NCBI GenBank assembly: GCA_005402585.1
Contig: BIFP01000014.1
Span: forward strand, 62,001 to 126,000
DNA from: Micromonosporaceae bacterium KJ-029
Lineage (GTDB): Bacteria; Actinomycetota; Actinomycetes; Mycobacteriales; Micromonosporaceae
Length of the DNA: 64,000 nt
Direction of reading: 5' to 3'
The translations under genes and the position numbers were made by a program. Under the pieces are notes generated by a model, which searched no databases, was not told the origin of the DNA, and worked only from the letters and a program-made list of their open reading frames with translations. Positions within the stretch are counted from its first letter, which is position 1; each line of letters begins with the position of its first letter. Positions 1-64,000 of this stretch are shown here, one piece after another.

Positions 1-2
1 TC

Positions 3-596
3 GTGGTGATGTACGGCGGTTGGATCGAGTACCACGGCCCGGCTGCGACGGACTTCGCGGACCTGGCCGGCGCGAGCTTCTACACCCGGTTCGCCGACCG
101 GCTCAGCCGCTACGACTATCCACAGCAGAACGTGCTCGGGGCGTACCTGCACCAGGTCACCGACATCCGATACGCGGGCCTGTTCGACCGGCCGCTGCCG
201 TACCGGCCGTTCGACCCGCTGCGGGTGGCGCTGCCGGCCCTGCCATGGATCTTCGCGGCCTGCGTGGCGGCGTTCCTGGCGCTGTCGGTCCGGTCGCTGC
301 GTCGCTCCCTCGGCGGGCCAGGTGACCCGCGCCGGGGCGGCAGCCCGGCCCGGCTGGCCGGCCTCACCACGCTCGCCGTCGAGGTGTCGCTGCTCACCGA
401 CGCCCGCAGCAACCCCGCGCTGACCCGGGGCATCGGCAAGCTCCAGGCGGCCCGCGCGGCGTTGGACGAGGGCCTGCCCGAGCCGCACGTCCGGACGCTG
501 CTGGACGAGGCTGCGGCCGAACTGGACGACACCGCCCTCGTGGTGGGCATCGCCAGCTACCGCCCCGACCAGTACCTCCAAGGCAGGCTGTCATGA
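3..596 (+). CDS. Membrane protein of unknown function (5' end outside window)
   Basis: The reading frame is open to the left edge of the window, so the true start is probably upstream and only the C-terminal ~197 residues are visible. They show a soluble stretch rich in aromatic residues, one strong hydrophobic segment near residues 78-96 (LPWIFAACVAAFLALSV), a basic arginine cluster after it that would sit in the cytoplasm, and a helical Ala/Glu/Asp-rich tail. The stop codon overlaps the start of the next gene by four bases (ATGA), so the two are almost certainly co-translated. I do not recognise the family. The paired layout suggests two partners of one membrane complex. Confidence 0.7.
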   Translation: MVMYGGWIEYHGPAATDFADLAGASFYTRFADRLSRYDYPQQNVLGAYLHQVTDIRYAGLFDRPLPYRPFDPLRVALPALPWIFAACVAAFLALSVRSLRRSLGGPGDPRRGGSPARLAGLTTLAVEVSLLTDARSNPALTRGIGKLQAARAALDEGLPEPHVRTLLDEAAAELDDTALVVGIASYRPDQYLQGRLS

Positions 597-1528
597 CAGC
601 GGCGCTCCGCCGCCTGGTCGGCACCCCGTTCGGCCGGGCCGTGCTGGCCTGCCTGGCGCTGGCCGGCTGGGCGTTGTGGTCCGGCGGGATCCTGGACGGC
701 CCGATCGCCCGCCAGGTCCGCTCCTCGTCGGTCTACGTGGCGCCCGGGATCGAGCTGGACCGGGCCGCCGCCGAACGGATCATCGGCAACCGCCGGCTGG
801 TCGTACTGCTGATGGCACCCGGCGCCGACCTTGCCGACGCCTGCGGACGGACCGAGCAGGCCGCGCAGGGCACCGTCGTGTTGGCCATGAGCCACGCCGG
901 GGAGGACTGGGACACCTACGGGTGTTCCCAGCTTCGCCGGCGCGACGACCGGGATCTGGGCCGGGCGATGGTGGTGGAGACGACGATCAGCCGGGGCGTG
1001 GACGCCTTCGTCGACCAGCCGTTGGAGGCGCTGAAGGTCGTCACCATCAACTACGACCGGCTGGTGAAGGCCGGCGCCATTCCCGACGGGGCCCGCACGA
1101 TCAGCCCGTCGCTGCCCCGGTACCTGTTGGCCGGCGCGGCGGTCGGCGGCGTGCTGGCCGGCGCGACGGTGCTCTGGTTCGCCGGGCGCCGGGCCGGTCG
1201 GCTGGCCGCCGCCCGACAGGCCCGTCGCGAGACGCACGCGGACAGCCGCAGCGCGCTCACCGCCGCCGCGGCCACCCTCGCCCAACAGATCGTCGACCTC
1301 GACCAGCGGTACGGCCGGGTCGCGAACGGCCGCGCCGGCCGGGCGTACCTGCGGCTGGCCAGTGACTACACCCGGCTGCTGGACGACGTCGCGATCGTCG
1401 AGGGCGCCGACGAGGGCGCCGTCCGCCGACTCCGCAAGCAGGTCAAGACGCTCAGCCGGCAGGCGTCCCGGCTCGCCGGCGAGCCGCCCGGCCGTGACAC
1501 CCCGCGCCGCCGTGTCCGGGGCCGGTAG
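593..1528 (+). CDS. Two-helix membrane protein with extracytoplasmic loop, unknown function
   Basis: This 311-residue protein has an N-terminal hydrophobic helix (about residues 14-33) and a second one at about 182-205. Between them is a ~140-residue domain with two cysteines (DACGRTE and YGCSQL) that would lie outside the cell. After the second helix comes a basic, strongly helical tail with many Ala, Arg and Gln residues, likely a cytoplasmic coiled coil. The start is fixed by the ATGA overlap with the preceding gene. The loop (VYVAPGIELD, then alternating strands) loosely resembles TPM-type loops, but I cannot assign a family. Confidence 0.75.
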   Translation: MTAALRRLVGTPFGRAVLACLALAGWALWSGGILDGPIARQVRSSSVYVAPGIELDRAAAERIIGNRRLVVLLMAPGADLADACGRTEQAAQGTVVLAMSHAGEDWDTYGCSQLRRRDDRDLGRAMVVETTISRGVDAFVDQPLEALKVVTINYDRLVKAGAIPDGARTISPSLPRYLLAGAAVGGVLAGATVLWFAGRRAGRLAAARQARRETHADSRSALTAAAATLAQQIVDLDQRYGRVANGRAGRAYLRLASDYTRLLDDVAIVEGADEGAVRRLRKQVKTLSRQASRLAGEPPGRDTPRRRVRGR

Positions 1529-1657
1529 CGGGCCGGTACCTCGGGCGTGGGACGAGAACACGTAACATCGAAAGACTTACACGTTTGAGATTATCCGGAT
1601 AGCCTCCTGAGCGTCGATGATCATCCATATCGGATGGTCCACTCCTGAGGAGGCTCC

Positions 1658-2872
1658 GTGTCACAAGCACGCCTACCGCGCCTGCGGCGCGTCGTGGTCA
1701 CCGCCGGCATCACCACGACCACGCTCGTCGCCACCCTGATCGCGCTGCCGCAACCCGCGATGGCGGCGGGCGGCCCGTACCGGGCCAGCGCCGTGCCGAT
1801 CACCACCCCGCAGGCGGCGACGGACGTCGCGGTCATCCCCGGCGCGTACGTCGTCACCATGAAGCCCGGCACCGACGCGACGGTGCCGGCACGGGCACTG
1901 AAGGCCGCCCCCACCGCCTACTTCCACCGCGCGGTCAACGGCTTCGCGGCCCGCCTCACCACGGCACAGGTCGCCGAGCTGGCGCACAACGCCAACGTGC
2001 TGAGCATCGAACGCGACGTGATCCAGTACGACGTGGTCGACGCGACGCAGAGCAACCCACCGTCCTGGGGCCTGGACCGGATCGACCAGACCAACCTGCC
2101 CCTGTCTCGCACCTACACCTACAACTCAACCGGCAGCGGGGTGCACGCGTACGTCATCGACAGCGGCATCCAGGCGAACCACCCCGACTTCGGCGGGCGC
2201 GCCCAGTTCGCCTACAACTCGATCGACAGCAACAACACCGACTGCAACGGTCACGGCACGCACGTCGCCGGCACCATCGGCGGTACCAGTCACGGGGTGG
2301 CCAAGAACGTCCGGCTCTACGGCGTGAAGTGGTTGAACTGCTCCGGCGGCGGCACGCTCTCCAGCGCCGTCGGCGCGGTCGACTGGGTGACCCGGAACGC
2401 CAACAAGCCCGCCGTGGCGAACGCCTCCTGGAACTACACCTACAGCGCCACCCTGGCCACCGCGCTGACGAACATGATGAACAGCGGAGTCTTCCTCGCC
2501 GCCTCCGCCGGCAACACCGGCGGCAACTCGTGCGACCGGCTCCCCCGTAACCTCTCCGCGGTGCTGGTGGTCGCCGCCACCACCAACACCGACGCCCGGG
2601 CCAGCTACTCGTCGACCGGATCGTGCGTGGACATCTACGCCCCCGGCTCGGCCATCATCTCCACCTACCCCACCTCGACCACCAGCAGCCTGAACGGCAC
2701 CTCGATGGCGACCCCGCACGCCGCCGGGACCGCCGCGCTCTACAAGGCGACGTACGGCGACGCGAGCCAGGCGACGGTGCACAACTGGATCGTGGCGAAC
2801 GGGGTCAGCGGCGTGGTCGGCGGCAGTCTCTCCGGTACGCCGAACCTGCTGCTGAACAAGCGCAACCTGTAG
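1658..2872 (+). CDS. Secreted S8 family serine protease (subtilisin/proteinase K type)
   Basis: This is a 404-residue secreted endopeptidase. A signal peptide (LPQPAMA before AGG, about residue 36) is followed by an inhibitor-I9-like propeptide (YVVTMKPGTDATV to about residue 125). The mature domain carries the full catalytic triad: Asp168 in YVIDSGI, His199 in GHGTHVAG, and Ser349 in NGTSMATPHAAG; the oxyanion Asn lies in SAGNTGG. Its order and length match proteinase K/aqualysin-type actinobacterial proteases without a C-terminal binding domain. The GTG start is chosen because a strong TGAGGAGG Shine-Dalgarno sequence lies at 1646-1653. It is monocistronic, with a GC hairpin about 70 bp past the stop. 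The substrate is unknown; a degradative role is usual for the family. Confidence 0.93.
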   Translation: MSQARLPRLRRVVVTAGITTTTLVATLIALPQPAMAAGGPYRASAVPITTPQAATDVAVIPGAYVVTMKPGTDATVPARALKAAPTAYFHRAVNGFAARLTTAQVAELAHNANVLSIERDVIQYDVVDATQSNPPSWGLDRIDQTNLPLSRTYTYNSTGSGVHAYVIDSGIQANHPDFGGRAQFAYNSIDSNNTDCNGHGTHVAGTIGGTSHGVAKNVRLYGVKWLNCSGGGTLSSAVGAVDWVTRNANKPAVANASWNYTYSATLATALTNMMNSGVFLAASAGNTGGNSCDRLPRNLSAVLVVAATTNTDARASYSSTGSCVDIYAPGSAIISTYPTSTTSSLNGTSMATPHAAGTAALYKATYGDASQATVHNWIVANGVSGVVGGSLSGTPNLLLNKRNL

Positions 2873-2940
2873 CCGGCCCGCACCAGCGGCACGCTGATCA
2901 CCGTCGGCGCCTGGCGCCCGCGGCGGTATAGCATCGCCGA

Positions 2941-2983
2941 CACCCGGCCCCCAGGGTTGTTCACCGCCCCGGGGGCCCGGGTG
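2941..2983 (+). terminator. GC-rich hairpin between protease and DUF3592 gene
   Basis: Arms CACCCGGCCCCC (2941-2952) and GGGGGCCCGGGTG (2971-2983) pair with one bulged base. The hairpin lies after the protease stop and ends 18 bp before the next start, so it could terminate the protease transcript or attenuate the next gene. There is no T-tract. A TATAGC box at 2927-2932 just before it could be the -10 of the downstream gene, which would favour attenuation. Confidence 0.35.
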
Positions 2984-3001
2984 ATCAGGAAGGGAGGGTG
3001 C

Positions 3002-3532
3002 GTGGCCGGCTCCCCACACGGCACTGATCCGACCGACCGCCCGTCGCGCTACGAAGAGTTCTTTCTCGGATTCGTGCGGGGTGAGGGAGCGACTCCGCTG
3101 ACCGCTGGCCTCTGGCTCCTCGGCACCTTCCTGTTCACGGCGTTGTTCGTCACCTTCGTCGGGTGGCAGGTGTGGGAGAACCACGCGCTGGAAACCCGGG
3201 GCCGGATCGCCGAGGCCCGCGTGGTCCGCGCCAGCTACGAGGGGCGCGGCACCGCCCTGAACATCGTCTACGTCACCGGGCCGACCGGCACGACGGCCAT
3301 CGTGGACAACCCCGTGGGCCGGCCACGCGCCGGCGACGTGATCCAGGTCCGGTACGACCCGCGACACCCCACCAACCTGCGGGAAGCGGAGGCACCGATC
3401 TGGCGCTGGCTCGACTTCCTGGTGACCGTCCCACCCGCCGTGGCGGGCTGTCTCGTCGTGCCGGCAGCGTGGATGCGGTTCCGGCGTCGGTTGCGGGAGC
3501 AGCACCCACCTCCGCCGAGGCTGATCCCCTGA
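3002..3532 (+). CDS. DUF3592-type membrane protein
   Basis: This 176-residue protein has a transmembrane helix near residues 36-56 (LWLLGTFLFTALFVTFVGW), an extracytoplasmic beta-rich domain and a second helix near 138-158 followed by a basic tail. The loop sequence VRYDPRHPTN is the signature I associate with DUF3592 proteins. The GTG at 3002 is chosen because AAGGGAGGG lies just upstream; earlier in-frame TTG (2957) and GTG (2981) codons are possible. The function of the family is unknown. Confidence 0.75.
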   Translation: MAGSPHGTDPTDRPSRYEEFFLGFVRGEGATPLTAGLWLLGTFLFTALFVTFVGWQVWENHALETRGRIAEARVVRASYEGRGTALNIVYVTGPTGTTAIVDNPVGRPRAGDVIQVRYDPRHPTNLREAEAPIWRWLDFLVTVPPAVAGCLVVPAAWMRFRRRLREQHPPPPRLIP

Positions 3533-3582
3533 CGCGACGCGGTTGGCGACCCGGCTCACCGCATGCTCCGTCGAGGAGCGGA

Positions 3583-4059
3583 TCAGCGACCGTGCGGCGG
3601 GGAGGTCGTGCCGACCCGTACCGCGTGCTCTTCCTGTACCCGGCGGGCGTTCCGCAGGAAGTCGAGGATCGTGGCGAGTTGGTCCTTGTCGTACCTGGCG
3701 AGGGCCCGCGCTCCGGCGGCGCCGACGGGTAGGTAGATATCTCGTTCGATGGCGCGCGCGGCGTCCGTGGCGGTGACCAGGACCCGCCGCCGGTTACCGG
3801 CGTCCCGGGTGCGGCTGACCAGGCCGGCGCGTTCCATCCGGTCGACGACCGTGGTGGTCGCCGCCGGGCTGAGCCTGAGCGCACTGGTCAGCTCCCCCGC
3901 CGACATCGGACCACTGTTGGCGAGGAGGAGATCCATGGCGCGCAGGTCGGTGCGGTTGAGCCCGAGCCGAGTAGCGGCAGCTTCCTCGAAGGCGTCGAAG
4001 CTCTGCTGGAGCAGCCGCACCTGCGTCGATACGTCCCGGATCAGCTCGTCTTTCGACAT
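3583..4059 (-). CDS. MarR family transcriptional regulator
   Basis: This 158-residue winged-helix regulator contains the MarR core: dimerisation helix (VRLLQQSFDAFEEAAATRLGL), recognition helix region (MSAGELTSALRLSPAATTTVVDRME) and the wing (AGLVSRTRDAGNRRRVLVTAT). The start MSKDEL is preferred over an upstream Val/Met because AGAAAG lies just upstream and family members begin here. It is transcribed divergently from the SnoaL-like gene with 63 bp between starts, so it probably controls that gene and itself. MarR proteins typically release DNA on binding small phenolic or oxidising ligands; the ligand here is unknown. Confidence 0.88.
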   Translation of the reverse strand: MSKDELIRDVSTQVRLLQQSFDAFEEAAATRLGLNRTDLRAMDLLLANSGPMSAGELTSALRLSPAATTTVVDRMERAGLVSRTRDAGNRRRVLVTATDAARAIERDIYLPVGAAGARALARYDKDQLATILDFLRNARRVQEEHAVRVGTTSPPHGR

Positions 4060-4122
4060 TCGAATCTTTCTGCTAGCGTAATCTCCGATAATCGAAACTA
4101 TAGCAGGCCGGGGGCACGCCGG
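4060..4122. promoter_or_regulatory. Divergent promoter/operator region, MarR and SnoaL-like genes
   Basis: This 63-bp AT-richer gap contains a perfect short dyad CGAT-A-ATCG (4086-4094) and a wider inverted pair CTGCTA (4070-4075) / TAGCAG (4101-4106). A TATAGC box at 4099-4104 could serve as the -10 of the plus-strand gene, giving a leader of about 12 nt. The dyads are reasonable MarR operator candidates; this is inferred from position only. Confidence 0.4.
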
Positions 4123-4614
4123 ATGACCACCGACGACCATGAGATCAAGGATCTGTTCGGCCGACTAGTGCGGGCCTGGACCGACAACGACGCCGTCGCC
4201 TACGGCGCCTGCTTCACCGAAGACTCCGACTACGTCTCATACGACGGCACCCGGGCCGCCGGACGCATCGACATGCAGAACGCCCACGACCGCCTCTTCC
4301 GCGGCGTGCTCGCCGGTTCCGCGCTCGTCGGCGACATCGAGACGATCCGGCACGTCGCTCCGGGCGTGGCGATCGTCCACGGCACCGCCTCGGTGCTGAT
4401 GCCGTGGCGTTCGAGGCTGCCCAAGCGGCGCCGGTCCCGGCAGACCCTCGTGGCCGTCCGCACCGAAGGCGCCTGGCTGTTCACGGCGTTGCACAACGGA
4501 CGGGTGCGTCCGGTGCGGATCCCGGCCCCGGAATCGCTACCGTCCCGAATGGCACGGGCCATGGGACATGCCGCCCACCGCCTCGGGCTGGGCCGGGCTC
4601 CGGCCAGCACCTGA
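4123..4614 (+). CDS. SgcJ/EcaC-type (SnoaL-like, NTF2-fold) protein
   Basis: This 163-residue protein opens with the typical NTF2-fold helix-strand pattern (EIKDLFGRLVRAWTDNDAVAYGACFTEDSDYVSYDGTRAAG), followed by a beta strand with a conserved His (VAIVHGTASVLMP) and a closing strand (GAWLFTALHNGRVRPV). This matches the SgcJ/EcaC group annotated in enediyne and other natural-product clusters, whose biochemical role is poorly defined. It is divergent from the MarR gene, which likely controls it. The extra basic C-terminal tail (about residues 140-163) is atypical. The call rests on pattern recognition of the fold. Confidence 0.75.
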   Translation: MTTDDHEIKDLFGRLVRAWTDNDAVAYGACFTEDSDYVSYDGTRAAGRIDMQNAHDRLFRGVLAGSALVGDIETIRHVAPGVAIVHGTASVLMPWRSRLPKRRRSRQTLVAVRTEGAWLFTALHNGRVRPVRIPAPESLPSRMARAMGHAAHRLGLGRAPAST

Positions 4615-4669
4615 CCGCTCCGCCGCCGAATCCCGGCGCACCGCCGGCGGCGGTGCCTACGGTGGGAGG

Positions 4670-5776
4670 GTGCCGGACGGCGAACTGACGATCTTCCTTG
4701 GCGGTGACGTGATGACCGGCCGGGGCGTGGACCAGATCCTGCCCCGACCGGGCAGCCCTGAGCTGCGCGAACGCGCGGTCGGTGACGCCCGGCAGTACGT
4801 GGCACTGGCCGAGTCCGCCAACGGGACCGTCCCGCGACCGGTGGATCCCGCGTGGCCCTGGGGTGACCTGCGGTCCGTGCTGGACGAGGCGTGCCCCGAC
4901 GTACGGCTGGTGAACCTGGAGACGGCGGTGACCCGGCGCGGCAGCCACGCGTCGGGCAAGGCAATCCACTACCGGATGCACCCGGACAACATCGCGTGCC
5001 TCACCACGGCCCGGCTCGACGTCTGCGCGCTGGCCAACAACCACGTGCTCGACTTCGGTGTCGACGGCCTCGCCGACACCCGCGAGACCCTGGTGCGGGC
5101 GGGGATCCGGGCGGTCGGCGCCGGCCGAAACCACGACGAGGCGTGGGCGCCGGCCCGGCTCGACGTGTCGGCCGACCGCCGGTTACTGGTGTGGTCGGTC
5201 GCCGCCGAGTCCAGTGGTGTCCCGCCGGGTTGGGCGGCGACCGGCCCGGCTCCCGGTGTCGCCCGCCTGCCCGAGGTCTCCGCGGCCGGCGCCGGCGAGC
5301 TGCTCGACGCGATGCGGCGGGAGGCCCGGCCGGGGGACCTGGTCGTGGTCACGGTGCACTGGGGCTCGAACTGGGGGTACGACGTCGACCCCGAGCAGGT
5401 CGCGTTCGCGCACCACCTGATCGACAACGGTGTGCACGTCGTGCACGGCCACTCGTCGCACCATCCGCGGCCGGTGGAGATCTACCGTGGCCGGCTGATC
5501 CTGTACGGCTGCGGCGACCTGATCGACGACTACGAGGGGATCGAGGGCTACGAGTCGTATCGGCCGGAGTTGCGGCTGGCGTACCTCGCCACCCTCGACG
5601 CGGACACAGGCGCGTTGCTGCGGTTACGGATGGTGCCGATGCGGATGCGGCGGATGCGCCTCGAACCCGCCTCGCCGCCCGACATCCGTTGGCTGGCCGA
5701 CGTGGTCGACGAGACGAGCCGGCCGTTCGGGACGCGGATCCTCACGGACGGAAACTACCTACGTGCCGAACCGTGA
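4670..5776 (+). CDS. CapA-type metallophosphatase-like protein (PgsA/CapA family)
   Basis: This ~368-residue protein has the motif series of the CapA family: FLGGDVMTGRGVDQ (N-terminal metal site), LVNLETAVT, ALANNHVLDFG, VVTVHWGSNWGYDVD and VVHGHSSHHPRPVEIY. It ends with LILYGCGDLIDDYEG. The Asp, Asn and His residues in these motifs form the two-metal centre known for calcineurin-like folds. CapA proteins are linked to poly-gamma-glutamate or capsule handling, but most actinobacterial members are uncharacterised, and no capB/capC neighbour is present. There is no signal peptide or transmembrane segment, so it may be cytoplasmic. The GTG start at 4670 gives the conserved N-terminus; GGGAGG directly precedes it. 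Confidence 0.85.
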   Translation: MPDGELTIFLGGDVMTGRGVDQILPRPGSPELRERAVGDARQYVALAESANGTVPRPVDPAWPWGDLRSVLDEACPDVRLVNLETAVTRRGSHASGKAIHYRMHPDNIACLTTARLDVCALANNHVLDFGVDGLADTRETLVRAGIRAVGAGRNHDEAWAPARLDVSADRRLLVWSVAAESSGVPPGWAATGPAPGVARLPEVSAAGAGELLDAMRREARPGDLVVVTVHWGSNWGYDVDPEQVAFAHHLIDNGVHVVHGHSSHHPRPVEIYRGRLILYGCGDLIDDYEGIEGYESYRPELRLAYLATLDADTGALLRLRMVPMRMRRMRLEPASPPDIRWLADVVDETSRPFGTRILTDGNYLRAEP

Positions 5777-5845
5777 CCGGGTCCGGTCGCGCGGGTGCCG
5801 ACGACGGGATGGGCAGGGCGTCCGGCGACGCCGATAATGAGGCGC

Positions 5846-6229
5846 ATGTCCATCCGTCACCGGCTCGCGGTCGCGCTCGGGCTGACCGTGGCCGGCGTCC
5901 TGGTACTCGCCCTGCCGGACAGCTTGGAAGGTCCCCGGCTGGTCGAGTTCGGCCCTGGCCACGGGCCCTCCGCACTTGACCTGGTCGGCATCGCGCTGCT
6001 CACCCCGGGCGCCAGCTGGCTGCTGGTGATGCTGGTACGAGCGGTCCCATCGCTGGAGTACACGCCGCGTACCCTGCTCGGCCTGGGCGCCGCCGGTGGG
6101 CTCGGTCTCGGACTGCTGCTCGCCTCGGTCTTCGCCGGATTCACCGGCTGGTGGGCGATCGGCGCACTGGCGCTGACCGCAGTCGAACTAGTCCTCCTGG
6201 CGCGGGTGTGGCAACGGCACCACGGCTGA
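5846..6229 (+). CDS. Small integral membrane protein, unknown function
   Basis: This ~127-residue hydrophobic protein has about four predicted helices (near residues 7-24, 43-66, 74-94 and 97-118). A GATAAT box (5833-5838) ends 7 bases before the ATG at 5846, the spacing expected of a leaderless actinobacterial promoter, so this start is preferred over the ATG at 5837. The 3' end converges on the response-regulator gene. There are no diagnostic motifs. Confidence 0.65.
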   Translation: MSIRHRLAVALGLTVAGVLVLALPDSLEGPRLVEFGPGHGPSALDLVGIALLTPGASWLLVMLVRAVPSLEYTPRTLLGLGAAGGLGLGLLLASVFAGFTGWWAIGALALTAVELVLLARVWQRHHG

Positions 6230-6259
6230 TCCGGCCGCCTGTGGTGCAGGTCCGTCGGC

Positions 6260-6922
6260 TCAGCCACCGCCGGCCTCGTACATCGCAATCACGATTTGTG
6301 CCCGTTCCCGGGCGCCGAGCTTGGCGAGGATCCGACTCACGTGGGTCTTCACCGTCCAGATGCTGAGGAACAGCGAAACGCTGATCTCCTCGTTGGTCAG
6401 CCCTCGGGCGACCAGCCGCGCGACCTCTCGCTCCCGCGGCGTCAGCGAGTCGAGGGCGGTGGATCGTACGGTGGACGGCGCGGGGCCGCGGACGGGTGCG
6501 GCGGCGAACCGTTCGATCACCCGGCGGGTCACCGCCGGGTCGAGCAACGCCTGCCCCTCGGCGACCAGCCGAACCGCCCGGCGCAGTTCGTCGGGGGCGA
6601 CGTTCTTGGTGAGAAAGCCGCTGGCTCCTTCACGCAACGCACCGAAGACGTACTCGTCCAGGTCGAAGGTGGTCAGCACGATGACCCGCGGCGTCGAGCC
6701 CGGCGATCCCGCCACGATCTGCCGGGTGGCCGCGATGCCGTCGTGGTCGGGCATCCGGACGTCCATCAGTACGACATCCGGCCGCAGCTCCGCTGCCATG
6801 CGCACCGCGTCGGCGCCGTCGGCCGCCTCACCGACCACGACGATGTCGGCGGCCCGCGCCAGCAGGGCCCGGATTCCGGAGCGCACGTCCGGCTGGTCGT
6901 CGGCGATCAGCACCCGGACCAT
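6260..6922 (-). CDS. NarL/FixJ-type LuxR response regulator
   Basis: This 220-residue regulator has a receiver domain with the acidic pair DD near residues 8-9, phospho-acceptor Asp54 in VVLMDVRMP, a conserved Thr in VIVLTTFD and Lys in FLTKNVAP. It is followed by a LuxR-type helix-turn-helix (LTPREREVARLVARGLTNEEI ... WTVKTHVSRILAKL). Its ATG shares one base with the stop of the adjacent kinase (TGATG), so the two form a cognate pair, kinase first. The upstream unit also encodes a multicopper oxidase, so copper or oxidative envelope stress is a plausible but unproven input. Confidence 0.93.
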   Translation of the reverse strand: MVRVLIADDQPDVRSGIRALLARAADIVVVGEAADGADAVRMAAELRPDVVLMDVRMPDHDGIAATRQIVAGSPGSTPRVIVLTTFDLDEYVFGALREGASGFLTKNVAPDELRRAVRLVAEGQALLDPAVTRRVIERFAAAPVRGPAPSTVRSTALDSLTPREREVARLVARGLTNEEISVSLFLSIWTVKTHVSRILAKLGARERAQIVIAMYEAGGG

Positions 6923-8163
6923 CAGCTGTCCCCCATCGGCAGCCAGGCGTCCACCCGGAACCCGCCGCCGTCCGGGCCGACCTCCAGCCGGCCGCCCAGG
7001 CTGCCTACCCGTTCCCGCATCCCGGCGATCCCGTGCCCGCCCGGCGCCACCGATCCGGCCTGGCCGGGTACGCCCGGCCCGGGCGCGTCCTGGCCCGGGA
7101 TAGGAGAACCAGAGGCACCCCCCGGCGATCCCGCCGAAACCGGGCGTGCCGCGCCCTCGGCACCCGGATCGGCGAACCTGAGGTGCAGCGACCCACCCTC
7201 CCGGCTCAGGGTGAGCGACGCCCGGGTAGCGCCGGCGTGCTTGAGCGTGTTGGTGAGCGCCTCCTGGGCGATCCGGTACGCGGCCTGGGCCACCGACGCC
7301 GGAACGTCCCGCACCCCGTCGAGGTCCACCCGAAGTTGCAGTCCGGCCCGCTGGGCCACCTCCGGCAGCCGGCCCAGGTCGGCCAGTGACGGCGCGGGCC
7401 GCAGCGGCGCCGGCGCCGCGTCGCGCAACAGGCGTACCGTCCGGGAGGTCTCGCGGACGGCCTCGTCGTGCGCCGCCAGCGCGGCGTCGATCGCCGCCCG
7501 GCAGGCGTCCGGCTCCGCGTCGACGGTCTCCTCGGCGAGCCGCAACTGCAGGCCGATCACCACCAGGCTGTGCGCCGCCACGTCGTGCAGGTCGGCCGCC
7601 ACGGCCAGCCGCTGCTCGGCCAACCGCCGCTCGGCCTCCTGGCGCGCCTCCTCGTCCGCCCGGGCCAGCCGCCGGCGCACCTCCTCGGCCCACCGGCGGC
7701 GCTGCCAGACGGCCTCCCCGACGGCCAGCGCCAGGCCGACCACCACGAGGCTCTGCGCCTCGCCGACCACCACCCCGAGCGGCCATTCGTCCTCGACCAG
7801 GATCCGCCACCCGACATTGCCCACCGACAACATCACGGCGAGCAGCACCGCGTGCCGCAGGTAGCCGCTGGCGGCCGCGACGAGGAAGGGCAGCAGCAGC
7901 GGCCACGCCGTCCCGATCGCCGGATAACCCACCATGTGGTAGCCGACGACCGCAGCCGTGGAGACCAGCAGCACGGCGAGCGGGTGCCGTCGGCGGGCGA
8001 GCTGAAGGCCACCGAGGACGATCCCGAGGATCCAGCCGGCCGGGCCGACCGGTAGCGACGCCGGCTCTTCCGCGAGGGCGGTGACGGTACAAACCGACAC
8101 CGCGACCAGCGCCGCCAGCGCGATGTCCCGGCCGAGCCGGCGCGGGTCCCGGTGCTCAGTCAT
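6922..8163 (-). CDS. NarL-type sensor histidine kinase (HisKA_3)
   Basis: This 413-residue kinase has an N-terminal set of four to five transmembrane helices (to about residue 135), a coiled linker, a HisKA_3 dimerisation domain with the phospho-His in ADLHDVAAHSL (about residue 193), and an HATPase domain with N-box QEALTNTLKHAG and G-box GHGIAGMRERVGSLGG. The segment between the D-box (FADPGAEG) and the G-box holds about 40 residues of Gly/Pro/Ser-rich sequence, an unusual replacement of the ATP lid. The start overlaps the oxidase stop by 8 bases; an ATG at 8175 would add four residues. It is the partner of the response regulator at 6260-6922. Confidence 0.92.
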   Translation of the reverse strand: MTEHRDPRRLGRDIALAALVAVSVCTVTALAEEPASLPVGPAGWILGIVLGGLQLARRRHPLAVLLVSTAAVVGYHMVGYPAIGTAWPLLLPFLVAAASGYLRHAVLLAVMLSVGNVGWRILVEDEWPLGVVVGEAQSLVVVGLALAVGEAVWQRRRWAEEVRRRLARADEEARQEAERRLAEQRLAVAADLHDVAAHSLVVIGLQLRLAEETVDAEPDACRAAIDAALAAHDEAVRETSRTVRLLRDAAPAPLRPAPSLADLGRLPEVAQRAGLQLRVDLDGVRDVPASVAQAAYRIAQEALTNTLKHAGATRASLTLSREGGSLHLRFADPGAEGAARPVSAGSPGGASGSPIPGQDAPGPGVPGQAGSVAPGGHGIAGMRERVGSLGGRLEVGPDGGGFRVDAWLPMGDS

Positions 8164-9703
8164 GGTGGTGGCCATTGTCGCCCGCGGTTACGGGCGGCGC
8201 GACCTCCGCCGGGTCGGTGCCGGGCTCCACGAGCACGAACTGGCCCATCATGCCGGCGTCCTCGTGGGCCAGCAGATGGCAGTGGAACATGAACGGCCAC
8301 TTCGGCGACGGGTACGGCCCGAACTGAACGAGCAGCCGGACCTCGGCGTTCGGTGGAACGTAGACGGTGTCCTTGCGGCCGCGCCACGCCGGCCCGGGCG
8401 GCCGGCCGTCGATGGTGAGCACCTCGAACGCCGCGTTGTGCACGTGGAAGTTGTGCGGCAACCCGACATCGTTGCGCAGCCGCCAGATCTCGGCACTGCC
8501 CAACGGGATCACGGCGTCGATCCGGGCGGCGTCCATCACCTTCTCGTTGATGTGGAAGTCGCCGAAGACGAAGTCCCGCTGCGCCCGGCCGGCGGCCGGC
8601 TGCGGCAGCCGGGACGGCGCCGGAAGGGAAGCCGGCAGCGGCGGAGCGGGCCGCAACTCCCGCGCCGCGCGCAGCTCCAGGATGTCGAACTCGTCGTCGC
8701 CGCCGGCGAGCCGGTCGAAGAGCAGGTTGGCGCCGAGATCGGGGGTACGGCTGCGCAGCCGTACCCGCTCACCGGGGCGCAACTCCACCAGCAGCTCGGC
8801 CCGCTCACCGGGGCTGAGCCGCAGCTGGTCGACCGGGACCGGCGCTGGCAGCAGGCCGTTGTCGCCGGCCACCACGTGGAAGTCCCGCCCGTCGCCCAGA
8901 ACGAAGTCGTAGATCCGGGCGTTGGACGCGTTGAGCACCCGCAGCCGCACCCGCTCGGTACGGACGTCGAGCACCGGACCCCAGACCCCGTTGACCAGGA
9001 TCTCGTCGCCCAGCAGCCCGGTGACCGAGAAACCCCCGAAACCGATGTCGGCCTGGTCCAACTGACCGCCGGCGGTGAAGTTCTTGTCCTGTACGACGAT
9101 CGGGATGTCGTCCACCCCGTACTCCTCCGGCAGCAGGCCCGCCGCCGCGCCGTCGTCGACGTACAGCAGCCCGGCGACGCCCCGGTAGACATGCTCCTTG
9201 GTCCGCCCGTGCGGGTGGGGGTGGTACCACAGCGTCGCGGCCGGCTGGTCCACCCGCCAGACGGGCTCCCAGACCGCACCGGGCCGGATCATCTGGTGCG
9301 GGCCGCCGTCGAACTCGGCTGGCAGTTCCATACCGTGCCAGTGCAGCGTGGTCGCCTCCGGCAGGTCGTTGCGCACCACTGGGGCGAGGGTGTCACCCCG
9401 GGACACCCGTATCGTGGGGCCGAGATAGCTGCCGTTGACCCCCCAGGTATCGGCCTGCTTGCCCGGTAGCAACTCGGTCTGACCGGTCTGCAGCCGCAGG
9501 TCGACCCCGAGCCGGCCGTACGCGTCGCGGACGCTGCGGGCCAGCGGCGGGATGGCCAGCGGCCGGTCGAACGACACCTTGCCGACGTTGCTGCGGTGCG
9601 CGGTCGTCCAGACGTACCCGGCCATGCCGGCTGCGGGCAGCGCCACCACCGCCCCGGCAACGCCTGCCCCGCGAAGCAGGGCCCGGCGGGAGATCCCCGT
9701 CAC
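8156..9703 (-). CDS. Tat-exported multicopper oxidase
   Basis: This 515-residue protein starts with a twin-arginine signal (ISRRALLRGAGVAG plus a hydrophobic stretch), so it folds with copper before export. The four copper-ligand motifs are all present: LHWHG (about 120-124), WYHPHPHG (about 163-170), LPHNFHVH (about 412-419) and HCHLLAHEDAGMM (about 473-485). The last carries the type-1 Cys and an axial Met. Layout and length resemble CotA/bilirubin-oxidase-type enzymes, which oxidise phenols, bilirubin or metal ions with O2. The GTG start overlaps the stop of the small membrane protein upstream by four bases (GTGA), and the gene overlaps the kinase start. The substrate is not predictable from sequence. 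Confidence 0.93.
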   Translation of the reverse strand: MTGISRRALLRGAGVAGAVVALPAAGMAGYVWTTAHRSNVGKVSFDRPLAIPPLARSVRDAYGRLGVDLRLQTGQTELLPGKQADTWGVNGSYLGPTIRVSRGDTLAPVVRNDLPEATTLHWHGMELPAEFDGGPHQMIRPGAVWEPVWRVDQPAATLWYHPHPHGRTKEHVYRGVAGLLYVDDGAAAGLLPEEYGVDDIPIVVQDKNFTAGGQLDQADIGFGGFSVTGLLGDEILVNGVWGPVLDVRTERVRLRVLNASNARIYDFVLGDGRDFHVVAGDNGLLPAPVPVDQLRLSPGERAELLVELRPGERVRLRSRTPDLGANLLFDRLAGGDDEFDILELRAARELRPAPPLPASLPAPSRLPQPAAGRAQRDFVFGDFHINEKVMDAARIDAVIPLGSAEIWRLRNDVGLPHNFHVHNAAFEVLTIDGRPPGPAWRGRKDTVYVPPNAEVRLLVQFGPYPSPKWPFMFHCHLLAHEDAGMMGQFVLVEPGTDPAEVAPPVTAGDNGHHHD

Positions 9704-9933
9704 CGACTGCCGCCCGGGCCTGTGCGTCCAGCCGGCCAGGCAGTGACCAGCAGACCCACCGCGATGATCCAGATCGCCACCCAGGATTCCGGCGCGGGCA
9801 CGATCCGCGGATCGCGCAGGATCACCCAGATCGGCACGAACAGCCCGCCGAACAGGGTGAAGACACCGAACAGCGCGACGACCACGCCGGCCAGGCGGCG
9901 TAGCAGGATCCCTCGAGATCGACTCTCCGTCAT
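9700..9933 (-). CDS. Small two-helix membrane protein coupled to multicopper oxidase
   Basis: This 77-residue protein has two hydrophobic helices (LAGVVVALFGVFTLFGGLFV and SWVAIWIIAVGLLVTAW) with a short loop and a basic N-terminus (MTESRSRG). It is the first gene of the unit: its stop is fused to the oxidase start (GTGA), indicating translational coupling. The family is unrecognised. A role as membrane anchor or electron/copper partner of the oxidase is inferred from coupling only. Confidence 0.7.
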   Translation of the reverse strand: MTESRSRGILLRRLAGVVVALFGVFTLFGGLFVPIWVILRDPRIVPAPESWVAIWIIAVGLLVTAWPAGRTGPGGSR

Positions 9934-10082
9934 GCGGACGACGCTATGCCGGCACCTGCCCGCGCCACATCGCTCCGCAGAGCCATCCCGGACCACATCA
10001 GAGGCCGGACGGTGGCGGTTCCTCGCACGGGTCTGGCGGGTACACCGCGGTTGATCTGACGAACGCAACGCACCGCGACGGT

Positions 10083-10826
10083 TCAGCCGAGATCGATGAC
10101 CAAGCCGGTGGTGGCCACGCCGACCTTGCCCTGGTAGCCGTCGGCGGCTGCGGCGCGGGCGGTCGCCGGATCGGTACCGGGCTGCAGGTGCGTCAGCAGC
10201 AGTTCTCCGACGCCGGCCTCCGCGGCCTGCCGGCCCACCTGGCGCGCGCTCGACAGGTCCCGCCGCGAGTCCTCCGGCACCTGATCCACATAGGTGGCTT
10301 CGGCCAGCAGCAGATCCGCGTCGCGGGCCAGCTCCACGACCTCCGGACTCGGGCCGGAGTCACCGGTGTACACCAGCACCCGATCGTCCACCGTCAGCCG
10401 TACGCCGGCATTGGGCACCCAGTGCGACAGCAGGCGGGTCTCCGCGCGAAACGGGCCGATGTCCAGGCGACTGCCGGCGGTGAACTCGTGCAGCACGTAT
10501 GCCGCATCAAGCATCCCAGGGCGGTCCAGTGCCAACACCGCGTTCAGCGCGCCCGGCAGCGCATACACCGGCAGCGGTGCGGGTGGATCGTCCCGCAGGG
10601 CACGCGACCGCAGCAGCGGGTTCAGATCGGCGCAATGATCAGGATGCCCGTGGCTGATGAACACCGCGTCCACCTGATCCTGGGAGACCCGTTCCAGCAG
10701 CCGCGGCACGGTCGCGTAGCCCACGTCGACCAGCAGCGTGAACCCGTCGTGCTCGACGAGGTAGCCGCTGCACGCCTGACCCGCCTCGGGCCAGGCACCA
10801 CACCCACCGAGAACCGTGATCCGCAT
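10083..10826 (-). CDS. MBL-fold metallohydrolase (RNase Z-like group)
   Basis: This 247-residue protein has the metallo-beta-lactamase fold. The strand MRITVLGGCGAWP is followed by the metal motif SHGHPDHCADL (HxHxDH, about residues 59-64), a further His in RLLSHWVPNAG, the bridging Asp in YTGDSGPSPEV, and a final His in LLLTHLQPGTD. The arrangement fits the cAMP phosphodiesterase/RNase Z-like subgroup common in actinobacteria, but without the exosite of true RNase Z. The promoter region lies inside the sigma-factor remnant upstream. Confidence 0.88.
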   Translation of the reverse strand: MRITVLGGCGAWPEAGQACSGYLVEHDGFTLLVDVGYATVPRLLERVSQDQVDAVFISHGHPDHCADLNPLLRSRALRDDPPAPLPVYALPGALNAVLALDRPGMLDAAYVLHEFTAGSRLDIGPFRAETRLLSHWVPNAGVRLTVDDRVLVYTGDSGPSPEVVELARDADLLLAEATYVDQVPEDSRRDLSSARQVGRQAAEAGVGELLLTHLQPGTDPATARAAAADGYQGKVGVATTGLVIDLG

Positions 10827-10849
10827 CCCCGCACTGTATCGGCCGATTC

Positions 10850-11143
10850 CTTTTCCTCGGGCCCTCGGCGAGGCGGACCCGCAGCGCGTGTTGACGACCT
10901 GCGCCGCGAACCGTGTTCAGGATGACGCCGCGGGCGATGCCGAACAGCCACGCGCGCGTCCCCGGTCTGCTCCGGCAGGTCGTCGAGCCGACGCCAGGCA
11001 ACCAGGAACGCGTCCGCCGCCACATCCTCGGCATGCGTCGGATGGACCCGACGCTGGATGAACCGGAGAAGGTCGGCGTACGTGGCCTCGTACAGCCCGG
11101 TGAACCGGGCTTCACGCTCCGGGACGTGGCGCTGCTCGCTCAT
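10850..11143 (-). pseudogene. ECF sigma-70 factor remnant (frameshifted, region 4 missing)
   Basis: The first ~62 residues (MSEQRHVPEREARFTGLYEATY..., then AEDVAADAFLVAWRRLDDLPEQTGDAR) are a clear ECF sigma region 2. The homology then jumps to another frame (AWLFGIARGVILNTVRGAG...ALRVRLAEGP) at a GCGCGCG run near 10951-10957, consistent with a small indel. It stops about 25 bp before the next gene. Region 4, the -35-binding helix-turn-helix, is absent, and no anti-sigma gene follows. The missing C-terminal half means this is a remnant even if the frameshift were a sequencing error. Confidence 0.8.
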
Positions 11144-11208
11144 GACCTGTACCTGTCCGGCATGTGGACGAGTGTGTCCCGACGCGGTGCGAACCGGCCT
11201 GGAAAGCG

Positions 11209-11246
11209 GACGCCCAGGTCAGCCCGTCCGGGCTGACCTGGGCGTC
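11209..11246 (-). terminator. Perfect 17-bp stem terminator after katG
   Basis: The arms GACGCCCAGGTCAGCC-C and G-GGCTGACCTGGGCGTC pair perfectly around a GTCC loop, 8 bp beyond the katG stop codon. Such long GC stems without a T-run are typical actinobacterial terminators. It also separates katG from the sigma-factor remnant. Confidence 0.85.
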
Positions 11247-11254
11247 GACACTGC

Positions 11255-13949
<2,695 letters not shown>

Positions 13950-13956
13950 GCTCCGC

Positions 13957-13990
13957 AGTCTGGTCTGTTTTCTGGAATGAGTCAAGAAAA
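13957..13990 (-). promoter_or_regulatory. furA-katG promoter with overlapping operator dyad
   Basis: On the minus strand a TTGACT -35 (13980-13985) and CAGACT -10 (13957-13962) are separated by 17 bp, placing transcription start at or next to the furA GTG. A perfect inverted repeat TTTTCT-N11-AGAAAA (13968-13990) overlaps the -35. It is the likely autoregulatory FurA site, judged by position and symmetry. Confidence 0.65.
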
Positions 13991-14087
13991 AATCTAGCCG
14001 GAGCGGCGGGCACCGTCCACCGCGAGCCGGGTGGGGTCCGCGCGAACCCCACCCGGCCACCTGATCTCGATCCGGTAGCCCCCCCGG

Positions 14088-15032
14088 CTACCTGATCTCG
14101 ATCACGGTTGGGCAGGAGAAGGGCAACGACACCTTGATCTGCCCACCGCCGCCGTCCTCGTCGACCAGCCCGGCGAGGTCGATCACGCCGGTCGGCCCAG
14201 CGGCGGCCGGATCAGGTGCGGTGGCGGCCGGATCCGGCCGCAGGGTGGCACCGCCGGCGAAGGACCCGCCGGCACCCAGCTCACTGAGCCCGGCCGGCCG
14301 CCGGCTCAGGTCGGCGTACGCGGCCGACATGCTGTCGAGGTAGCGGCCTCGGTGCCGCAGCAGGGCCAGGGTAAGCGCCGAGGAGTCGTCCTCGACCTCG
14401 TACCGGTCGCCAGCCCGGCTCAGCACGACCTGACCCTGACCGCCGACCTTGGCCTCGGTGTCGAAGTAGAGGCTGACCGTCAGCGCCCCGTCGGACTTCG
14501 ACAAGTAGCAACGGGTGGTCGCCACCCAACCCGGCGACTTCCCGGGCAGGCCCACGCCGTCGAGCGTGATCTTCCCCCGGGAGACCTCGGCCACGGTCGC
14601 CGTGCAGGCCGCACCGCCCTCCAGCCCGGCGAAGACCAGCCGGTCGCCGCGCTGCAACAGATCGCCGGGGATTCCGCCGAAGCCCGCGATCAGGGCGACC
14701 TCCTCTTCGCTGAGCTTCCCGAAGGACAGCCGGTCGACGCGCCGCCACTGGCCCGCGGCCAGCATCCCGGACAACTCCTGGCAGGAGCGCCCGCTGGCCA
14801 GCGTGACCTGGGTCTCGGACTCCGACACCGGCACCACGTCGTCGGTGAGGTACAGGCCGGCGAAGGCGGCCGGCGCGGCCCCGCCGTCGGCTGCTGCGGC
14901 CCCGCCGTCCGAACGGCCGACCGACGTGGAACCGTCCGAGGTGGAGTCGCTACCGGTGCAGGCGGTCAGCGCGAGCATCGCCGCCAGGCCGACGACGGCC
15001 GCCAGGATCCGCCGGGGCTCACGTGTTGTCAT
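14088..15032 (-). CDS. Secreted lipoprotein, unknown function
   Basis: This 314-residue protein has a type II signal peptide with lipobox LTAC (Cys about residue 25), followed by a Ser/Thr/Gly/Asp-rich linker. The exported domain is mostly beta with several cysteines and closes on FSCPTVIEIR. The ATG lies 14 bases inside the end of the upstream lipoprotein gene, so the two are coupled. A GGTAGCC-N5-GGCTACC hairpin spans the stop codon (14074-14092). I do not recognise the family. Confidence 0.8.
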   Translation of the reverse strand: MTTREPRRILAAVVGLAAMLALTACTGSDSTSDGSTSVGRSDGGAAAADGGAAPAAFAGLYLTDDVVPVSESETQVTLASGRSCQELSGMLAAGQWRRVDRLSFGKLSEEEVALIAGFGGIPGDLLQRGDRLVFAGLEGGAACTATVAEVSRGKITLDGVGLPGKSPGWVATTRCYLSKSDGALTVSLYFDTEAKVGGQGQVVLSRAGDRYEVEDDSSALTLALLRHRGRYLDSMSAAYADLSRRPAGLSELGAGGSFAGGATLRPDPAATAPDPAAAGPTGVIDLAGLVDEDGGGGQIKVSLPFSCPTVIEIR

Positions 15033-17049
15033 GGACGTACCTCACCTTGGGGCAACGCGGGTCGTCGGTCACCCGCACGACGGGCCAGGAGAGCCGGCTG
15101 AACGGGAAGGTGCTGCCGGCGAGCAGGATCTCGACGTCGCCGACCGGACGGCCGATCCGGTTGTCGGCCAGCACCACCGCACGGGTGTTGAGGAACGGGT
15201 AGAAGCGGATCACGCCGTCGAGGAACTGGCTGCCCCCCTCCCCCTTCATGATGAAGAAGGGTTGTGGCCCCGGCCGGTCGTCCGGCGTAAAACTGATCTT
15301 GTTGTCCTTGCCGGCGAAGTCCTTCGGCACGCGCACCCCGGTCGCCGCGCCGGCCATCTGCAGCAGCTGGCCGCTCTGCGCGCCGTCGTAGCCGGCGGTG
15401 CCCTTGAACGGTCCGGTCACCCCGGCACAGCTGACCAGGTCGACGTAGACCTTGGGCAGCTTCGCGAGGATCAGGTTGACCTCGCCCGCGCCCTGGGCCA
15501 GCACGATGTCGGATCCGTGGTACGTGACCTCGATGGTGATGCTCTGCGCCGGCAGTCCCGCCTTGACCAGCACGTCCCGCAGCAGGTCGAAGTTCTTGCC
15601 CACCCCGAACCCGACCGGGTTGGACAGCAGGCCGTACACGTCACCGAGTTCGAACGGGAGACTCTCCTTGTCCAGTGAGGCGAGGTAGGTGGCCTGGCCG
15701 GTCAGCTTCTCCCCCTCGCCGTCCGGCTCCTCCACCGGTGGCTTGACCTCCAGGGTGGCCTTGCCGTCCTCACCCGTCTTCACCCCGCGGGTCATCTTGC
15801 TGCTGTCCGCGGACACCGCCCTGAGCAGTTGGGCGCCGCCGCCCTGGATCCGGCCCGCCTGCGGCTGGATGCTGTCCCACCGGACGGTGAAGCCCTTCAA
15901 CGGTCCGGTCTTCGGGATGGAGACCCCCGCCAGCGCGTAGCAGTCCAGCTTCTCCAGCGCCACCTCCAGGTCGAAGGTCGCGGACGCGGTCAGCAGTACG
16001 TGCTCGGCGCGGCTGCCGGCCTTGTGCTTGAAGTGCGTGCTGGTCTTGTCGGCGGTCAGCGAGATCCGGGCGCCGAGCAGCAGCAGGATCGCGCTCGCCG
16101 CCGCCGCCGACTTGCCCCACACCTCGTCCGCCCGACCGAGCCGGTCCTGCGTCTCCTCGGGAAGGATCTTGATCAGCCCGTCCTTCAGGTACCCCTTGAT
16201 CGAGTCGATCGTCCCCTTGGCCACCGGGTCTTCGGGGGAGGCGAACCGCCTCGAGAGTGCCTTGCACGGCCCGTCCGACGCGGCGTACGCGACACCGCCG
16301 CCGATCAGCCGGTCGACCAGGCCCGGCCGGGCCGCCGCCTGCGGCTGCCCATCCGTGGCCACCTCGGCGAACCGGCTGGTGGCGTGCCCCAGCAGCAGGA
16401 TGCTCTGCAACGGGTCCAGGTACACCGTCTCCGGGGCGGCGCCGGGGAACAGCACCTGCTGGCGGTGGGCCGACAGGGCCCGTACGCCGGCCGCCGCGGA
16501 GACGAAGATCGGATGATCGCCCGGCTGCTTGGCCCAGCCGCCGATGGCCGTGGTGAGCTGGGCGAACGTCGCCTTCTTCGCGGTCAGGCCGACCGCGTGC
16601 AGCAGGTCCGCGAACTGGTCCACGGTGTACCGGTCACCGGCCCGGGTGGCGGCGGCCAGCAGCGGGAGCAGCTCGGCGTAGACCGGCGCGTCGTGGAGCG
16701 CCACCTGGTCGGGCATGGCCACGACCGGCCCCTTCGCGGACACGATCGGGTGCCCGGACCGGCGCAGCAACTCGGCGGTCGCCGCCGTGGACCGGGCCGG
16801 GTCCGCCGAGTGGATCTCGGCGACGAGCTGCTCGGCGGCCTCGGTCGGGTCGTCCGCGAGCCGTCCGGCCACCGCTTCGATGGCGGCCCGGTCGACCGCC
16901 CCGGTGGGCTCCGGGTCGTCCCGGTCAGCGGTACAGGCGGTGGCGACGAGAGCGACGCAGATCAGCACCGCCACCGACGATCGCCAGCGCGCCCGCGCTC
17001 GCCCCGGTGGCGGGTCGACACCTCGTGCGCGGCAGGAGGTGCGTGTCAT
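15019..17049 (-). CDS. Large secreted lipoprotein, unknown function
   Basis: This 676-residue protein begins MTRTSCRARG, then a hydrophobic h-region and lipobox ATAC (Cys about residue 39). The mature part has an N-terminal helical region, a hydrophobic helix near residue 285 (AAAASAILLLLGA) and beta-rich C-terminal domains. It ends with a Cys-Pro motif (DDPRCPKVRY) resembling the SCPTV ending of its smaller neighbour. The ATG at 17049 is chosen because the signal peptide begins here; the frame is open further upstream. It is first in a two-gene unit with the 14088-15032 lipoprotein. The product may act with its neighbour at the cell surface; nothing identifies a substrate. Confidence 0.8.
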   Translation of the reverse strand: MTRTSCRARGVDPPPGRARARWRSSVAVLICVALVATACTADRDDPEPTGAVDRAAIEAVAGRLADDPTEAAEQLVAEIHSADPARSTAATAELLRRSGHPIVSAKGPVVAMPDQVALHDAPVYAELLPLLAAATRAGDRYTVDQFADLLHAVGLTAKKATFAQLTTAIGGWAKQPGDHPIFVSAAAGVRALSAHRQQVLFPGAAPETVYLDPLQSILLLGHATSRFAEVATDGQPQAAARPGLVDRLIGGGVAYAASDGPCKALSRRFASPEDPVAKGTIDSIKGYLKDGLIKILPEETQDRLGRADEVWGKSAAAASAILLLLGARISLTADKTSTHFKHKAGSRAEHVLLTASATFDLEVALEKLDCYALAGVSIPKTGPLKGFTVRWDSIQPQAGRIQGGGAQLLRAVSADSSKMTRGVKTGEDGKATLEVKPPVEEPDGEGEKLTGQATYLASLDKESLPFELGDVYGLLSNPVGFGVGKNFDLLRDVLVKAGLPAQSITIEVTYHGSDIVLAQGAGEVNLILAKLPKVYVDLVSCAGVTGPFKGTAGYDGAQSGQLLQMAGAATGVRVPKDFAGKDNKISFTPDDRPGPQPFFIMKGEGGSQFLDGVIRFYPFLNTRAVVLADNRIGRPVGDVEILLAGSTFPFSRLSWPVVRVTDDPRCPKVRYVHDNT

Positions 17050-17243
17050 CGATGTGGATCCCTTCGCAGTGGGGCCGCGCGGCACCGGTCGGTGCCGCCC
17101 CCGGGGGGAAGTAGAGCGGCCGTCCGATCCCGACCGCCAGGGACCGTTGTCCCGCCAGCTCGGGATCGTCACCGGCCGTGAGCCCGCCACCGCCCGGTCC
17201 GCACCGCCCGGTCCGCCCGCCGCGTTCCGGTGTCCCGGCCCAG

Positions 17244-17261
17244 GTCCCGACAGGTCGGGAC
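17244..17261. promoter_or_regulatory. 18-bp dyad in divergent intergenic region
   Basis: GTCCCGAC-AG-GTCGGGAC is a perfect inverted repeat with a 2-bp centre. It lies 80 bp upstream of the plus-strand membrane-protein start and about 200 bp from the divergent lipoprotein start. The rest of the 291-bp gap (17050-17340) shows no ORF or stem of note. It is an operator candidate by symmetry only. Confidence 0.4.
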
Positions 17262-17340
17262 GGGTGACCCGTGCGTACCGGGTCGGATCGCCGGCATCGT
17301 CCGGGGCGACCCCGTTCAGCACACCGAGGAGGTAACCACG

Positions 17341-18042
17341 ATGCATTCCGCCACGATGCCGGCGAACCCGGCCGACAGCCGGCCGCCGGCACCCGTACGC
17401 CATTGGCGAGCCTGGGCCCTGACCGGTACCGCCGGTGGCCTGGTCGGCCTGGTCGGGCTCTTCGCCACCGCCACCCTGACCGCCCCCGCCGAGGAGTTCC
17501 GCGGCGACAACGCGGACTACGTCGCCGCGATCGCCGAGCGCACCGGCTACGTCTGGGCACACCAGGTGGTGACCGTGGTCGCCATCGTCTGCCTGGCGAT
17601 CTTCGCGGCCGGGCTGCGCCGGTACCTGGGGGCGCAGGAACCGGCCGGCAGCCTGGTGCCGACGCTCGCCGCGACCGGCGTGAGCCTGGTGCTGGTCGGC
17701 CTGCTGATCGGTGGCGGCATCTCGACCGAGCTGTTCTTCTCGCTGGGCGAGGCCGACCAGTACGACCCTGACGTCATCGCCCCGCAGCTCACCATCTTCG
17801 CCACCATGGCGTGGCTGTGGGGCGGGATCGGGCTGACCGCCGGGGCGGTCGCGATCGGCGGGCTACGCCACGGTTCGGTGAGCCGCTGGTTCGCGGTCTT
17901 CAGCGCGGTGATCGCCCTGCTGGTCGCCGCGACGCAGCTCGCACCGGTGCAGTACATCGCGCTGGTGCCGGGGGGAATCTGGATGATCGTCGCCGGCCTC
18001 GCGCTGGCTTACGGCCAGCGTCCGGACACCGGGCGGACCTGA
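17341..18042 (+). CDS. Multi-spanning membrane protein, unknown function
   Basis: This 233-residue integral membrane protein has about six helices (near residues 25-45, 78-97, 106-128, 150-172, 182-200 and 205-225) and short polar loops. The start is fixed by a strong GAGGAGG at 17326-17332, 8 bases before the ATG. It lies 124 bp upstream of a kinase/regulator pair on the same strand and could be part of their output or sensing unit. It resembles DUF4386-like actinobacterial membrane proteins in layout, but I cannot confirm this. Confidence 0.75.
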   Translation: MHSATMPANPADSRPPAPVRHWRAWALTGTAGGLVGLVGLFATATLTAPAEEFRGDNADYVAAIAERTGYVWAHQVVTVVAIVCLAIFAAGLRRYLGAQEPAGSLVPTLAATGVSLVLVGLLIGGGISTELFFSLGEADQYDPDVIAPQLTIFATMAWLWGGIGLTAGAVAIGGLRHGSVSRWFAVFSAVIALLVAATQLAPVQYIALVPGGIWMIVAGLALAYGQRPDTGRT

Positions 18043-18166
18043 CCGTGGGACACCGGCCCCGGCCGGCGGGTCCACGTGCGGCGGACGGCCTCGCCGTAAC
18101 GCCCGACGTACCGCACCGGTCGTCCGATCCGGCCGGGCCGGCCGATCGTCTAGTGTCGGCGGCGCC

Positions 18167-20299
18167 ATGACCACCGACCGTGCGGCCGCGTCACGTGCCG
18201 ACGTCCCGACGCAACCGGGCGGCGACCTCGACACCCGCCGCACCTGGACCCGACAGGCCGCGTGGCAGCTGTGCGGGGCGACGCTGCAACTGACGGCCAT
18301 CGCGCTGGGGCTGGCCGCGCTCAACCGCGCCTCGATCAGTGACGTGACCCACCTGTTCATGGTGGTGGCCTGCGGGATAGCCGGGGCGACGATCGCCGCG
18401 CACCGGCCGAGGAATCCGGTCGGATGGCTGGCCCTCACCAGTGGTGTCTGCTTCTCCCTCCAGGAGGCGTGCGGCCAGTACGCCGCGCACGGCCTCGTCG
18501 TCGACCCCGGTTCGCTGCCGTTCGCCGCGGCGCTGGCCTGGCCGCAGAACTGGCTGTGGGTTCCCGGCAACGTCGCCGTGGCGCTGATACCGGTGTTCTT
18601 CCCCGACGGGCGGATGCTGTCGCCGCGGTGGCGGCCGGCCATCGCGGTGGTGGTGGCCCTCGGCGTGGCGGCCATGGTCGGCGGTGCGCTGCGCCCCGGA
18701 GCCAACGAACAGATCACCCCGACCGGGGCGGTCAATCCGCTCGGCGTACCGGGGTGGCAGCCGATCGCCGACGGCACCGCCGCCGCGGCCACCCTGGTCA
18801 GCGCGCTGGTCTTCCTCGCCGCCGGCAGCACCGTGGTGTGGCAGGCCCGCCGCGCCCACGGGGTGCGCCGCCAGCAGGTCAAGTGGCTCGGGTACGCGGT
18901 CGCACTCGCGGTCGGGGTGGTGGCCGCCCGGCTTGTCACCGGCCTGACGGACGGCCACCCCGGCATCTGGCCGTACGGCAGCGTGTTCTGGGACCTGCTC
19001 GGGGGTGTGAGCGCCGCGCTGGTCCCGATCGGGGTCGGCATCGCCATCCGGCAGCACCGGCTCTTCGACATCGACCTGCTGATCAGCCGTACCGCGGTGT
19101 TCGTCACCCTGTCGACGGCGGTCGGCGGCGCGTACGCGCTGGTCGTCGGCCTGCTCGGGGCCGGCTTCGACACCTCGGCCCTGCCGGTCTCGTTCGTCGG
19201 CGCGGCCGTCGCCGCGCTGATCTTCGCCCCGCTGCGGCACTGGCTGCAACGCCGGGTCAACCTGCTGGTGTACGGCGAACGCGACGACCCGTACGCGGTG
19301 TTGGCCCGGCTCGGGCAGCGGCTGGAACAGACCCAGGACGCCGGCGCCGTCCTCGCCACCAGCACCGCGACCGTACGCGAGGCACTGCAACTGTCCTACG
19401 TGGAGATAGAGACGGTGGACGGGCGGTCGTACCGGCTGGGCGTCCCGCCACCCGACCCGGTGCGGCTGCCGCTGGCCGCCAACGAACCGGTCGGTCACCT
19501 GCTGCTCGGGCCCCGGACCGGGGAGACCGCGCTCGGAGCCTGGGAACTGCGACTGCTGCGCGACCTGGCCCGGCACATCGGCGTCGCCGTGCAGGCGGTC
19601 CGCGCCCTCGACCGGGCCCAGTCCCTCGCCGCCGACCTCCAACGCTCCCGCGAGCACCTGGTGGTCGCCCGGGAGGAGGAACGCCGACGGTTGCGTCGGG
19701 ACCTGCACGACGGTCTCGGGCCGACCCTGGCCGGGCTGACCATGCGCGCCGAGGCGGCCCAGGAACTCGGCCCGGGGCCACAGGCACAGCGGCTGCTGGA
19801 GGAGATCGTGGTCGACGCCCAAACCGCGGTCGCCGACGTACGGCGGCTGGTCAACGGCCTGCGACCGCCCGCGCTGGACACCATGGACCTGGTCGGCGCG
19901 CTGCGGTCGCACATCGCGGCCTGGCCGGACGACGGACTCCGGGTGGTCTTCGACGCCCCGGCGGCGCTACCGGCACTCTCCGCCGCGGCCGAGGTCGCCG
20001 CCTACCGGATCGCGGTCGAGGCGCTGAACAACGCCCGCCGGCACGCCTACGCCGACAAGGTGGAGCTGCGGTTGCGGGTCACCGACGGGACCCTGCGCCT
20101 GGACGTACACGACGATGGCCGGGGCCGCCAGCCCGGCCAGCCGGACGGCGTCGGCATGCACTCGATGCGGGAACGGGCCGAGGAACTCGGCGGCTCCTGC
20201 GTCGTCACCTCCACGCCGGGCGCCGGCACCCGAGTCACCGCGACCCTGCTCACCGGCACGGAGGAGACCGATGGACCAGATCCGAGTGCTGCTGGTTGA
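18167..20299 (+). CDS. NarL-type sensor histidine kinase, multi-TM with GAF-like region
   Basis: This 710-residue kinase has about eight transmembrane helices in residues 28-350, a GAF-like linker domain (about 375-475), and a HisKA_3 domain with His514 in RRDLHDGLGPTLAGL. The HATPase domain has N-box VEALNNARRHA, D-box VHDDGRG and G-box GVGMHSMRERAEELGG. All catalytic boxes are intact, unlike the kinase at 6922-8163. Its 3' end overlaps the regulator start by 29 bases, so the two form a cognate pair. The ligand is unknown; the large membrane domain suggests envelope or lipid sensing. Confidence 0.93.
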   Translation: MTTDRAAASRADVPTQPGGDLDTRRTWTRQAAWQLCGATLQLTAIALGLAALNRASISDVTHLFMVVACGIAGATIAAHRPRNPVGWLALTSGVCFSLQEACGQYAAHGLVVDPGSLPFAAALAWPQNWLWVPGNVAVALIPVFFPDGRMLSPRWRPAIAVVVALGVAAMVGGALRPGANEQITPTGAVNPLGVPGWQPIADGTAAAATLVSALVFLAAGSTVVWQARRAHGVRRQQVKWLGYAVALAVGVVAARLVTGLTDGHPGIWPYGSVFWDLLGGVSAALVPIGVGIAIRQHRLFDIDLLISRTAVFVTLSTAVGGAYALVVGLLGAGFDTSALPVSFVGAAVAALIFAPLRHWLQRRVNLLVYGERDDPYAVLARLGQRLEQTQDAGAVLATSTATVREALQLSYVEIETVDGRSYRLGVPPPDPVRLPLAANEPVGHLLLGPRTGETALGAWELRLLRDLARHIGVAVQAVRALDRAQSLAADLQRSREHLVVAREEERRRLRRDLHDGLGPTLAGLTMRAEAAQELGPGPQAQRLLEEIVVDAQTAVADVRRLVNGLRPPALDTMDLVGALRSHIAAWPDDGLRVVFDAPAALPALSAAAEVAAYRIAVEALNNARRHAYADKVELRLRVTDGTLRLDVHDDGRGRQPGQPDGVGMHSMRERAEELGGSCVVTSTPGAGTRVTATLLTGTEETDGPDPSAAG

Positions 20300-20906
20300 C
20301 GACCACGCACCGTTCCGCGCCGGCCTGCACGCGCTGCTCGCCACCAGCCCCGACATCGAGGTGTGCGGCGAAGCGGCCAGCGGCGAGGAGGCGCTGGCCG
20401 TGCTGGCTCGGTTGCAGCCCGACGTTGTGCTGCTCGACCTGACCATGCCGGGCATGGGCGGCATCGCGGCCACCGAGCGGCTGGTGCGGATGAGTCCGCA
20501 CGTACGGGTGCTGATCCTGTCCATGGCCGACGACGACGATTCGGTCTTCGCCGCGCTGCGGGCCGGAGCGCGCGGCTACGTCCTCAAGGGCGCCCGCCGG
20601 GTGGAGATCATCCGCTCGGTGCGGGTGGTGGCCGACGGTGAGGCCATCTTCGGCCCGGCCATCGCGACCCGGCTGATGGGTTACTTCGCCGGGCTCGACC
20701 GGGCCGAGCCGGCATTCCCCGAACTCACCGCCCGGGAACGGGAGATCCTGGCCCTCATCGCCCAGCACCTGACCAATCCGCAGATCGCCGCGCGCCTCGG
20801 GCTGAGCACGAAGACGGTCCGCAACCACGTCTCCAACATCTTCGCCAAGCTCCAGGTCGCCGACCGGGCGCAGGCCATCAGCATGGCGCGCGAACAGGGG
20901 TTGTGA
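20271..20906 (+). CDS. NarL/FixJ-type LuxR response regulator
   Basis: This 211-residue regulator has a receiver domain with DD at 10-11, phospho-acceptor Asp56 in VVLLDLTMP and Lys in YVLKGARR, then a LuxR helix-turn-helix (LTAREREILALIAQHLTNPQIAARLGLSTKTVRNHVSNI). The ATG follows GGAGGAGA inside the kinase gene. It is the cognate output of the overlapping upstream kinase. One candidate target is the membrane-protein gene at 17341, by proximity. Confidence 0.94.
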   Translation: MDQIRVLLVDDHAPFRAGLHALLATSPDIEVCGEAASGEEALAVLARLQPDVVLLDLTMPGMGGIAATERLVRMSPHVRVLILSMADDDDSVFAALRAGARGYVLKGARRVEIIRSVRVVADGEAIFGPAIATRLMGYFAGLDRAEPAFPELTAREREILALIAQHLTNPQIAARLGLSTKTVRNHVSNIFAKLQVADRAQAISMAREQGL

Positions 20907-21003
20907 TCGGTGCACGGGCAACCGACCGGCGGAACGGCCGGAGCGGCGGCGGCCCGGCCGGCATAATGCGGGTTGGCCGACCGGGGAGGCGGAGGGACAG
21001 GCG

Positions 21004-21876
21004 ATGAGACTGGGTCTGCACTACTGGAACTTCTCCACGCCGGCCGACCCGGCGGAACTGGCTCCGACCCTGGCCGAGACCGCCCGAATCTGCGAGCAGG
21101 CCGGTGTCTCCGCGTTCTCGGTGATGGACCACTACTTCCAGATGGAGTTCTCCACGTCGGCCGAGGAGCCGATGCTGGAGGCGTACACGACGCTGGGTTA
21201 CCTGGCGGCGGTGACCGAACGGATGACCCTCGGTGTCCTGGTCACCGGGGTGATGTACCGCTACCCGGGACTGCTCGCCAAGATTGTCACCACTCTCGAC
21301 GTGCTCTCCGGCGGGCGGGCCCGGCTCGGCATCGGCGCGTCGTGGTACGAGCGCGAGCAGCACGCCCTCGGCGTACCGGTCGTCCCGGTCAAGGAGCGCT
21401 TCGAACGTCTTGAGGAGACGTTGCGGATCTGCCGGCAGATGTGGAGCGACGACAACGGCCGGTTCGACGGCCGGCACTACCAGCTGGCCGAGACGCTGAA
21501 CGTACCGGCGCCGCTGAGCCGGCCGCACCCGCCGATCATGATCGGTGGCGGCGGTGAGAAGCGGACCCTGCGGCTGGTGGCCCGCTACGCCGACTCGTGC
21601 AACCTGTTCGGCAACAGCGCGGCCGAGGTCGCGCACAAGCTCGACGTGCTGCGGGAACACTGTGCCGCCGAAGGCCGGGACTACCGCACCATCGAGAAGA
21701 CGGTGCTGGTCACCCGGCCGCCCCTGGCCGACGTCGACACGTTCGTCGCCGAGGCGGCCGAGTACGCGGCGCTCGGCGTGACCGAGGTGCAGACGATGCC
21801 CGATCGCCATCCGGTCGAGTTCGCGCGACAACTGGCCGAGCAGCGGGTCGTCCAGCGGCTGGCCGACCTGACCTGA
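21004..21876 (+). CDS. LLM-class F420-dependent oxidoreductase
   Basis: This 290-residue TIM-barrel flavin/F420 enzyme of the luciferase-like monooxygenase superfamily shows MRLGLHYWNFS at the N-terminus, a conserved His in VMDHYFQM, LGVLVTGVMYRYPGLLAKIVTTLDVLSGGR and LGIGASWYEREQHALG. PPIMIGGGGEKRTLRLVARYADSCNL marks the cofactor phosphate-binding end. The group uses deazaflavin F420 in actinobacteria; the substrate is not evident. A CATAAT -10-like box lies at 20962-20967 and GGAGGGA precedes the ATG. It is probably monocistronic and ends 9 bp from the convergent P-loop gene. Confidence 0.9.
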   Translation: MRLGLHYWNFSTPADPAELAPTLAETARICEQAGVSAFSVMDHYFQMEFSTSAEEPMLEAYTTLGYLAAVTERMTLGVLVTGVMYRYPGLLAKIVTTLDVLSGGRARLGIGASWYEREQHALGVPVVPVKERFERLEETLRICRQMWSDDNGRFDGRHYQLAETLNVPAPLSRPHPPIMIGGGGEKRTLRLVARYADSCNLFGNSAAEVAHKLDVLREHCAAEGRDYRTIEKTVLVTRPPLADVDTFVAEAAEYAALGVTEVQTMPDRHPVEFARQLAEQRVVQRLADLT

Positions 21877-21885
21877 TCCCGGTGC

Positions 21886-22416
21886 TCATCGCGGGGGCAG
21901 CGCGGCCAGCCAGCGGTCCAGTTCCTCCGGGGTGCCGAAGAGCAGCACCGGCGGCCCGGACGGATCGCTCTGCCAGGCCCGCATCCGCCGGCGGACCCGG
22001 CCGTACCCGGTGAGGTGCCACACCAGGATCGACTCCCCGGACAGCACGCTGCCCAGCGACTCACGGTTGCCGTTGCAGATCTCCTCCCCCGTCACCAGCC
22101 GCCGCCCGGTACGGCGCAGCAGCCGCCGGAAGGAGAGCCCACGGGGATAGTCCAGGCCCACGACCAGGTCGGCGCGGGCCAGCGGCACGTCCCGCCAGCC
22201 GTGGTACGCCCCGTCCAGGATCCACCGGTCCCGCCGGCAGATCGCCTCGATCCGGCTGCGCTGCACCGCCATCGGCACCTCCACCCAGCCAGGCTGCCAG
22301 AGCAGGTCGTCGACCGGGTACCAGGGCAGGCCGAGGCGCTCGGCCAGCCGTTCGGCGAGGGTGGACTTGCCGGAACCGTGGATCCCGTAGATCAGGATGC
22401 GAGACGGCGCGTTCAT
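21886..22416 (-). CDS. P-loop NTPase/kinase (FlaR/topology-modulation-like)
   Basis: This 176-residue nucleotide-binding protein has Walker A GIHGSGKST (about residues 11-19), an acceptor-binding region WYPVDDLLWQPGW, the characteristic RDRWILDGAYHGW and an Arg-rich lid (RRLLRRTGRR). This is the pattern of small adenylate-kinase-like proteins annotated as DNA topology modulation protein FlaR. The actual phosphate acceptor is unknown. It sits 35 bp downstream of the CopC-domain gene on the same strand and could share its transcript. Confidence 0.82.
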   Translation of the reverse strand: MNAPSRILIYGIHGSGKSTLAERLAERLGLPWYPVDDLLWQPGWVEVPMAVQRSRIEAICRRDRWILDGAYHGWRDVPLARADLVVGLDYPRGLSFRRLLRRTGRRLVTGEEICNGNRESLGSVLSGESILVWHLTGYGRVRRRMRAWQSDPSGPPVLLFGTPEELDRWLAALPPR

Positions 22417-22451
22417 CGCGCGGCAGCGTACCGCTGGCCGCCGCGCTCAGG

Positions 22452-24446
22452 TCAGGTCAGGTCGATCGTGTACTCCGCCGTGTGCACCTTCCCGTCGACC
22501 TGGAAGTCGAGGAACGCCCGGTACCGGCCCGTACTCGGGGCGGTCAGCCAGAACTTGACCGCCCCGTCGATCAGTTCCGGCTCCGGATGGACGTGTACGT
22601 AGCCCAGATCCCCCTCGCGTACGACGACCAGATGCCCGTACGCGCCCAGGTAGCGCTCCAGCTGCACCGGACCGGGCCCGCCGGTGCGGGTGACCCGGAA
22701 GACCAGCGGCGCGCTGACCCCCACCGTGGGCGTACCGTCCATCCGCGCCTCGAACGGCCCGGCCGTCGCCTGCGGCAACGCGGGCGGCAGCTCGGCCGGG
22801 GTGAACGCGCCCGGCACGTGGTGGTCGACGCCGAGGACCAGCGGCAGCTGGGCACCGTCGGCCGTGGTGACGGAGAAGTCGGCGTAGATGCGGTAGCCGC
22901 CGGCCCGGTCGAGCGTCAGGGGGACGGTCCAAGTGCCGTCGGACGCCATGGTCGGGTGCAGGTGCTGGTACCCGCCCAGGTCGCGGCCCACCACGATCAG
23001 GTGCAACGCCTTGTCGTGCACGATCGCGAACCGCGTCGCCGCCTTCCGGTCGGCGCCGACGATCCGGAACTGGTAGTCCACCCGTGCGTCGGCCGGCTGG
23101 GACCGCTGCACCGGTTGCAGCGTGTACCCGGCGGCGCTGACCGACGTACCGGTCGCCTGCGCCTGGCCAGGGTCGTCGCCGGGATGTGTGTGCGCCCCGG
23201 CTCCGGGCGCGTGCTGGTGCCCGTCCCCGGCCGACACTGCCGGCCCGGCGGCGAGCGACCCGCCGCCGGGTGCTGCGGCCTGCTGCGCGTTACCGGTGCG
23301 CTGCTCGCCCACACCCAGCCGACCGAGCCCGAACCCGGCCAGCAGTGCGACCACCAACCCGCCGACCAGCAGCGCGAGACGCGCGTTGCTCACCCGGTGA
23401 CCGCCCGCCACGACCACGCCGTCCACAGCGGACTCGAGCGCATCGGGTGCGACGCGCGGGTCGGCGGTGGCGACGGCACCGGCCGGGGTCGCCTCCGGCG
23501 CGGCCCCCGACTGCGCGCGCCCGCCGGCCGTCCGGGCGGTGACCACCGCACCGGCCTGCCGCGCCACGGTGGCGGCGGGCCGTTTCGTGCGGCCCGTGCC
23601 CGGCGTGCCTGCCTTGCGACCGCTGCCGGAACCCTTACCCGTGGCGCCGGCGCCTTGCCGGCGGGAGGCCGGCCCGGAGCCGCGGGCCCGTCCGGGGGCC
23701 CGGGCCGCGGGAGCCGGGTGGACACGGCGACGCCAGACCACGACGCCGGCCAGCGCCGCGATCACGATGGCCAGGCCGATCCAGGCCACCGGGCCGAGGC
23801 CGCTCTTGCCAGCCGAGGGGTCCGGCGGCGCGACCACCGCGGGCGGGGCCGACGACGCCGGTGGTACGGCCGGCGCGGCCGACGACGTCGCGCCGTGCAC
23901 ATGCTGCTCGACGGCCGTCACCAGCGCCGGGTCCGGCTGGTTGGTCGGCGGGCGCCACCCCTGGGGCGCGGCCGTCACCGGCCCCGTGTAGCGGAAGCTC
24001 ATCGTGCCCCGCACCGGCTCGCCATCCGAGGCCACCGACAGGTAGCTGACCGAGTACTGTCCCGCCGCCGGCAGGAGAGCGAGCTTCACCACCGCCGGGA
24101 ACCCCGTCGCGTACTCGCGCGGCTCGAACTTCCCGTCGACCAGGAAGTACTCCTGTACCGGCTGGTCCAGCGGCTTGGGCGGCCCGTTCGTCCATCCGTC
24201 GTCGACCCGACCGCCGCCCGGGGCGGTGACCGCGAAGTAGGCGTTGGCGGCGACCTGCTCCGTGAAGTACAGCTCCACCGTCGTCAACGGCTCGCTCACA
24301 GTGGAGTCCGCAGCCGGGGTAGACATGGCCAAGGCGCCGTGGGCCGCGGCGGGCGGGGCGGAGGCGAGCACGCCGACCGCGAGGGCGACGGCGAGCGCGA
24401 GGAGGCCCGAGACCACGCGTCGGGGAGCCTGCGGGAGAAGACGCAT
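22452..24446 (-). CDS. CopC-domain copper-binding protein with C-terminal tandem domains
   Basis: This 664-residue protein has a signal peptide ending AAA, so the mature chain starts with His (HGALAMSTPAADS). That matches the N-terminal His copper ligand of CopC. The CopC beta-barrel (to about residue 150) is followed by a transmembrane helix (VAWIGLAIVIAALAGVVVW), a ~140-residue Ala/Gly/Arg/Pro-rich cytoplasmic stretch and a second helix (ARLALLVGGLVVALLAGFG). An exported half follows, with two similar beta domains carrying YQHLHP and YVHVHP motifs. CopC proteins bind Cu(II) in the envelope. The double-membrane layout with a second His-rich exported module is unusual. Confidence 0.85.
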   Translation of the reverse strand: MRLLPQAPRRVVSGLLALAVALAVGVLASAPPAAAHGALAMSTPAADSTVSEPLTTVELYFTEQVAANAYFAVTAPGGGRVDDGWTNGPPKPLDQPVQEYFLVDGKFEPREYATGFPAVVKLALLPAAGQYSVSYLSVASDGEPVRGTMSFRYTGPVTAAPQGWRPPTNQPDPALVTAVEQHVHGATSSAAPAVPPASSAPPAVVAPPDPSAGKSGLGPVAWIGLAIVIAALAGVVVWRRRVHPAPAARAPGRARGSGPASRRQGAGATGKGSGSGRKAGTPGTGRTKRPAATVARQAGAVVTARTAGGRAQSGAAPEATPAGAVATADPRVAPDALESAVDGVVVAGGHRVSNARLALLVGGLVVALLAGFGLGRLGVGEQRTGNAQQAAAPGGGSLAAGPAVSAGDGHQHAPGAGAHTHPGDDPGQAQATGTSVSAAGYTLQPVQRSQPADARVDYQFRIVGADRKAATRFAIVHDKALHLIVVGRDLGGYQHLHPTMASDGTWTVPLTLDRAGGYRIYADFSVTTADGAQLPLVLGVDHHVPGAFTPAELPPALPQATAGPFEARMDGTPTVGVSAPLVFRVTRTGGPGPVQLERYLGAYGHLVVVREGDLGYVHVHPEPELIDGAVKFWLTAPSTGRYRAFLDFQVDGKVHTAEYTIDLT

Positions 24447-24640
24447 CAGAACATCCTCACCATGCCGCCGCTTCGATCAAGAGATTGCCATCTTTTTACG
24501 CAGATAGCAAAAGTCATGGTGCTCCTCGACCCATTGTCGACGCGCCAGGCACGAAAGTGCCGCCCGCCCGGGCCGGTGACGATTCGGCGTTCCGTCGAAG
24601 CGTTCGGACCCGCTACGGCGGGGCGGCTACCTTCCGGGCC

Positions 24641-25033
24641 ATGCAGACCACGCAGATCCAGCCGCTTGACCCGGCGATCCTCCCCGACGGTGGTGGCACG
24701 TACACCCACGGCGTCCTCGTCACCGGTGCCCGCCGAACCGTGTTCGTGAGCGGCCAGGTGCCGTGGGCGGAGCAGGGCGTGGTTCCGCCAGACTTCGACT
24801 CCCAGTGTCGCCTGACCTGGCGGAACCTGCTCGCGGTCCTGGCCGAGGCGGGCATGGGCGTCCGGAACCTCGCCAAGGTCACGATCTACCTCTCCGACCG
24901 CGGCTACCGCGAGGCGAACGGGCGGATCCGGCAGGAGATCCTCGGCGATCACGTCCCCGCCCTCACCATCGTCATCACCGACATCTACGCCGAGGAGTGG
25001 CTGCTCGAGATCGAGGCGATCGCGGTCGACTGA
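24641..25033 (+). CDS. RidA/YjgF family enamine/imine deaminase
   Basis: This 130-residue Rid protein has TVFVSGQVPWAEQG, a central helix LTWRNLLAVLAEAGMGVRNLAKVTIYLSD and the C-terminal strand PALTIVITDIYAEEWLLEIEAIA, matching the trimeric RidA fold. Family members hydrolyse reactive enamines and imines. The Arg that usually binds the substrate carboxylate near the C-terminal strand is not obvious here, so it may belong to a Rid subgroup with different specificity. A TACCTT box ends 7 bases before the ATG, consistent with a leaderless transcript. Confidence 0.87.
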   Translation: MQTTQIQPLDPAILPDGGGTYTHGVLVTGARRTVFVSGQVPWAEQGVVPPDFDSQCRLTWRNLLAVLAEAGMGVRNLAKVTIYLSDRGYREANGRIRQEILGDHVPALTIVITDIYAEEWLLEIEAIAVD

Positions 25034-25049
25034 CCGCCCAGGGCGACTC

Positions 25050-26051
25050 CTACGCGATGTTGGCGTCGAGCAGCTGCCAGCCCAGCGGGGTCAGCTCGTG
25101 CCGGGCCGTGCGGGCCGACCGTACCGTCATCACCAGGCCGGCGCGGCGGAGCCTCGCCACGTGCGCCGAGGCCGTCGACGGCGCGACGCCGAGCGCAGCC
25201 GCGACCTCCCCGGTGCCGAGGCCGGGCCGGGCCGCCAGGATCCGCAGCACCGCCGCCCGGTGTGCCCCAACCGGTCCGGCCAGCCGTCCGTCCGGGCCGT
25301 CGGTGCGCCCGCCGCCGCGCCAGAACACCGCTGCGGTACGCGCCGGATAGAACAGCATCGGCTGCTGCCGGTCGTTGAGCTGTCGGTGCACGCCGTCGGT
25401 GAGAAACATGCTCGGCACGAGCACCAGTCCGCGCCCGTCCAGCGGGTAGTCCGCCGCCGGTGGTCCGGCGAACTCCAGGTACGGGTAGCTCCATCGCACG
25501 AGCCGCGGGCAGAGCGTGTCGAGCATGGCCTCGACGCCGTGCCGGGCGGCCAGCCGCGCCCGGTACGAGACGTCGGCGGCCAACTGTGCCTGCAGCCTCG
25601 GCCAGTCGGCCGCGAGCACGGCCCGGTGCAGCGTCACGAACGACCGCGCGAGAGTCCGCCGCCCCTCGTCAGGGTGCTGGATCAGGTCGTCGACGACGGG
25701 CGCGCTGCCGGCCAGCACACCGGCGAAGGCAGCGGTGTCCGCCGCGACCGGCACGGTCGGATCGTCGAGCGCGGCGGCGAGTTCGTCCTCGAAGGACAGC
25801 GGCTGCGGCGGTGGCTGCGGGGTCAGGAAGTCCGGCAGGTGCCGGGGGTGCGCGCCGCACAGCGCCAGCGCCGGTCGCGCGGCGGCCGGAAGCAGCGGTC
25901 GGACCGCATGACGCCACCCGGCCAGCCCGGCCGGGGGCTGGCGCAGCCCGAGGCCGCGTGCGGCCTTCAGCACCTCCTGGAAGGGCATGATGGCGAAGCG
26001 GACCCGGCCCACGTCCAGACCGGAGAAGACCAAACGTGGCACCCGGACCAC
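25050..26051 (-). CDS. ArsR-type winged-helix regulator with large N-terminal domain
   Basis: This 333-residue protein has an N-terminal ~250-residue domain (VRFAIMPFQEVLKAARGL ... FLTDGVHRQLNDRQQPMLFYPA) of the DUF5937 type. It is followed by a C-terminal ArsR helix-turn-helix (HRAAVLRILAARPGLGTGEVAAALGVAPSTASAHVARLRRAGLVMTVRSAR). This architecture is common in actinobacteria and lacks the cysteine metal motif of classic ArsR, so metal sensing is unlikely. It is convergent with ridA, 16 bp apart. Target genes are not evident. Confidence 0.85.
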   Translation of the reverse strand: MVRVPRLVFSGLDVGRVRFAIMPFQEVLKAARGLGLRQPPAGLAGWRHAVRPLLPAAARPALALCGAHPRHLPDFLTPQPPPQPLSFEDELAAALDDPTVPVAADTAAFAGVLAGSAPVVDDLIQHPDEGRRTLARSFVTLHRAVLAADWPRLQAQLAADVSYRARLAARHGVEAMLDTLCPRLVRWSYPYLEFAGPPAADYPLDGRGLVLVPSMFLTDGVHRQLNDRQQPMLFYPARTAAVFWRGGGRTDGPDGRLAGPVGAHRAAVLRILAARPGLGTGEVAAALGVAPSTASAHVARLRRAGLVMTVRSARTARHELTPLGWQLLDANIA

Positions 26052-26168
26052 GATAGGGCCCCGCCGGGGTCCGGGGCGACGGGCGGGACCGGGACCGGTG
26101 GCCTGGTCGCGCCGGGCGTACCCGTCCTCGGGTGCGGCCGGGTCGGTGACCCGGCCGCACGGTCGGGA

Positions 26169-27053
26169 TCAGCGGTTGGCGGCGAGGTCGGCGCAGTCCG
26201 TCTCGTCCGGCAGCAACGGCCGCAGGGTGACCGCCCAACGCTGGCCGCCCGAGATCCACGGGGTTTCCGCGTTGGCCTTCTCGGCGGCCGTGAGCAGCTT
26301 GGGCAACGCGTCGCCGGTGACCGTCACACAGCCCAGCCCGAGATCCTTGCCGAGTTCGGCCCCTCCGGGCAGCTCCGGCCCCGGCCAGGTCGCCTCGGGC
26401 TGCTCGCCGGCCCCGCGGCCGGCGGCCCACTGCTCGGTCACGGCCGCGACGGCGGTCGGCGCGTACGCCTGTGAACCCGTCAACGCCGCAGCGAGCGGGC
26501 CCGTCGTACCGGTCAACGAGTCGGCGAACTCCCGCAGCTTGTCCCGGGCCGCCTGCTGCTCGGCGGTCAGACCCGACTCGGGGCCGAAATCCCCGGCGAG
26601 GGCGTTGACCTCCAGCTGTTCGACCCCCTTCTCGCCGAGCACGGTGAACCGGGTCGAGGGCACGTCGGCCACCGGCGGTGTGCCGAGGTCACCCGCGGTG
26701 CCCACGCCGGCAGCGCGGGCCAGCTTGATCAGGTTCTCCACGTCCGCGGCGCTGACCGTGCCCAGTTGAAGGTTGGGCAGCGCCGGCCCGGGATAGATCA
26801 GAGTGGTCGGCCCCTGGGTGATCACCCGGCCATCGCCGTAGACGCTGATGGCGGGAAGGCGGGCGGCCACCATCGCCGGCGTCATGAACCCGCCCGTGTA
26901 GTCCATCCGGAACACCAGGGTGTCAGCGGAGTAGGACATTTCCGGCGGACCGGAGTCCCCCGCACCGATGGCACCGCTCTGCTGTGCGCAGGCGGTGGAA
27001 ACCAGCAACAGCAGCGGAACGACCGCCAGCCGTCCACTTCGACGAATACTCAT
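26169..27053 (-). CDS. Secreted lipoprotein, unknown function
   Basis: This 294-residue protein has a basic N-terminus (MSIRRSGR), a hydrophobic core and lipobox STAC (Cys about residue 21). The exported part begins with strands (LVFRMDYTGGFM ... ISVYGDGRVITQGP), a pattern seen in several actinobacterial lipoproteins of unknown role, and has a Cys pair near the C-terminus (LGCVTVTG and TDCADL). The start at 27053 is chosen because the signal peptide begins there. There is no operon partner. Confidence 0.78.
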   Translation of the reverse strand: MSIRRSGRLAVVPLLLLVSTACAQQSGAIGAGDSGPPEMSYSADTLVFRMDYTGGFMTPAMVAARLPAISVYGDGRVITQGPTTLIYPGPALPNLQLGTVSAADVENLIKLARAAGVGTAGDLGTPPVADVPSTRFTVLGEKGVEQLEVNALAGDFGPESGLTAEQQAARDKLREFADSLTGTTGPLAAALTGSQAYAPTAVAAVTEQWAAGRGAGEQPEATWPGPELPGGAELGKDLGLGCVTVTGDALPKLLTAAEKANAETPWISGGQRWAVTLRPLLPDETDCADLAANR

Positions 27054-27131
27054 GCCGATCGGACGCGATCGGGGGCCAAAGCGTTCCCGCGCGTCGGATC
27101 CGAGCGGCGGCACATCCGGCGGCTCCGGCGG

Positions 27132-27368
27132 TCAGCGGCGGGCGTCGGGGTGCCCGGGCATGCTGGAGCCGCCGCCGCTGCTGCCGGAGGCGCCGCCGGC
27201 CACGCCCGAACCGTCGTCCTCGGTGACCAGATCCGGCCGTACGTCGGTGTCGTCCGGCGCTGGGACGTCGGTGTCCGCCTCGACCTGGACCAGGCGGGCC
27301 TGGCCGGCGTCGTCCTCGGCGTGTTCCGGATCGACAGGCTGCTCCCCCTGCCGCGTTCTGAAGCCCAC
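27132..27368 (-). CDS. Small acidic, disordered protein
   Basis: This 78-residue protein is rich in Asp, Glu, Gly and Ser and ends in a Gly/Ser-rich tail (GGASGSSGGGSSMPGHPDARR). No fold is predictable. It is called as a gene because GGGAGG lies 5 bases before its GTG and no other ORF explains the gap. Function unknown. Confidence 0.5.
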   Translation of the reverse strand: MGFRTRQGEQPVDPEHAEDDAGQARLVQVEADTDVPAPDDTDVRPDLVTEDDGSGVAGGASGSSGGGSSMPGHPDARR

Positions 27369-27452
27369 GGTCGCCTCCCGTCGGTGCCGTCTCCGGTCGG
27401 CGGTGGCTACCCGTGGACAAACCGGCGAAACGTGGGCGGCGGCGGATCAGGG

Positions 27453-28541
27453 TCAGCGCGGGGGCGGATCGGCAGCGGCGGGAGCGCGGGGGCCGGGTGC
27501 CCGCTGCGGCACCAGGCGCAGGATCGTCCGGTCGCCGTCGGCCCGGCCGTACTTCTGGTCGAACTCCCGGGCCACCGGCGTGCGTTCGCCGTCCGGCAGT
27601 TCGGCCAGCGCGAACACCCGGGGCGCCGACCGGGGCGTACGCGCCGGCAGCCGCACCCGGGCGGTCAGCGGCGGGCTCGGCCGCCACGCGCCGCAGTCGA
27701 TGTAGTGGTCGCCGTCCAGCGCCACGTACTGCGCCTGGACCTCGGCCACGTCCGAGTCGTGGTAGCGCAGCGTCACCTTGATCGACCAGTACTGCTCCAG
27801 CGACAGGGTGGCCTGCTCGTGCTCCCACAGTTCCTCGAACCGGGCGTGCACGAACCCGCCCCACGGGCTGTCCATGTCCACCTCAAGCTGGGCGACGTTG
27901 AACGACAGCTTGCCGACCGGGAAGAACGAGATCAGCCCCCTGCCGTCCCACTGGTAGAGCTGGATCGACGGCGAGGCGTCGTAGACGCGTACCTGCAACC
28001 GGCGCCGGTCCTTCGCGTCCAGCTCGGCCTGGAAGGCGGCCAGATGCCGCAGGTTCGCCCGGACCTGCTGCGGGACGTTCACCCGCTGCCGTTCCAACTC
28101 CTCGGAACGCTGCTGCGCGGCCGTGCAGTCCGGGTCGAGCAGCAGTAGTTGCACCTCCGCCCCACCGCGCAGGGCCGCCGTCACCGCCTCCAGGGTCGCC
28201 TCCCGGTGCCGGTTCTCCAGCAGGATCGTCCAGGTGTCCAGGATGCGTACCCGCCGGAAGCTGCGGTGCAGCCGGGTGACGAAGGCCCGCTGGTCGAAAC
28301 TCAGGTGCTCCTGCACCCGCGCCTTGCGGGCCTCCTCGAAGAGCGGGTCGAAGATGACGTACGAGATCGCCGCGAGCACCACGCTGGAGCCGAGGTTGAG
28401 CAGCAGGTCGCTGAGGAAGCCGGTGCTGCGCCAGGCGGCGAGGAGCATGGCGAGGGCCACGCCGAGCAGGGCTCCGCCGACCACGAACGCCCGCCGCTGC
28501 CGGGGCGTACGACCTGGCCGCCAGCCGTCCGCCCGCCGCAT
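27453..28541 (-). CDS. Membrane-anchored protein with PLD/DUF5919-like domain
   Basis: This 362-residue protein has two N-terminal transmembrane helices (about 19-38 and 44-66). The cytoplasmic domain contains a strand-turn motif (FRRVRILDTWTILLENRHREATLEAVTAALRGGAEVQLLLLDPD) followed by VRVYDASPSIQLYQWDGRGLISFFP. This layout resembles phospholipase-D-like or DUF5919 domains found in actinobacterial conflict and signalling proteins, but the HxK catalytic motif is not visible. It ends in a Pro/Ala-rich tail. It is on the same strand as, and 159 bp from, the DUF2207 gene. Confidence 0.65.
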   Translation of the reverse strand: MRRADGWRPGRTPRQRRAFVVGGALLGVALAMLLAAWRSTGFLSDLLLNLGSSVVLAAISYVIFDPLFEEARKARVQEHLSFDQRAFVTRLHRSFRRVRILDTWTILLENRHREATLEAVTAALRGGAEVQLLLLDPDCTAAQQRSEELERQRVNVPQQVRANLRHLAAFQAELDAKDRRRLQVRVYDASPSIQLYQWDGRGLISFFPVGKLSFNVAQLEVDMDSPWGGFVHARFEELWEHEQATLSLEQYWSIKVTLRYHDSDVAEVQAQYVALDGDHYIDCGAWRPSPPLTARVRLPARTPRSAPRVFALAELPDGERTPVAREFDQKYGRADGDRTILRLVPQRAPGPRAPAAADPPPR

Positions 28542-28700
28542 CCGGCCCCCTTCCGGTCCGGGCGCCGGACCGACGCCCGGTGATCACTTCGGACGACGAG
28601 AGAATACGTGCCCGCTTTGCCGACCGCTGTCCCGTTCGTGACCCATCCGGCGGCGTGTCCCGCACCGGGCCAATCGCTGATCACCACGCGCCGGCGCTGG

Positions 28701-30566
28701 TCAGGTGGTCGCCCCCTCGTGCCCGGCGGACGCCCGGGCGGCGCACTGGGCCAGCAGCCACGGCAGGTAGGCGACCCGGCCCCGCGCGTCGCCGAGGATC
28801 GTCACCAGCACGGCACGGTCGCCGACCCGCAGCACGGCTCGCTCGCCAGCCGCGTACGCCCCGTCGCCGATGCCGGGCAGCTCCTGGCCCCGGGAGTTGA
28901 GCCGCCAGATCCACTGTCCGGCCGTCCCGCTCACCGCCTGGACGGTCAGCACGGGCTGGCCGTCGCCGGCCGCGCGGAACTGGGCACCGGCCAGCGGGCC
29001 CGGCAGGTCGAGCCGCTCGGCGGCCAGCACCGGCAGGCCCAACGCCTGCCCGACCTCCGCCGCGGTGAACAGCGAGCCCGGCTCGACCGACCCGGACTGC
29101 CCGCCACGGCTCGCCGCCAGGCCGTCGGTCTCGGCGACCTCGGCCGGCTCGACCAACCGTCGCGAACGCCCCTGGCCCACAACCGACAGGCTGACCACCC
29201 GGCGGGTCCAGGGCCGCACCCGGATCGTCACGGTGTCCCCGTCGTGGCAGCCGCCGGCCCACTGGCTGGGCAGCCCCCAGGCGGTGGTGCGTTCGCCGCT
29301 GCCGTCGTCCACCGCCAGATAGTGCAGCCAGGGCCGGGCCGGTTTGTTCTCCTGCTGCGCGGTCGAGCGCCACACCTCCAGCCACAGCACCTCGCCGGTG
29401 ATGGTGCGCTCGGTGGCGAGGTCCGCGATGGCGCGCACCGCCGAGTAGGTCCCGGCGACCACCAGCAGCAGCGCCAGGACGACGATGCCGTCGAAAACGA
29501 AGGTGAAGATCCGCTCCGCCTGGTCGGTGGTGGACGGTGCGAGGTCGAAGGTGCGGCCGAAGATCTTCAGCAGGAAGGCACCGACCGCGATGCTGATCAC
29601 CGCGCGGAGCAGCAGCTTCGGCAGGGTCTGACCGTAGCGCGGGAAGAAACGCGGGTAGCGCACCCGCACCCGGTGCCAGGTGCCGCCGTACGACGACCAG
29701 ACCAGCGACCGGTCCCCCATGCCGAGGTCGAGGACGGCGCTGGTCAGGCGGGTGGCGCCGACGGCGGCACCGTAACCCAGGTACCGGTCCCAGATCGCCA
29801 CCGACGCCGGCGGCAGCTCGTCGAACTGCTCGTGCCCGCGTAGCCAGTCGCGGACGCCGAGCCAGCGCGCGGCCACCTGGCGGCCGAGGGGCGTGTCGCG
29901 TTCGCCGGGTGACAGTCCGGCGATGGCGGTGAGCACGGCGAAGGTGACGAATCCGGCCTCGATACCAAAGTTCTCCTCCGCCTGGTGCCAGACGCCGTAG
30001 TGGCCGACGGCGAAGCCCACGACCACCCCGACGACGACTGCGGCGGCGCCCAGCAGGGTGGTCACCGCCGGGCCGAAGCGCCGCCGGGACAGCCCGGCCG
30101 CGCGGGCGTCCGCGACCACCTGCGAGCGCAGCCGCTTGTTCCACGACTTCGCCTGCCCGGGGTCCCGGAAGGTCAGCGCGGTCAGGGGTACCACGTCGTT
30201 CACCGCGAGCCCACGGATCCGGTCGAGCACCCGGCGCTCGTACGGCCGCAGCCCGCTGTCATCCGGCGGCGCCGGCGGCAGGTGCAGGGTGGTCTGCAAC
30301 GGATCGTCGCCCGGCTGACGCAGCTCGACGAAGCCACGGGCGGCCAGGTCGAGCAACGTCGACTCGGCCGCGTCCTCGGTGAGCGACCAGCGGTTGACCA
30401 GCAGACTGACCAGAGCGGGCGGCTCGTCCCCGAGTTCCATCGTGGCCGGCGCGGGCGCCGGACTGGCCGGTCGGGTGACCAGCCGGACGAGGCCGTAGGC
30501 GCCGAACCAGCCGGCGAGCGCGACGGCGCTCACCGCGACGTCGAGAAGCAGACGGGGGTCCATCAC
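28701..30566 (-). CDS. DUF2207-type membrane protein
   Basis: This 621-residue protein has an N-terminal helix, then a winged-helix-like cytoplasmic region (EPPALVSLLVNRWSLTEDAAESTLLDLAARGFVELRQ), which is the DUF2207 hallmark. Four further helices lie around residues 160-215 and 320-400, with a long C-terminal soluble domain. DUF2207 proteins are widely found beside LemA, as here, where LemA lies 12 bp upstream in the same direction. The C-terminal ~200 residues (SVVGQGRSRRLVEPAEV onward) are an addition I do not recognise. Function is unknown; envelope quality control or signalling is conjecture. Confidence 0.78.
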   Translation of the reverse strand: MMDPRLLLDVAVSAVALAGWFGAYGLVRLVTRPASPAPAPATMELGDEPPALVSLLVNRWSLTEDAAESTLLDLAARGFVELRQPGDDPLQTTLHLPPAPPDDSGLRPYERRVLDRIRGLAVNDVVPLTALTFRDPGQAKSWNKRLRSQVVADARAAGLSRRRFGPAVTTLLGAAAVVVGVVVGFAVGHYGVWHQAEENFGIEAGFVTFAVLTAIAGLSPGERDTPLGRQVAARWLGVRDWLRGHEQFDELPPASVAIWDRYLGYGAAVGATRLTSAVLDLGMGDRSLVWSSYGGTWHRVRVRYPRFFPRYGQTLPKLLLRAVISIAVGAFLLKIFGRTFDLAPSTTDQAERIFTFVFDGIVVLALLLVVAGTYSAVRAIADLATERTITGEVLWLEVWRSTAQQENKPARPWLHYLAVDDGSGERTTAWGLPSQWAGGCHDGDTVTIRVRPWTRRVVSLSVVGQGRSRRLVEPAEVAETDGLAASRGGQSGSVEPGSLFTAAEVGQALGLPVLAAERLDLPGPLAGAQFRAAGDGQPVLTVQAVSGTAGQWIWRLNSRGQELPGIGDGAYAAGERAVLRVGDRAVLVTILGDARGRVAYLPWLLAQCAARASAGHEGATT

Positions 30567-30578
30567 GCGCTCACGCCG

Positions 30579-31160
30579 TCAGTAGCGCACCTGGACAGCG
30601 GCACGCTCGCCGTCCAGAGCCTCGAAGAAGTCCATCGCCCGGAACCCGCCGAGCCCGGCGATGAGATTGGTCGGAATGGACTGCACACTGGTGTTGAGCG
30701 TCTGGACCGCGCTGTTGTAGAACTGCCGCGCGTAGGCGATCTTGTCCTCGGTTCTGGTCAGCTCGGCCTGCAGGGCCGCGAAGTTCTGGTTGGCCTTGAG
30801 GTCCGGGTACGCCTCGGCCAGCGCGAACAGCCGGCCGAGCGCCTGGGTGAGGACGTTCTCGGCGTCCGCCCGGTCGGCCAGGCCGGGCGTTCCGGCGGCG
30901 GTGATCGCGCTGGTACGGGCGGCGACCACCGCCTCCAGCGTGCCGCGCTCGTGCGCCGCGTAGCCCTTGACCGTCTCCACCAGGTTGGGGATCAGGTCGT
31001 ACCGCCGCCGGAGCTGGACGTCGATCTGCGCCCAGGATGCCTGCACCTGGTTGCGCTGGCGCACCAGGCGGTTGTACGTGACCAGCGCCCAGCCGATCAC
31101 GACCACCGCCAGCAGGCAGAACAGCCCGCCGACGACGCTCAGGATGACGCCTCTGCCCAT
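30579..31160 (-). CDS. LemA family protein
   Basis: This 193-residue protein has a single N-terminal transmembrane helix (about residues 5-27) and a long helical-bundle domain with the LemA signature: QASWAQIDVQLRRRYDLIPNLVETVKGYAAHE, then FALAEAYPDLKANQNFAALQAELTRTEDKIAYARQFYN. LemA proteins are membrane-tethered with an exported helical bundle and undefined role. It is the first gene of a likely operon with the DUF2207 protein 12 bp downstream. Confidence 0.92.
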   Translation of the reverse strand: MGRGVILSVVGGLFCLLAVVVIGWALVTYNRLVRQRNQVQASWAQIDVQLRRRYDLIPNLVETVKGYAAHERGTLEAVVAARTSAITAAGTPGLADRADAENVLTQALGRLFALAEAYPDLKANQNFAALQAELTRTEDKIAYARQFYNSAVQTLNTSVQSIPTNLIAGLGGFRAMDFFEALDGERAAVQVRY

Positions 31161-31310
31161 CTGTGACCCCCCGCACTGGATCTTCGTTCTGACGCGCGGG
31201 CGAGCTTCCCGGCTGGCACGAGCATGAGGACCGTGACCAACCGGCGCAATCGGGCGATCGGCTGGCAGGCGGCCGGGCGGTGGTGCTGGCGGGTTCCCGC
31301 TCGTGGAAGG

Positions 31311-31344
31311 GCTCCGGCCCGGCGGAAAACCGCCGGGCCGGAGC
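31311..31344 (-). terminator. Perfect 15-bp stem with AAAA loop, downstream of LVIVD gene
   Basis: GCTCCGGCCCGGCGG and its exact complement flank an AAAA loop, 60 bp past the minus-strand stop codon at 31405. It also separates that gene from the LemA promoter region. A strong stem with no U-tract is typical for this type of genome. Confidence 0.8.
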
Positions 31345-31404
31345 TCTGTGCCGTTGACGGGTGCGTTCAGCTCTCGTCCGCACCTGCCGTTGGTCGGCCG
31401 TGGA

Positions 31405-33069
31405 TCACTTGATCTTGACCGACCCGTTGATCTTGGTGTCCCGGACGGTGGCGCCGGGGGCGTCCACCGAGCCGTTCACGTGGCTCTCCACGATCGACAC
31501 CACCGAGGCACCGTTCGCCTTGATCGCGCCGTTCAGGTTCGAGTTGAACACGATCAGACCGGCACCCGGGTTGACCTTGATCGCACCGTTCTGGCTCACC
31601 CCGTCCATGCAGGTGATGCCGGACTTGACGGTCAGGCTGCCGTTCTGGCGGCCGCGCAGGACGGTGGTGCAGGCCGGGTAGCTGGGCTGCGTCTGCACGT
31701 TCAGCTCAGCGAAGGCCACCGCCCGGGCGTTGTTGGTCCGCGGGTCGTCCAGCTTGAGGACGTCCAGACCCTTCTGGATGTCGTTCGAGTAGATGTACCC
31801 GTTGTGGTAGTACGTCGACCAGGCCCCACCGAGGACGAGGCGGGTGTCCGAGAGCGGGCCCCGCTCCCAGAAGGCGATCTCCTGCGGGTTGGACGAGTCG
31901 GTGAAGTCGATCACCGAGATGCCGCCCTGGTACCACGCCTGGACCATGATGTCGCGGCCCATCGCCGGGATCAGCGAGCCGTTGTGGGCAACGCAGTTCT
32001 CGGTGGTGCTGTTCAGCCGCGGGATCTTGAAGTAGCTCTTGAAGACCAGCTGACGGTTGGCACCGGTGCCGACGATGTCGTAGAGCGCGTTCGCACCCTG
32101 GTTGGTCCGGTAGTTGGCGGTGCAGATCGCCGCGCCGCCGCCGCCGAGCTCGTCGGTGAAGATCACCTTGGTGCCGGCGTTGTTGAAGGTGGCCGAGTGC
32201 CAGAACGCGAAGTTCGTGTCCCGCACCTGGCTCAGGATCACCGGGTTCACCGGGTCGGAGATGTCCATCAGCACGCCGTCACCCATGCAGGCGCCGGCGG
32301 CCAGGTCCAGCTCCGGGTAGACGGTGATGTCGTGGCAACCGCTGGTGGAGTTGGCGCCGGTGGTGCCCGGGAACAGAACCGGGGTGGCCACCACGGAAGC
32401 GCTGGTCGGGTTGTTCAGCGGCACGTCGATGATCGAGATCTTGTCGTGCGGCGGCCGGCAGTAGGCAGCACTGGCCGACGGGCTGTACGACTGGACGTAG
32501 ACGTAGACGTTCTTGTCGTCCTTGCCCGGCACCAGCGTCAGGGTGTGCGAACCGCAGTCGGTACGGACCGACTTGATGTACTGCGGGTTCGCCTTGTCGC
32601 TGATGTCGAAGATCCGGACGCCCTCCCAGTGGGCCGGGTTGCTCAAGGAGCCGCCCGAGCTGTTGCAGGAGTCGTCGGTGCGGACCGAGTCGACAGCGAG
32701 GAACAGCAGGTCGCCGAAGACCGCCGGGTCACCCTGGGCGCCGACGCAGACCACCTGGCTGACGACCTGCGGCGAGGTGGGGTCGCTGACGTCGAAGATG
32801 TTGAAGCCGTTGTAGTTGCCGGCGAAGACGTAGTTGTCCTGGAAGGCCAGGTCAGAGTTGTACGCCGACTCGCTGGCGAACCCGCCGAACTTCGGGACGT
32901 TGGCGATCTGCTTGAGGTTGTCGCTGCTGACGATCTCGTCAACGGCCGGAATGGTGTTCGCGGCGGCGTTGACGGGCGACGCTGCCGCGACGGCCCCGAG
33001 CAGAAGGGCGCCTGTGGCGGCGAGGCTGACAGCCAGCCTCCGGCCCCCTCGTGGGGTTGGTTTGGACAT
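31405..33069 (-). CDS. Secreted LVIVD-repeat protein with C-terminal beta-helix-like repeats
   Basis: This 554-residue secreted protein has signal peptide MSKPTPRGGRRLAVSL...AAASPVNA. The main part is a beta-propeller-like set of LVIVD-type repeats (GFNIFDVSDPTSPQVV, GVRIFDISDKANPQYI, KISIIDVPLNN, GVLMDISDPVNPVIL, GISVIDFTDSSNPQEI). The last ~80 residues switch to short repeats (NGSLTVKSG, NGAIKVNPG, NGAIKANGA, NGSVDAPGA, NGSVKI) resembling a bactofilin-like or right-handed beta-helix. Cysteines are frequent. It is monocistronic with a strong terminator and a Crp-type site 70 bp upstream, so carbon or cAMP control is likely. Function unknown; possibly a cell-surface binding protein. Confidence 0.85.
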   Translation of the reverse strand: MSKPTPRGGRRLAVSLAATGALLLGAVAAASPVNAAANTIPAVDEIVSSDNLKQIANVPKFGGFASESAYNSDLAFQDNYVFAGNYNGFNIFDVSDPTSPQVVSQVVCVGAQGDPAVFGDLLFLAVDSVRTDDSCNSSGGSLSNPAHWEGVRIFDISDKANPQYIKSVRTDCGSHTLTLVPGKDDKNVYVYVQSYSPSASAAYCRPPHDKISIIDVPLNNPTSASVVATPVLFPGTTGANSTSGCHDITVYPELDLAAGACMGDGVLMDISDPVNPVILSQVRDTNFAFWHSATFNNAGTKVIFTDELGGGGAAICTANYRTNQGANALYDIVGTGANRQLVFKSYFKIPRLNSTTENCVAHNGSLIPAMGRDIMVQAWYQGGISVIDFTDSSNPQEIAFWERGPLSDTRLVLGGAWSTYYHNGYIYSNDIQKGLDVLKLDDPRTNNARAVAFAELNVQTQPSYPACTTVLRGRQNGSLTVKSGITCMDGVSQNGAIKVNPGAGLIVFNSNLNGAIKANGASVVSIVESHVNGSVDAPGATVRDTKINGSVKIK

Positions 33070-33138
33070 GTAGGTACACCCTTCGTTGTGCGTGAAGCAG
33101 GGGTAGCGGGACGATAACCTGATCTGCCACTCAAATAT

Positions 33139-33154
33139 TGTGACTTGGATCACA
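33139..33154. promoter_or_regulatory. Crp-type operator upstream of LVIVD-repeat gene
   Basis: TGTGA-CTTGGA-TCACA is a perfect Crp/FNR-family palindrome. Read on the minus strand it also fits the actinobacterial Crp pattern GTG-N6-GNCAC. It lies 70 bp upstream of the LVIVD gene start. A related GTGATCAC dyad lies 15 bp further upstream. The rest of the 255-bp gap (33070-33324) shows no ORF. Confidence 0.65.
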
Positions 33155-33324
33155 CCTGGGAACTCCTTGTGATCACGGTTCGGCAACACAAGGGGCGTTG
33201 CGGCGACGCGAATAGCCGCAGGTAGGGCCCAATGCCACCTTTTCGCTGCTCATGATCCATTCGACACGGAACCGAGCCGCGCTAACATCCCGCCAACCTC
33301 GGGCGGACGGGCAGGAGTCGAGTT

Positions 33325-34050
33325 GTGCTAGGTAAGTGGATCCGGGCATTTTCCCAGCAGTCGCGGGCGATTGTGCTGGTAGAGCTGGCCGTACTGGCGG
33401 TGCTGGCGGTGGGGACGGCGGTGGTCATCTGGGGGCCTGACGACGCCCCGAAGCCGGCGGCGACGGCGGCACCCCCGCCGGAACTCGAACTGCCCGGCCT
33501 GCCGGACTCCACCGCGCCGGTGCTGATGCCCGGGAAGCCGGGCGAGCCGGCCAAGACCGTCCCGGCGAACGAGGTGCCACCCATGCCGCGCCCGTCGCAC
33601 AACAACGCCGACATCCGCTTCGTCACGATGATGATCCCGCACCACGAGCAGGCGCTGGTGATGGCCAAGCTGGTGGCGGACCGCGGCGAGAACGCTCAGC
33701 TCAAACTCATCGCCGACCGGATCCTGGCGGCCCAGGAGCCGGAGATCAAGGTGTTGGAGGGCTGGCTGACGGACCGGGGCCTGAACCGGAACTCCGGCGG
33801 CAACCACGAGCACACGATGGGCGGCATGCAATCGGCGGAGGCGCTGAACCGGCTCACCGCCGCCAAGGGCGCGGAGTTCGACCGGATGTTCGTCAAGATG
33901 ATGACCGAGCACCACCAGGGCGCGATCGACATGGCGAGCGAGACGCTGACGCTCGGCGTCGAGCCGATCATCAACGAGTTCGCCACCGGCGTCATCGTGG
34001 AGCAGCAGGCCGAGATCAACCGGATGCGCGAGGTGCTGGCCGCGAAGTAG
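33325..34050 (+). CDS. DUF305 exported protein
   Basis: This 241-residue protein has an N-terminal signal anchor (about 15-36) followed by a Pro/Ala-rich linker. The DUF305 four-helix bundle has two symmetrical halves, each with a Met/His signature: VTMMIPHHEQALVMA and VKMMTEHHQGAIDMA. The His and Met residues suggest metal (copper or iron) binding, as proposed for the family. A His/Met-rich loop (GNHEHTMGGM) lies between them. GTG start; it is probably monocistronic. Confidence 0.9.
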   Translation: MLGKWIRAFSQQSRAIVLVELAVLAVLAVGTAVVIWGPDDAPKPAATAAPPPELELPGLPDSTAPVLMPGKPGEPAKTVPANEVPPMPRPSHNNADIRFVTMMIPHHEQALVMAKLVADRGENAQLKLIADRILAAQEPEIKVLEGWLTDRGLNRNSGGNHEHTMGGMQSAEALNRLTAAKGAEFDRMFVKMMTEHHQGAIDMASETLTLGVEPIINEFATGVIVEQQAEINRMREVLAAK

Positions 34051-34243
34051 CCCTGCCGGCTGTTCGCCGCCGACCGTTCGGCCCCTCGCACGACGCGGGT
34101 GCCGGCCAACCCGAGGAGCACAGGGGACGGCCGGCGGCCGCGCGTGGCCGCGCCGGAGGGCGCGGTCGGGGCGCCGGGGTGAGATCGGGTGGAATGTCGG
34201 TGGCGGCCGATAGCGTCCGGCTGACGCCAACGAGAGGGCTGCC

Positions 34244-34762
34244 ATGGCCGAGACGACACTTTCCCCCGAGCGGGCGGACCTGCTGCATTCGCTGCAACGC
34301 CACCGCTTCTTCCTCCGCAACACCGCCCGGAATCTGACCGACGAACAGGCCGGCGCGCGGAGCACCGTGAGCGAGCTGTGCATCGGTGGGCTGATCAAGC
34401 ACGTCGCGGCGACCGAGCGGCACTGGGTTGACTTCATCGTGGACGGCCCCGTGGCCATGCGACCCCCGACCGATCCGGCCGCGTACGCGCGCCACGCGGA
34501 GTCGTTCCAGATGCTGCCGGGCGACACCCTGGCCGGCGTGCTCGCGGCGTACGACGAGGTCGCCAGTCGCACCGACGAATTGGTCCGCACACTGCCGGAC
34601 CTGGACGCCAGCCAGCCGCTGCCCGAGGCACCCTGGTTCGAGCCGGGCGCCCGGTGGTCCGCCCGTCGGGTGCTGCTGCACGTCATCGCCGAGACGTCCC
34701 AGCACGCCGGTCACGCCGACATCATCCGAGAGGCCATCGACGGCGCTAAGTCCATGGGCTGA
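34244..34762 (+). CDS. DinB-like four-helix protein
   Basis: This 172-residue protein of the DinB/DUF664 superfamily has the putative metal site His residues in LIKHVAATERHW (helix 2) and in VIAETSQHAGHADIIRE (helix 4). This arrangement is shared with mycothiol-dependent maleylpyruvate isomerase-type proteins, so thiol-dependent chemistry is possible. GAGAGGG precedes the ATG. It stands alone between genes of unrelated function. Confidence 0.87.
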   Translation: MAETTLSPERADLLHSLQRHRFFLRNTARNLTDEQAGARSTVSELCIGGLIKHVAATERHWVDFIVDGPVAMRPPTDPAAYARHAESFQMLPGDTLAGVLAAYDEVASRTDELVRTLPDLDASQPLPEAPWFEPGARWSARRVLLHVIAETSQHAGHADIIREAIDGAKSMG

Positions 34763-35022
34763 CGGCACCGGAGCCGCCCCGGGGGGCCACATTGATCAGA
34801 TCGGTGGGTGGCGCGACAGGCGTAGGAACCAGCCATCCAAACATTTAAACACCAGTCGGATGACCAGCCGTGAGCTGCACCGTAGCGTCGATGCGAATTC
34901 ACCACGCACGGTCTTGACTACGGGCCGTGAGAGCGGGGCGGAACGCTACGGACAACCCTTGGCGGACCGCTCCGCAGTGGTGAGTTTGGCGCTCATGCCT
35001 TCCAACCCCCGAAGGAGCAGCG

Positions 35023-37845
35023 GTGCACCTGCATCCCCGTTCATCTCGTGGCCGACGCAACGCCGCGTTGCTGTTGTCCACGACCCTCGTGGTGTCTCTG
35101 ACATCCCTATCCACGCCCGCCTCGGCCGCACCGGAGGAGGGAGCGGGTAAATCGAACCCGATCTTCCTCACCGGCCCGAACGAGGGCGCCCCGGACAACA
35201 TCGCCATCAACTATCTGCGGGCGAACCCGGTCCAGTACGGCGTCACCGCCGCTGACCTCAGTGACCTCGCCATCTTGTCGAAGTACACCAGCCGGCACAA
35301 CGGCGTCACCCACGTCAACCTGGCCCAACGCCACGAGAACCTGGAGGTGTTCGGGGCCACGGCCACGGTGAACATCGCCAAGGACGGCAGTGTCATCTTC
35401 GTCGGCGACACCCTCGTCTCCGGCCTCGCCGGCAACACCTCCGGCACCGCCGACCTCGACGCCGTCGAGGCGGTGGAGGCGGCGGCCGACGGCCTGGACC
35501 TGGCCGCCCCGAAGAACTCGCGGGTGATGAGCCGCGCCGGTGGCGCCGCCCAGAAGACCGTGGTCTCCGGCAGCGGCATCTCCGACGAGCCGATTCCGGC
35601 GAAGCTGGGGTGGCAGCCGACCGACGACGGGCTGCGCCTGGCCTGGCAGTTGGTGATCGACGACTCCACCGACGCCCACCTGTGGAACGCCACGGTGGAC
35701 GCGGAGACCGGCGAGCTGCTCAACGCCGACGACTGGACCGTCCACCATGATCACGACGAGCTCTCCGAGAACCTGGACCGGATGGCGCCAGGGCGGGCCA
35801 CGACGCTCAACGCCGAGGCATTCCACACGCGCAACCCCGTGCAGGACGGCTCGAGTTACAACGTGTTTGCCGGCCCGGCCGAGAGCCCGGCCGACGGCCC
35901 CCGCACCATCGTGACCAACCCTGCCGACGCGCTCGCCTCGCCGTACGGCTGGCACGACACCAACGGCGCCCCGGGTGCCGAGTTCACCACGACGCAGGGC
36001 AACAACGTCCACGCGTACCAGGACCAGGACAACAACAACGCGCCGGACTTCGGCAGCAGCCCGGACGGCGGCCCGAGCCTGACCTTCAACTTCCCGATGG
36101 ACCTGGGGGAGCACGCGCAGAGCTACCGGGACGCCGCGACCGCGAACCTGTTCTACTGGAACAACATCATCCACGACGTCACGTACCAGTACGGGTTCGA
36201 CGAGGCGTCCGGCAACTTCCAGATGAACAACTACGGCCGTGGTGGTGTCGGCGGCGACTACGTCCGGGCCGAGGCCGCGGACGGCGGCGGTACCAACAAC
36301 GCGAACTTCTCGACGCCGGCCGCCGACGGTGGCACCCCGCGGATGCAGATGTTCCTGTGGCCGGGCAACCAGTTCGGCGCCCAGAACCAGGTCGTCGTCG
36401 ACGGCGTGGGCTCCTTCGACGCCACCTGGTCGCGGTTCAGCCCCGCGCCTTCGGTCGCCGGCCTGCCCGGGCACGGGTTCGTGTACGGCGGCACCGGCTG
36501 CACCACGGCGACCTACCCGAGCACGCTGCCGGGCGGTAACTGGGTCAGCGTGGTCGACGGCGGCACCGTCGCCTGCACCTATCTACAGCGCGCCCAGGTC
36601 GCTCAGTCGCTCGGCGCCAAGGCCGTGGTGGTGGCGCACAACGCCACCGGTGCCGCGCCTGTGCTGACCGGCGCCATGACCACCGCGCCGGTCGTCATCC
36701 CGGCGGTGGCGGTCACCCAGGCCGACGGCAACGCCATCAAGGCCGCGATCGCCGCTGGCGATGTCACCGGTTCGGTGCGCAAGCACCCGAGCCACCCGGG
36801 CATCCGGGACGGTGACTTCGACGCTGGGATCGTGATCCACGAGTACGGTCACGGCATCTCCAACCGGCTCACCGGTGGCCCCGGGATCAACTGCCTCAGC
36901 GGCAACGAGCAGATGGGTGAGGGCTGGAGCGACTACTACGCGCTCACCATGCTGCTCGACCCGTCGGTCGACACGGCTGACGGCGTGCGCGGCATGGGCC
37001 CGTACGCCCTCTTCCAGGACGACCGCGGTGGCGCCGGCATCCGCCCGCGGCCCTACTCGCGGAACATGGAGACTCAGCCGTTCACCTACGACAGCATCAA
37101 GACCGGTGGCTGGCTGAACGGCACCTCCCTGGCCGCCCCGCACGGCATCGGCCACGGCTGGGCCTCCGTCCTGTGGGACATGACCTGGGACCTCATCGAC
37201 CGGCACGGGTTCAACCCGAACGTGTACGACTCGTGGAGCACCGGCGGTAACAACCTTTCCCTCCAACTGGTGACGGACGGGTTGAAGCTGCAGGGTTGTG
37301 GTCCCGGCTTCGTCACCGCCCGCAACGCCATCATCGCCGCCGACGCGGCGTTGACCGGCGGCGAGAACTCCTGCACCCTGTGGGCCTCCTTCGCCCGCCG
37401 CGGTCTCGGCTACAGCGCCGTCCAGGGCACCACCAACCGCGACGACAACACCGAGGCGTTCGACACCCACCCGTCCTGCCGCGGCGACTTCATCGGCCGC
37501 ACCGCCCAGCCGGGCCTCAACACCGCCAACGCCGGTAGCAACGCACCGATGAAGTTCAAGCTCGCCACCAACCGCGGCCTGGACATCCTCGCCAGCAACT
37601 CCCCCTACTCCCGCCTCGTCGACTGCAACACCCTCCAGACCGTCAACCCCGACGGCCCCATCACCCCCCGCCCCACCCCCGTCGCCGCAGTCAGCCCCGG
37701 CAACTCGAAGCTGTCCGCCAACGCCAACGGCCAATACAACTTCGGATGGAAGACCGACAAGAGCTGGGCCGGCACCTGCCGCGAGTTCGTCCTGACCCTC
37801 GACAACGGATTCCAGTACCGCACCTACTTCAAGTTCAACGCGTGA
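35023..37845 (+). CDS. Secreted M36 (fungalysin-type) metalloprotease with PA and PxKF domains
   Basis: This 940-residue secreted protease has a signal peptide (...STPASA), then an FTP propeptide (VTHVNLAQRHENLEVFGATATVNIAKDG). The catalytic domain carries the zinc motif HEYGH (His606, Glu607, His610) and a downstream Glu633 in EGWSDYYAL. A PA-type domain (SLGAKAVVVAHNATGAAPV) is inserted before the zinc motif. The C-terminus reads as a PxKF-like module (APMKFKLATNRG ... FVLTLDNGFQYRTYFKF). GTG start, with GAAGGAG 5 bases before it. It is extracellular and likely degradative. The 260-bp leader (34763-35022) shows no other ORF; a perfect hairpin terminates the gene. Confidence 0.93.
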   Translation: MHLHPRSSRGRRNAALLLSTTLVVSLTSLSTPASAAPEEGAGKSNPIFLTGPNEGAPDNIAINYLRANPVQYGVTAADLSDLAILSKYTSRHNGVTHVNLAQRHENLEVFGATATVNIAKDGSVIFVGDTLVSGLAGNTSGTADLDAVEAVEAAADGLDLAAPKNSRVMSRAGGAAQKTVVSGSGISDEPIPAKLGWQPTDDGLRLAWQLVIDDSTDAHLWNATVDAETGELLNADDWTVHHDHDELSENLDRMAPGRATTLNAEAFHTRNPVQDGSSYNVFAGPAESPADGPRTIVTNPADALASPYGWHDTNGAPGAEFTTTQGNNVHAYQDQDNNNAPDFGSSPDGGPSLTFNFPMDLGEHAQSYRDAATANLFYWNNIIHDVTYQYGFDEASGNFQMNNYGRGGVGGDYVRAEAADGGGTNNANFSTPAADGGTPRMQMFLWPGNQFGAQNQVVVDGVGSFDATWSRFSPAPSVAGLPGHGFVYGGTGCTTATYPSTLPGGNWVSVVDGGTVACTYLQRAQVAQSLGAKAVVVAHNATGAAPVLTGAMTTAPVVIPAVAVTQADGNAIKAAIAAGDVTGSVRKHPSHPGIRDGDFDAGIVIHEYGHGISNRLTGGPGINCLSGNEQMGEGWSDYYALTMLLDPSVDTADGVRGMGPYALFQDDRGGAGIRPRPYSRNMETQPFTYDSIKTGGWLNGTSLAAPHGIGHGWASVLWDMTWDLIDRHGFNPNVYDSWSTGGNNLSLQLVTDGLKLQGCGPGFVTARNAIIAADAALTGGENSCTLWASFARRGLGYSAVQGTTNRDDNTEAFDTHPSCRGDFIGRTAQPGLNTANAGSNAPMKFKLATNRGLDILASNSPYSRLVDCNTLQTVNPDGPITPRPTPVAAVSPGNSKLSANANGQYNFGWKTDKSWAGTCREFVLTLDNGFQYRTYFKFNA

Positions 37846-37874
37846 ATCCGTAACACCCACCCCCAGTAAGAAGC

Positions 37875-37911
37875 CCGGGGGGAGCGCTCCGACACGGAGC
37901 GCTCCCCCCGG
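37875..37911 (+). terminator. Perfect 16-bp stem terminator after M36 protease
   Basis: CCGGGGGGAGCGCTCC and its exact complement flank a GACAC loop 29 bp past the protease stop, followed by TCCGTTTCC. Confidence 0.88.
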
Positions 37912-37967
37912 TCCGTTTCCCCGTTCCGGGGCTCCACCCGGAATGGGGTCCCAACCAACGGGTACGC

Positions 37968-38105
37968 GGGCTGTTGTCGGGGGCGACGCACCGCAACCTC
38001 GTCTACTTCAACGAGGTCGACCGGGGCGGTCACTTCGCGGCGTGGGAAGAACCGGAACTCTTCGCGGACGAGATCCGGGCGGCTTTCGCTCCGCTGCGTC
38101 GATAG
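37968..38105 (+). pseudogene. C-terminal remnant of an epoxide-hydrolase-like alpha/beta hydrolase
   Basis: Reading to the TAG at 38103-38105 gives about 45 residues: GLLSGATHRNLVYFNEVDRG, then GHFAAWEEPELFADEIRAAF. GGHFAAWEEP with its catalytic-type His, and the closing helix, match the end of epoxide hydrolases and related alpha/beta hydrolases. No start, ribosome site, nucleophile motif or upstream homology exists, because the protease terminator lies just before it. It is a leftover of a deleted gene. Confidence 0.65.
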
Positions 38106-38117
38106 CCGCGCCCGGCG

Positions 38118-38747
38118 CTACCGCCCGTGGTCGGGCTCGGCGTGCGGTCGCCCCTTCAGTTCGTGGAAGCCCGGCACTGCGGCGACGCGGACCACGCCGT
38201 CCCACAACCGGCCTGCCGCCTCGCCCCTCGGGATGCGCGAGATGACCGGGCCGAAGAACGCGATCCGCGCCCCGGACTCGTCGTCGGTGGCGATCACCGG
38301 GGTGCCGACATGGTCACCGACCTGCGCGATGCCCTCGGCGTGCGACGCGCGGACCACCGCGTCGAACTCGTCGGTCCACGCCACCTGGGCCAGTTCCGGC
38401 GGCAGACCCACGTCGGCCAGCACGTCGCCGAACTCGCACCACTCCCCCCGTTCGTGCACCCGCGCCCCGTACCCGGCGAAGAAGCGGGCCAGCCCGTCCT
38501 GCCCGTGCCGCTGCTCCACCGCCACGCAGACCCGCACCGGGCCCCACAGGTAGCCCTCCGGGTCACCTTCCGGGTCGACCTCGCGGCCCTCGTTGAGGAC
38601 CGAGAGGCTCATCACACGCCACCGGAGGGCGAGCGGCCGTACCGTCGCCGCCTCCACCAACCAACGCGACGTGACCCAGGTGTACGGGCAACTCGGGTCG
38701 AACCAGAAGTCCACCACCTGTGCCACCGGCCGCCTCCTCAGCGCCAT
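38118..38747 (-). CDS. DsbA-like thiol oxidoreductase (Rv2466c/mycothiol nitroreductase type)
   Basis: This 209-residue protein has a thioredoxin-like fold with a helical insertion. The N-terminal strand VVDFWFDPSCPYTWVTSRWL carries the active-site motif Cys-Pro-Tyr-Thr. A cis-Pro-type loop (VGTPVIATDDE) and FFGPVISRIPRGEAAGRLWDGV follow. This matches the mycobacterial Rv2466c-like DsbA family, which works with mycothiol. The second active-site cysteine of a CxxC motif is replaced by Thr, suggesting monothiol chemistry. GTG/ATG start as given; cytoplasmic, no signal peptide. Confidence 0.85.
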   Translation of the reverse strand: MALRRRPVAQVVDFWFDPSCPYTWVTSRWLVEAATVRPLALRWRVMSLSVLNEGREVDPEGDPEGYLWGPVRVCVAVEQRHGQDGLARFFAGYGARVHERGEWCEFGDVLADVGLPPELAQVAWTDEFDAVVRASHAEGIAQVGDHVGTPVIATDDESGARIAFFGPVISRIPRGEAAGRLWDGVVRVAAVPGFHELKGRPHAEPDHGR

Positions 38748-38977
38748 CGACGCAACTCAGCCGCCTGCCAGGGTACGTGGGCCGCCGGCCTGGGCCTGCC
38801 AACCCGGGACGGCGCGGTTCATTCCGCCCTACGGCCGGGGTCCCGCCGGTGGCTGCGTAGACTCTGGCCGGGACGATCGCCCAGCTCACGCCCGCTCCAC
38901 CGGCGCGTCGCGCGGCGTCGGCGTCCCCGGGCGACGTCGACGCGCAGCGGCGCTCGCCGGTGAGCTTCGGAAGGGCC

Positions 38978-39694
38978 ATGACCAAGACGTACGACGTGCC
39001 GCTGCTGGTGCTGACCGTGGCGACGGGAGCGATCGACGGCGTCAGCTATCTCGCCCTGGACCGGGTCTTCACCGGCAACATGACCGGGAACGTCCTCTTC
39101 ATCGGCTTCGGCCTGGCCGGCGTCTCCGGCCTGCCGGTGCTCAACAACCTGGTGGCGCTGCTCGCCTTCATGCTCGGCGCGGTGCTGGCCGCCCGGCTGA
39201 CCAGGGGCGCGTCGGAGCCGGCGCGGCTGCCCCGCTCCGGTCTCGCCATCCTCGTTGCCGGCACCGCGTTGACGCTCGCGCTGGCCGGGCTCTGGCTCGG
39301 CACCGGAGCACCGGGCGAGGTCGCGATGCTGGTCACGACCGGACTGCTGGCCCTGGTGCTCGGCGCCCAGGCCGCCGCGGTCAAGCACATCGGCATCCGG
39401 GACCTCTCCACGGTGGTGGTGACCATGACGATCGTGAACCTCTCCACCGACAGCCGGGTCGCGGGCGGTGTCGGGGCGGCGTGGCTGCGCCGGTTCGCCG
39501 CGATCGTCGCGATGGGGCTCGGCGCCCTGGTCGCCGCGATCCTGACCTTGCGCGCTGACGGCTCGTGGGCGCTGCTCCTGGCCGGGGTGGTGATGGCGGC
39601 CGGAACGGCGATGGTCGCGGCGGTCCGCCGGCGGGAGATGGCCGGCGCGGGGGCCGGGACGGACATCGACCGGGCGGCGGGGCCGGGAGCCTGA
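38978..39694 (+). CDS. DUF1275 (YoaK-type) membrane protein
   Basis: This 238-residue integral membrane protein has about six helices and the conserved DUF1275 N-terminus: TVATGAIDGVSYLALDRVFTGNMTGNVLFIGF. The second half repeats the hydrophobic pattern (DLSTVVVTMTIVNLSTDSR). The ATG at 38978 is chosen with GGAAGG just before it; a GTG at 38960 is possible. Transport function is suspected for the family but unproven. Confidence 0.85.
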   Translation: MTKTYDVPLLVLTVATGAIDGVSYLALDRVFTGNMTGNVLFIGFGLAGVSGLPVLNNLVALLAFMLGAVLAARLTRGASEPARLPRSGLAILVAGTALTLALAGLWLGTGAPGEVAMLVTTGLLALVLGAQAAAVKHIGIRDLSTVVVTMTIVNLSTDSRVAGGVGAAWLRRFAAIVAMGLGALVAAILTLRADGSWALLLAGVVMAAGTAMVAAVRRREMAGAGAGTDIDRAAGPGA

Positions 39695-39753
39695 GACACC
39701 ACGCCGGGGAACCCTACGGCTGGCTCTCCCCTGAGGAATGTCAGCATGGCGGG

Positions 39754-40098
39754 ATGGATATCTACGAGGACGCCCGGACGGTGTCGCGGGCGGATCTGGC
39801 CGCGTGGCTGCGTCAGGTGGCCAGCCAGCTGGAGACCGGGCAGCTCTTCTACGGCGCCGCGGGGACGATCGCCGTCGCCGACCAGGTGCACTGCGAGCTG
39901 GAGATCGAGCAGGAGGACAAGGACGAGTTCTCGGTCGAGATCGAGTTCTCCTGGATCAACCCGAAGGCCACCCCGACCGAGACTCCGGCCGGGGCGGAGA
40001 AGACCACGGCGGCCGAAGCCCCGGTCGAGGTGGAGAAGGCGGCCGACCCGGACGACGCCGACGAGGAGCCGGCGGCGGCGACCGCCCCGACGGCCTAG
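39754..40098 (+). CDS. amphi-Trp domain protein
   Basis: This 114-residue cytoplasmic protein has an N-terminal amphi-Trp domain (VSRADLAAWLRQVASQLETG, then VHCELEIEQEDKDEFSVEIEFSW), an alternating hydrophobic/charged pattern ending in Trp. A ~45-residue Ala/Glu/Pro-rich acidic tail follows. The ATG lies 60 bp beyond the DUF1275 stop, so it may share that transcript. Domain function is unknown. Confidence 0.82.
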   Translation: MDIYEDARTVSRADLAAWLRQVASQLETGQLFYGAAGTIAVADQVHCELEIEQEDKDEFSVEIEFSWINPKATPTETPAGAEKTTAAEAPVEVEKAADPDDADEEPAAATAPTA

Positions 40099-40158
40099 CG
40101 ACCCGCCCACCCGCTCGGGGAGGCTGCCACGACCACCCCGGGCGGGAACCACCGTCCG

Positions 40159-40557
40159 TCAGCGCAGCCGGCGCCGCCCGTTGAACCAGTCCCGGGAGGC
40201 TCGGACGTTGAGGGCCCAGAGCACCCAGGCCAGCAGGCCCAGGCCGACGACGGTGATCGCGCCGAAGAGGCCGAGCGAGGCGGTGGCCAGCAGGCCCGCC
40301 AGGGCGTACGCCAGGTGGGGCGCCCACGGGCGGCGAACGGTCAGGCTGACCGCCACCGACGCGCACGCCGTGGCCATCACGGCGAAGAAGATGACGGCGC
40401 CGAGCGAGCCCGCCTCGGCCAGCGTCCGGTGCACCGCCGCCAAGGCGAACAGCAGCGACAGCAGGGCGAAGACAAGCACGGTGACCCGTACCGGGGTGGG
40501 CATCGCGGGGTGCCGGAGCATGTCCCCGTAGCCGCCGCCGGGAGCGCGCACGACCAT
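40159..40557 (-). CDS. Small membrane protein, unknown function
   Basis: This 132-residue protein has about four hydrophobic helices (near 25-43, 52-72, 80-98 and 99-117) and a basic tail (SRDWFNGRRRLR). Its start is ambiguous: ATG at 40557 or ATG at 40521 (MLRHPAMPTP). It is divergent from the YciO-like gene with a 310-bp gap that holds the 161-bp repeat. Confidence 0.65.
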   Translation of the reverse strand: MVVRAPGGGYGDMLRHPAMPTPVRVTVLVFALLSLLFALAAVHRTLAEAGSLGAVIFFAVMATACASVAVSLTVRRPWAPHLAYALAGLLATASLGLFGAITVVGLGLLAWVLWALNVRASRDWFNGRRRLR

Positions 40558-40693
40558 GAAGACAACGATGAACGTCGACCTTTACAGTGATGCGGCACTG
40601 TCGGCAAGGCGACAGTGTCGGGCGCCGGCCCGGGGCGGTATCGACGCCGCCGACGCCGGCACCGCCGGGCTGTGACCTCGACACACGCCCGAA

Positions 40694-40854
40694 GAGAGAC
40701 CGGCAATAGGACTGGCGGGGCTGCGACGCGCCCTGGCACTTCGGCCGGCGGCGTTGTCGTCGTCGGCCATGCAACACCGGCATGGCCTCCTCCTCCGCCT
40801 TGCCACCCTCGGCCAGGACCCGCCTCGCCTCCACCGCCCTATTGCCGGTCTCTC
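40694..40854. repeat. 161-bp MITE-like hairpin element, copy 1
   Basis: The ends form a perfect 17-bp inverted repeat (GAGAGACCGGCAATAGG and complement). The centre is GGCCATGC-AACACCG-GCATGGCC, and the arms between are partly complementary, so the whole unit can fold into one imperfect hairpin. It has no coding capacity of its own. It differs from copy 2 (61545-61705) at 6 of 161 positions. The flanking triplets are GAA and TAA, so target duplication is imperfect. It is followed directly by a TAAGCT box and the YciO-like start. Confidence 0.88.
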
Positions 40855-40860
40855 TAAGCT
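40855..40860 (+). promoter_or_regulatory. Putative -10 box abutting the repeat element
   Basis: TAAGCT lies directly beside the right end of the 161-bp element and 7 bases before the ATG of the YciO-like gene, the spacing of a leaderless promoter. No good -35 is visible; any -35 would lie inside the element. Confidence 0.45.
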
Positions 40861-40867
40861 TCCGCTC

Positions 40868-41488
40868 ATGGCGAAGTATTTCGACGTCCACCCGGACAAC
40901 CCGCAACCGCGCACCATCGGCCAGGTGGTCGACATCGTCCGGCGGGACGGGCTGATCGCCTACCCGACGGACTCGTGCTTCGCCCTGGGCAGCCGGCTGG
41001 GCAACAAGGACGGCATGGACCGGATCCGGGAGATCCGCCACCTCGACAGCAGCCACCACTTCACCCTGGTGTGCCGCGAGTTCGCCCAACTCGGCCAGTT
41101 CGTGCAGCTCGACAACGCGGTGTTCCGCGCGGTGAAGGCGGCCACCCCGGGTAGTTACACCTTCATCCTGCCCGCCACGAAGGAGGTGCCGCGCCGGCTG
41201 CTGCATCCGCGCAAGAAGACCGTCGGCGTACGCATCCCCGCGCATCCGGTCACCATGGCGCTCCTCGACGCGCTGGGCGAGCCGTTGTTGTCGAGCACTC
41301 TGCTGCTACCCGGCGACGAGGAGCCGATGACCCAGGGCTGGGAGATCAAGGAACGCCTCGACCACGCGATCGACGCGGTGGTCGACGCGGGCGACTGCGG
41401 CACCGAGCCGACCACCGTGGTCGACTTCTCCGACGGCGAGCCGGAGATCGTCCGGGTCGGGGCCGGCGACCCGTCCCGGTTCGCCTAG
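40868..41488 (+). CDS. YciO/Sua5-type L-threonylcarbamoyladenylate synthase-like protein
   Basis: This 206-residue protein begins MAKYFDVHPDNPQPRTIGQVVDIVRRDGLIAYPTDSCFALG. It then has the ATP-binding strand LTLVCREFAQLGQFVQLDNAVF and the motif KAATPGSYTFILPATKEVPRRLL, followed by VGVRIPAHPV. This is the YrdC/Sua5 fold of the YciO branch. Sua5/TsaC makes threonylcarbamoyl-AMP for tRNA t6A; YciO members may have a related but different role. The start is chosen at MAKYF: the upstream Met codons fall inside the 161-bp repeat. It is probably leaderless. Confidence 0.9.
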   Translation: MAKYFDVHPDNPQPRTIGQVVDIVRRDGLIAYPTDSCFALGSRLGNKDGMDRIREIRHLDSSHHFTLVCREFAQLGQFVQLDNAVFRAVKAATPGSYTFILPATKEVPRRLLHPRKKTVGVRIPAHPVTMALLDALGEPLLSSTLLLPGDEEPMTQGWEIKERLDHAIDAVVDAGDCGTEPTTVVDFSDGEPEIVRVGAGDPSRFA

Positions 41489-41510
41489 AGCTCCGGCGCG
41501 AGCCGGGCGT

Positions 41511-42473
41511 TCACTCGCCCCTGTTCTCGTACACCCAGTCCCGGGATCTGGTGAAGGCGGTGACGGGATCACCGACGTAGCTCCAGGGCCACTCGCTGAC
41601 CTGGTCGCCGAGCAGTTCGAAGACCCGCGCCGCGGCGTCGAACTCCTGGGCCAGCTCGAAGGCCAGCGCGAACACGCTCACCCGGGGAACCCAGCCGAGG
41701 CCGGGCCGGAAGCTCGGATGGAAGATCGACTTCTCGGCGGCGGCCAGCAGGTCCGCGCACACCTGCTCGGACTGCATGTAGGCGTCGCTCTCCTCGACCG
41801 GCACCCTGAGCCACTTCTCGACGTGCGCGACGGCCAGCAGTTCCGGCATCAGGCTGCCGTCCGGTGCGGCCGCGGTGGCCTCCCGGGCGAACGCGAACAT
41901 CTGTTCCTCGGTGCCGAACCACTTCGGGCACAGGTACTGCAGCCGCTGTTCGTGCGCGACGAGGTGGGCCGGATGCCGTTTCACCACCTCGTCGAAGCGC
42001 ACGCGGGCCTCGTCAGGGTTGACCTGGCGGCCCCGCGCGGAGGTGACCAGCCAGGTCCAGGCGGTCACGTCGTCCGGGTCCCGGTCCACGACCTCGTCCA
42101 GCGAGTTCTCGGCGATCCGGAGCCGGCGGGCGAATTCCCGGAACTGGTCCTGGCTGGTCTGCTCGGCCCGCTTCGCGCCCCGCGCCTCCCAGGCCCAGTA
42201 CACCGCGTGGCAGCCGCGGACCAGCACCGGAAGCGTCGAGTCCGGTTCGGCATCGACCCATTCGCCGATCCAGTCCTGTACGCCGTCGACCGTCCCCGCG
42301 GCCTCCATCAGGAAGGCACGGCTGTCCGGGTCGGGCGTGGCGACGAAGATGTCCCGGGCCGTCCGCCAGTCCCGGGCACCCAACGCGTCGACGAGTGCCC
42401 TGGCCTGCGGGTCACCGTAGGCCGGATCAACGACCAGGCCGACCGGCTGCCGGCGCTTCCTGAACGGCCACAT
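41511..42473 (-). CDS. TPR-like repeat protein, unknown function
   Basis: This 320-residue protein starts MWPFRKRRQPVGLV. A helical repeat domain follows, with Trp/Asp-rich turns (DWRTARDIFVATPDPDSRAFLMEAA, then DQFREFARRLRIAENSLDEVVDRDPDDVTAWTWLV). This suggests TPR-like or DUF4034-type structure. It is cytoplasmic, without signal or membrane segments. The start is at 42473; upstream in-frame Met codons lie in the remnant-containing gap. Function unknown. Confidence 0.7.
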   Translation of the reverse strand: MWPFRKRRQPVGLVVDPAYGDPQARALVDALGARDWRTARDIFVATPDPDSRAFLMEAAGTVDGVQDWIGEWVDAEPDSTLPVLVRGCHAVYWAWEARGAKRAEQTSQDQFREFARRLRIAENSLDEVVDRDPDDVTAWTWLVTSARGRQVNPDEARVRFDEVVKRHPAHLVAHEQRLQYLCPKWFGTEEQMFAFAREATAAAPDGSLMPELLAVAHVEKWLRVPVEESDAYMQSEQVCADLLAAAEKSIFHPSFRPGLGWVPRVSVFALAFELAQEFDAAARVFELLGDQVSEWPWSYVGDPVTAFTRSRDWVYENRGE

Positions 42474-42597
42474 GTGAATCTCCTCCCGGTGCCAGACGGG
42501 AGAGCATAGAGGCGCCGATCCCATCGAGGTCAAGTGGTGTCGACGGCGGCGTGACAGCCCCGGATTCCGCTGCCGGGCGCCGGCCGTGGTGGCGGTA

Positions 42598-42669
42598 TCA
42601 ACGCAACAGGTGCCGGACGAGGTCGGTCCGGTTACGCACGCCGAGCTTGCGGTAGATGTTGCCCAGGTG
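42598..42669 (-). pseudogene. C-terminal remnant of a LuxR-type regulator
   Basis: The last 23 residues before a TGA stop read HLGNIYRKLGVRNRTDLVRH-LLR, the recognition-helix end of a LuxR/NarL DNA-binding domain. Upstream sequence in this frame is Arg-rich low complexity with no helix-turn-helix start or receiver. The rest of the 353-bp gap (42474-42826) holds only a 34-bp palindrome. It is a tail left after deletion. Confidence 0.6.
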
Positions 42670-42745
42670 ACGACGGGGACGACGACCCCGACGGCACCGG
42701 ACACGGCACCCCCGAGAACGATCATGGGTACGACAATCCCGACCA

Positions 42746-42779
42746 CGCCGCTCGTCCGACCATGGTCGGACGAGCGGCG
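42746..42779 (-). terminator. 34-bp perfect palindrome, likely terminator
   Basis: CGCCGCTCGTCCGACCA and its exact complement meet with no spacer (centre CCATGG). It lies 47 bp past the minus-strand stop codon of the 42827-43684 gene, so a terminator role is likely. A symmetric protein-binding site is the alternative. Confidence 0.65.
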
Positions 42780-42826
42780 CGCTGCTGTTTGCGGGTGCGC
42801 CCGACCGGTGGCCTACCGCGTTACCG

Positions 42827-43684
42827 TCAGTTCCACTCCAACCTGGCAAGCTCTCGCGTGAACCTGTCCAGAGTCAGCGAGTCGCCCTCGACCGGCGACA
42901 TCCGCAGCGAGTAGGTGACGTCGCCGGCCTCCCACCACACCGTCCACGAGGTGCCGCCGCTGCTGGTGATGGTGCCCTGTTGTGAACCGAGCCGGACGCT
43001 CGAGCCGGTGGCCGGGTGACCCGGCGACTCCGCGGTGGACTGTGCGCTCAGGTGCAGGGCAGAGCCACCGGGGCCGTTGTAGCTGGCGTACCAGCCCGCG
43101 TCGGTCGAGTCCCACGACGCGGAGAACGGACTCCACTGCGGGGTGGCGGCGAGATCCGGCAGATCTCGCTCGAAGTACGTCGGACGTGGCTGGCCGGTTG
43201 CGGCGTCGCGCAGTACCCGGTCGCCGAGGGGTGCCGGCAGCAGGACCGTCAGGGGAACGGCTCGATCGCTCGTGGTGCAGTCGGCTGCCGCCACGACCGC
43301 ACTGTTCACCGCGATGGTGACCCGAGCGTCGTCCTGCTCGGTGGTCGTCACCTTCGGGCGCGAGAATTCGGTGCACCGGCGGCCCGGGCCGGCGTAGACG
43401 GTGACGTTCCTGCCGTCGCGCGCCACCATCGCCGACAGCCACGGCAGCGCGTCACCGCCTCCGGTCGCGGATGGCTCCGTCCACGCGACCGGTGACTGCT
43501 GCGGCTGGTCGGCCAGCCGGTGCCGGAGTGCGAAGCCACCGACGAGTACGGCGGCGACAGTGGCCGCCACCACCAGCACGGCGAGGTTGCGGCGACGACG
43601 AGCCCGACCGTCAGCGGGCCGGGCAGGCGACACGGTGCTCGTAGAAGGACCAGCGTGCTCGCGGCGCGTGTCATCGGTCGTCAT
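42827..43684 (-). CDS. Single-pass membrane protein with exported domain, unknown function
   Basis: This 285-residue protein has a basic N-terminus, one transmembrane helix near residues 33-53 (NLAVLVVAATVAAVLVGGFAL) and an exported beta-rich domain with two cysteines (GRRCTEF and AADCTTS). Its C-terminal part (GTSWTVWWEAGDVTYSLRMSPVEGD) suggests a carbohydrate- or ligand-binding-like sandwich, but no family was recognised. It is probably monocistronic, with the palindrome downstream. Confidence 0.7.
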   Translation of the reverse strand: MTTDDTRREHAGPSTSTVSPARPADGRARRRRNLAVLVVAATVAAVLVGGFALRHRLADQPQQSPVAWTEPSATGGGDALPWLSAMVARDGRNVTVYAGPGRRCTEFSRPKVTTTEQDDARVTIAVNSAVVAAADCTTSDRAVPLTVLLPAPLGDRVLRDAATGQPRPTYFERDLPDLAATPQWSPFSASWDSTDAGWYASYNGPGGSALHLSAQSTAESPGHPATGSSVRLGSQQGTITSSGGTSWTVWWEAGDVTYSLRMSPVEGDSLTLDRFTRELARLEWN

Positions 43685-43790
43685 GGTCCACCCCCGTCAG
43701 CGACGAAGACTGGATCTTAGGCCAGGCTGGCGAGATGGTCACGGAGCCGCGTGCAGGACGACCGCCGCCGGCCGCGGTGGCATCGTGCGC

Positions 43791-45581
43791 CTACGACCCG
43801 TTGTCGGCCGCCTCGCCCTGGGCGATGGCCCAGGCCGCGTTGATCAGGCCGATGTGGGACAGCGCCTGGGGGAAGTTCCCGATCAGGCTGCCGTCGCGCC
43901 GGTCGATCTCCTCCGACAGCAGACCGAGATCGTTTGCCCGGGCGGTGACCAGGTCGAAGATCTGTCGGGCCCGGTCCGTCCGCCCGGCCAGCACCAGCGC
44001 CTCCACCAGCCAGTACGAGCAGATGGCGAAGGCACCCTCGTCACCCGATCCGGTCCAGCGTTGCACGAGGCTCTCCCGGGCAAGGTCGCGTTCGATGGCG
44101 TCCACGGTCGCCACGACCCGGTCGTCGTCGCCGGGGAGGAACCCGACGATCGGCATGATGAGGACGCCGGCGTCGAGATGGTCGGAGCCGAAGGCACCGG
44201 TGAACGCCCCGACCGACGGGCTCCAGCCGGTGGTGAGAATCTCCGCCCGGATCTGCTCCATCGCCTCCGACCACCGGGGAACCTTCGCCTCGGCGTCCAG
44301 CAGCGGCGCCAGCTTGACCGCCCGGTCGAGCGCCACCCAGCACATCAGCTTCGAGGTCAGGTAGTGCCGCTCGCCCTCCCGCCCCTCCCAGATTCCGGCG
44401 TCGACCTCGCGCCAGGTCTCGGCAGCCCGGTCGGCCAGGGACCGCAGCAGGGCCGCGGCGGCGGGCGACAGCTCCGCGAGTTGCTCCCGCAGGATCCACG
44501 CGCACTGCAGGACCTCGCCGAGCACGTCGAGTTGCCGCTGCCGCCAGGCGTCGTTGCCGACCCGTACCGGCCGGCTGCCCCGGTAGCCGTCGAGGTGCGG
44601 CAGGGGGTGTTCGGTCAGGTCACGCTCGCCGCCGGCACCGAGCATGATCGGCACGTGGTCCTCGGCGCTCATCGAACCCAGCGAGGAGGCCATCCAGTCG
44701 AAGAACCGGTGGGCCTCGTCGGGGCAGGCGGCGACCCACAGGGCGTTCAGGGTGAAGCTGCCGTCGCGCAGCCAGGCGAACCGGTAGTCCCAGTTCGCCT
44801 GGCCGCCGACCTCCTCTGGCAGCGAGGTGGTGGGCGCGGCGATCACCGCACCGGTGGGCTGGTAGGTCAACGCCTGCAGCACGAGACCGCTGCGCCGCAC
44901 CTGTTCCCGGTAGGGCCCCTGGTAGCCCTGGTGCAGGCGCTCCCACGACTGCCAGCCGGCGACCGTGTCCCGCAGCGCCGCCCGCCCGTCGATCAGAGCC
45001 GACGGCGCGGCGGCGGCGCCTCGGTGGTGCAGGGCGAACACCGCTTCCTGGCCCTGGGTGAGCGTGAACCGCCCGGTCACCCGGCACCCGTCGATGGTCA
45101 GTTCATGATCGCTGGTCAGCATCAGCCGGTCCGCGCCGCCGGTCACCTCGATCCCGGCCGCCCCGGCGGTCACGGTGGGGCTGACCAGGCCGTACTCCGG
45201 TCGGATCGCGATCTCGACCGCCACCTCCACCGCGCCGGCGAGCACCTCGACCTGGCGGATCAGAACGTGCGGAGAGGTGAAGCCGATGTGGTGGCCACGC
45301 TCCCCCGCGCCCAGGCTGAGCGCGTCGGTCAACCGCAGCACCCCGTGCTCGGTGCGGAAGTCCGTCTGGACGACCATGGTCCCGTCGACGTAGCGACGGG
45401 TCACGGTGTACCGACCGCGCGGCCGGATCGACCAGTGGCCTGCGGCGGCGTCGAGCAGGCGCGCGAACACGCTCGGCGCGTCGAACCGCGGCGGGCACCA
45501 CCAGTCCACGGACCCGTCCGACGAGACCAGCGCGGCCCCGTGGCAGTCGCCGAGAAGGGCGTAGTCGCTGATCGCAGCCAC
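43791..45581 (-). CDS. GH15 glucoamylase/trehalase-like enzyme
   Basis: This ~596-residue cytoplasmic glycoside hydrolase family 15 enzyme has an N-terminal beta-sandwich domain starting SDYALLGDCHGAALVSSDGSVDWWCPPRFDAPSVFARLLD. The (alpha/alpha)6 barrel follows with NWDYRFAWLRDGSFTLNALW, the acid-type motif DAGIWEGREG and the base region GLLSEEIDRRDGSLIGNFPQALSH. Both presumed catalytic Glu positions are present. Actinobacterial members include glucoamylases and trehalases. The start at 45581 gives the usual short lead before DYALLGD; a GTG at 45644 is an alternative. It faces a second GH15 gene across a small membrane gene. Confidence 0.9.
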   Translation of the reverse strand: MAAISDYALLGDCHGAALVSSDGSVDWWCPPRFDAPSVFARLLDAAAGHWSIRPRGRYTVTRRYVDGTMVVQTDFRTEHGVLRLTDALSLGAGERGHHIGFTSPHVLIRQVEVLAGAVEVAVEIAIRPEYGLVSPTVTAGAAGIEVTGGADRLMLTSDHELTIDGCRVTGRFTLTQGQEAVFALHHRGAAAAPSALIDGRAALRDTVAGWQSWERLHQGYQGPYREQVRRSGLVLQALTYQPTGAVIAAPTTSLPEEVGGQANWDYRFAWLRDGSFTLNALWVAACPDEAHRFFDWMASSLGSMSAEDHVPIMLGAGGERDLTEHPLPHLDGYRGSRPVRVGNDAWRQRQLDVLGEVLQCAWILREQLAELSPAAAALLRSLADRAAETWREVDAGIWEGREGERHYLTSKLMCWVALDRAVKLAPLLDAEAKVPRWSEAMEQIRAEILTTGWSPSVGAFTGAFGSDHLDAGVLIMPIVGFLPGDDDRVVATVDAIERDLARESLVQRWTGSGDEGAFAICSYWLVEALVLAGRTDRARQIFDLVTARANDLGLLSEEIDRRDGSLIGNFPQALSHIGLINAAWAIAQGEAADNGS

Positions 45582-45727
45582 GCCCGGCTCGTACCCGGCG
45601 TGGCGCTCGTTACTCGCCTGGGCACCGGACCGGGCAGGGAGCACGTTTGGCGGAATCCGATTCGGGAAGCTGGCGAGGCAGTGGGCCGTGGCGGGCGGCG
45701 GGAATCGACGGGAAGAGGAGCAGTGCG

Positions 45728-46105
45728 ATGGACACGCCGACCGGGACACCGCTGTGGCACACCAGCGCTCTGACCCGGCTGGCCTGGGGCGCGGCCCTCA
45801 CCGTGGCGCCGCGTCGGGTACTGCGCAGTTGGGGGCACCCGAGTGGACTCGCCGTGGCGACGCTGAGGGTGCTCGGCGTACGTCACCTGGCCCAGGCGGC
45901 GGTGACCCTGCGCCGGCCGGCCCCGGCGGTGCTCACCGTGGGGGCGGCGGCGGACACGCTGCACGCGGCGACCGCCCTGGTACTCGCCGCCGCCGACCGC
46001 CGGCAGCGCCGCATCGCCCTGCTCGACACCGCCATCGCCGGCGGCTGGATCCTGCTCGACCTGTCCGCGGCCCGTCGGCGGCGGCGGACCGGCCGCGCCG
46101 GCTGA
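45728..46105 (+). CDS. Small hydrophobic protein between GH15 genes
   Basis: This 125-residue protein has two to three hydrophobic segments (RLAWGAALTVAPRRVL, VLTVGAAADTLHAATALVLAA and LLDTAIAGGWILLDLSA) and an Arg-rich tail. GAGGAG precedes the ATG. It is flanked by the two minus-strand GH15 genes and converges on the second. No family recognised. Confidence 0.6.
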   Translation: MDTPTGTPLWHTSALTRLAWGAALTVAPRRVLRSWGHPSGLAVATLRVLGVRHLAQAAVTLRRPAPAVLTVGAAADTLHAATALVLAAADRRQRRIALLDTAIAGGWILLDLSAARRRRRTGRAG

Positions 46106-46141
46106 CCGGGCGAGGCGCGTGCCGACGACGGTCCGGCGTGG

Positions 46142-47926
46142 TCAGTCGGGAATCGGGCCGGGTTCGGCCTGGCCGAGCGTCACCGCGGTCTCCAACATCA
46201 GCGCGTGCACGAACGCCTGCGGAAGGTTCGCGCGCAGTTGCCGCTGCTCCACGTCGTACTCCTCGGTGAACAGGCCGGGCGGGCCGCAGGCGGCGCGGTT
46301 ACGTTCGAACCACCGGTTGGCCGCGACGACGTCGCCGGCCTGCCAGGCGGCGAGCGACGCCGCGTAGCCGCAGAGCAGAAAGGCGCCCTCGGCGTCGCCG
46401 AGCGGGCGGCTGTCCGGCCGGAACCGGTACAGGTAGCCGTCGCACTCCAACTCCCGCATGACCGCCCGCCGGGTCGCCTCGGTCCGCGGATCCCCGTTCG
46501 TCAGCGCACCCCTGATCCCGGGGAACAGCAGCGACGCGTCGACCCGCTCGTCGTCGTACGCCCGCTGCCAGCGCCCGCAGGGGTGCAGGCCGCGGGCGGC
46601 CGCGTCGGCGAGGATCGCGTCGGCGAGCGCCTCCCACCGACCGGCCGGCCCGGCCTGTGCCACGTCGGCCGCCGCCCGCAGCCCAGCCACGCAGATCAGC
46701 TTCGAGTGGGTCCACTGGCGGGGCGACAGCTCCCATATGCCCGAGTCGGCCTCGCCCCAGCGCTCGGCGATCACCCGCGCGGTCAGCTCCACCGCCCGCC
46801 AGCCGGAACGATCGAGCCGATCACGCCGCGCGGCCTGCGACAACACCAGCAGCACCTCACCGAAGATGTCCAGCTGGAACTGTCCCCGTACCCAGTTGCC
46901 GGTGCGCGGTGACGCCCCGGGATAGCCGGGCAGTTCGCGCTGCTCGGGCACCGGGTCACCGTCGACGGTGTAGGCGGGGGCGAGCCGGTCGCCGTCGGCC
47001 AGGACCCGTTCGGTGAGGAAGGCGACGATGTCGTCCAGCAGGTGATACCGGCCGACCAGGGCGGCGGCCTGGCCGGCGAAACTCTGGTCCCGGATCCAGG
47101 CGTACCGGTAGTCGTAGTTCCGCCCGGTCAGTGCCCGCTCGGGCAGCGCGGTGGTCGCCGCCGCCACCATGCCACCGCCCGGTCGGGTCAGGCCGCGTAG
47201 CACGGCGTACGCGAAGACGGCGTCGCGCTGCGCGGCGCCGCCGGCCAGCGGCGGCACCGACTCCCGCCAGGTGTGCTCGGTGGTCCGCCACAGCGCCGCC
47301 GGCTCGGGTGGCGCTTCGTCCAGCGGGTGGGTCGCGATCTCCAGCACCATGTCGTGCTGGCCCCCGGCCGGCAGCCGCAGCTGTCCGCCCAGTGCCCCGT
47401 CGGCGGTCAGGCCGAGGTCCTCCCCGCCCGTGTGGCGCAGGTGCAGGTCGCCGCAGCGGGCCGTCCAGAGCGGGCCGTACCGGCGGGCGTCGCGCACCGG
47501 CTCGCGGCCGAAGTCGGCCCGTGGATTTAGCCGGACCCGGACGACCGCGTCCCGGTCCAGGGCGTGGACCTGGCGCAGCAGCACCACTCGTCCCCGCTCA
47601 CCGGGGAACAGCAGCGCCTCCCGGCACTCGATGATGCCGTCGGTGGTCACCCAGCGGCTCACCCAGATCAGCGATCCGGATTCGTAGTGCCCGCCCCACA
47701 CGCACCGCGAGTTCGCCGGCGTCACCACGTACTCGCCTCGGCCACCGAGCAGGCTGGAGAAGATGGCCGGGTCGGCCCATCCCGGAGCGCACAGCCAGCT
47801 GACGTCTCCGTACGGCCCCATCAGCGCCCCGCGGTGGCCGTCGGCGAGCAACGCGTACTCGCGCAGCACCCGTGGCCCCTGCCGGCCGCCGGCCGCCGGT
47901 TGACTCGGCTCCTCGTCTCGGCGCAC
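46142..47926 (-). CDS. Second GH15 family glycosidase, divergent copy
   Basis: This 594-residue GH15 protein has YALLADGHRGALMGPYGDVSWLCAPGWADPAIFSSLLG at the N-terminus, NYDYRYAWIRDQSFAGQAAALVG, the acid-type motif DSGIWELSPRQWTHSKL and the base region GLFTEEYDVEQRQLRANLPQAFVH. The motifs are the same as in the neighbour, but sequence identity looks low, so they are old paralogues. The GTG at 47926 is chosen with GGGAGG 8 bases upstream. It may act on different alpha-glucosides. Confidence 0.87.
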   Translation of the reverse strand: MRRDEEPSQPAAGGRQGPRVLREYALLADGHRGALMGPYGDVSWLCAPGWADPAIFSSLLGGRGEYVVTPANSRCVWGGHYESGSLIWVSRWVTTDGIIECREALLFPGERGRVVLLRQVHALDRDAVVRVRLNPRADFGREPVRDARRYGPLWTARCGDLHLRHTGGEDLGLTADGALGGQLRLPAGGQHDMVLEIATHPLDEAPPEPAALWRTTEHTWRESVPPLAGGAAQRDAVFAYAVLRGLTRPGGGMVAAATTALPERALTGRNYDYRYAWIRDQSFAGQAAALVGRYHLLDDIVAFLTERVLADGDRLAPAYTVDGDPVPEQRELPGYPGASPRTGNWVRGQFQLDIFGEVLLVLSQAARRDRLDRSGWRAVELTARVIAERWGEADSGIWELSPRQWTHSKLICVAGLRAAADVAQAGPAGRWEALADAILADAAARGLHPCGRWQRAYDDERVDASLLFPGIRGALTNGDPRTEATRRAVMRELECDGYLYRFRPDSRPLGDAEGAFLLCGYAASLAAWQAGDVVAANRWFERNRAACGPPGLFTEEYDVEQRQLRANLPQAFVHALMLETAVTLGQAEPGPIPD

Positions 47927-48092
47927 CGGCCGCACCTCCCGCCGACCTCTCCGGGCCCCCGGGCGGTACCCGTCCTCGGCTGCCCTACGCCTGACACCGC
48001 TTCCGGATCGGGTCCTGGGCCGGAGCCCGACTATCTCGGCCGGCGCGGGGAACAGCCGGTCAGATGAGAGGGCTGACGAGCCGGGAGGTGCC

Positions 48093-49118
48093 ATGCGCCG
48101 GAACCGACAGGACATCAGGGTCGCGGTGATCACGGGCGCCAGCGCCGGTGTGGGCCGGGCCACCGCCCGGCTGCTCGCCCAACGGGGCATCGCGATCGCG
48201 CTGCTGGCCAGGGGACGCACCGGACTCGACGCCGCCGCCGCCGAGGTCCGGGCGGCCGGCAGTCGCGCGCTGCCCATCGAGGTGGACGTGGCCGACTACG
48301 ACCAGGTCGTCGCCGCCGGGCAGCGGGTGGAGGACGAACTGGGGCCGATCGACCTGTGGATCAACAACGCCTTCAGCTCTGTCTTCGCGCCGTTTCAGGA
48401 GACCCGGCCGGAGGAGTTCCAGCGCGCGATGGAGGTCACCTATCTGGGGTACGTGCACGGCACCCGGGTCGCGCTCACCCACATGACGCCCCGCGACCGT
48501 GGCACGATCGTGCAGATCGGATCGGCGCTCGCGTACCGGGGAATTCCGTTGCAGGCAACCTACTGCGGCGCCAAGCACGCGATCGTCGGGTTCACCGAGT
48601 CGGTGCGGTGCGAGCTGATGCACGACAAGAGCAAGGTGCGGGTGACGATGGTCCACCTGCCCGCGGTCAACACGCCCCAGTTCGACTGGCTGCTGAGCCG
48701 GTTGCCCCGGCACGCCCAACCGGTGCCGCCGATCTACGAGCCGGAGGTGGCGGCCCGGGCCATCGTCGGTGCCGCGGACCGGCCCGAGCGCCGCGAGTAC
48801 TGGGTAGGGCTCTCGACCGTGCTGACCATCCTCGGCAATCGGATCGCCCCCGGATTGCTCGACCGGTACCTGGGCCGCACCGGCTACCGGTCGCAGCAGA
48901 CCGACCGGCCGACCGATCCACGGCGGCCGGCGAACCTGTGGCACCCGTTGGACGGCCCGGACGGCCACGACTTCGGCGCGCGGGGCAGCTTCACCCCGCG
49001 ATCACACAGCCACAGCCCGCAGGCCTGGTTGTCCCGGCACCGGCTGGTCACCGCCGCCGGCGTGACCGCGGCAGCGGCGGCGACCGCCACCCTGCTACGG
49101 CTGCGGGATCGCGCCTGA
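48093..49118 (+). CDS. Short-chain dehydrogenase/reductase with C-terminal extension
   Basis: This 341-residue SDR has an NAD(P)-binding turn TGASAGVGRATARLLAQRG, NNAF (variant of NNAG), the catalytic Ser region IVQIGSALAYRG and the Tyr-Lys pair in YCGAKHAIVGFTES. The C-terminal ~90 residues add a Pro/Arg/His-rich stretch and a short hydrophobic segment (VTAAGVTAAAAATATLL), possibly a membrane tail. GGGAGG precedes the ATG. The substrate is unknown; this extended layout occurs in actinobacterial SDRs near polyketide or lipid genes. Confidence 0.87.
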   Translation: MRRNRQDIRVAVITGASAGVGRATARLLAQRGIAIALLARGRTGLDAAAAEVRAAGSRALPIEVDVADYDQVVAAGQRVEDELGPIDLWINNAFSSVFAPFQETRPEEFQRAMEVTYLGYVHGTRVALTHMTPRDRGTIVQIGSALAYRGIPLQATYCGAKHAIVGFTESVRCELMHDKSKVRVTMVHLPAVNTPQFDWLLSRLPRHAQPVPPIYEPEVAARAIVGAADRPERREYWVGLSTVLTILGNRIAPGLLDRYLGRTGYRSQQTDRPTDPRRPANLWHPLDGPDGHDFGARGSFTPRSHSHSPQAWLSRHRLVTAAGVTAAAAATATLLRLRDRA

Positions 49119-49292
49119 CCTCGCCGTTCAGGGCACCGGGCCGGCCACGTCCGGCGGCGTGACGACCTCGCCCGGCTCCCCTCCCGGGTTACCGGCCGCC
49201 GACTCGGGGAACGGGACGCGGGCGGCCCGCCGGTCGGCCAGAGTCGGAGTGAGCACCGACCGGGGTGCCGGGCGGGAGCGGATCAAGAGATC

Positions 49293-50777
49293 ATGGCGAG
49301 GTCGGCTGAGGGCAGCCACGACCGGCGCCTGCCAGGCGGGCCGGGGCCGGTGCTCGCGCGGGCGACGGTCCGGCTGCTCGGCGGGCCGGGCCGGGCCCGC
49401 GTCGTGTTGCTGCTGGGTGGGGCACTCGCCCTGAACAGTGCGGACACCGGCACGCTCGGGGCGGCCGCGAACCAGTTGGAAGCGGATCTCGGGATCAGCC
49501 ACGCCCAACTCGGCCTGCTGGCCTCCGCGTCCTCCGGGGTCGGCGCGATCGCCTCCGTGCCGATGGGCGTGCTCGCCGACCGCACCAACCGGGTACGCCT
49601 GCTGGTGATCACCACCGCGCTCTGGGCCGCCGCCATGGCCCTCGGCGGGCTCGCGCCCAGCTACGAGTTGCTGCTGCTGTCCCGGCTGCTGCTCGGCGCC
49701 GCCCTGGCCGCGGCCGGGCCCGTGGTGGTCTCACTGATCGGTGACTTCATCCCACCCGCCGAGCGCGCGGGGGTGCTCGGCTGGATCCTCACCGGCGAAC
49801 TCATCGGCGCCGGCGCCGGCCTGGTGGTCGGCGGCGAGATCGCGGCGGCGTACTCCTGGCGGTACGCGTTCTTCCTGCTGGCGGCGGCGAGCGCGGGCCT
49901 GTCGGTGACGCTGTGGCGGCTGCTGCCCGAGCCCGCCCGGAGTGGCGCCGGTCAACTGCGTGCCGACCGGGGCGGGTCCGAGCCCGGACCGCGACGGGAT
50001 TCCGGTAGGCAGGCGACCGACCGGGCCCAGGCAGCGGTGGCCGCCCGTGGGGTCACGCCGGCGAGCGACCGGGTGCTGACCGGTGATCCGACCGGGTGGA
50101 CCCTGGCCCACGCGGCGGCGTACCTGCTCTCGATCCCCACGAACCGACTGTTGATCGTGGCCTCGGCGATGGGCTACTTCTTCTTCGCCGGCATGCGTAC
50201 GTTCATCGTCGTCTTCGCCGTTCGTCACTTCGGCATCTCGGAGATGGCGCTCGGCGCCCTCGTGCCGATCATCGGGGTGGTGGCCGTGACCGGCACCGTG
50301 CTCGCCGGCCGGCTCACCGACCGGGCGCTGGCCCGTGGGCACACCAGTGTCCGCATTCTCGTGCCGGCCGCCGGTTTCGTCGCCGCCGCGCTCCTGTTCG
50401 TGCCCGGGGTCTGGTTCACCTCGGTGGCGGTGGCGCTCCCGCTGATCGCACTCGGCGCCGGCGCGCTCTCGGTGTCCAACCCGCCGCTGGACGCCGCCCG
50501 GCTGGACATCGTTCCGGGCAGGTTGTGGGGGCGTGCGGAGAGCCTGCGGACGGTCCTGCGGCTCGCCGCCGAGGCCGCCGCTCCGGCCACCTTCGGCTGG
50601 CTGGCCGACCAGCTCGGCGGAGAGGCGGGCCGATCCACCGGCGTCGGCCTGCGCAACGCTTTCCTGATCATGCTGATCCCGCTGGCGGCCAACGGCCTGA
50701 TCATGATCGCCGCCCGGCGCACCTATCCGGTCGACGTGGCCACGGCGGCGGAGTCGGACCGGGCGTCGAACGAGTGA
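49293..50777 (+). CDS. MFS transporter (Spinster-like)
   Basis: This 494-residue major-facilitator transporter has 12 helices with a long soluble loop (about residues 215-270). It shows the helix 2-3 loop motif GVLADRTNRVRLL, SRLLLGAALAAAGPVVVSLIGDF and GWILTGELIGAGAGLVVGG. The pattern fits the Spinster/sphingolipid-transporter-like branch of MFS. It lies just before the hopanoid operon on the same strand but 270 bp away, so its link to it is unproven. The substrate is unknown. Confidence 0.87.
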   Translation: MARSAEGSHDRRLPGGPGPVLARATVRLLGGPGRARVVLLLGGALALNSADTGTLGAAANQLEADLGISHAQLGLLASASSGVGAIASVPMGVLADRTNRVRLLVITTALWAAAMALGGLAPSYELLLLSRLLLGAALAAAGPVVVSLIGDFIPPAERAGVLGWILTGELIGAGAGLVVGGEIAAAYSWRYAFFLLAAASAGLSVTLWRLLPEPARSGAGQLRADRGGSEPGPRRDSGRQATDRAQAAVAARGVTPASDRVLTGDPTGWTLAHAAAYLLSIPTNRLLIVASAMGYFFFAGMRTFIVVFAVRHFGISEMALGALVPIIGVVAVTGTVLAGRLTDRALARGHTSVRILVPAAGFVAAALLFVPGVWFTSVAVALPLIALGAGALSVSNPPLDAARLDIVPGRLWGRAESLRTVLRLAAEAAAPATFGWLADQLGGEAGRSTGVGLRNAFLIMLIPLAANGLIMIAARRTYPVDVATAAESDRASNE

Positions 50778-51050
50778 CCCGAGGCCCGCCGGGCGGGCGG
50801 CACCGCGGTCCGGGCTAGACATTAGAAGCGATTTTGCGTGGTAGGCGTGATCAGCATGGTTATGCTCGTTTTGCACATGTTCCAGGTGACTCCATCACCC
50901 ACCGCGCTACCCGCACCACCCACGGCCGGATCACCGCATCCGCAGCAGACAGTGCAACGCCCCGCTGCCGGGAGGCGATCGACACCCGGCCACCGCGGAC
51001 AAGGGTTGTGGCCGCTGGGTTTCGCGCACGACCGGCCGGACGGAGAGATG
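50778..51050 (+). promoter_or_regulatory. Upstream region of hopanoid operon
   Basis: This 273-bp region has an AT-richer core around 50819-50880 with a short dyad AGCAT-GGTT-ATGCT (50855-50870 area) and TTTTGC runs. The dxs frame is open from 50838 (MVGVISMV...), but that N-terminus does not resemble Dxs. No convincing -35/-10 pair or riboswitch was seen. It is the likely operon promoter by position. Confidence 0.4.
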
Positions 51051-52898
51051 ATGTCCCTGCTCGACACCGTCAACCAGCCCGACGACCTGCGGCGGCTCAC
51101 CCACGACCAGCTGCGGGTGCTCGCCGGGGAGATCCGGGCGTTCCTGGTCGAGGCGATCTGCCGGCGTGGCGGGCACCTCGGCCCCAACCTCGGCATGGTC
51201 GAACTGACCATCGCGCTGCACCGGGTGTTCCGGTCCCCGCACGACCGGATCATCTTCGACACCGGTCACCAGGCGTACGTCCACAAGCTGCTCACCGGCC
51301 GCCAGGCCGGGTTCGCCCAGCTGCGCGGAGCGGGCGGCCTGTCCGGCTACCCCCGGCGGGCCGAGTCGCCCCACGACCTGGTGGAGAACTCGCACGCCTC
51401 CACCGCGCTGTCCTACGCCACCGGCCTGTGTCGGGCGTACGCCCTGAACGGCCCCGACCGGGCCGTGGTCGCGGTGATCGGCGACGGCGCCCTCACCGGC
51501 GGCCTGGCCTGGGAGGCGCTGAACAACCTGGCCGAGTCGCCCGGCCGGGTGGTGGTCGTGCTCAACGACAACGGCCGCTCGTACGCGCCGACCGTGGGCG
51601 GCCTGGCCGCGCACCTCGCGACGCTGCGCGCCGAGGCCGGGTCGGACCAGGACGGAGCGGCGACGAGTTCCGACTTCTTCCGGACGCTGGGGCTGGACTA
51701 TCTCGGCCCGATCGACGGACACGACGTGCCCCAACTCGAAGCGGCGCTGCGGCAGGCCCGAGAGTCGGACCGGTCGGTCGTGGTCCACTGCGTCACCCGC
51801 AAGGGGCACGGCCACCCACCGGCCGAGGCCGACGAGGCCGACCGGCTGCACACGGTGGGCGTGGTCGATCCGGGCACCGGGCAGCCGGCCGGGACCTCCG
51901 GCCCGACCTGGACCGACGTCTTCGCCGAGGAACTCGTCGCCATCGGCGGGCACCGGTCGGACGTGGTGGCGGTCTCCGCGGCGATGCTGGGCCCGACCGG
52001 GCTCGCCGGCTTCGCCGCACGCTACCCCGACCGGACCGTCGACGTGGGCATCGCCGAGCAGCACGCCATCACCTCGGCGGCCGGGCTCGCGTTCGGCGGC
52101 AAGCACCCGGTGGTGGCGGTCTACGCCACCTTCCTGAACCGGGCGTTCGACCAGGTACTGCTCGACGTGGCGCTGCACCGACTGCCGGTCACCCTGGTGC
52201 TCGACCGGGCCGGGATCACCGGCCCGGACGGGCCGAGCCATCACGGCATGTGGGACCTGGCCATGCTCGGCGCCGTGCCCGGCCTGCGGGTGGCCGCCCC
52301 GCGGGACGCGGCCTCGCTCCGCGAGGAGCTGCGGGAGGCGGTCGACGAGCACCGGGGACCCACGGTGCTGCGGTTCCCCAAGTCCCGCGTCGACCAGAAC
52401 CTACCCGCGGTGGAGCGGATCGCCGGCGTGGATGTCCTGCGCCGGGCACCGGGTGCGCAGGTGCTGCTGGTCGCCGTGGGAGCGATGGCCGGGCCGACCC
52501 TGCGGGCGGCGGAACTGCTGACGGCGGGCGGTGTCGAGTGCACCGTGGTCGACCCCCGGTGGGTGCGGCCGGTCAACCCGCAGGTCGCCGTGCTGGCCGC
52601 CGAGCACGCGCTGGTCGTCACCGTCGAGGACGGAATCCGCGACGGTGGGGTGGGCACGGCCGTCGCCCAGAGCCTCACCGACGCCGCCGTCGGTACGCCG
52701 GTGTGCGCCCTCGGCCTGCCCACCGCGTTCGTGCCGCACGGCGAGCGGCCCGACCTGCTCGCCGAGTACGGCCTCGACGCCCACGGCATCTGCGCGGACG
52801 TGCTGCGCCGGCTGTCGTGGCTCGGCACCGGCAGCCGGGACACGTCGCGGACGGTGCGGGCGAGCGTCCGCGGCCGGCTGACCCCGCTCGCCGGTTGA
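51051..52898 (+). CDS. dxs: 1-deoxy-D-xylulose-5-phosphate synthase
   Basis: This 615-residue thiamin-diphosphate enzyme condenses pyruvate and glyceraldehyde-3-phosphate, the first committed MEP-pathway step. It shows [15 protein letters not shown] (about 69-83), the TPP site [16 protein letters not shown] (about 143-158), catalytic Glu in [12 protein letters not shown] (about 335), [15 protein letters not shown] and the C-terminal transketolase domain. GGAGAG precedes the start (an ATG at 51048 is also possible). As first gene of a hopanoid operon it is probably a pathway-dedicated second dxs copy, raising isoprenoid supply; a housekeeping copy elsewhere is expected but not seen here. 40 bp separate it from hpnC. 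Confidence 0.93.
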
Positions 52899-52938
52899 GC
52901 CGCCGCCGCTCGTGTCCAGAGGAAGGAGAGAAGCACGG

Positions 52939-53796
52939 ATGGGTCCATCAGCCATCGCCCCTGACATACGTCGGGTGGAGCAGGCCCGGGCGCGGGAGAA
53001 CTTCCCGGTCGCCCTGCGGGTGCTGCCCGCGCGGTACCGCCGTCACCTCGTCGCGGTGTACGGCTACGCCCGCCACGTCGACGACCTCGGCGACGAACCG
53101 CTGGACGACGGGCTCGACCGGCTCGCCGCCCTGGACCACGTCGAGGCCGAGCTGCACGACCTCTACGCGGGCGCCGACGTACGGCACCCGGTGCTGCGGG
53201 CCCTCGCGCCCACCGTGGCCGAGTGCCGGCTGCCGCTGGACCCGCTCGTCCGGCTGATCGAGGCGAACCGGGTCGACCAGCACGTCACCCGCTACGAAAC
53301 TTTCGAGCAGCTCGTCGGCTACTGCACCCTGTCCGCCAACCCGGTCGGCGAACTCGTCCTGCACATCTTCGGGCAGGCCGACGCGGCGGCCGTCGCGTTG
53401 TCCGATCGGGTCTGCACCGCTCTGCAACTCGTCGAGCACCTGCAGGATGTGGCCGAGGACCACCGCCGTGGCCGGGTCTACCTGCCGGCGGCCGACCTGG
53501 AACGGTTCGAGGTCACCGAGGCGGACCTCGCCGGCCGCACCGCCAGCCGGCGGCTGCGGGAGCTGATCGGATTCGAGGCGGAACGGGCCCGTGCCTGGCT
53601 CGACGCCGGCGCTCCACTGGTGTCGGCGCTGCACGGCTGGGGCCGGCTCGCGGTCGGCGGCTATCTGGCCGGCGGACGGGCCACGCTCGACGCACTGGCC
53701 GCCGCCGACCACGATCCGTTGGCGGTCACCGTCCGGCCCCGCCGCCAGCAGATCCTCGGCAACTGGCTGGCCGCCACCGTCCGGAGGGCCGGATGA
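52939..53796 (+). CDS. hpnC: Hydroxysqualene synthase HpnC
   Basis: This 285-residue squalene/phytoene-synthase-fold enzyme has a first Asp-rich motif HVDDLGDE (about 46-53) and a second helix motif LVEHLQDVAEDHRRGRVYLP. In the bacterial squalene route HpnC converts presqualene diphosphate (made by HpnD) to hydroxysqualene. The Asp-rich motif is shorter than in HpnD, as usual for HpnC. GGAAGGAG lies 10 bases before the ATG. Its stop overlaps the hpnD start by four bases. Confidence 0.92.
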   Translation: MGPSAIAPDIRRVEQARARENFPVALRVLPARYRRHLVAVYGYARHVDDLGDEPLDDGLDRLAALDHVEAELHDLYAGADVRHPVLRALAPTVAECRLPLDPLVRLIEANRVDQHVTRYETFEQLVGYCTLSANPVGELVLHIFGQADAAAVALSDRVCTALQLVEHLQDVAEDHRRGRVYLPAADLERFEVTEADLAGRTASRRLRELIGFEAERARAWLDAGAPLVSALHGWGRLAVGGYLAGGRATLDALAAADHDPLAVTVRPRRQQILGNWLAATVRRAG

Positions 53797-54665
53797 CCAC
53801 GACGACCACCCGAACCGAAGCCGCCTACCGGCACTGCGAGCAGATCACCCGCACCCAGGCGGCCAACTTCGCGTACGGCATCCGGCTGCTGCCGGCGCCG
53901 AAACGGCGGGCGCTGTCGGCCATCTACGCCACCGCCCGCCGCATCGACGACATCGGCGACGGCACACTGCCTCCCGACGACAAGCTGGACGCGCTGGCCG
54001 GGACCCGGGCCGCCCTGCACCGGCTCCCCGGGGACAGCGGTGCCGACCCGGTACTCGCCGCGCTCGGCGACGCCGCGACGCGGATGCCGATCCCGCTGGC
54101 CGCCTTCGACGAGCTCATCGACGGTTGCGCCGCGGACGTGACCGGCCGCCGGTACGACACCTTCGACGACCTGCTCTGGTACTGCCGCTGTGTGGCCGGA
54201 TCGATCGGCCGGCTCTCCCTCGGCGTGTTCGGGACCCGCCAGCCGGACCGGGCCACCCCGCTGGCCGACGCGCTGGGGGTGGCTCTGCAGCTGACCAACA
54301 TCCTGCGCGACCTGGTCGAGGACCGGGTCGACGGCCGCGTCTACCTGCCGGCCGAGGACCTGGACCGGTTCGGCTGCACCCTCCGGCTGGACGGGACCGG
54401 CTTCGCGGATCCACCGGAGCGGCTGATGGAGCTGGTCCGCTTCGAGGCCACCCGGGCCGCCCGCTGGTACGAGGTCGGCCTTCGGCTGCTGCCCATGCTG
54501 GACCGGCGCAGCGCGGCCTGCACCGCCGCGATGGCCGGCATCTACCGCCGCCTGCTCACCCGGATCGCCGCCGATCCGCTGGCGGTCACCCGCAGTCGCG
54601 TTTCGTTGCCGGGCCGGGAGAAGGCCTGGGTGGCGGCGCGCGCTCTCGTCGGCCGTGGCGCATGA
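53793..54665 (+). CDS. hpnD: Presqualene diphosphate synthase HpnD
   Basis: This 290-residue enzyme of the squalene/phytoene synthase family condenses two farnesyl diphosphates to presqualene diphosphate. Two intact Asp-rich motifs, RRIDDIGDG (about 52-57) and NILRDLVEDRVDGRVYLP (about 170-187), bind Mg-diphosphate. The ATG start overlaps the hpnC stop (ATGA), and the stop overlaps hpnE, so expression is coupled. Length and order match HpnC-HpnD-HpnE operons. Confidence 0.94.
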   Translation: MTTTTTRTEAAYRHCEQITRTQAANFAYGIRLLPAPKRRALSAIYATARRIDDIGDGTLPPDDKLDALAGTRAALHRLPGDSGADPVLAALGDAATRMPIPLAAFDELIDGCAADVTGRRYDTFDDLLWYCRCVAGSIGRLSLGVFGTRQPDRATPLADALGVALQLTNILRDLVEDRVDGRVYLPAEDLDRFGCTLRLDGTGFADPPERLMELVRFEATRAARWYEVGLRLLPMLDRRSAACTAAMAGIYRRLLTRIAADPLAVTRSRVSLPGREKAWVAARALVGRGA

Positions 54666-56041
54666 CCGGGCCGGCCGCGCAGCCGGGCGGCGGTTCCGGC
54701 ACGGTGTGCGTGATCGGCGGTGGGCTGGCCGGGATCGCCGCGGCGATCCGGCTCGCCGACCTCGGCCTGCCCGTGGCACTGCTGGAGACCCGGCCGGAGC
54801 TGGGCGGCGCGACGTACTCCTTCCGCCGCGACGGCCTCAGCGTGGACACCGGCCAGCACGTCTTCCTGCGCTGCTACCACACCTACCGGCGACTGTTGGA
54901 CCGACTCGGCACGGCCGGCGACACCGATGTGCAGTCGCGGTTCACGGTGCCGGTGCTGCTGCCGGGACAACAGCCGCAGGTGCTGGTCCGGCGCCGGCTG
55001 CCGGCCCCGGCGCACCTGCTGCCGGCCCTGGCCGGATACCGGCTGCTCAGCCCGGTGGAACGGCTCGCCGCCGTCCGGGCCTGCGCCGCGCTTCGGCACG
55101 TCGACCCGGACCTGCCCGCCACCGACGGGAGCAGCTTCGGCGACTGGCTCACCACGCACGGGCAGAGCCGCCGGGCGATCCGGCGGCTCTGGGACCTGAT
55201 CACCGTGGCGGCCCTGAACCTGCCCAGCACCCACGCGTCGCTGGCGCTGGCGGCACGGGTGTTCCGCACCGGACTGCTGGAGGCCGCCGACGCCGGTGAC
55301 ATCGGCCGGCCGCTGGTCCCGCTCACCGACCTGCACGGCGTTCCCGCCCGTCGGCTGCTCGACCGGCTCGGCGCCCGGGTCCACACCCGGGCGCGGGTGC
55401 GGTGGATCCGACCGGAGGCGACCGGATTCCGGATCGGTGTGGACGACACCGAACTGGACGCGGACGCCGTGGTGCTGGCGGTGCCGCACCAGGCCGCCGC
55501 GTCGCTGGTACCGCCCGCCGCCGCGCCCGACGCCGAGCAGTGGCGCCGGCTGGGCGCGGCGCCGATCGTCAACGTGCACCTGCGCTACGCCGCCAAGGTC
55601 ACCGACCTCGGCATGGCCGCCGCCGTGGAGTCCCCGGCACAGTGGATCTTCGACCGTTCGACGCCGGGCGGGGACGGCGAACAGCATCTGGTGGTGTCGC
55701 TGTCAGCCGCCGACGCGGAGATCGAGCGGCCGGCGGCGGAGCTGGTGGCGGCGCAACGCCAGGCGCTCGCCGATCTGTTCCCGGCCGCGCGGCACACCCC
55801 GGTACGCGACGCGTTCGTGACCCGGGAGCCCAAAGCCACCTTCCGGCAGGCGCCCGGCACCCGGGCGTACCGGCCGGGTCCGGCCACCCGCCTCCCGGGG
55901 CTGGTACTGGCCGGCGCATGGACCGACACCGGCTGGCCGGACACGATGGAGGGCGCGGTGCGCAGCGGCGAGGACGCCGCCGACATCGTCGCCCGCCAGC
56001 TCCTGTCCCGGCCCCGACACCACTCGGAGGCCGCATCATGA
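54662..56041 (+). CDS. hpnE: Hydroxysqualene reductase HpnE (FAD-dependent)
   Basis: This 459-residue flavoprotein of the amine-oxidase/phytoene-desaturase-like family has FAD-binding VCVIGGGLAGIAAAIRLADLG at the N-terminus (about 15-35), then LLETRPELGGATYSF and the C-terminal FAD motif LVLAGAWTDTGWPDTMEGAVRSGEDAA. HpnE reduces hydroxysqualene to squalene, completing the HpnCDE route that replaces squalene synthase. ATGA overlaps on both sides place it between hpnD and the prenyl synthase. Confidence 0.93.
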   Translation: MTGPAAQPGGGSGTVCVIGGGLAGIAAAIRLADLGLPVALLETRPELGGATYSFRRDGLSVDTGQHVFLRCYHTYRRLLDRLGTAGDTDVQSRFTVPVLLPGQQPQVLVRRRLPAPAHLLPALAGYRLLSPVERLAAVRACAALRHVDPDLPATDGSSFGDWLTTHGQSRRAIRRLWDLITVAALNLPSTHASLALAARVFRTGLLEAADAGDIGRPLVPLTDLHGVPARRLLDRLGARVHTRARVRWIRPEATGFRIGVDDTELDADAVVLAVPHQAAASLVPPAAAPDAEQWRRLGAAPIVNVHLRYAAKVTDLGMAAAVESPAQWIFDRSTPGGDGEQHLVVSLSAADAEIERPAAELVAAQRQALADLFPAARHTPVRDAFVTREPKATFRQAPGTRAYRPGPATRLPGLVLAGAWTDTGWPDTMEGAVRSGEDAADIVARQLLSRPRHHSEAAS

Positions 56042-57045
56042 CCGTCGCACGCAGCCGCAGCACGGACCAGATCCAGACCCACGTCGAGCCGGCGATCCGC
56101 GCCCTGCTGGACCGGCTGGATCGGGGCAACCGGCTGGTCGGGGGCTACCAGCTCGGCTACTGGGACGCCGACGGTTCACCCGCCGCCAGCCAGGGCAAGG
56201 GACTACGTCCGGCGCTGGCGCTGCTGTCGGCGCGGGCCACCGGCGCCGAGCCGACCGCCGGGGTGCCGGCCGCCGCCGCCGTGGAACTGGCGCACAACTT
56301 CTCCCTGCTGCACGACGACCTGATGGACGGCGACACCGAGCGCCGCCACCGGCCGACCGCGTGGACCGTGTTCGGGGTCGGCCCCGCCATCCTGGCCGGC
56401 GACGCCCTGATCGGGTTGGCCCACGAGGCGCTCGTCGAGACCCCCGGAGGCTGCCCGGCCGCCCGACGGCTCGCGGTGGACATCCGGGCCCTGGTCTGCG
56501 GCCAGTCGGCCGACCTGGACTTCGAGCGGCGCGACGACGTCACCCTCGACGAGTGCCTGCGGATGGCGGAGCAGAAGACCGCCGCGCTGCTGGCCGGCTC
56601 GTGCGCCCTCGGCGCGATCCTCTGCGGCGGTCCACCGAACGTGATCGACGGGCTGTCCCGCTTCGGTCATCACCTCGGGCTGGCCTTCCAGCTCGTCGAC
56701 GACCTGCTGGGTATCTGGGGTGACCCGCGACGGACCGGCAAGCCGGTCGGTTCGGATCTGCGGGCCCGCAAGCGGAGCATCCCGGTGGTACGGGCGGTGA
56801 CCAGCGGTCAGGCCGCCGGCCGGGCGCTGGCCGAGCGGTACCGCTCGCCGGAGCCGCTGACCGACGAGGACGTGGCCCGGGTGAGCGCGCTGATCGAGGC
56901 GACCGGAGCCCGGGACTGGACGGCGCAGCGGGCGGCGCAGGAGACCGAGCGGGCGCAGGCGGAACTCGACGCGCTCGACCTGCCCGACGACGTACGCGAC
57001 GAGTTCGCCGACATCGCCACCTTCACCACCGGACGGGACCACTGA
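56038..57045 (+). CDS. Polyprenyl diphosphate synthase (farnesyl-type)
   Basis: This 335-residue trans-prenyltransferase has a first Asp-rich motif HDDLMDGDTERR (about 91-102) and a second DDLLGIWGD (about 222-230), with the conserved KGLRP and RMAEQKTAAL helices. It elongates DMAPP with IPP; in this operon it most likely makes farnesyl diphosphate for HpnD. Chain length cannot be fixed from motif reading alone. It starts with an ATGA overlap on hpnE and shares one base with shc. Confidence 0.9.
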   Translation: MTVARSRSTDQIQTHVEPAIRALLDRLDRGNRLVGGYQLGYWDADGSPAASQGKGLRPALALLSARATGAEPTAGVPAAAAVELAHNFSLLHDDLMDGDTERRHRPTAWTVFGVGPAILAGDALIGLAHEALVETPGGCPAARRLAVDIRALVCGQSADLDFERRDDVTLDECLRMAEQKTAALLAGSCALGAILCGGPPNVIDGLSRFGHHLGLAFQLVDDLLGIWGDPRRTGKPVGSDLRARKRSIPVVRAVTSGQAAGRALAERYRSPEPLTDEDVARVSALIEATGARDWTAQRAAQETERAQAELDALDLPDDVRDEFADIATFTTGRDH

Positions 57046-58988
57046 TGACCGAGCTGCTGTCGTCGAAGCCGAAGCCCACCACCACGACCCAGGCGGGCGG
57101 GACCGCGTCCGACCCGGCCTGGGTGGCGCTGCGCCGGGCCCGGGAGCACCTGCTCGGGTTGCAGGACGACGCCGGCTGGTGGAAGGGGAACCTGGCCACG
57201 AACGTCACCATGGACGCCGAGGACCTGCTGCTGCGGCAGTTCCTGGGCATCCGGACCGCCGAGCAGACCGCCGAGTCGGCCCGCTGGATCCGCTCCCAGC
57301 AGCTCCCGGACGGCTCGTGGGCCACCTTTCACGGCGGCCCGGGGGACCTCTCCACCACCATCGAGGCGTACCTGGCCCTGCGGTTGGCCGGCGACACCCC
57401 CGACGCGCCGCACCTCGCCGCCGCGGCCCGGTTCGTCCGGGCGCGGGGCGGGCTGGCGGCGAGCCGGGTGTTCACCCGGTTCTGGCTGGCCCTGTTCGGA
57501 CACTGGCCCTGGTCACAGCTGCCGGCCGTCCCACCCGAACTGGTGCTGCTGCCGTCCTGGATGCCGTTCAACGTCTACGACTTCGCGTGCTGGGCCCGGC
57601 AGACCATCGTCCCGCTGTCCATCGTCCGCGCGCTGCGCCCGGTGCGGGACCTCGGCTTCACCGTCGACGAACTGCGCACCCCGGCGGCAACACCGCGACC
57701 GCCACGACTGCCGTCCCGGGCCGGCGTGCTGCACCGGCTGGACCGGCTCGCCAGCGGCTACGAGCGGATCGCCCGGGGACCGGTACGGCGACACGCGCTG
57801 CGCCGGGCCGCCGAGTGGATCGTGGCCCGCCAGGAGGCCGACGGCTCCTGGGGCGGGATTCAGCCGCCATGGGTCTACTCACTGATGGCGCTGCACCTGC
57901 TCGGCTATCCGCTGGACCACCCCGTGCTCCGGGCCGGGCTGGACGGGCTGGAGCGGTTCACGGTGCGCGAGCAGACCGAGGACGGCCCGGTCCGCTGGCT
58001 GGAGGCGTGCCAGTCACCGGTGTGGGACACCGCGCTCGCGGTCACCGCGCTGTCGGACGCCGGGCTCCCGGCCGGGCATCCCGCCCTGGCCCGGGCCGGC
58101 AGGTGGCTCCTCGACGAGGAGATCCGGGTACGCGGTGACTGGTCGGTCCGCCGGCCGACGACCCCGGCGGGCGGTTGGGCCTTCGAGTTCCACAACGACG
58201 GGTACGCCGACACCGACGACACCGCCGAGGTGATCATGGCGTTGCGGCGCACCGACGCGCCCGCCGAGGCCGCGGTGCTGCGGGGCACCCGATGGCTGCT
58301 CGGCATGCAGTGCCGCGACGGCGGCTGGGGCGCCTTCGACGCGGACAACACTCGGGCGATCGTCGGCGACCTGCCGTTCTGCGACTTCGGCGAGGTCATC
58401 GACCCGCCCAGCGCGGACGTGACCGCGCACATCGTCGAGGCGCTGGCGGCGGAGAACTTCGCCGGCACGCCACCGGTACGCCGTGGCGTCTACTGGCTGC
58501 TGCGGGCCCAGGAGCCGGACGGTTCCTGGTTCGGCCGCTGGGGAGCCAACCACGTCTACGGCACCGGGGCGGTGGTGCCCGCCCTGGTGGCCGCCGGGGT
58601 CAAGCCCGGCCACCCGGCGATCCGGGCGGCGGTCGACTGGCTGCTGGCGCACCAGAACCCGGACGGCGGGTGGGGCGAGGACATGCGCTCCTACCGGGAC
58701 CCGTCCTGGCTCGGGCGGGGCGAGTCGACCGCGTCGCAGACCGCCTGGGCGCTGCTCGCGCTGCACGCCGCCGGCCACAGCTCCGCGGAGCCGGCCCAAC
58801 GCGGGGTGCGCTGGCTGGTCGACACCCAGCGGGCGGACGGCGGCTGGGACGAGCCGCACTACACCGGGACCGGCTTCCCGGGCGACTTCTACATCAACTA
58901 CGGCCTGTACCGACTGGTCTTCCCGATCAGCGCGCTCGGTCGGATCCTGAACGCGCGGGGCGGCCTGACGGCCGAGGTGGTGCCGTGA
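57045..58988 (+). CDS. shc: Squalene-hopene cyclase
   Basis: This 647-residue monotopic membrane cyclase turns squalene into hopene/hopanol. The catalytic proton-donor motif DTDD sits at residues 389-392 in [14 protein letters not shown] repeats are spread along the chain ([48 protein letters not shown]), and the C-terminal [17 protein letters not shown] is typical. Its start shares one base with the preceding stop (TGATG), and its stop overlaps the fusion gene by GTGA. Normal family length. Confidence 0.97.
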
Positions 58989-60547
58989 CCGAGCCAGCGA
59001 CGTCCGCCGGTCCGGCCTGGACCCTGTACGCGCCCATGCGGCCGGAGGCCGCAGCGCTGCGGCAAGGGCTGACCGGCCTCGACCCGGGACGGTGGCCGGC
59101 GCTGCGGCGTACCGGCACCGGAGCGCGGCGTGCCCGGTCGGTCGCCGTCGGCCGGCCGGTCGGAGCCACCCCGGTCGCGGTGGCCGGTATCGGTGGCGGG
59201 CTGGCCCCCGGGCTGGCCCCGGGCGACGTCGTGGTGGCCACCGAGGTACGCACCGACCCGCGCGCCGGGCGCCCGGGGCGGCAGGTGCTGCCGATGCCGG
59301 CCGCCGCCCTGCTCGCCGCCGCGCTGCGCCGCCGCGGGCTGCGGGTCCACCTCGGACCGGTCCTGACCACGACCCGGCTGGTCGACGGCGCGGCCCGGAC
59401 CCGGCTGGCCGGGACCGGCGCGCTGGTCGCCGACCTGGAGTCGGCGTGGCTGCTGGGCGGCTGCGACGACCGGCCGACCGCCTGCGTCCGGGTGGTCGCC
59501 GACACCGCGGCCGGATCGCTGTACCGACCGGCCACGCTGCGCCGGATCCGCACCGCCCTGCGGGTGCTGCCCGCGGTGGCGGCGGCCCTGGCCGAGTGGG
59601 CGACGGCAGCCGGCAGCCTCGACGAGGTCCTGCTGGCCTCGCCCCGCTCGTTCTGCGCCGGGGTGGAACGGGCGATCGCGGTGGTGGAACAGGCGTTGCG
59701 CCAGCACGGGCCGCCGGTCTACGTCCGCAAGCAGATCGTGCACAACGCCCGGGTCGTGGCCGATCTGCAGGCCCGGGGCGCGGTCTTCGTGGACGAACTC
59801 GACGAGGTACCCGACGGCGCGCTCACCATCTTCTCCGCACACGGGGTGGCGCCCGCGGTACGCCGGGAGGCCGCCGACCGGCAGCTGCCGGTCATCGACG
59901 CCACCTGTCCCCTGGTGACCAAGGTGCACGCCGAGGCGCGCCGGTTCGCCGGCCGGGGCGACACGGTGCTGCTGATCGGGCACTCCGGCCACGAGGAGAC
60001 CGAGGGCACCCTCGGCGAGGCGCCCGAGCGGATCCGGCTGGTGCCGGACGCGGCCGCCGCCGAGACGGTGCAGGTGGCCGACCCGTCCCGGGTGTCCTAC
60101 CTGGTGCAGACCACGCTGGCGGTGGACGAGGCGACCGGGGTCGTCGATGCGCTGCGCCGCCGTTTCCCGGCGCTGACCGGGCCCGGCTCCGACGACATCT
60201 GCTACGCCACCACGAACCGGCAGCGGGCGATCACCGCGGTTGCCGAGCGGGCCGACGTGGTGCTGGTGGTCGGATCGATCAACTCCTCCAACTCCCGCCG
60301 GCTGGTCGAGGTCGCCGAGCGGGCCGGCACGCGGTCCCACCTGGTCGACGACGTGGGCGGCGTGGACCTGCGCTGGCTGGCCGGCGCCGCCACGGTCGGG
60401 GTGACCGCCGGCGCGTCGGCACCGCCCGGCCTGGTCGACGAGCTGGTCGCGGCACTCAGCGCGCTCGGTGCGCGGGAGGTGAGCGAACACACCACCGCGG
60501 TCGAGGACGTGAGTTTCACCCTTCCCAAGGAGGTACGCCAGCCGTGA
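58985..60547 (+). CDS. hpnG/ispH: HpnG-IspH fusion (nucleoside phosphorylase + HMBPP reductase)
   Basis: This 520-residue protein reads without a break through two enzymes. The N-terminal ~210 residues resemble HpnG, the hopanoid-associated phosphorylase that cleaves adenine from adenosylhopane: [34 protein letters not shown] and [17 protein letters not shown]. The C-terminal ~300 residues are a full IspH. Its three cluster cysteines are Cys224 in [10 protein letters not shown], Cys308 in [11 protein letters not shown] and Cys406 in ICYATTNRQ, with [18 protein letters not shown] and TAGASAP motifs. The linker is short ([19 protein letters not shown]). The GTG start is fixed by overlap with shc; the stop overlaps hpnH. 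Such a fusion is unusual to my knowledge. Confidence 0.88.
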
Positions 60548-61545
60548 GCATGCCGATGCGCCAGAGCCTGCGGATCGCCAGGTACCTGGTCGAACAGAAG
60601 CTGCGCAGGCGAAAGCGGTTCCCGCTGTTGCTGGAACTGGAGCCGTTGTTCGCCTGCAACCTCAAGTGCGCCGGCTGCGGCAAGATCCAGCAGCCGGCGA
60701 ACCTGCTGAAGCGTCGGATGCCGGTGGAACAGGCACTGGCCGCCGTGGAGGAGTGCGGAGCGCCGATGATCTCCATCGCCGGCGGCGAGCCCCTCATGCA
60801 TCCCGAGATCGACACCCTGGTCGCCGAGCTGGTGCGCCGGAAGAAGTTCGTCTTCCTCTGCACCAACGCGGTCCTGCTGCCCAAGAAGATCGACAAGTTT
60901 CGGCCGTCGCCGTACTTCGCCTTCACCGTGCACATCGACGGCCTGCGCGAACGGCACGACGCGGCGGTGTGCAAGGAGGGCGTCTTCGACGCCGCGGTGG
61001 CGGCCGTACGGGAGGCCCAGCAGCGCGGCTTCCGGGTCACCACCAACACCACCTTCTTCAACACCGACACCCCGCAGACCGTCATCGAGGTGCTCGACTA
61101 CCTCAACGACGACCTGCGGGTGGACGAGATGATGATCTCCCCGGCGTACGCCTACGAGAAGGCGCCGGACCAGGACCACTTCCTGGGCGTGACGGAGACC
61201 AGGGAGTTGTTCCGCAAGGCCTTCTCGGGTGGCCGGCGGGCCCGCTGGCGGCTCAACCACTCCCCGCTGTTCCTGGACTTCCTGGAGGGCCGGGCGGACT
61301 TTCCCTGCACCGCGTGGGGCATCCCGTCGTACTCACTGCTGGGCTGGCAGCGGCCCTGCTACCTGATGGCCGACGGGTACGCCAGCACCTACCAGGAGCT
61401 GCTGGACACCACCGACTGGGACAGCTACGGCCGGGGTCGCGACCCCCGCTGCGCGAACTGCATGGCGCACTGCGGGCACGAACCGACCGCGGTGCTGGCG
61501 ACGATGTCCTCGCTGCGGCAGTCGCTGCGGGCGGCACGCGGTTAG
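60544..61545 (+). CDS. hpnH: Radical SAM adenosylhopane synthase HpnH
   Basis: This 333-residue radical SAM enzyme joins 5'-deoxyadenosyl to hopene, giving adenosylhopane, the first C35 hopanoid. The cluster motif is Cys38-x3-Cys42-x2-Cys45 ([15 protein letters not shown]), followed by [16 protein letters not shown]-terminal Cys group ([12 protein letters not shown]) resembles a short auxiliary motif conserved in HpnH. GTG start with GTGA overlap to the fusion gene; its substrate product is then processed by the HpnG half upstream. Its TAG stop shares its last base with the first base of the 161-bp element. Confidence 0.95.
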
Positions 61546-61705
61546 AGCGACCGGCAATAGGACTGGCGGGGCTGCGGCGCGCCCTGGCACTTCGGCTGGC
61601 GGCGTTGTCGTCGTCGGCCATGCAACACCGGCATGGCCTCCTCCTCCGCCTAGCCACCCTCGGCCAGGACCCGCCTCGCCTCCACCGCCCTACTGCCGGT
61701 CGCTC
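61545..61705. repeat. 161-bp MITE-like hairpin element, copy 2
   Basis: This copy has 96 percent identity to 40694-40854 (6 differences). The terminal inverted repeat is GAGCGACCGGCAATAGG against its complement with one mismatch, with the same central GGCCATGC...GCATGGCC stem. It is flanked by TTA on both sides (61542-61544 and 61706-61708), a possible 3-bp target duplication. The left TTA overlaps the hpnH stop codon TAG, and the right TTA is the stop codon of the convergent SDR. The hairpin could also terminate both transcripts. Confidence 0.88.
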
Positions 61706-62461
61706 TTAGCTGGACCCAAACCGGGTGGCCAGGCGACGGTACAGCGCGGGCAGCAGCCCGCGTACCGCCACCGGCAGGCGCAGCCAGCCCGGGACGTACA
61801 CCTCGGCCCGGTTCCGGGCGATTGCGTCGGTCAGTGCGGCAGCCACCCGTTCCGGTGGCAGCGGTCGGGGCCGGCGGCGCCGGTACGGCTGACCCCGGCG
61901 AGCGAAGAACGGAGTGTCCACCACCGTGGGCACGAGCGTGCTGACGGTCACGCCACGACCGGACAGTTCCAGCCGGAGGCTCTCGGCGAAGGCGTCCAGC
62001 CCGGCCTTGCTGGCCGCGTAGACCGCTTCCCCGGCCACCCCGAGCCGCCCGGCGATCGAGCCGACGAAGACCAGGTGGCCGCCGTGATGGCACATGCCGG
62101 GCAGCAGCGCCCGGGTCAGCTCGATCGGCGCGCGCAGGTTCACCGCGAGCAGTTCGTCGGCGAGCGGGTCGGCCATCCCGGCGAACGGGCCGGCCCAGCC
62201 GATGCCGGCGTTGTTGACCAGCACGTCCACCCGGGCGTGCCGGGCCAGGGCCCGCTCGGCCAGCTCGCGGCCGGCGCCCGGTCGGGCCAGGTCGGTCAGC
62301 AGCGTGGTGACGCCGGTCTCGGCGGCGAGCCGGGCCAGCCGGTCGGGGTCCCGGCCGGCGGCCACGACCTGACTTCCCGCGTCGGCCAGCCGCCGGGCGA
62401 GGGCGGCGCCGATACCCGACGAAGCGCCGGTGACCAGCACCACGGCGCCGGTCAGCCGCAT
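61706..62461 (-). CDS. Short-chain dehydrogenase/reductase
   Basis: This 251-residue classical SDR has an NAD(P) motif TGASSGIGAALARRLADAG, an NNAG motif in VLVNNAGIGWAG, catalytic Ser in VFVGSIAGRLG and the pair Tyr-x3-Lys in YAASKAGLDAFAESL. It belongs to the branch often paired with lipid enzymes, and here its start overlaps the acyltransferase stop by 10 bases. A fatty-acyl or ketoacyl reductase role is inferred from that coupling. The stop codon TAA is formed with the flank of the 161-bp element. Confidence 0.9.
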   Translation of the reverse strand: MRLTGAVVLVTGASSGIGAALARRLADAGSQVVAAGRDPDRLARLAAETGVTTLLTDLARPGAGRELAERALARHARVDVLVNNAGIGWAGPFAGMADPLADELLAVNLRAPIELTRALLPGMCHHGGHLVFVGSIAGRLGVAGEAVYAASKAGLDAFAESLRLELSGRGVTVSTLVPTVVDTPFFARRGQPYRRRRPRPLPPERVAAALTDAIARNRAEVYVPGWLRLPVAVRGLLPALYRRLATRFGSS

Positions 62462-63897
62462 GGCATCTCCGGTGGCGCCGGTCCGCGTCCGGGCGGGCCG
62501 GAAGCGACCACCGCCGACACGTCGACCGGCCGCTCGTCGGCGACTGCCCGATCGTCGGCGGCCGGCGCGCGATCGACCTCGGCGAGCAGTTGGGCCAGTT
62601 CGGCGTGCAGGGCGGCGACGAACGCGGGACCGGCCTCGGCCAGCGAGCCGTCCAGCAGCGCGCCGACCTCGAAGGTGTCGCCGAAGCGCAGCACACCGAC
62701 CCCGACGGGCACTCCCTCGGCGAGCGCGACCACCGGGGTGGCCCCAATGAGCGGCGCACCGGCCAGCACCTGCGAGCGCATCCGCGCCGGGACGTAGGAG
62801 ACGATCACGTTGAGGTGCCGGCTGCTGTAGAAGCGCCGGGCCAGGGCGGCGTGCAGCGGGGCGGGCAGTGCGCCCATCGCCCGCATGACCAGGCCAGCCG
62901 CCTCGGGTTCCCCGCTGTGCAGCGCGGTGCGCAGCGACTGCCGGACCATGGCGACGCGGATTCCGGGCGGGATGCGTCGCACCGGAAGGTCGAGCGTGAC
63001 GGCACCGGTCCAGTTCCCCTGCGTGGGCGCCCGCCGTCGGAGGTCGTGGGAGACCGCGAACATCGCCCGCAAGCGGGGCGGCGCCGACCCGGGATGGACC
63101 CGACCCAGTGCCCCCGCGGTCAGGGCCAGCATGAGTTCGCTGGCGTGCGCCTGGCAGGCGCGGGCCGCGCGGGACACCTCGGCGGCGGGCAGGGTGGCGG
63201 TGACCAGGAGCCGGCGCGGTGAGCCGAGCGGACGGTTGAGCACGGTGGCCGGGGCACGGCCCTGCCCGGCCAGGCGGGCCAGCCCACGGGCGATGCGGCC
63301 GACCCGATGTGCCGTGTCCCGGACCCGGCCACCCGGCGCCGCCCGGTCCCGGTCCGGCGCCGCCCCGTCCCGGACCGGTACCGGCCCGACCGGCTTCACG
63401 GGGCGGGCGGTGACCGGGTCGAACAGCCGTTGGATGACCGCGATCACCGACAACCCGTCGCCGAGGCAGTGGTGCAGTTTGATCGCGGCCCGGGTACGCC
63501 CGTCGGGCAGCCCGCCGACCAGCAGGATCTGCCAGGGTGGCCGGTCCAGGGCCAGCGGCTCGGACCAGAACCGGTCCACGGCGGCGCTGCCGTCGTCTCC
63601 GGGTGCGACCCGCACCTCGACGAGATGGGCGGCGGGATCGACGTACCGGTCGACCACCCAGCCGGGCCGGCGCCCCGGCCCCCGGCTGACCAGCCGGCGG
63701 CGCAGGGTGGTCATCGCGGGTAGTCGCCGTGCCAGCAGCGCGGCCAGTCCCCCACTGGTGAGCGCGGTGCCGTCGGGCAGGGGCCCGAGTTCCAGCACCA
63801 CACCGATCTGTTGCGCCACCGTGGCCGACTGCACGTACCGGAAGAACGCGTCCTGCGGGCGCAGCGGCCAGCTGGCCGGCCGGTGCGCGGCCGGCAC
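62452..63897 (-). CDS. Wax ester synthase/diacylglycerol acyltransferase-like protein
   Basis: This ~481-residue WS/DGAT family acyltransferase has LRPQDAFFRYVQSAT at the N-terminus and the catalytic HHxxxDG motif as LHHCLGDGLSV. The C-terminal domain is typical (RFYSSRHLNVIVSYVPAR and GAPLIGATPVVALAEGVPVGVGVLRFGD). It transfers acyl groups from acyl-CoA to alcohols or diacylglycerol. The frame stays open to the window edge, so a start beyond 64000 is possible; the GTG at 63897 gives the usual length. It is coupled to the SDR. Confidence 0.85.
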   Translation of the reverse strand: MPAAHRPASWPLRPQDAFFRYVQSATVAQQIGVVLELGPLPDGTALTSGGLAALLARRLPAMTTLRRRLVSRGPGRRPGWVVDRYVDPAAHLVEVRVAPGDDGSAAVDRFWSEPLALDRPPWQILLVGGLPDGRTRAAIKLHHCLGDGLSVIAVIQRLFDPVTARPVKPVGPVPVRDGAAPDRDRAAPGGRVRDTAHRVGRIARGLARLAGQGRAPATVLNRPLGSPRRLLVTATLPAAEVSRAARACQAHASELMLALTAGALGRVHPGSAPPRLRAMFAVSHDLRRRAPTQGNWTGAVTLDLPVRRIPPGIRVAMVRQSLRTALHSGEPEAAGLVMRAMGALPAPLHAALARRFYSSRHLNVIVSYVPARMRSQVLAGAPLIGATPVVALAEGVPVGVGVLRFGDTFEVGALLDGSLAEAGPAFVAALHAELAQLLAEVDRAPAADDRAVADERPVDVSAVVASGPPGRGPAPPEMPCG

Positions 63898-64000
63898 CCG
63901 GCGGACCGGGTCGGGCGGGCGTTCCCGCTCGGGCGGCGGTGTCTCTACCGGTGCCCGCGCGCCGGCGACGGCCGCCAGCCCGAGGTCCGGCAGGTAGGGG

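Follow-up and report, generated by a model that had tools for sequence, protein, structure and literature searches.

In actinobacterial hopanoid operons a single gene can encode both a phosphorylase-type domain in the HpnG position and a complete IspH, joined in one uninterrupted reading frame. This fusion is real and widespread and is no isolated oddity. Each half is also found decayed where the other is kept, and this reciprocal decay, which is the new aspect of the system, suggests that the two halves work separately. The gene probably encodes one bifunctional protein that arose by merger of neighbouring operon genes, each half being kept for its own reaction. The gene was analysed within a 64,000-nucleotide stretch of the genome of Micromonosporaceae bacterium KJ-029, a soil actinomycete; the stretch is here called the window (Table 1).

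Table 1. Features of the hopanoid operon and of its fused gene, in window coordinates
Feature	Position	Strand	Basis
dxs	51051..52898	+	TIGR00204, 544.3 bits (cut-off 465.95); frame open from 50838, start chosen
hpnC-like, squalene/phytoene synthase family	52912..53796	+	Pfam
hpnD-like	53793..54665	+	cross-matches with hpnC, adjoining squalene/phytoene synthase
hpnE-like	54659..56041	+	frame only
Polyprenyl synthase (ispA-like)	56038..57045	+	Pfam
shc, squalene-hopene cyclase	57045..58988	+	NCBIfam, Pfam
Fused gene, HpnG-position phosphorylase and IspH, 520 aa	58985..60547	+	open frame, domain matches
Phosphorylase-type N-terminal domain, residues 1-211, with E21, E152 and D173	58985..59617	+	Pfam, NCBIfam, alignment, model
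Helix 183-211, connecting both domains without a linker	59531..59617	+	AlphaFold2 model
IspH domain, residues 214-520	59624..60544	+	TIGR00216; E. coli IspH alignment
Codon of cluster cysteine 224	59654..59656	+	alignment
Codon of cluster cysteine 308	59906..59908	+	alignment
Codon of cluster cysteine 406	60200..60202	+	alignment
AAGGAGGT, likely hpnH ribosome-binding site within the last fused-gene codons	60527..60534	+	sequence match
hpnH, radical SAM and DUF3463	60550..61545	+	Pfam; GTG at 60544 a possible start

The fused gene and its two domains

The initial annotation had described a single 520-codon frame, and the frame is indeed open throughout, from a GTG that overlaps the shc stop codon (GTGA) to a TGA at 60545-60547, two bases before the hpnH ATG; a stop near residue 210, which had been looked for, is absent. 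Family models place a phosphorylase (PNP_UDP_1, 33.3 bits, cut-off 25.1) at residues 61-185, which gives the N-terminal half a phosphorylase-family match, and LYTB (296.1 bits, cut-off 24.5) at residues 215-491. The fused protein has a calculated mass of 54.0 kDa and is modelled by AlphaFold2 with a pLDDT of 92.0 and a pTM of 0.89, the connecting helix leading directly into the IspH strand of residues 214-219. Foldseek comparison of this model gives target TM-scores of about 0.9 with E. coli IspH and of 0.56-0.70 with MTA/SAH nucleosidases and other nucleoside phosphorylases. The matches include PDB 9ql0, whose title describes crystals of E. coli IspH grown in the presence of adenosine, a curious circumstance in that the fused partner of IspH should act on an adenosyl lipid. 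Rfam gives no match anywhere in the window.

The C-terminal domain has the features of a complete IspH. It passes the curated cut-off of TIGR00216 (293.5 bits against 187.85) and that of the subfamily model NF002190 (391.8 against 389), and narrowly misses the equivalog model NF002189 (439.4 against 444). The three cluster cysteines that had been read from the sequence are borne out by alignment with E. coli IspH, in which His, Glu, Thr, Ser and Asn positions that we take to be substrate-binding residues also coincide. All three cysteines occur together with the N-terminal domain in one chain in 102 of the 120 listed relatives. Between intact fusions, dN/dS over the last 95 codons is 0.13-0.30 (eight overlapping pairs), which supports purifying selection on the operon IspH.

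The N-terminal domain has a nucleoside phosphorylase fold, as indicated by alignment, the AlphaFold2 model and Foldseek, with E21, E152 and D173 in the places taken in MTA/SAH nucleosidases by the catalytic Glu, Glu and Asp. Among the 120 listed relatives E21 is kept in 117, E152 in 120 and D173 in 111, the remaining 9 having Glu at this last position. The domain lies beside shc and hpnH in the window, and is accompanied by hpnH at 74 of 80 named loci (the best 80 of 126). The HpnG model TIGR03468 is its top NCBIfam phosphorylase model and is matched by all 17 of 17 related N-terminal domains, with scores of 45.2 bits for the whole protein and 49.7 for the domain that lie below the curated cut-off of 187.1. 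The label HpnG hence depends on operon position and catalytic residues, which support an enzyme working like HpnG that falls outside strict membership by score. Thus the earlier reading of the first 210 or so residues as HpnG stands as regards the phosphorylase domain, its position and its catalytic residues, and fails as regards the family score. HpnG itself is termed a putative phosphorylase in the available text of PMC12583986.

The operon and its host genome

The fused gene is one of a series of closely spaced genes for hopanoid synthesis. Two of these, at 53793..54665 and 54659..56041, are presumed to be hpnD-like and hpnE-like, the former in view of its likeness to the adjoining squalene/phytoene synthase and the latter in view of its operon position. 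The alternative hpnH start would overlap the fused-gene stop. Downstream of hpnH, on the opposite strand, are a short-chain dehydrogenase gene (61706-62461) and a gene of the wax ester synthase/diacylglycerol acyltransferase type (62452-63897).

As had been proposed, the operon carries the first and last enzymes of the MEP pathway, dxs and ispH; ispG is absent from it and is found in single copy elsewhere in the genome. A check for a separate ispH located one at G000:C20:266656-267489, and a further dxs lies at C16. Since the genome already has another IspH and dxs, the operon represents an extra copy of the first and last MEP enzymes, and it is a fair inference that this pair serves precursor supply in this genome. 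A long dxs match is present at only 14 of the 80 named loci (best 80 of 126), so that dxs is not a constant companion of the fusion. In both Micromonospora rubida and Micromonospora sp. MW-13 the operon dxs is itself fragmented (L052 2996-3844, L053 3722-3907), next to an intact fusion.

Distribution of the fusion

With residues 1-212 as query, 148 protein matches at E ≤ 1e-5 were obtained among 7996 scored candidates, 120 of which are the listed relatives, and a scan of named genomes gave 126 relatives. Among the best 80 of these 126, IspH coverage marks 62 as full fusions; a further 3 retain a remnant of IspH, and 15, including one (L127) that ends at a contig edge, lack an in-frame IspH. 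At none of the 80 loci does a separate ispH gene adjoin hpnG. Full fusions are found in Micromonospora, Plantactinospora, Dactylosporangium, Actinopolymorpha, Sinomonas, Arthrobacter, Amycolatopsis, Prauserella, Pseudonocardia, Frankia, Parafrankia, Aldersonia, Asanoa, Rugosimonospora, one Phytohabitans and various metagenome genomes. Lone HpnG proteins related to the fused domain occur in Acidimicrobiia metagenome genomes and in Wenjunlia. The two-domain protein is often named only IspH in the sources, and a survey of product names would therefore miss HpnG in actinobacteria.

In a sample of the phylum the domain is present in 28 of 396 genomes at E ≤ 1e-12. In the window's own family it is present in 54 of 354 genomes, and 45 of the 54 carry fusions (34 recognised by spanning matches, 10 read at the locus, with G746 cut by its contig, plus G709). 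Among the remaining family genomes three (G025, G057, G091) have only the last IspH lobe and five (G012, G036, G050, G070, G086) at most a tail; G166, G128, G075 and G132, whose matches extend into the N-terminal part but where no HpnG domain was found, were left out of the fusion count. For G103, G021 and G002 one TGA within the match had raised the suspicion of split genes or a recoded stop, which was rejected: the halves are open in one frame and the stop is C-terminal.

Some copies lie apart from the usual setting. The last of the 54, G612, and also G617 have a lone HpnG-type domain near which no further operon gene was found; G617 carries a full fusion as well (L236 8180-8755 and L237 3615-4091 represent G612 and G617). 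In G008, counted among the 45, the fusion is not part of a hopanoid operon and D173 is lost. Micromonospora pattaloongensis has a fusion without nearby shc or hpnH (L095 10001-11443, from the same genome as L044), in which the D173 aspartate is missing and IspH has an unusual tail.

Fusion genomes generally have an additional IspH. Each of the 34 family genomes recognised by spanning matches matches the fusion protein two or more times, the second match covering IspH in at least 17, and an additional IspH is present in 44 of 46 distinct fusion genomes (48 genome entries). It was not found in two metagenome genomes, G755 and G782, where the fusion was considered as the sole IspH; G784, with a domain near-identical to that of G782, has another IspH, and G782 is thus probably just incomplete. 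The lone-HpnG genomes of L110 and L113 have one IspH each.

Loss of the IspH half from hopanoid operons

Across the compared sequences, the IspH half appears to have been deleted in frame repeatedly, with HpnG intact. The collapsed forms keep the HpnG residues, most retain only the last IspH lobe, and their breakpoints differ. In a quick HpnG tree with 111 intact and 25 decayed rows there are at least 18 changes of label, or 6 when the count is confined to loci and the window. This tree was built from 152 of 206 distinct domains, with the intact database proteins represented by every third one and with labels set by IspH coverage; 14 stand-alone and 2 other rows lie outside the count; the decayed rows include the lone domains of G612 and G617, and the pairs L092/L199 and L109/L198 are each the same genome twice.

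The retained IspH remnant looks relaxed, as judged from one tested pair of collapsed copies. In two collapsed Phytohabitans the remnant has a dN/dS of 1.39 (bootstrap 0.79-2.54) and the HpnG half one of 0.46; other comparisons lie at 0.51-0.90, namely 0.60 and 0.90 for the remnant against an intact copy, and 0.51 and 0.62 for the remnant of one metagenome copy. In two of four pairs of collapsed proteins, similarity is higher in the last lobe than in HpnG. With a collapsed model as query, the 50 best Foldseek matches are all nucleoside phosphorylases and nucleosidases, with no IspH among them. A functional IspH lobe in the collapsed forms was considered and is made less likely by the Phytohabitans ratio and by the copies with at most a tail, though less so in view of the other, lower ratios.

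Apparent loss of the HpnG half in encapsulin clusters

The opposite change is suggested by IspH genes that stand alone. A quick tree of 97 IspH, which has long outgroup branches and 31 weakly supported forks, unites 45 fused with 13 unfused sequences in a single clade (SH-aLRT 99) that is separate from the main group of housekeeping IspH. The 13 unfused sequences lie inside the fused clade at a node with a support of 96 that they share with 37 fused IspH. A type 2 encapsulin gene (with a cNMP-binding domain) and a polyprenyl synthase gene are near all 12 of the unfused IspH genes for which flanks are available (L032, L033, L035-L043, L045); a terpene synthase resembling two queries is near 11 of these 12 and dxs is present at one, and no flank of the 12 has a match to shc or hpnH.

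Upstream of IspH and in frame with it, a broken HpnG stretch can be recognised at L036, L038 and L042 (E 3.8e-12, 2.7e-8 and 1.1e-8, for 13 frames), a weak remnant is present at L033, and in 9 of 13 no significant HpnG match was found. From the position of the unfused IspH inside the fused clade together with these wrecks of HpnG, IspH seems to have left the fusion, and HpnG seems to have decayed where hopanoid genes are absent. The HpnG remnant was also considered as an encapsulin loading tag, which is unlikely, as 9 of the 13 IspH lack a significant HpnG match. Other encapsulin cargos are described with disordered N-termini in the available text of PMC8346489.

A likely ribosome-binding site inside the fused gene

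The last codons of the fused gene contain a likely ribosome-binding site for hpnH. A Shine-Dalgarno match of at least six bases, at most 25 bases from the hpnH start, is present at 59 of the 74 named loci with hpnH and lies inside codons of the upstream gene at 58 of the 74, counts that are not independent as the loci are kin to each other; a comparable match is found at 3.9% of 1600 random ATGs. Lone Acidimicrobiia HpnG genes also end in Shine-Dalgarno-like codons, and genus-g12 copies have no recognisable IspH, yet end in the same manner. The fusion is kept without an embedded site in Frankia and Parafrankia, where the gap to hpnH exceeds 500 bases, and in Plantactinospora and Micromonospora sp. 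HM5-17, where it is 80-90 bases.

Perhaps, then, the fusion stays in frame partly through the embedded site, as translational coupling would favour in-frame deletion. Since the collapsed proteins P0031 and P0033 cluster with relatives that lack the embedded site, namely Plantactinospora and Micromonospora sp. HM5-17, coupling cannot account for every in-frame decay.

Function of the fusion

Under the preferred reading of a bifunctional protein with separately acting halves, the N-terminal half would remove adenine from adenosylhopane, the HpnH product, and the C-terminal half would act as a second IspH that, with the operon dxs, enlarges the supply of isoprene units. Early in actinobacterial history an ispH gene may have been acquired between hpnG and hpnH and then have joined hpnG in a single frame, which would have been retained partly because, in many lineages, the hpnH ribosome-binding site sits in its last codons. 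Each half would be retained only where its own reaction is needed, with IspH lost in many hopanoid operons and HpnG lost in copies relocated to encapsulin terpenoid clusters. The full fusions, the copies with only the last IspH lobe and those with at most a tail form a natural series, and the encapsulin clusters form a reverse one; both show how a gene fusion can fall apart and make the role of each half testable.

The join itself might be functional, either by keeping IspH where hopanoids are assembled or by balancing precursor supply with side-chain tailoring. The wide occurrence of the fusion, its retention across many families and the rigid predicted junction with its high pTM are in keeping with this, and the lack of a separate ispH beside hpnG in the best 80 loci could mean that the join is useful; however, each half has repeatedly been lost while the other was kept, and the two reactions are not consecutive and lie far apart in the pathway, so that we regard a functional join as unlikely. 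On the same grounds the proposal in the initial annotation that the join coordinates supply with tailoring is not supported; such coordination may exist at the level of the whole operon. In a bolder version, which we consider quite unlikely, the rigid fusion would function within a complex for hopanoid assembly in which IspH sits beside the radical-SAM enzyme HpnH, both iron-sulphur enzymes draw on one reductant source, supply is tied to side-chain output, and from which the encapsulin-cluster IspH was recruited.

A very unlikely reading is that the IspH half is no longer an enzyme and has become a structural or regulatory part of HpnG. A second IspH in nearly all fusion genomes and a last lobe that is kept in many collapsed forms and predicted to fold would fit such a role; most relatives, however, retain the cluster and substrate residues, intact IspH halves have low dN/dS, the remnant lobe looks relaxed in the sole collapsed pair tested, and five family genomes have at most a tail. 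It is highly improbable that IspH is produced on its own, additionally or for the most part, from an internal start, the fusion protein not being the working form: in-frame GTG codons exist at residues 194 and 198, but neither has a good ribosome-binding site ahead of it as judged by eye, and the next GTG, at residue 227, is already beyond the first cysteine. The chance that an assembly or frameshift error joined two genes is practically nil, as the same fusion recurs in many genomes and metagenomes, and 102 of 120 listed relatives with both the N-terminal domain and three cysteines speak against chance as well. What remains preferred is the merger of two neighbouring genes whose products act separately.

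Comparison with known systems

As far as the literature was searched (hopanoid, HpnG, IspH/lytB and encapsulin papers, mostly outside subscription journals), no description of an HpnG-IspH fusion was found, and none is given in the available text of PMC10663253, PMC13001223, PMC5462960, PMC12583986, PMC8346489, PMC4447401 or PMC10745605. The fused protein resembles HpnG (TIGR03468) in its top NCBIfam phosphorylase model, its position beside shc and hpnH and its catalytic residues, and differs in the 45-50 bits that its domain scores against 187.1 and in carrying IspH. It resembles IspH/LytB (TIGR00216; for example E. coli structure 3ke8) in the cut-off passed, the fold, the cluster cysteines and the substrate residues; IspH is usually a separate protein, whereas here it stands behind a phosphorylase domain and belongs to an operon-linked clade.

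Type 2 encapsulin terpenoid clusters, Family 2B in the available text of PMC8346489, where IspH is not named for them, are like the present system in the 12 loci with a fused-clade IspH, with clear HpnG remnants in three, and unlike it in having no shc or hpnH match. Their IspH is thereby tied to hopanoid operons, a link not found described in the literature searched.

Other fusions offer partial parallels. The IspH-ribosomal protein S1 model NF000907, which scores 202 bits on the fused protein against a cut-off of 624, likewise joins an MEP enzyme to an unrelated protein, with a different partner. IspDF, in the available text of PMC13001223, unites MEP enzymes despite non-consecutive steps, again with different partners. 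The hpnC-hpnD fusion of subdivision 2 Acidobacteria, as reported in the available text of PMC5462960, is also a merger of adjoining hopanoid operon genes; it unites two squalene-synthesis genes of one family, whereas the fusion described here unites a tailoring enzyme with a precursor enzyme.
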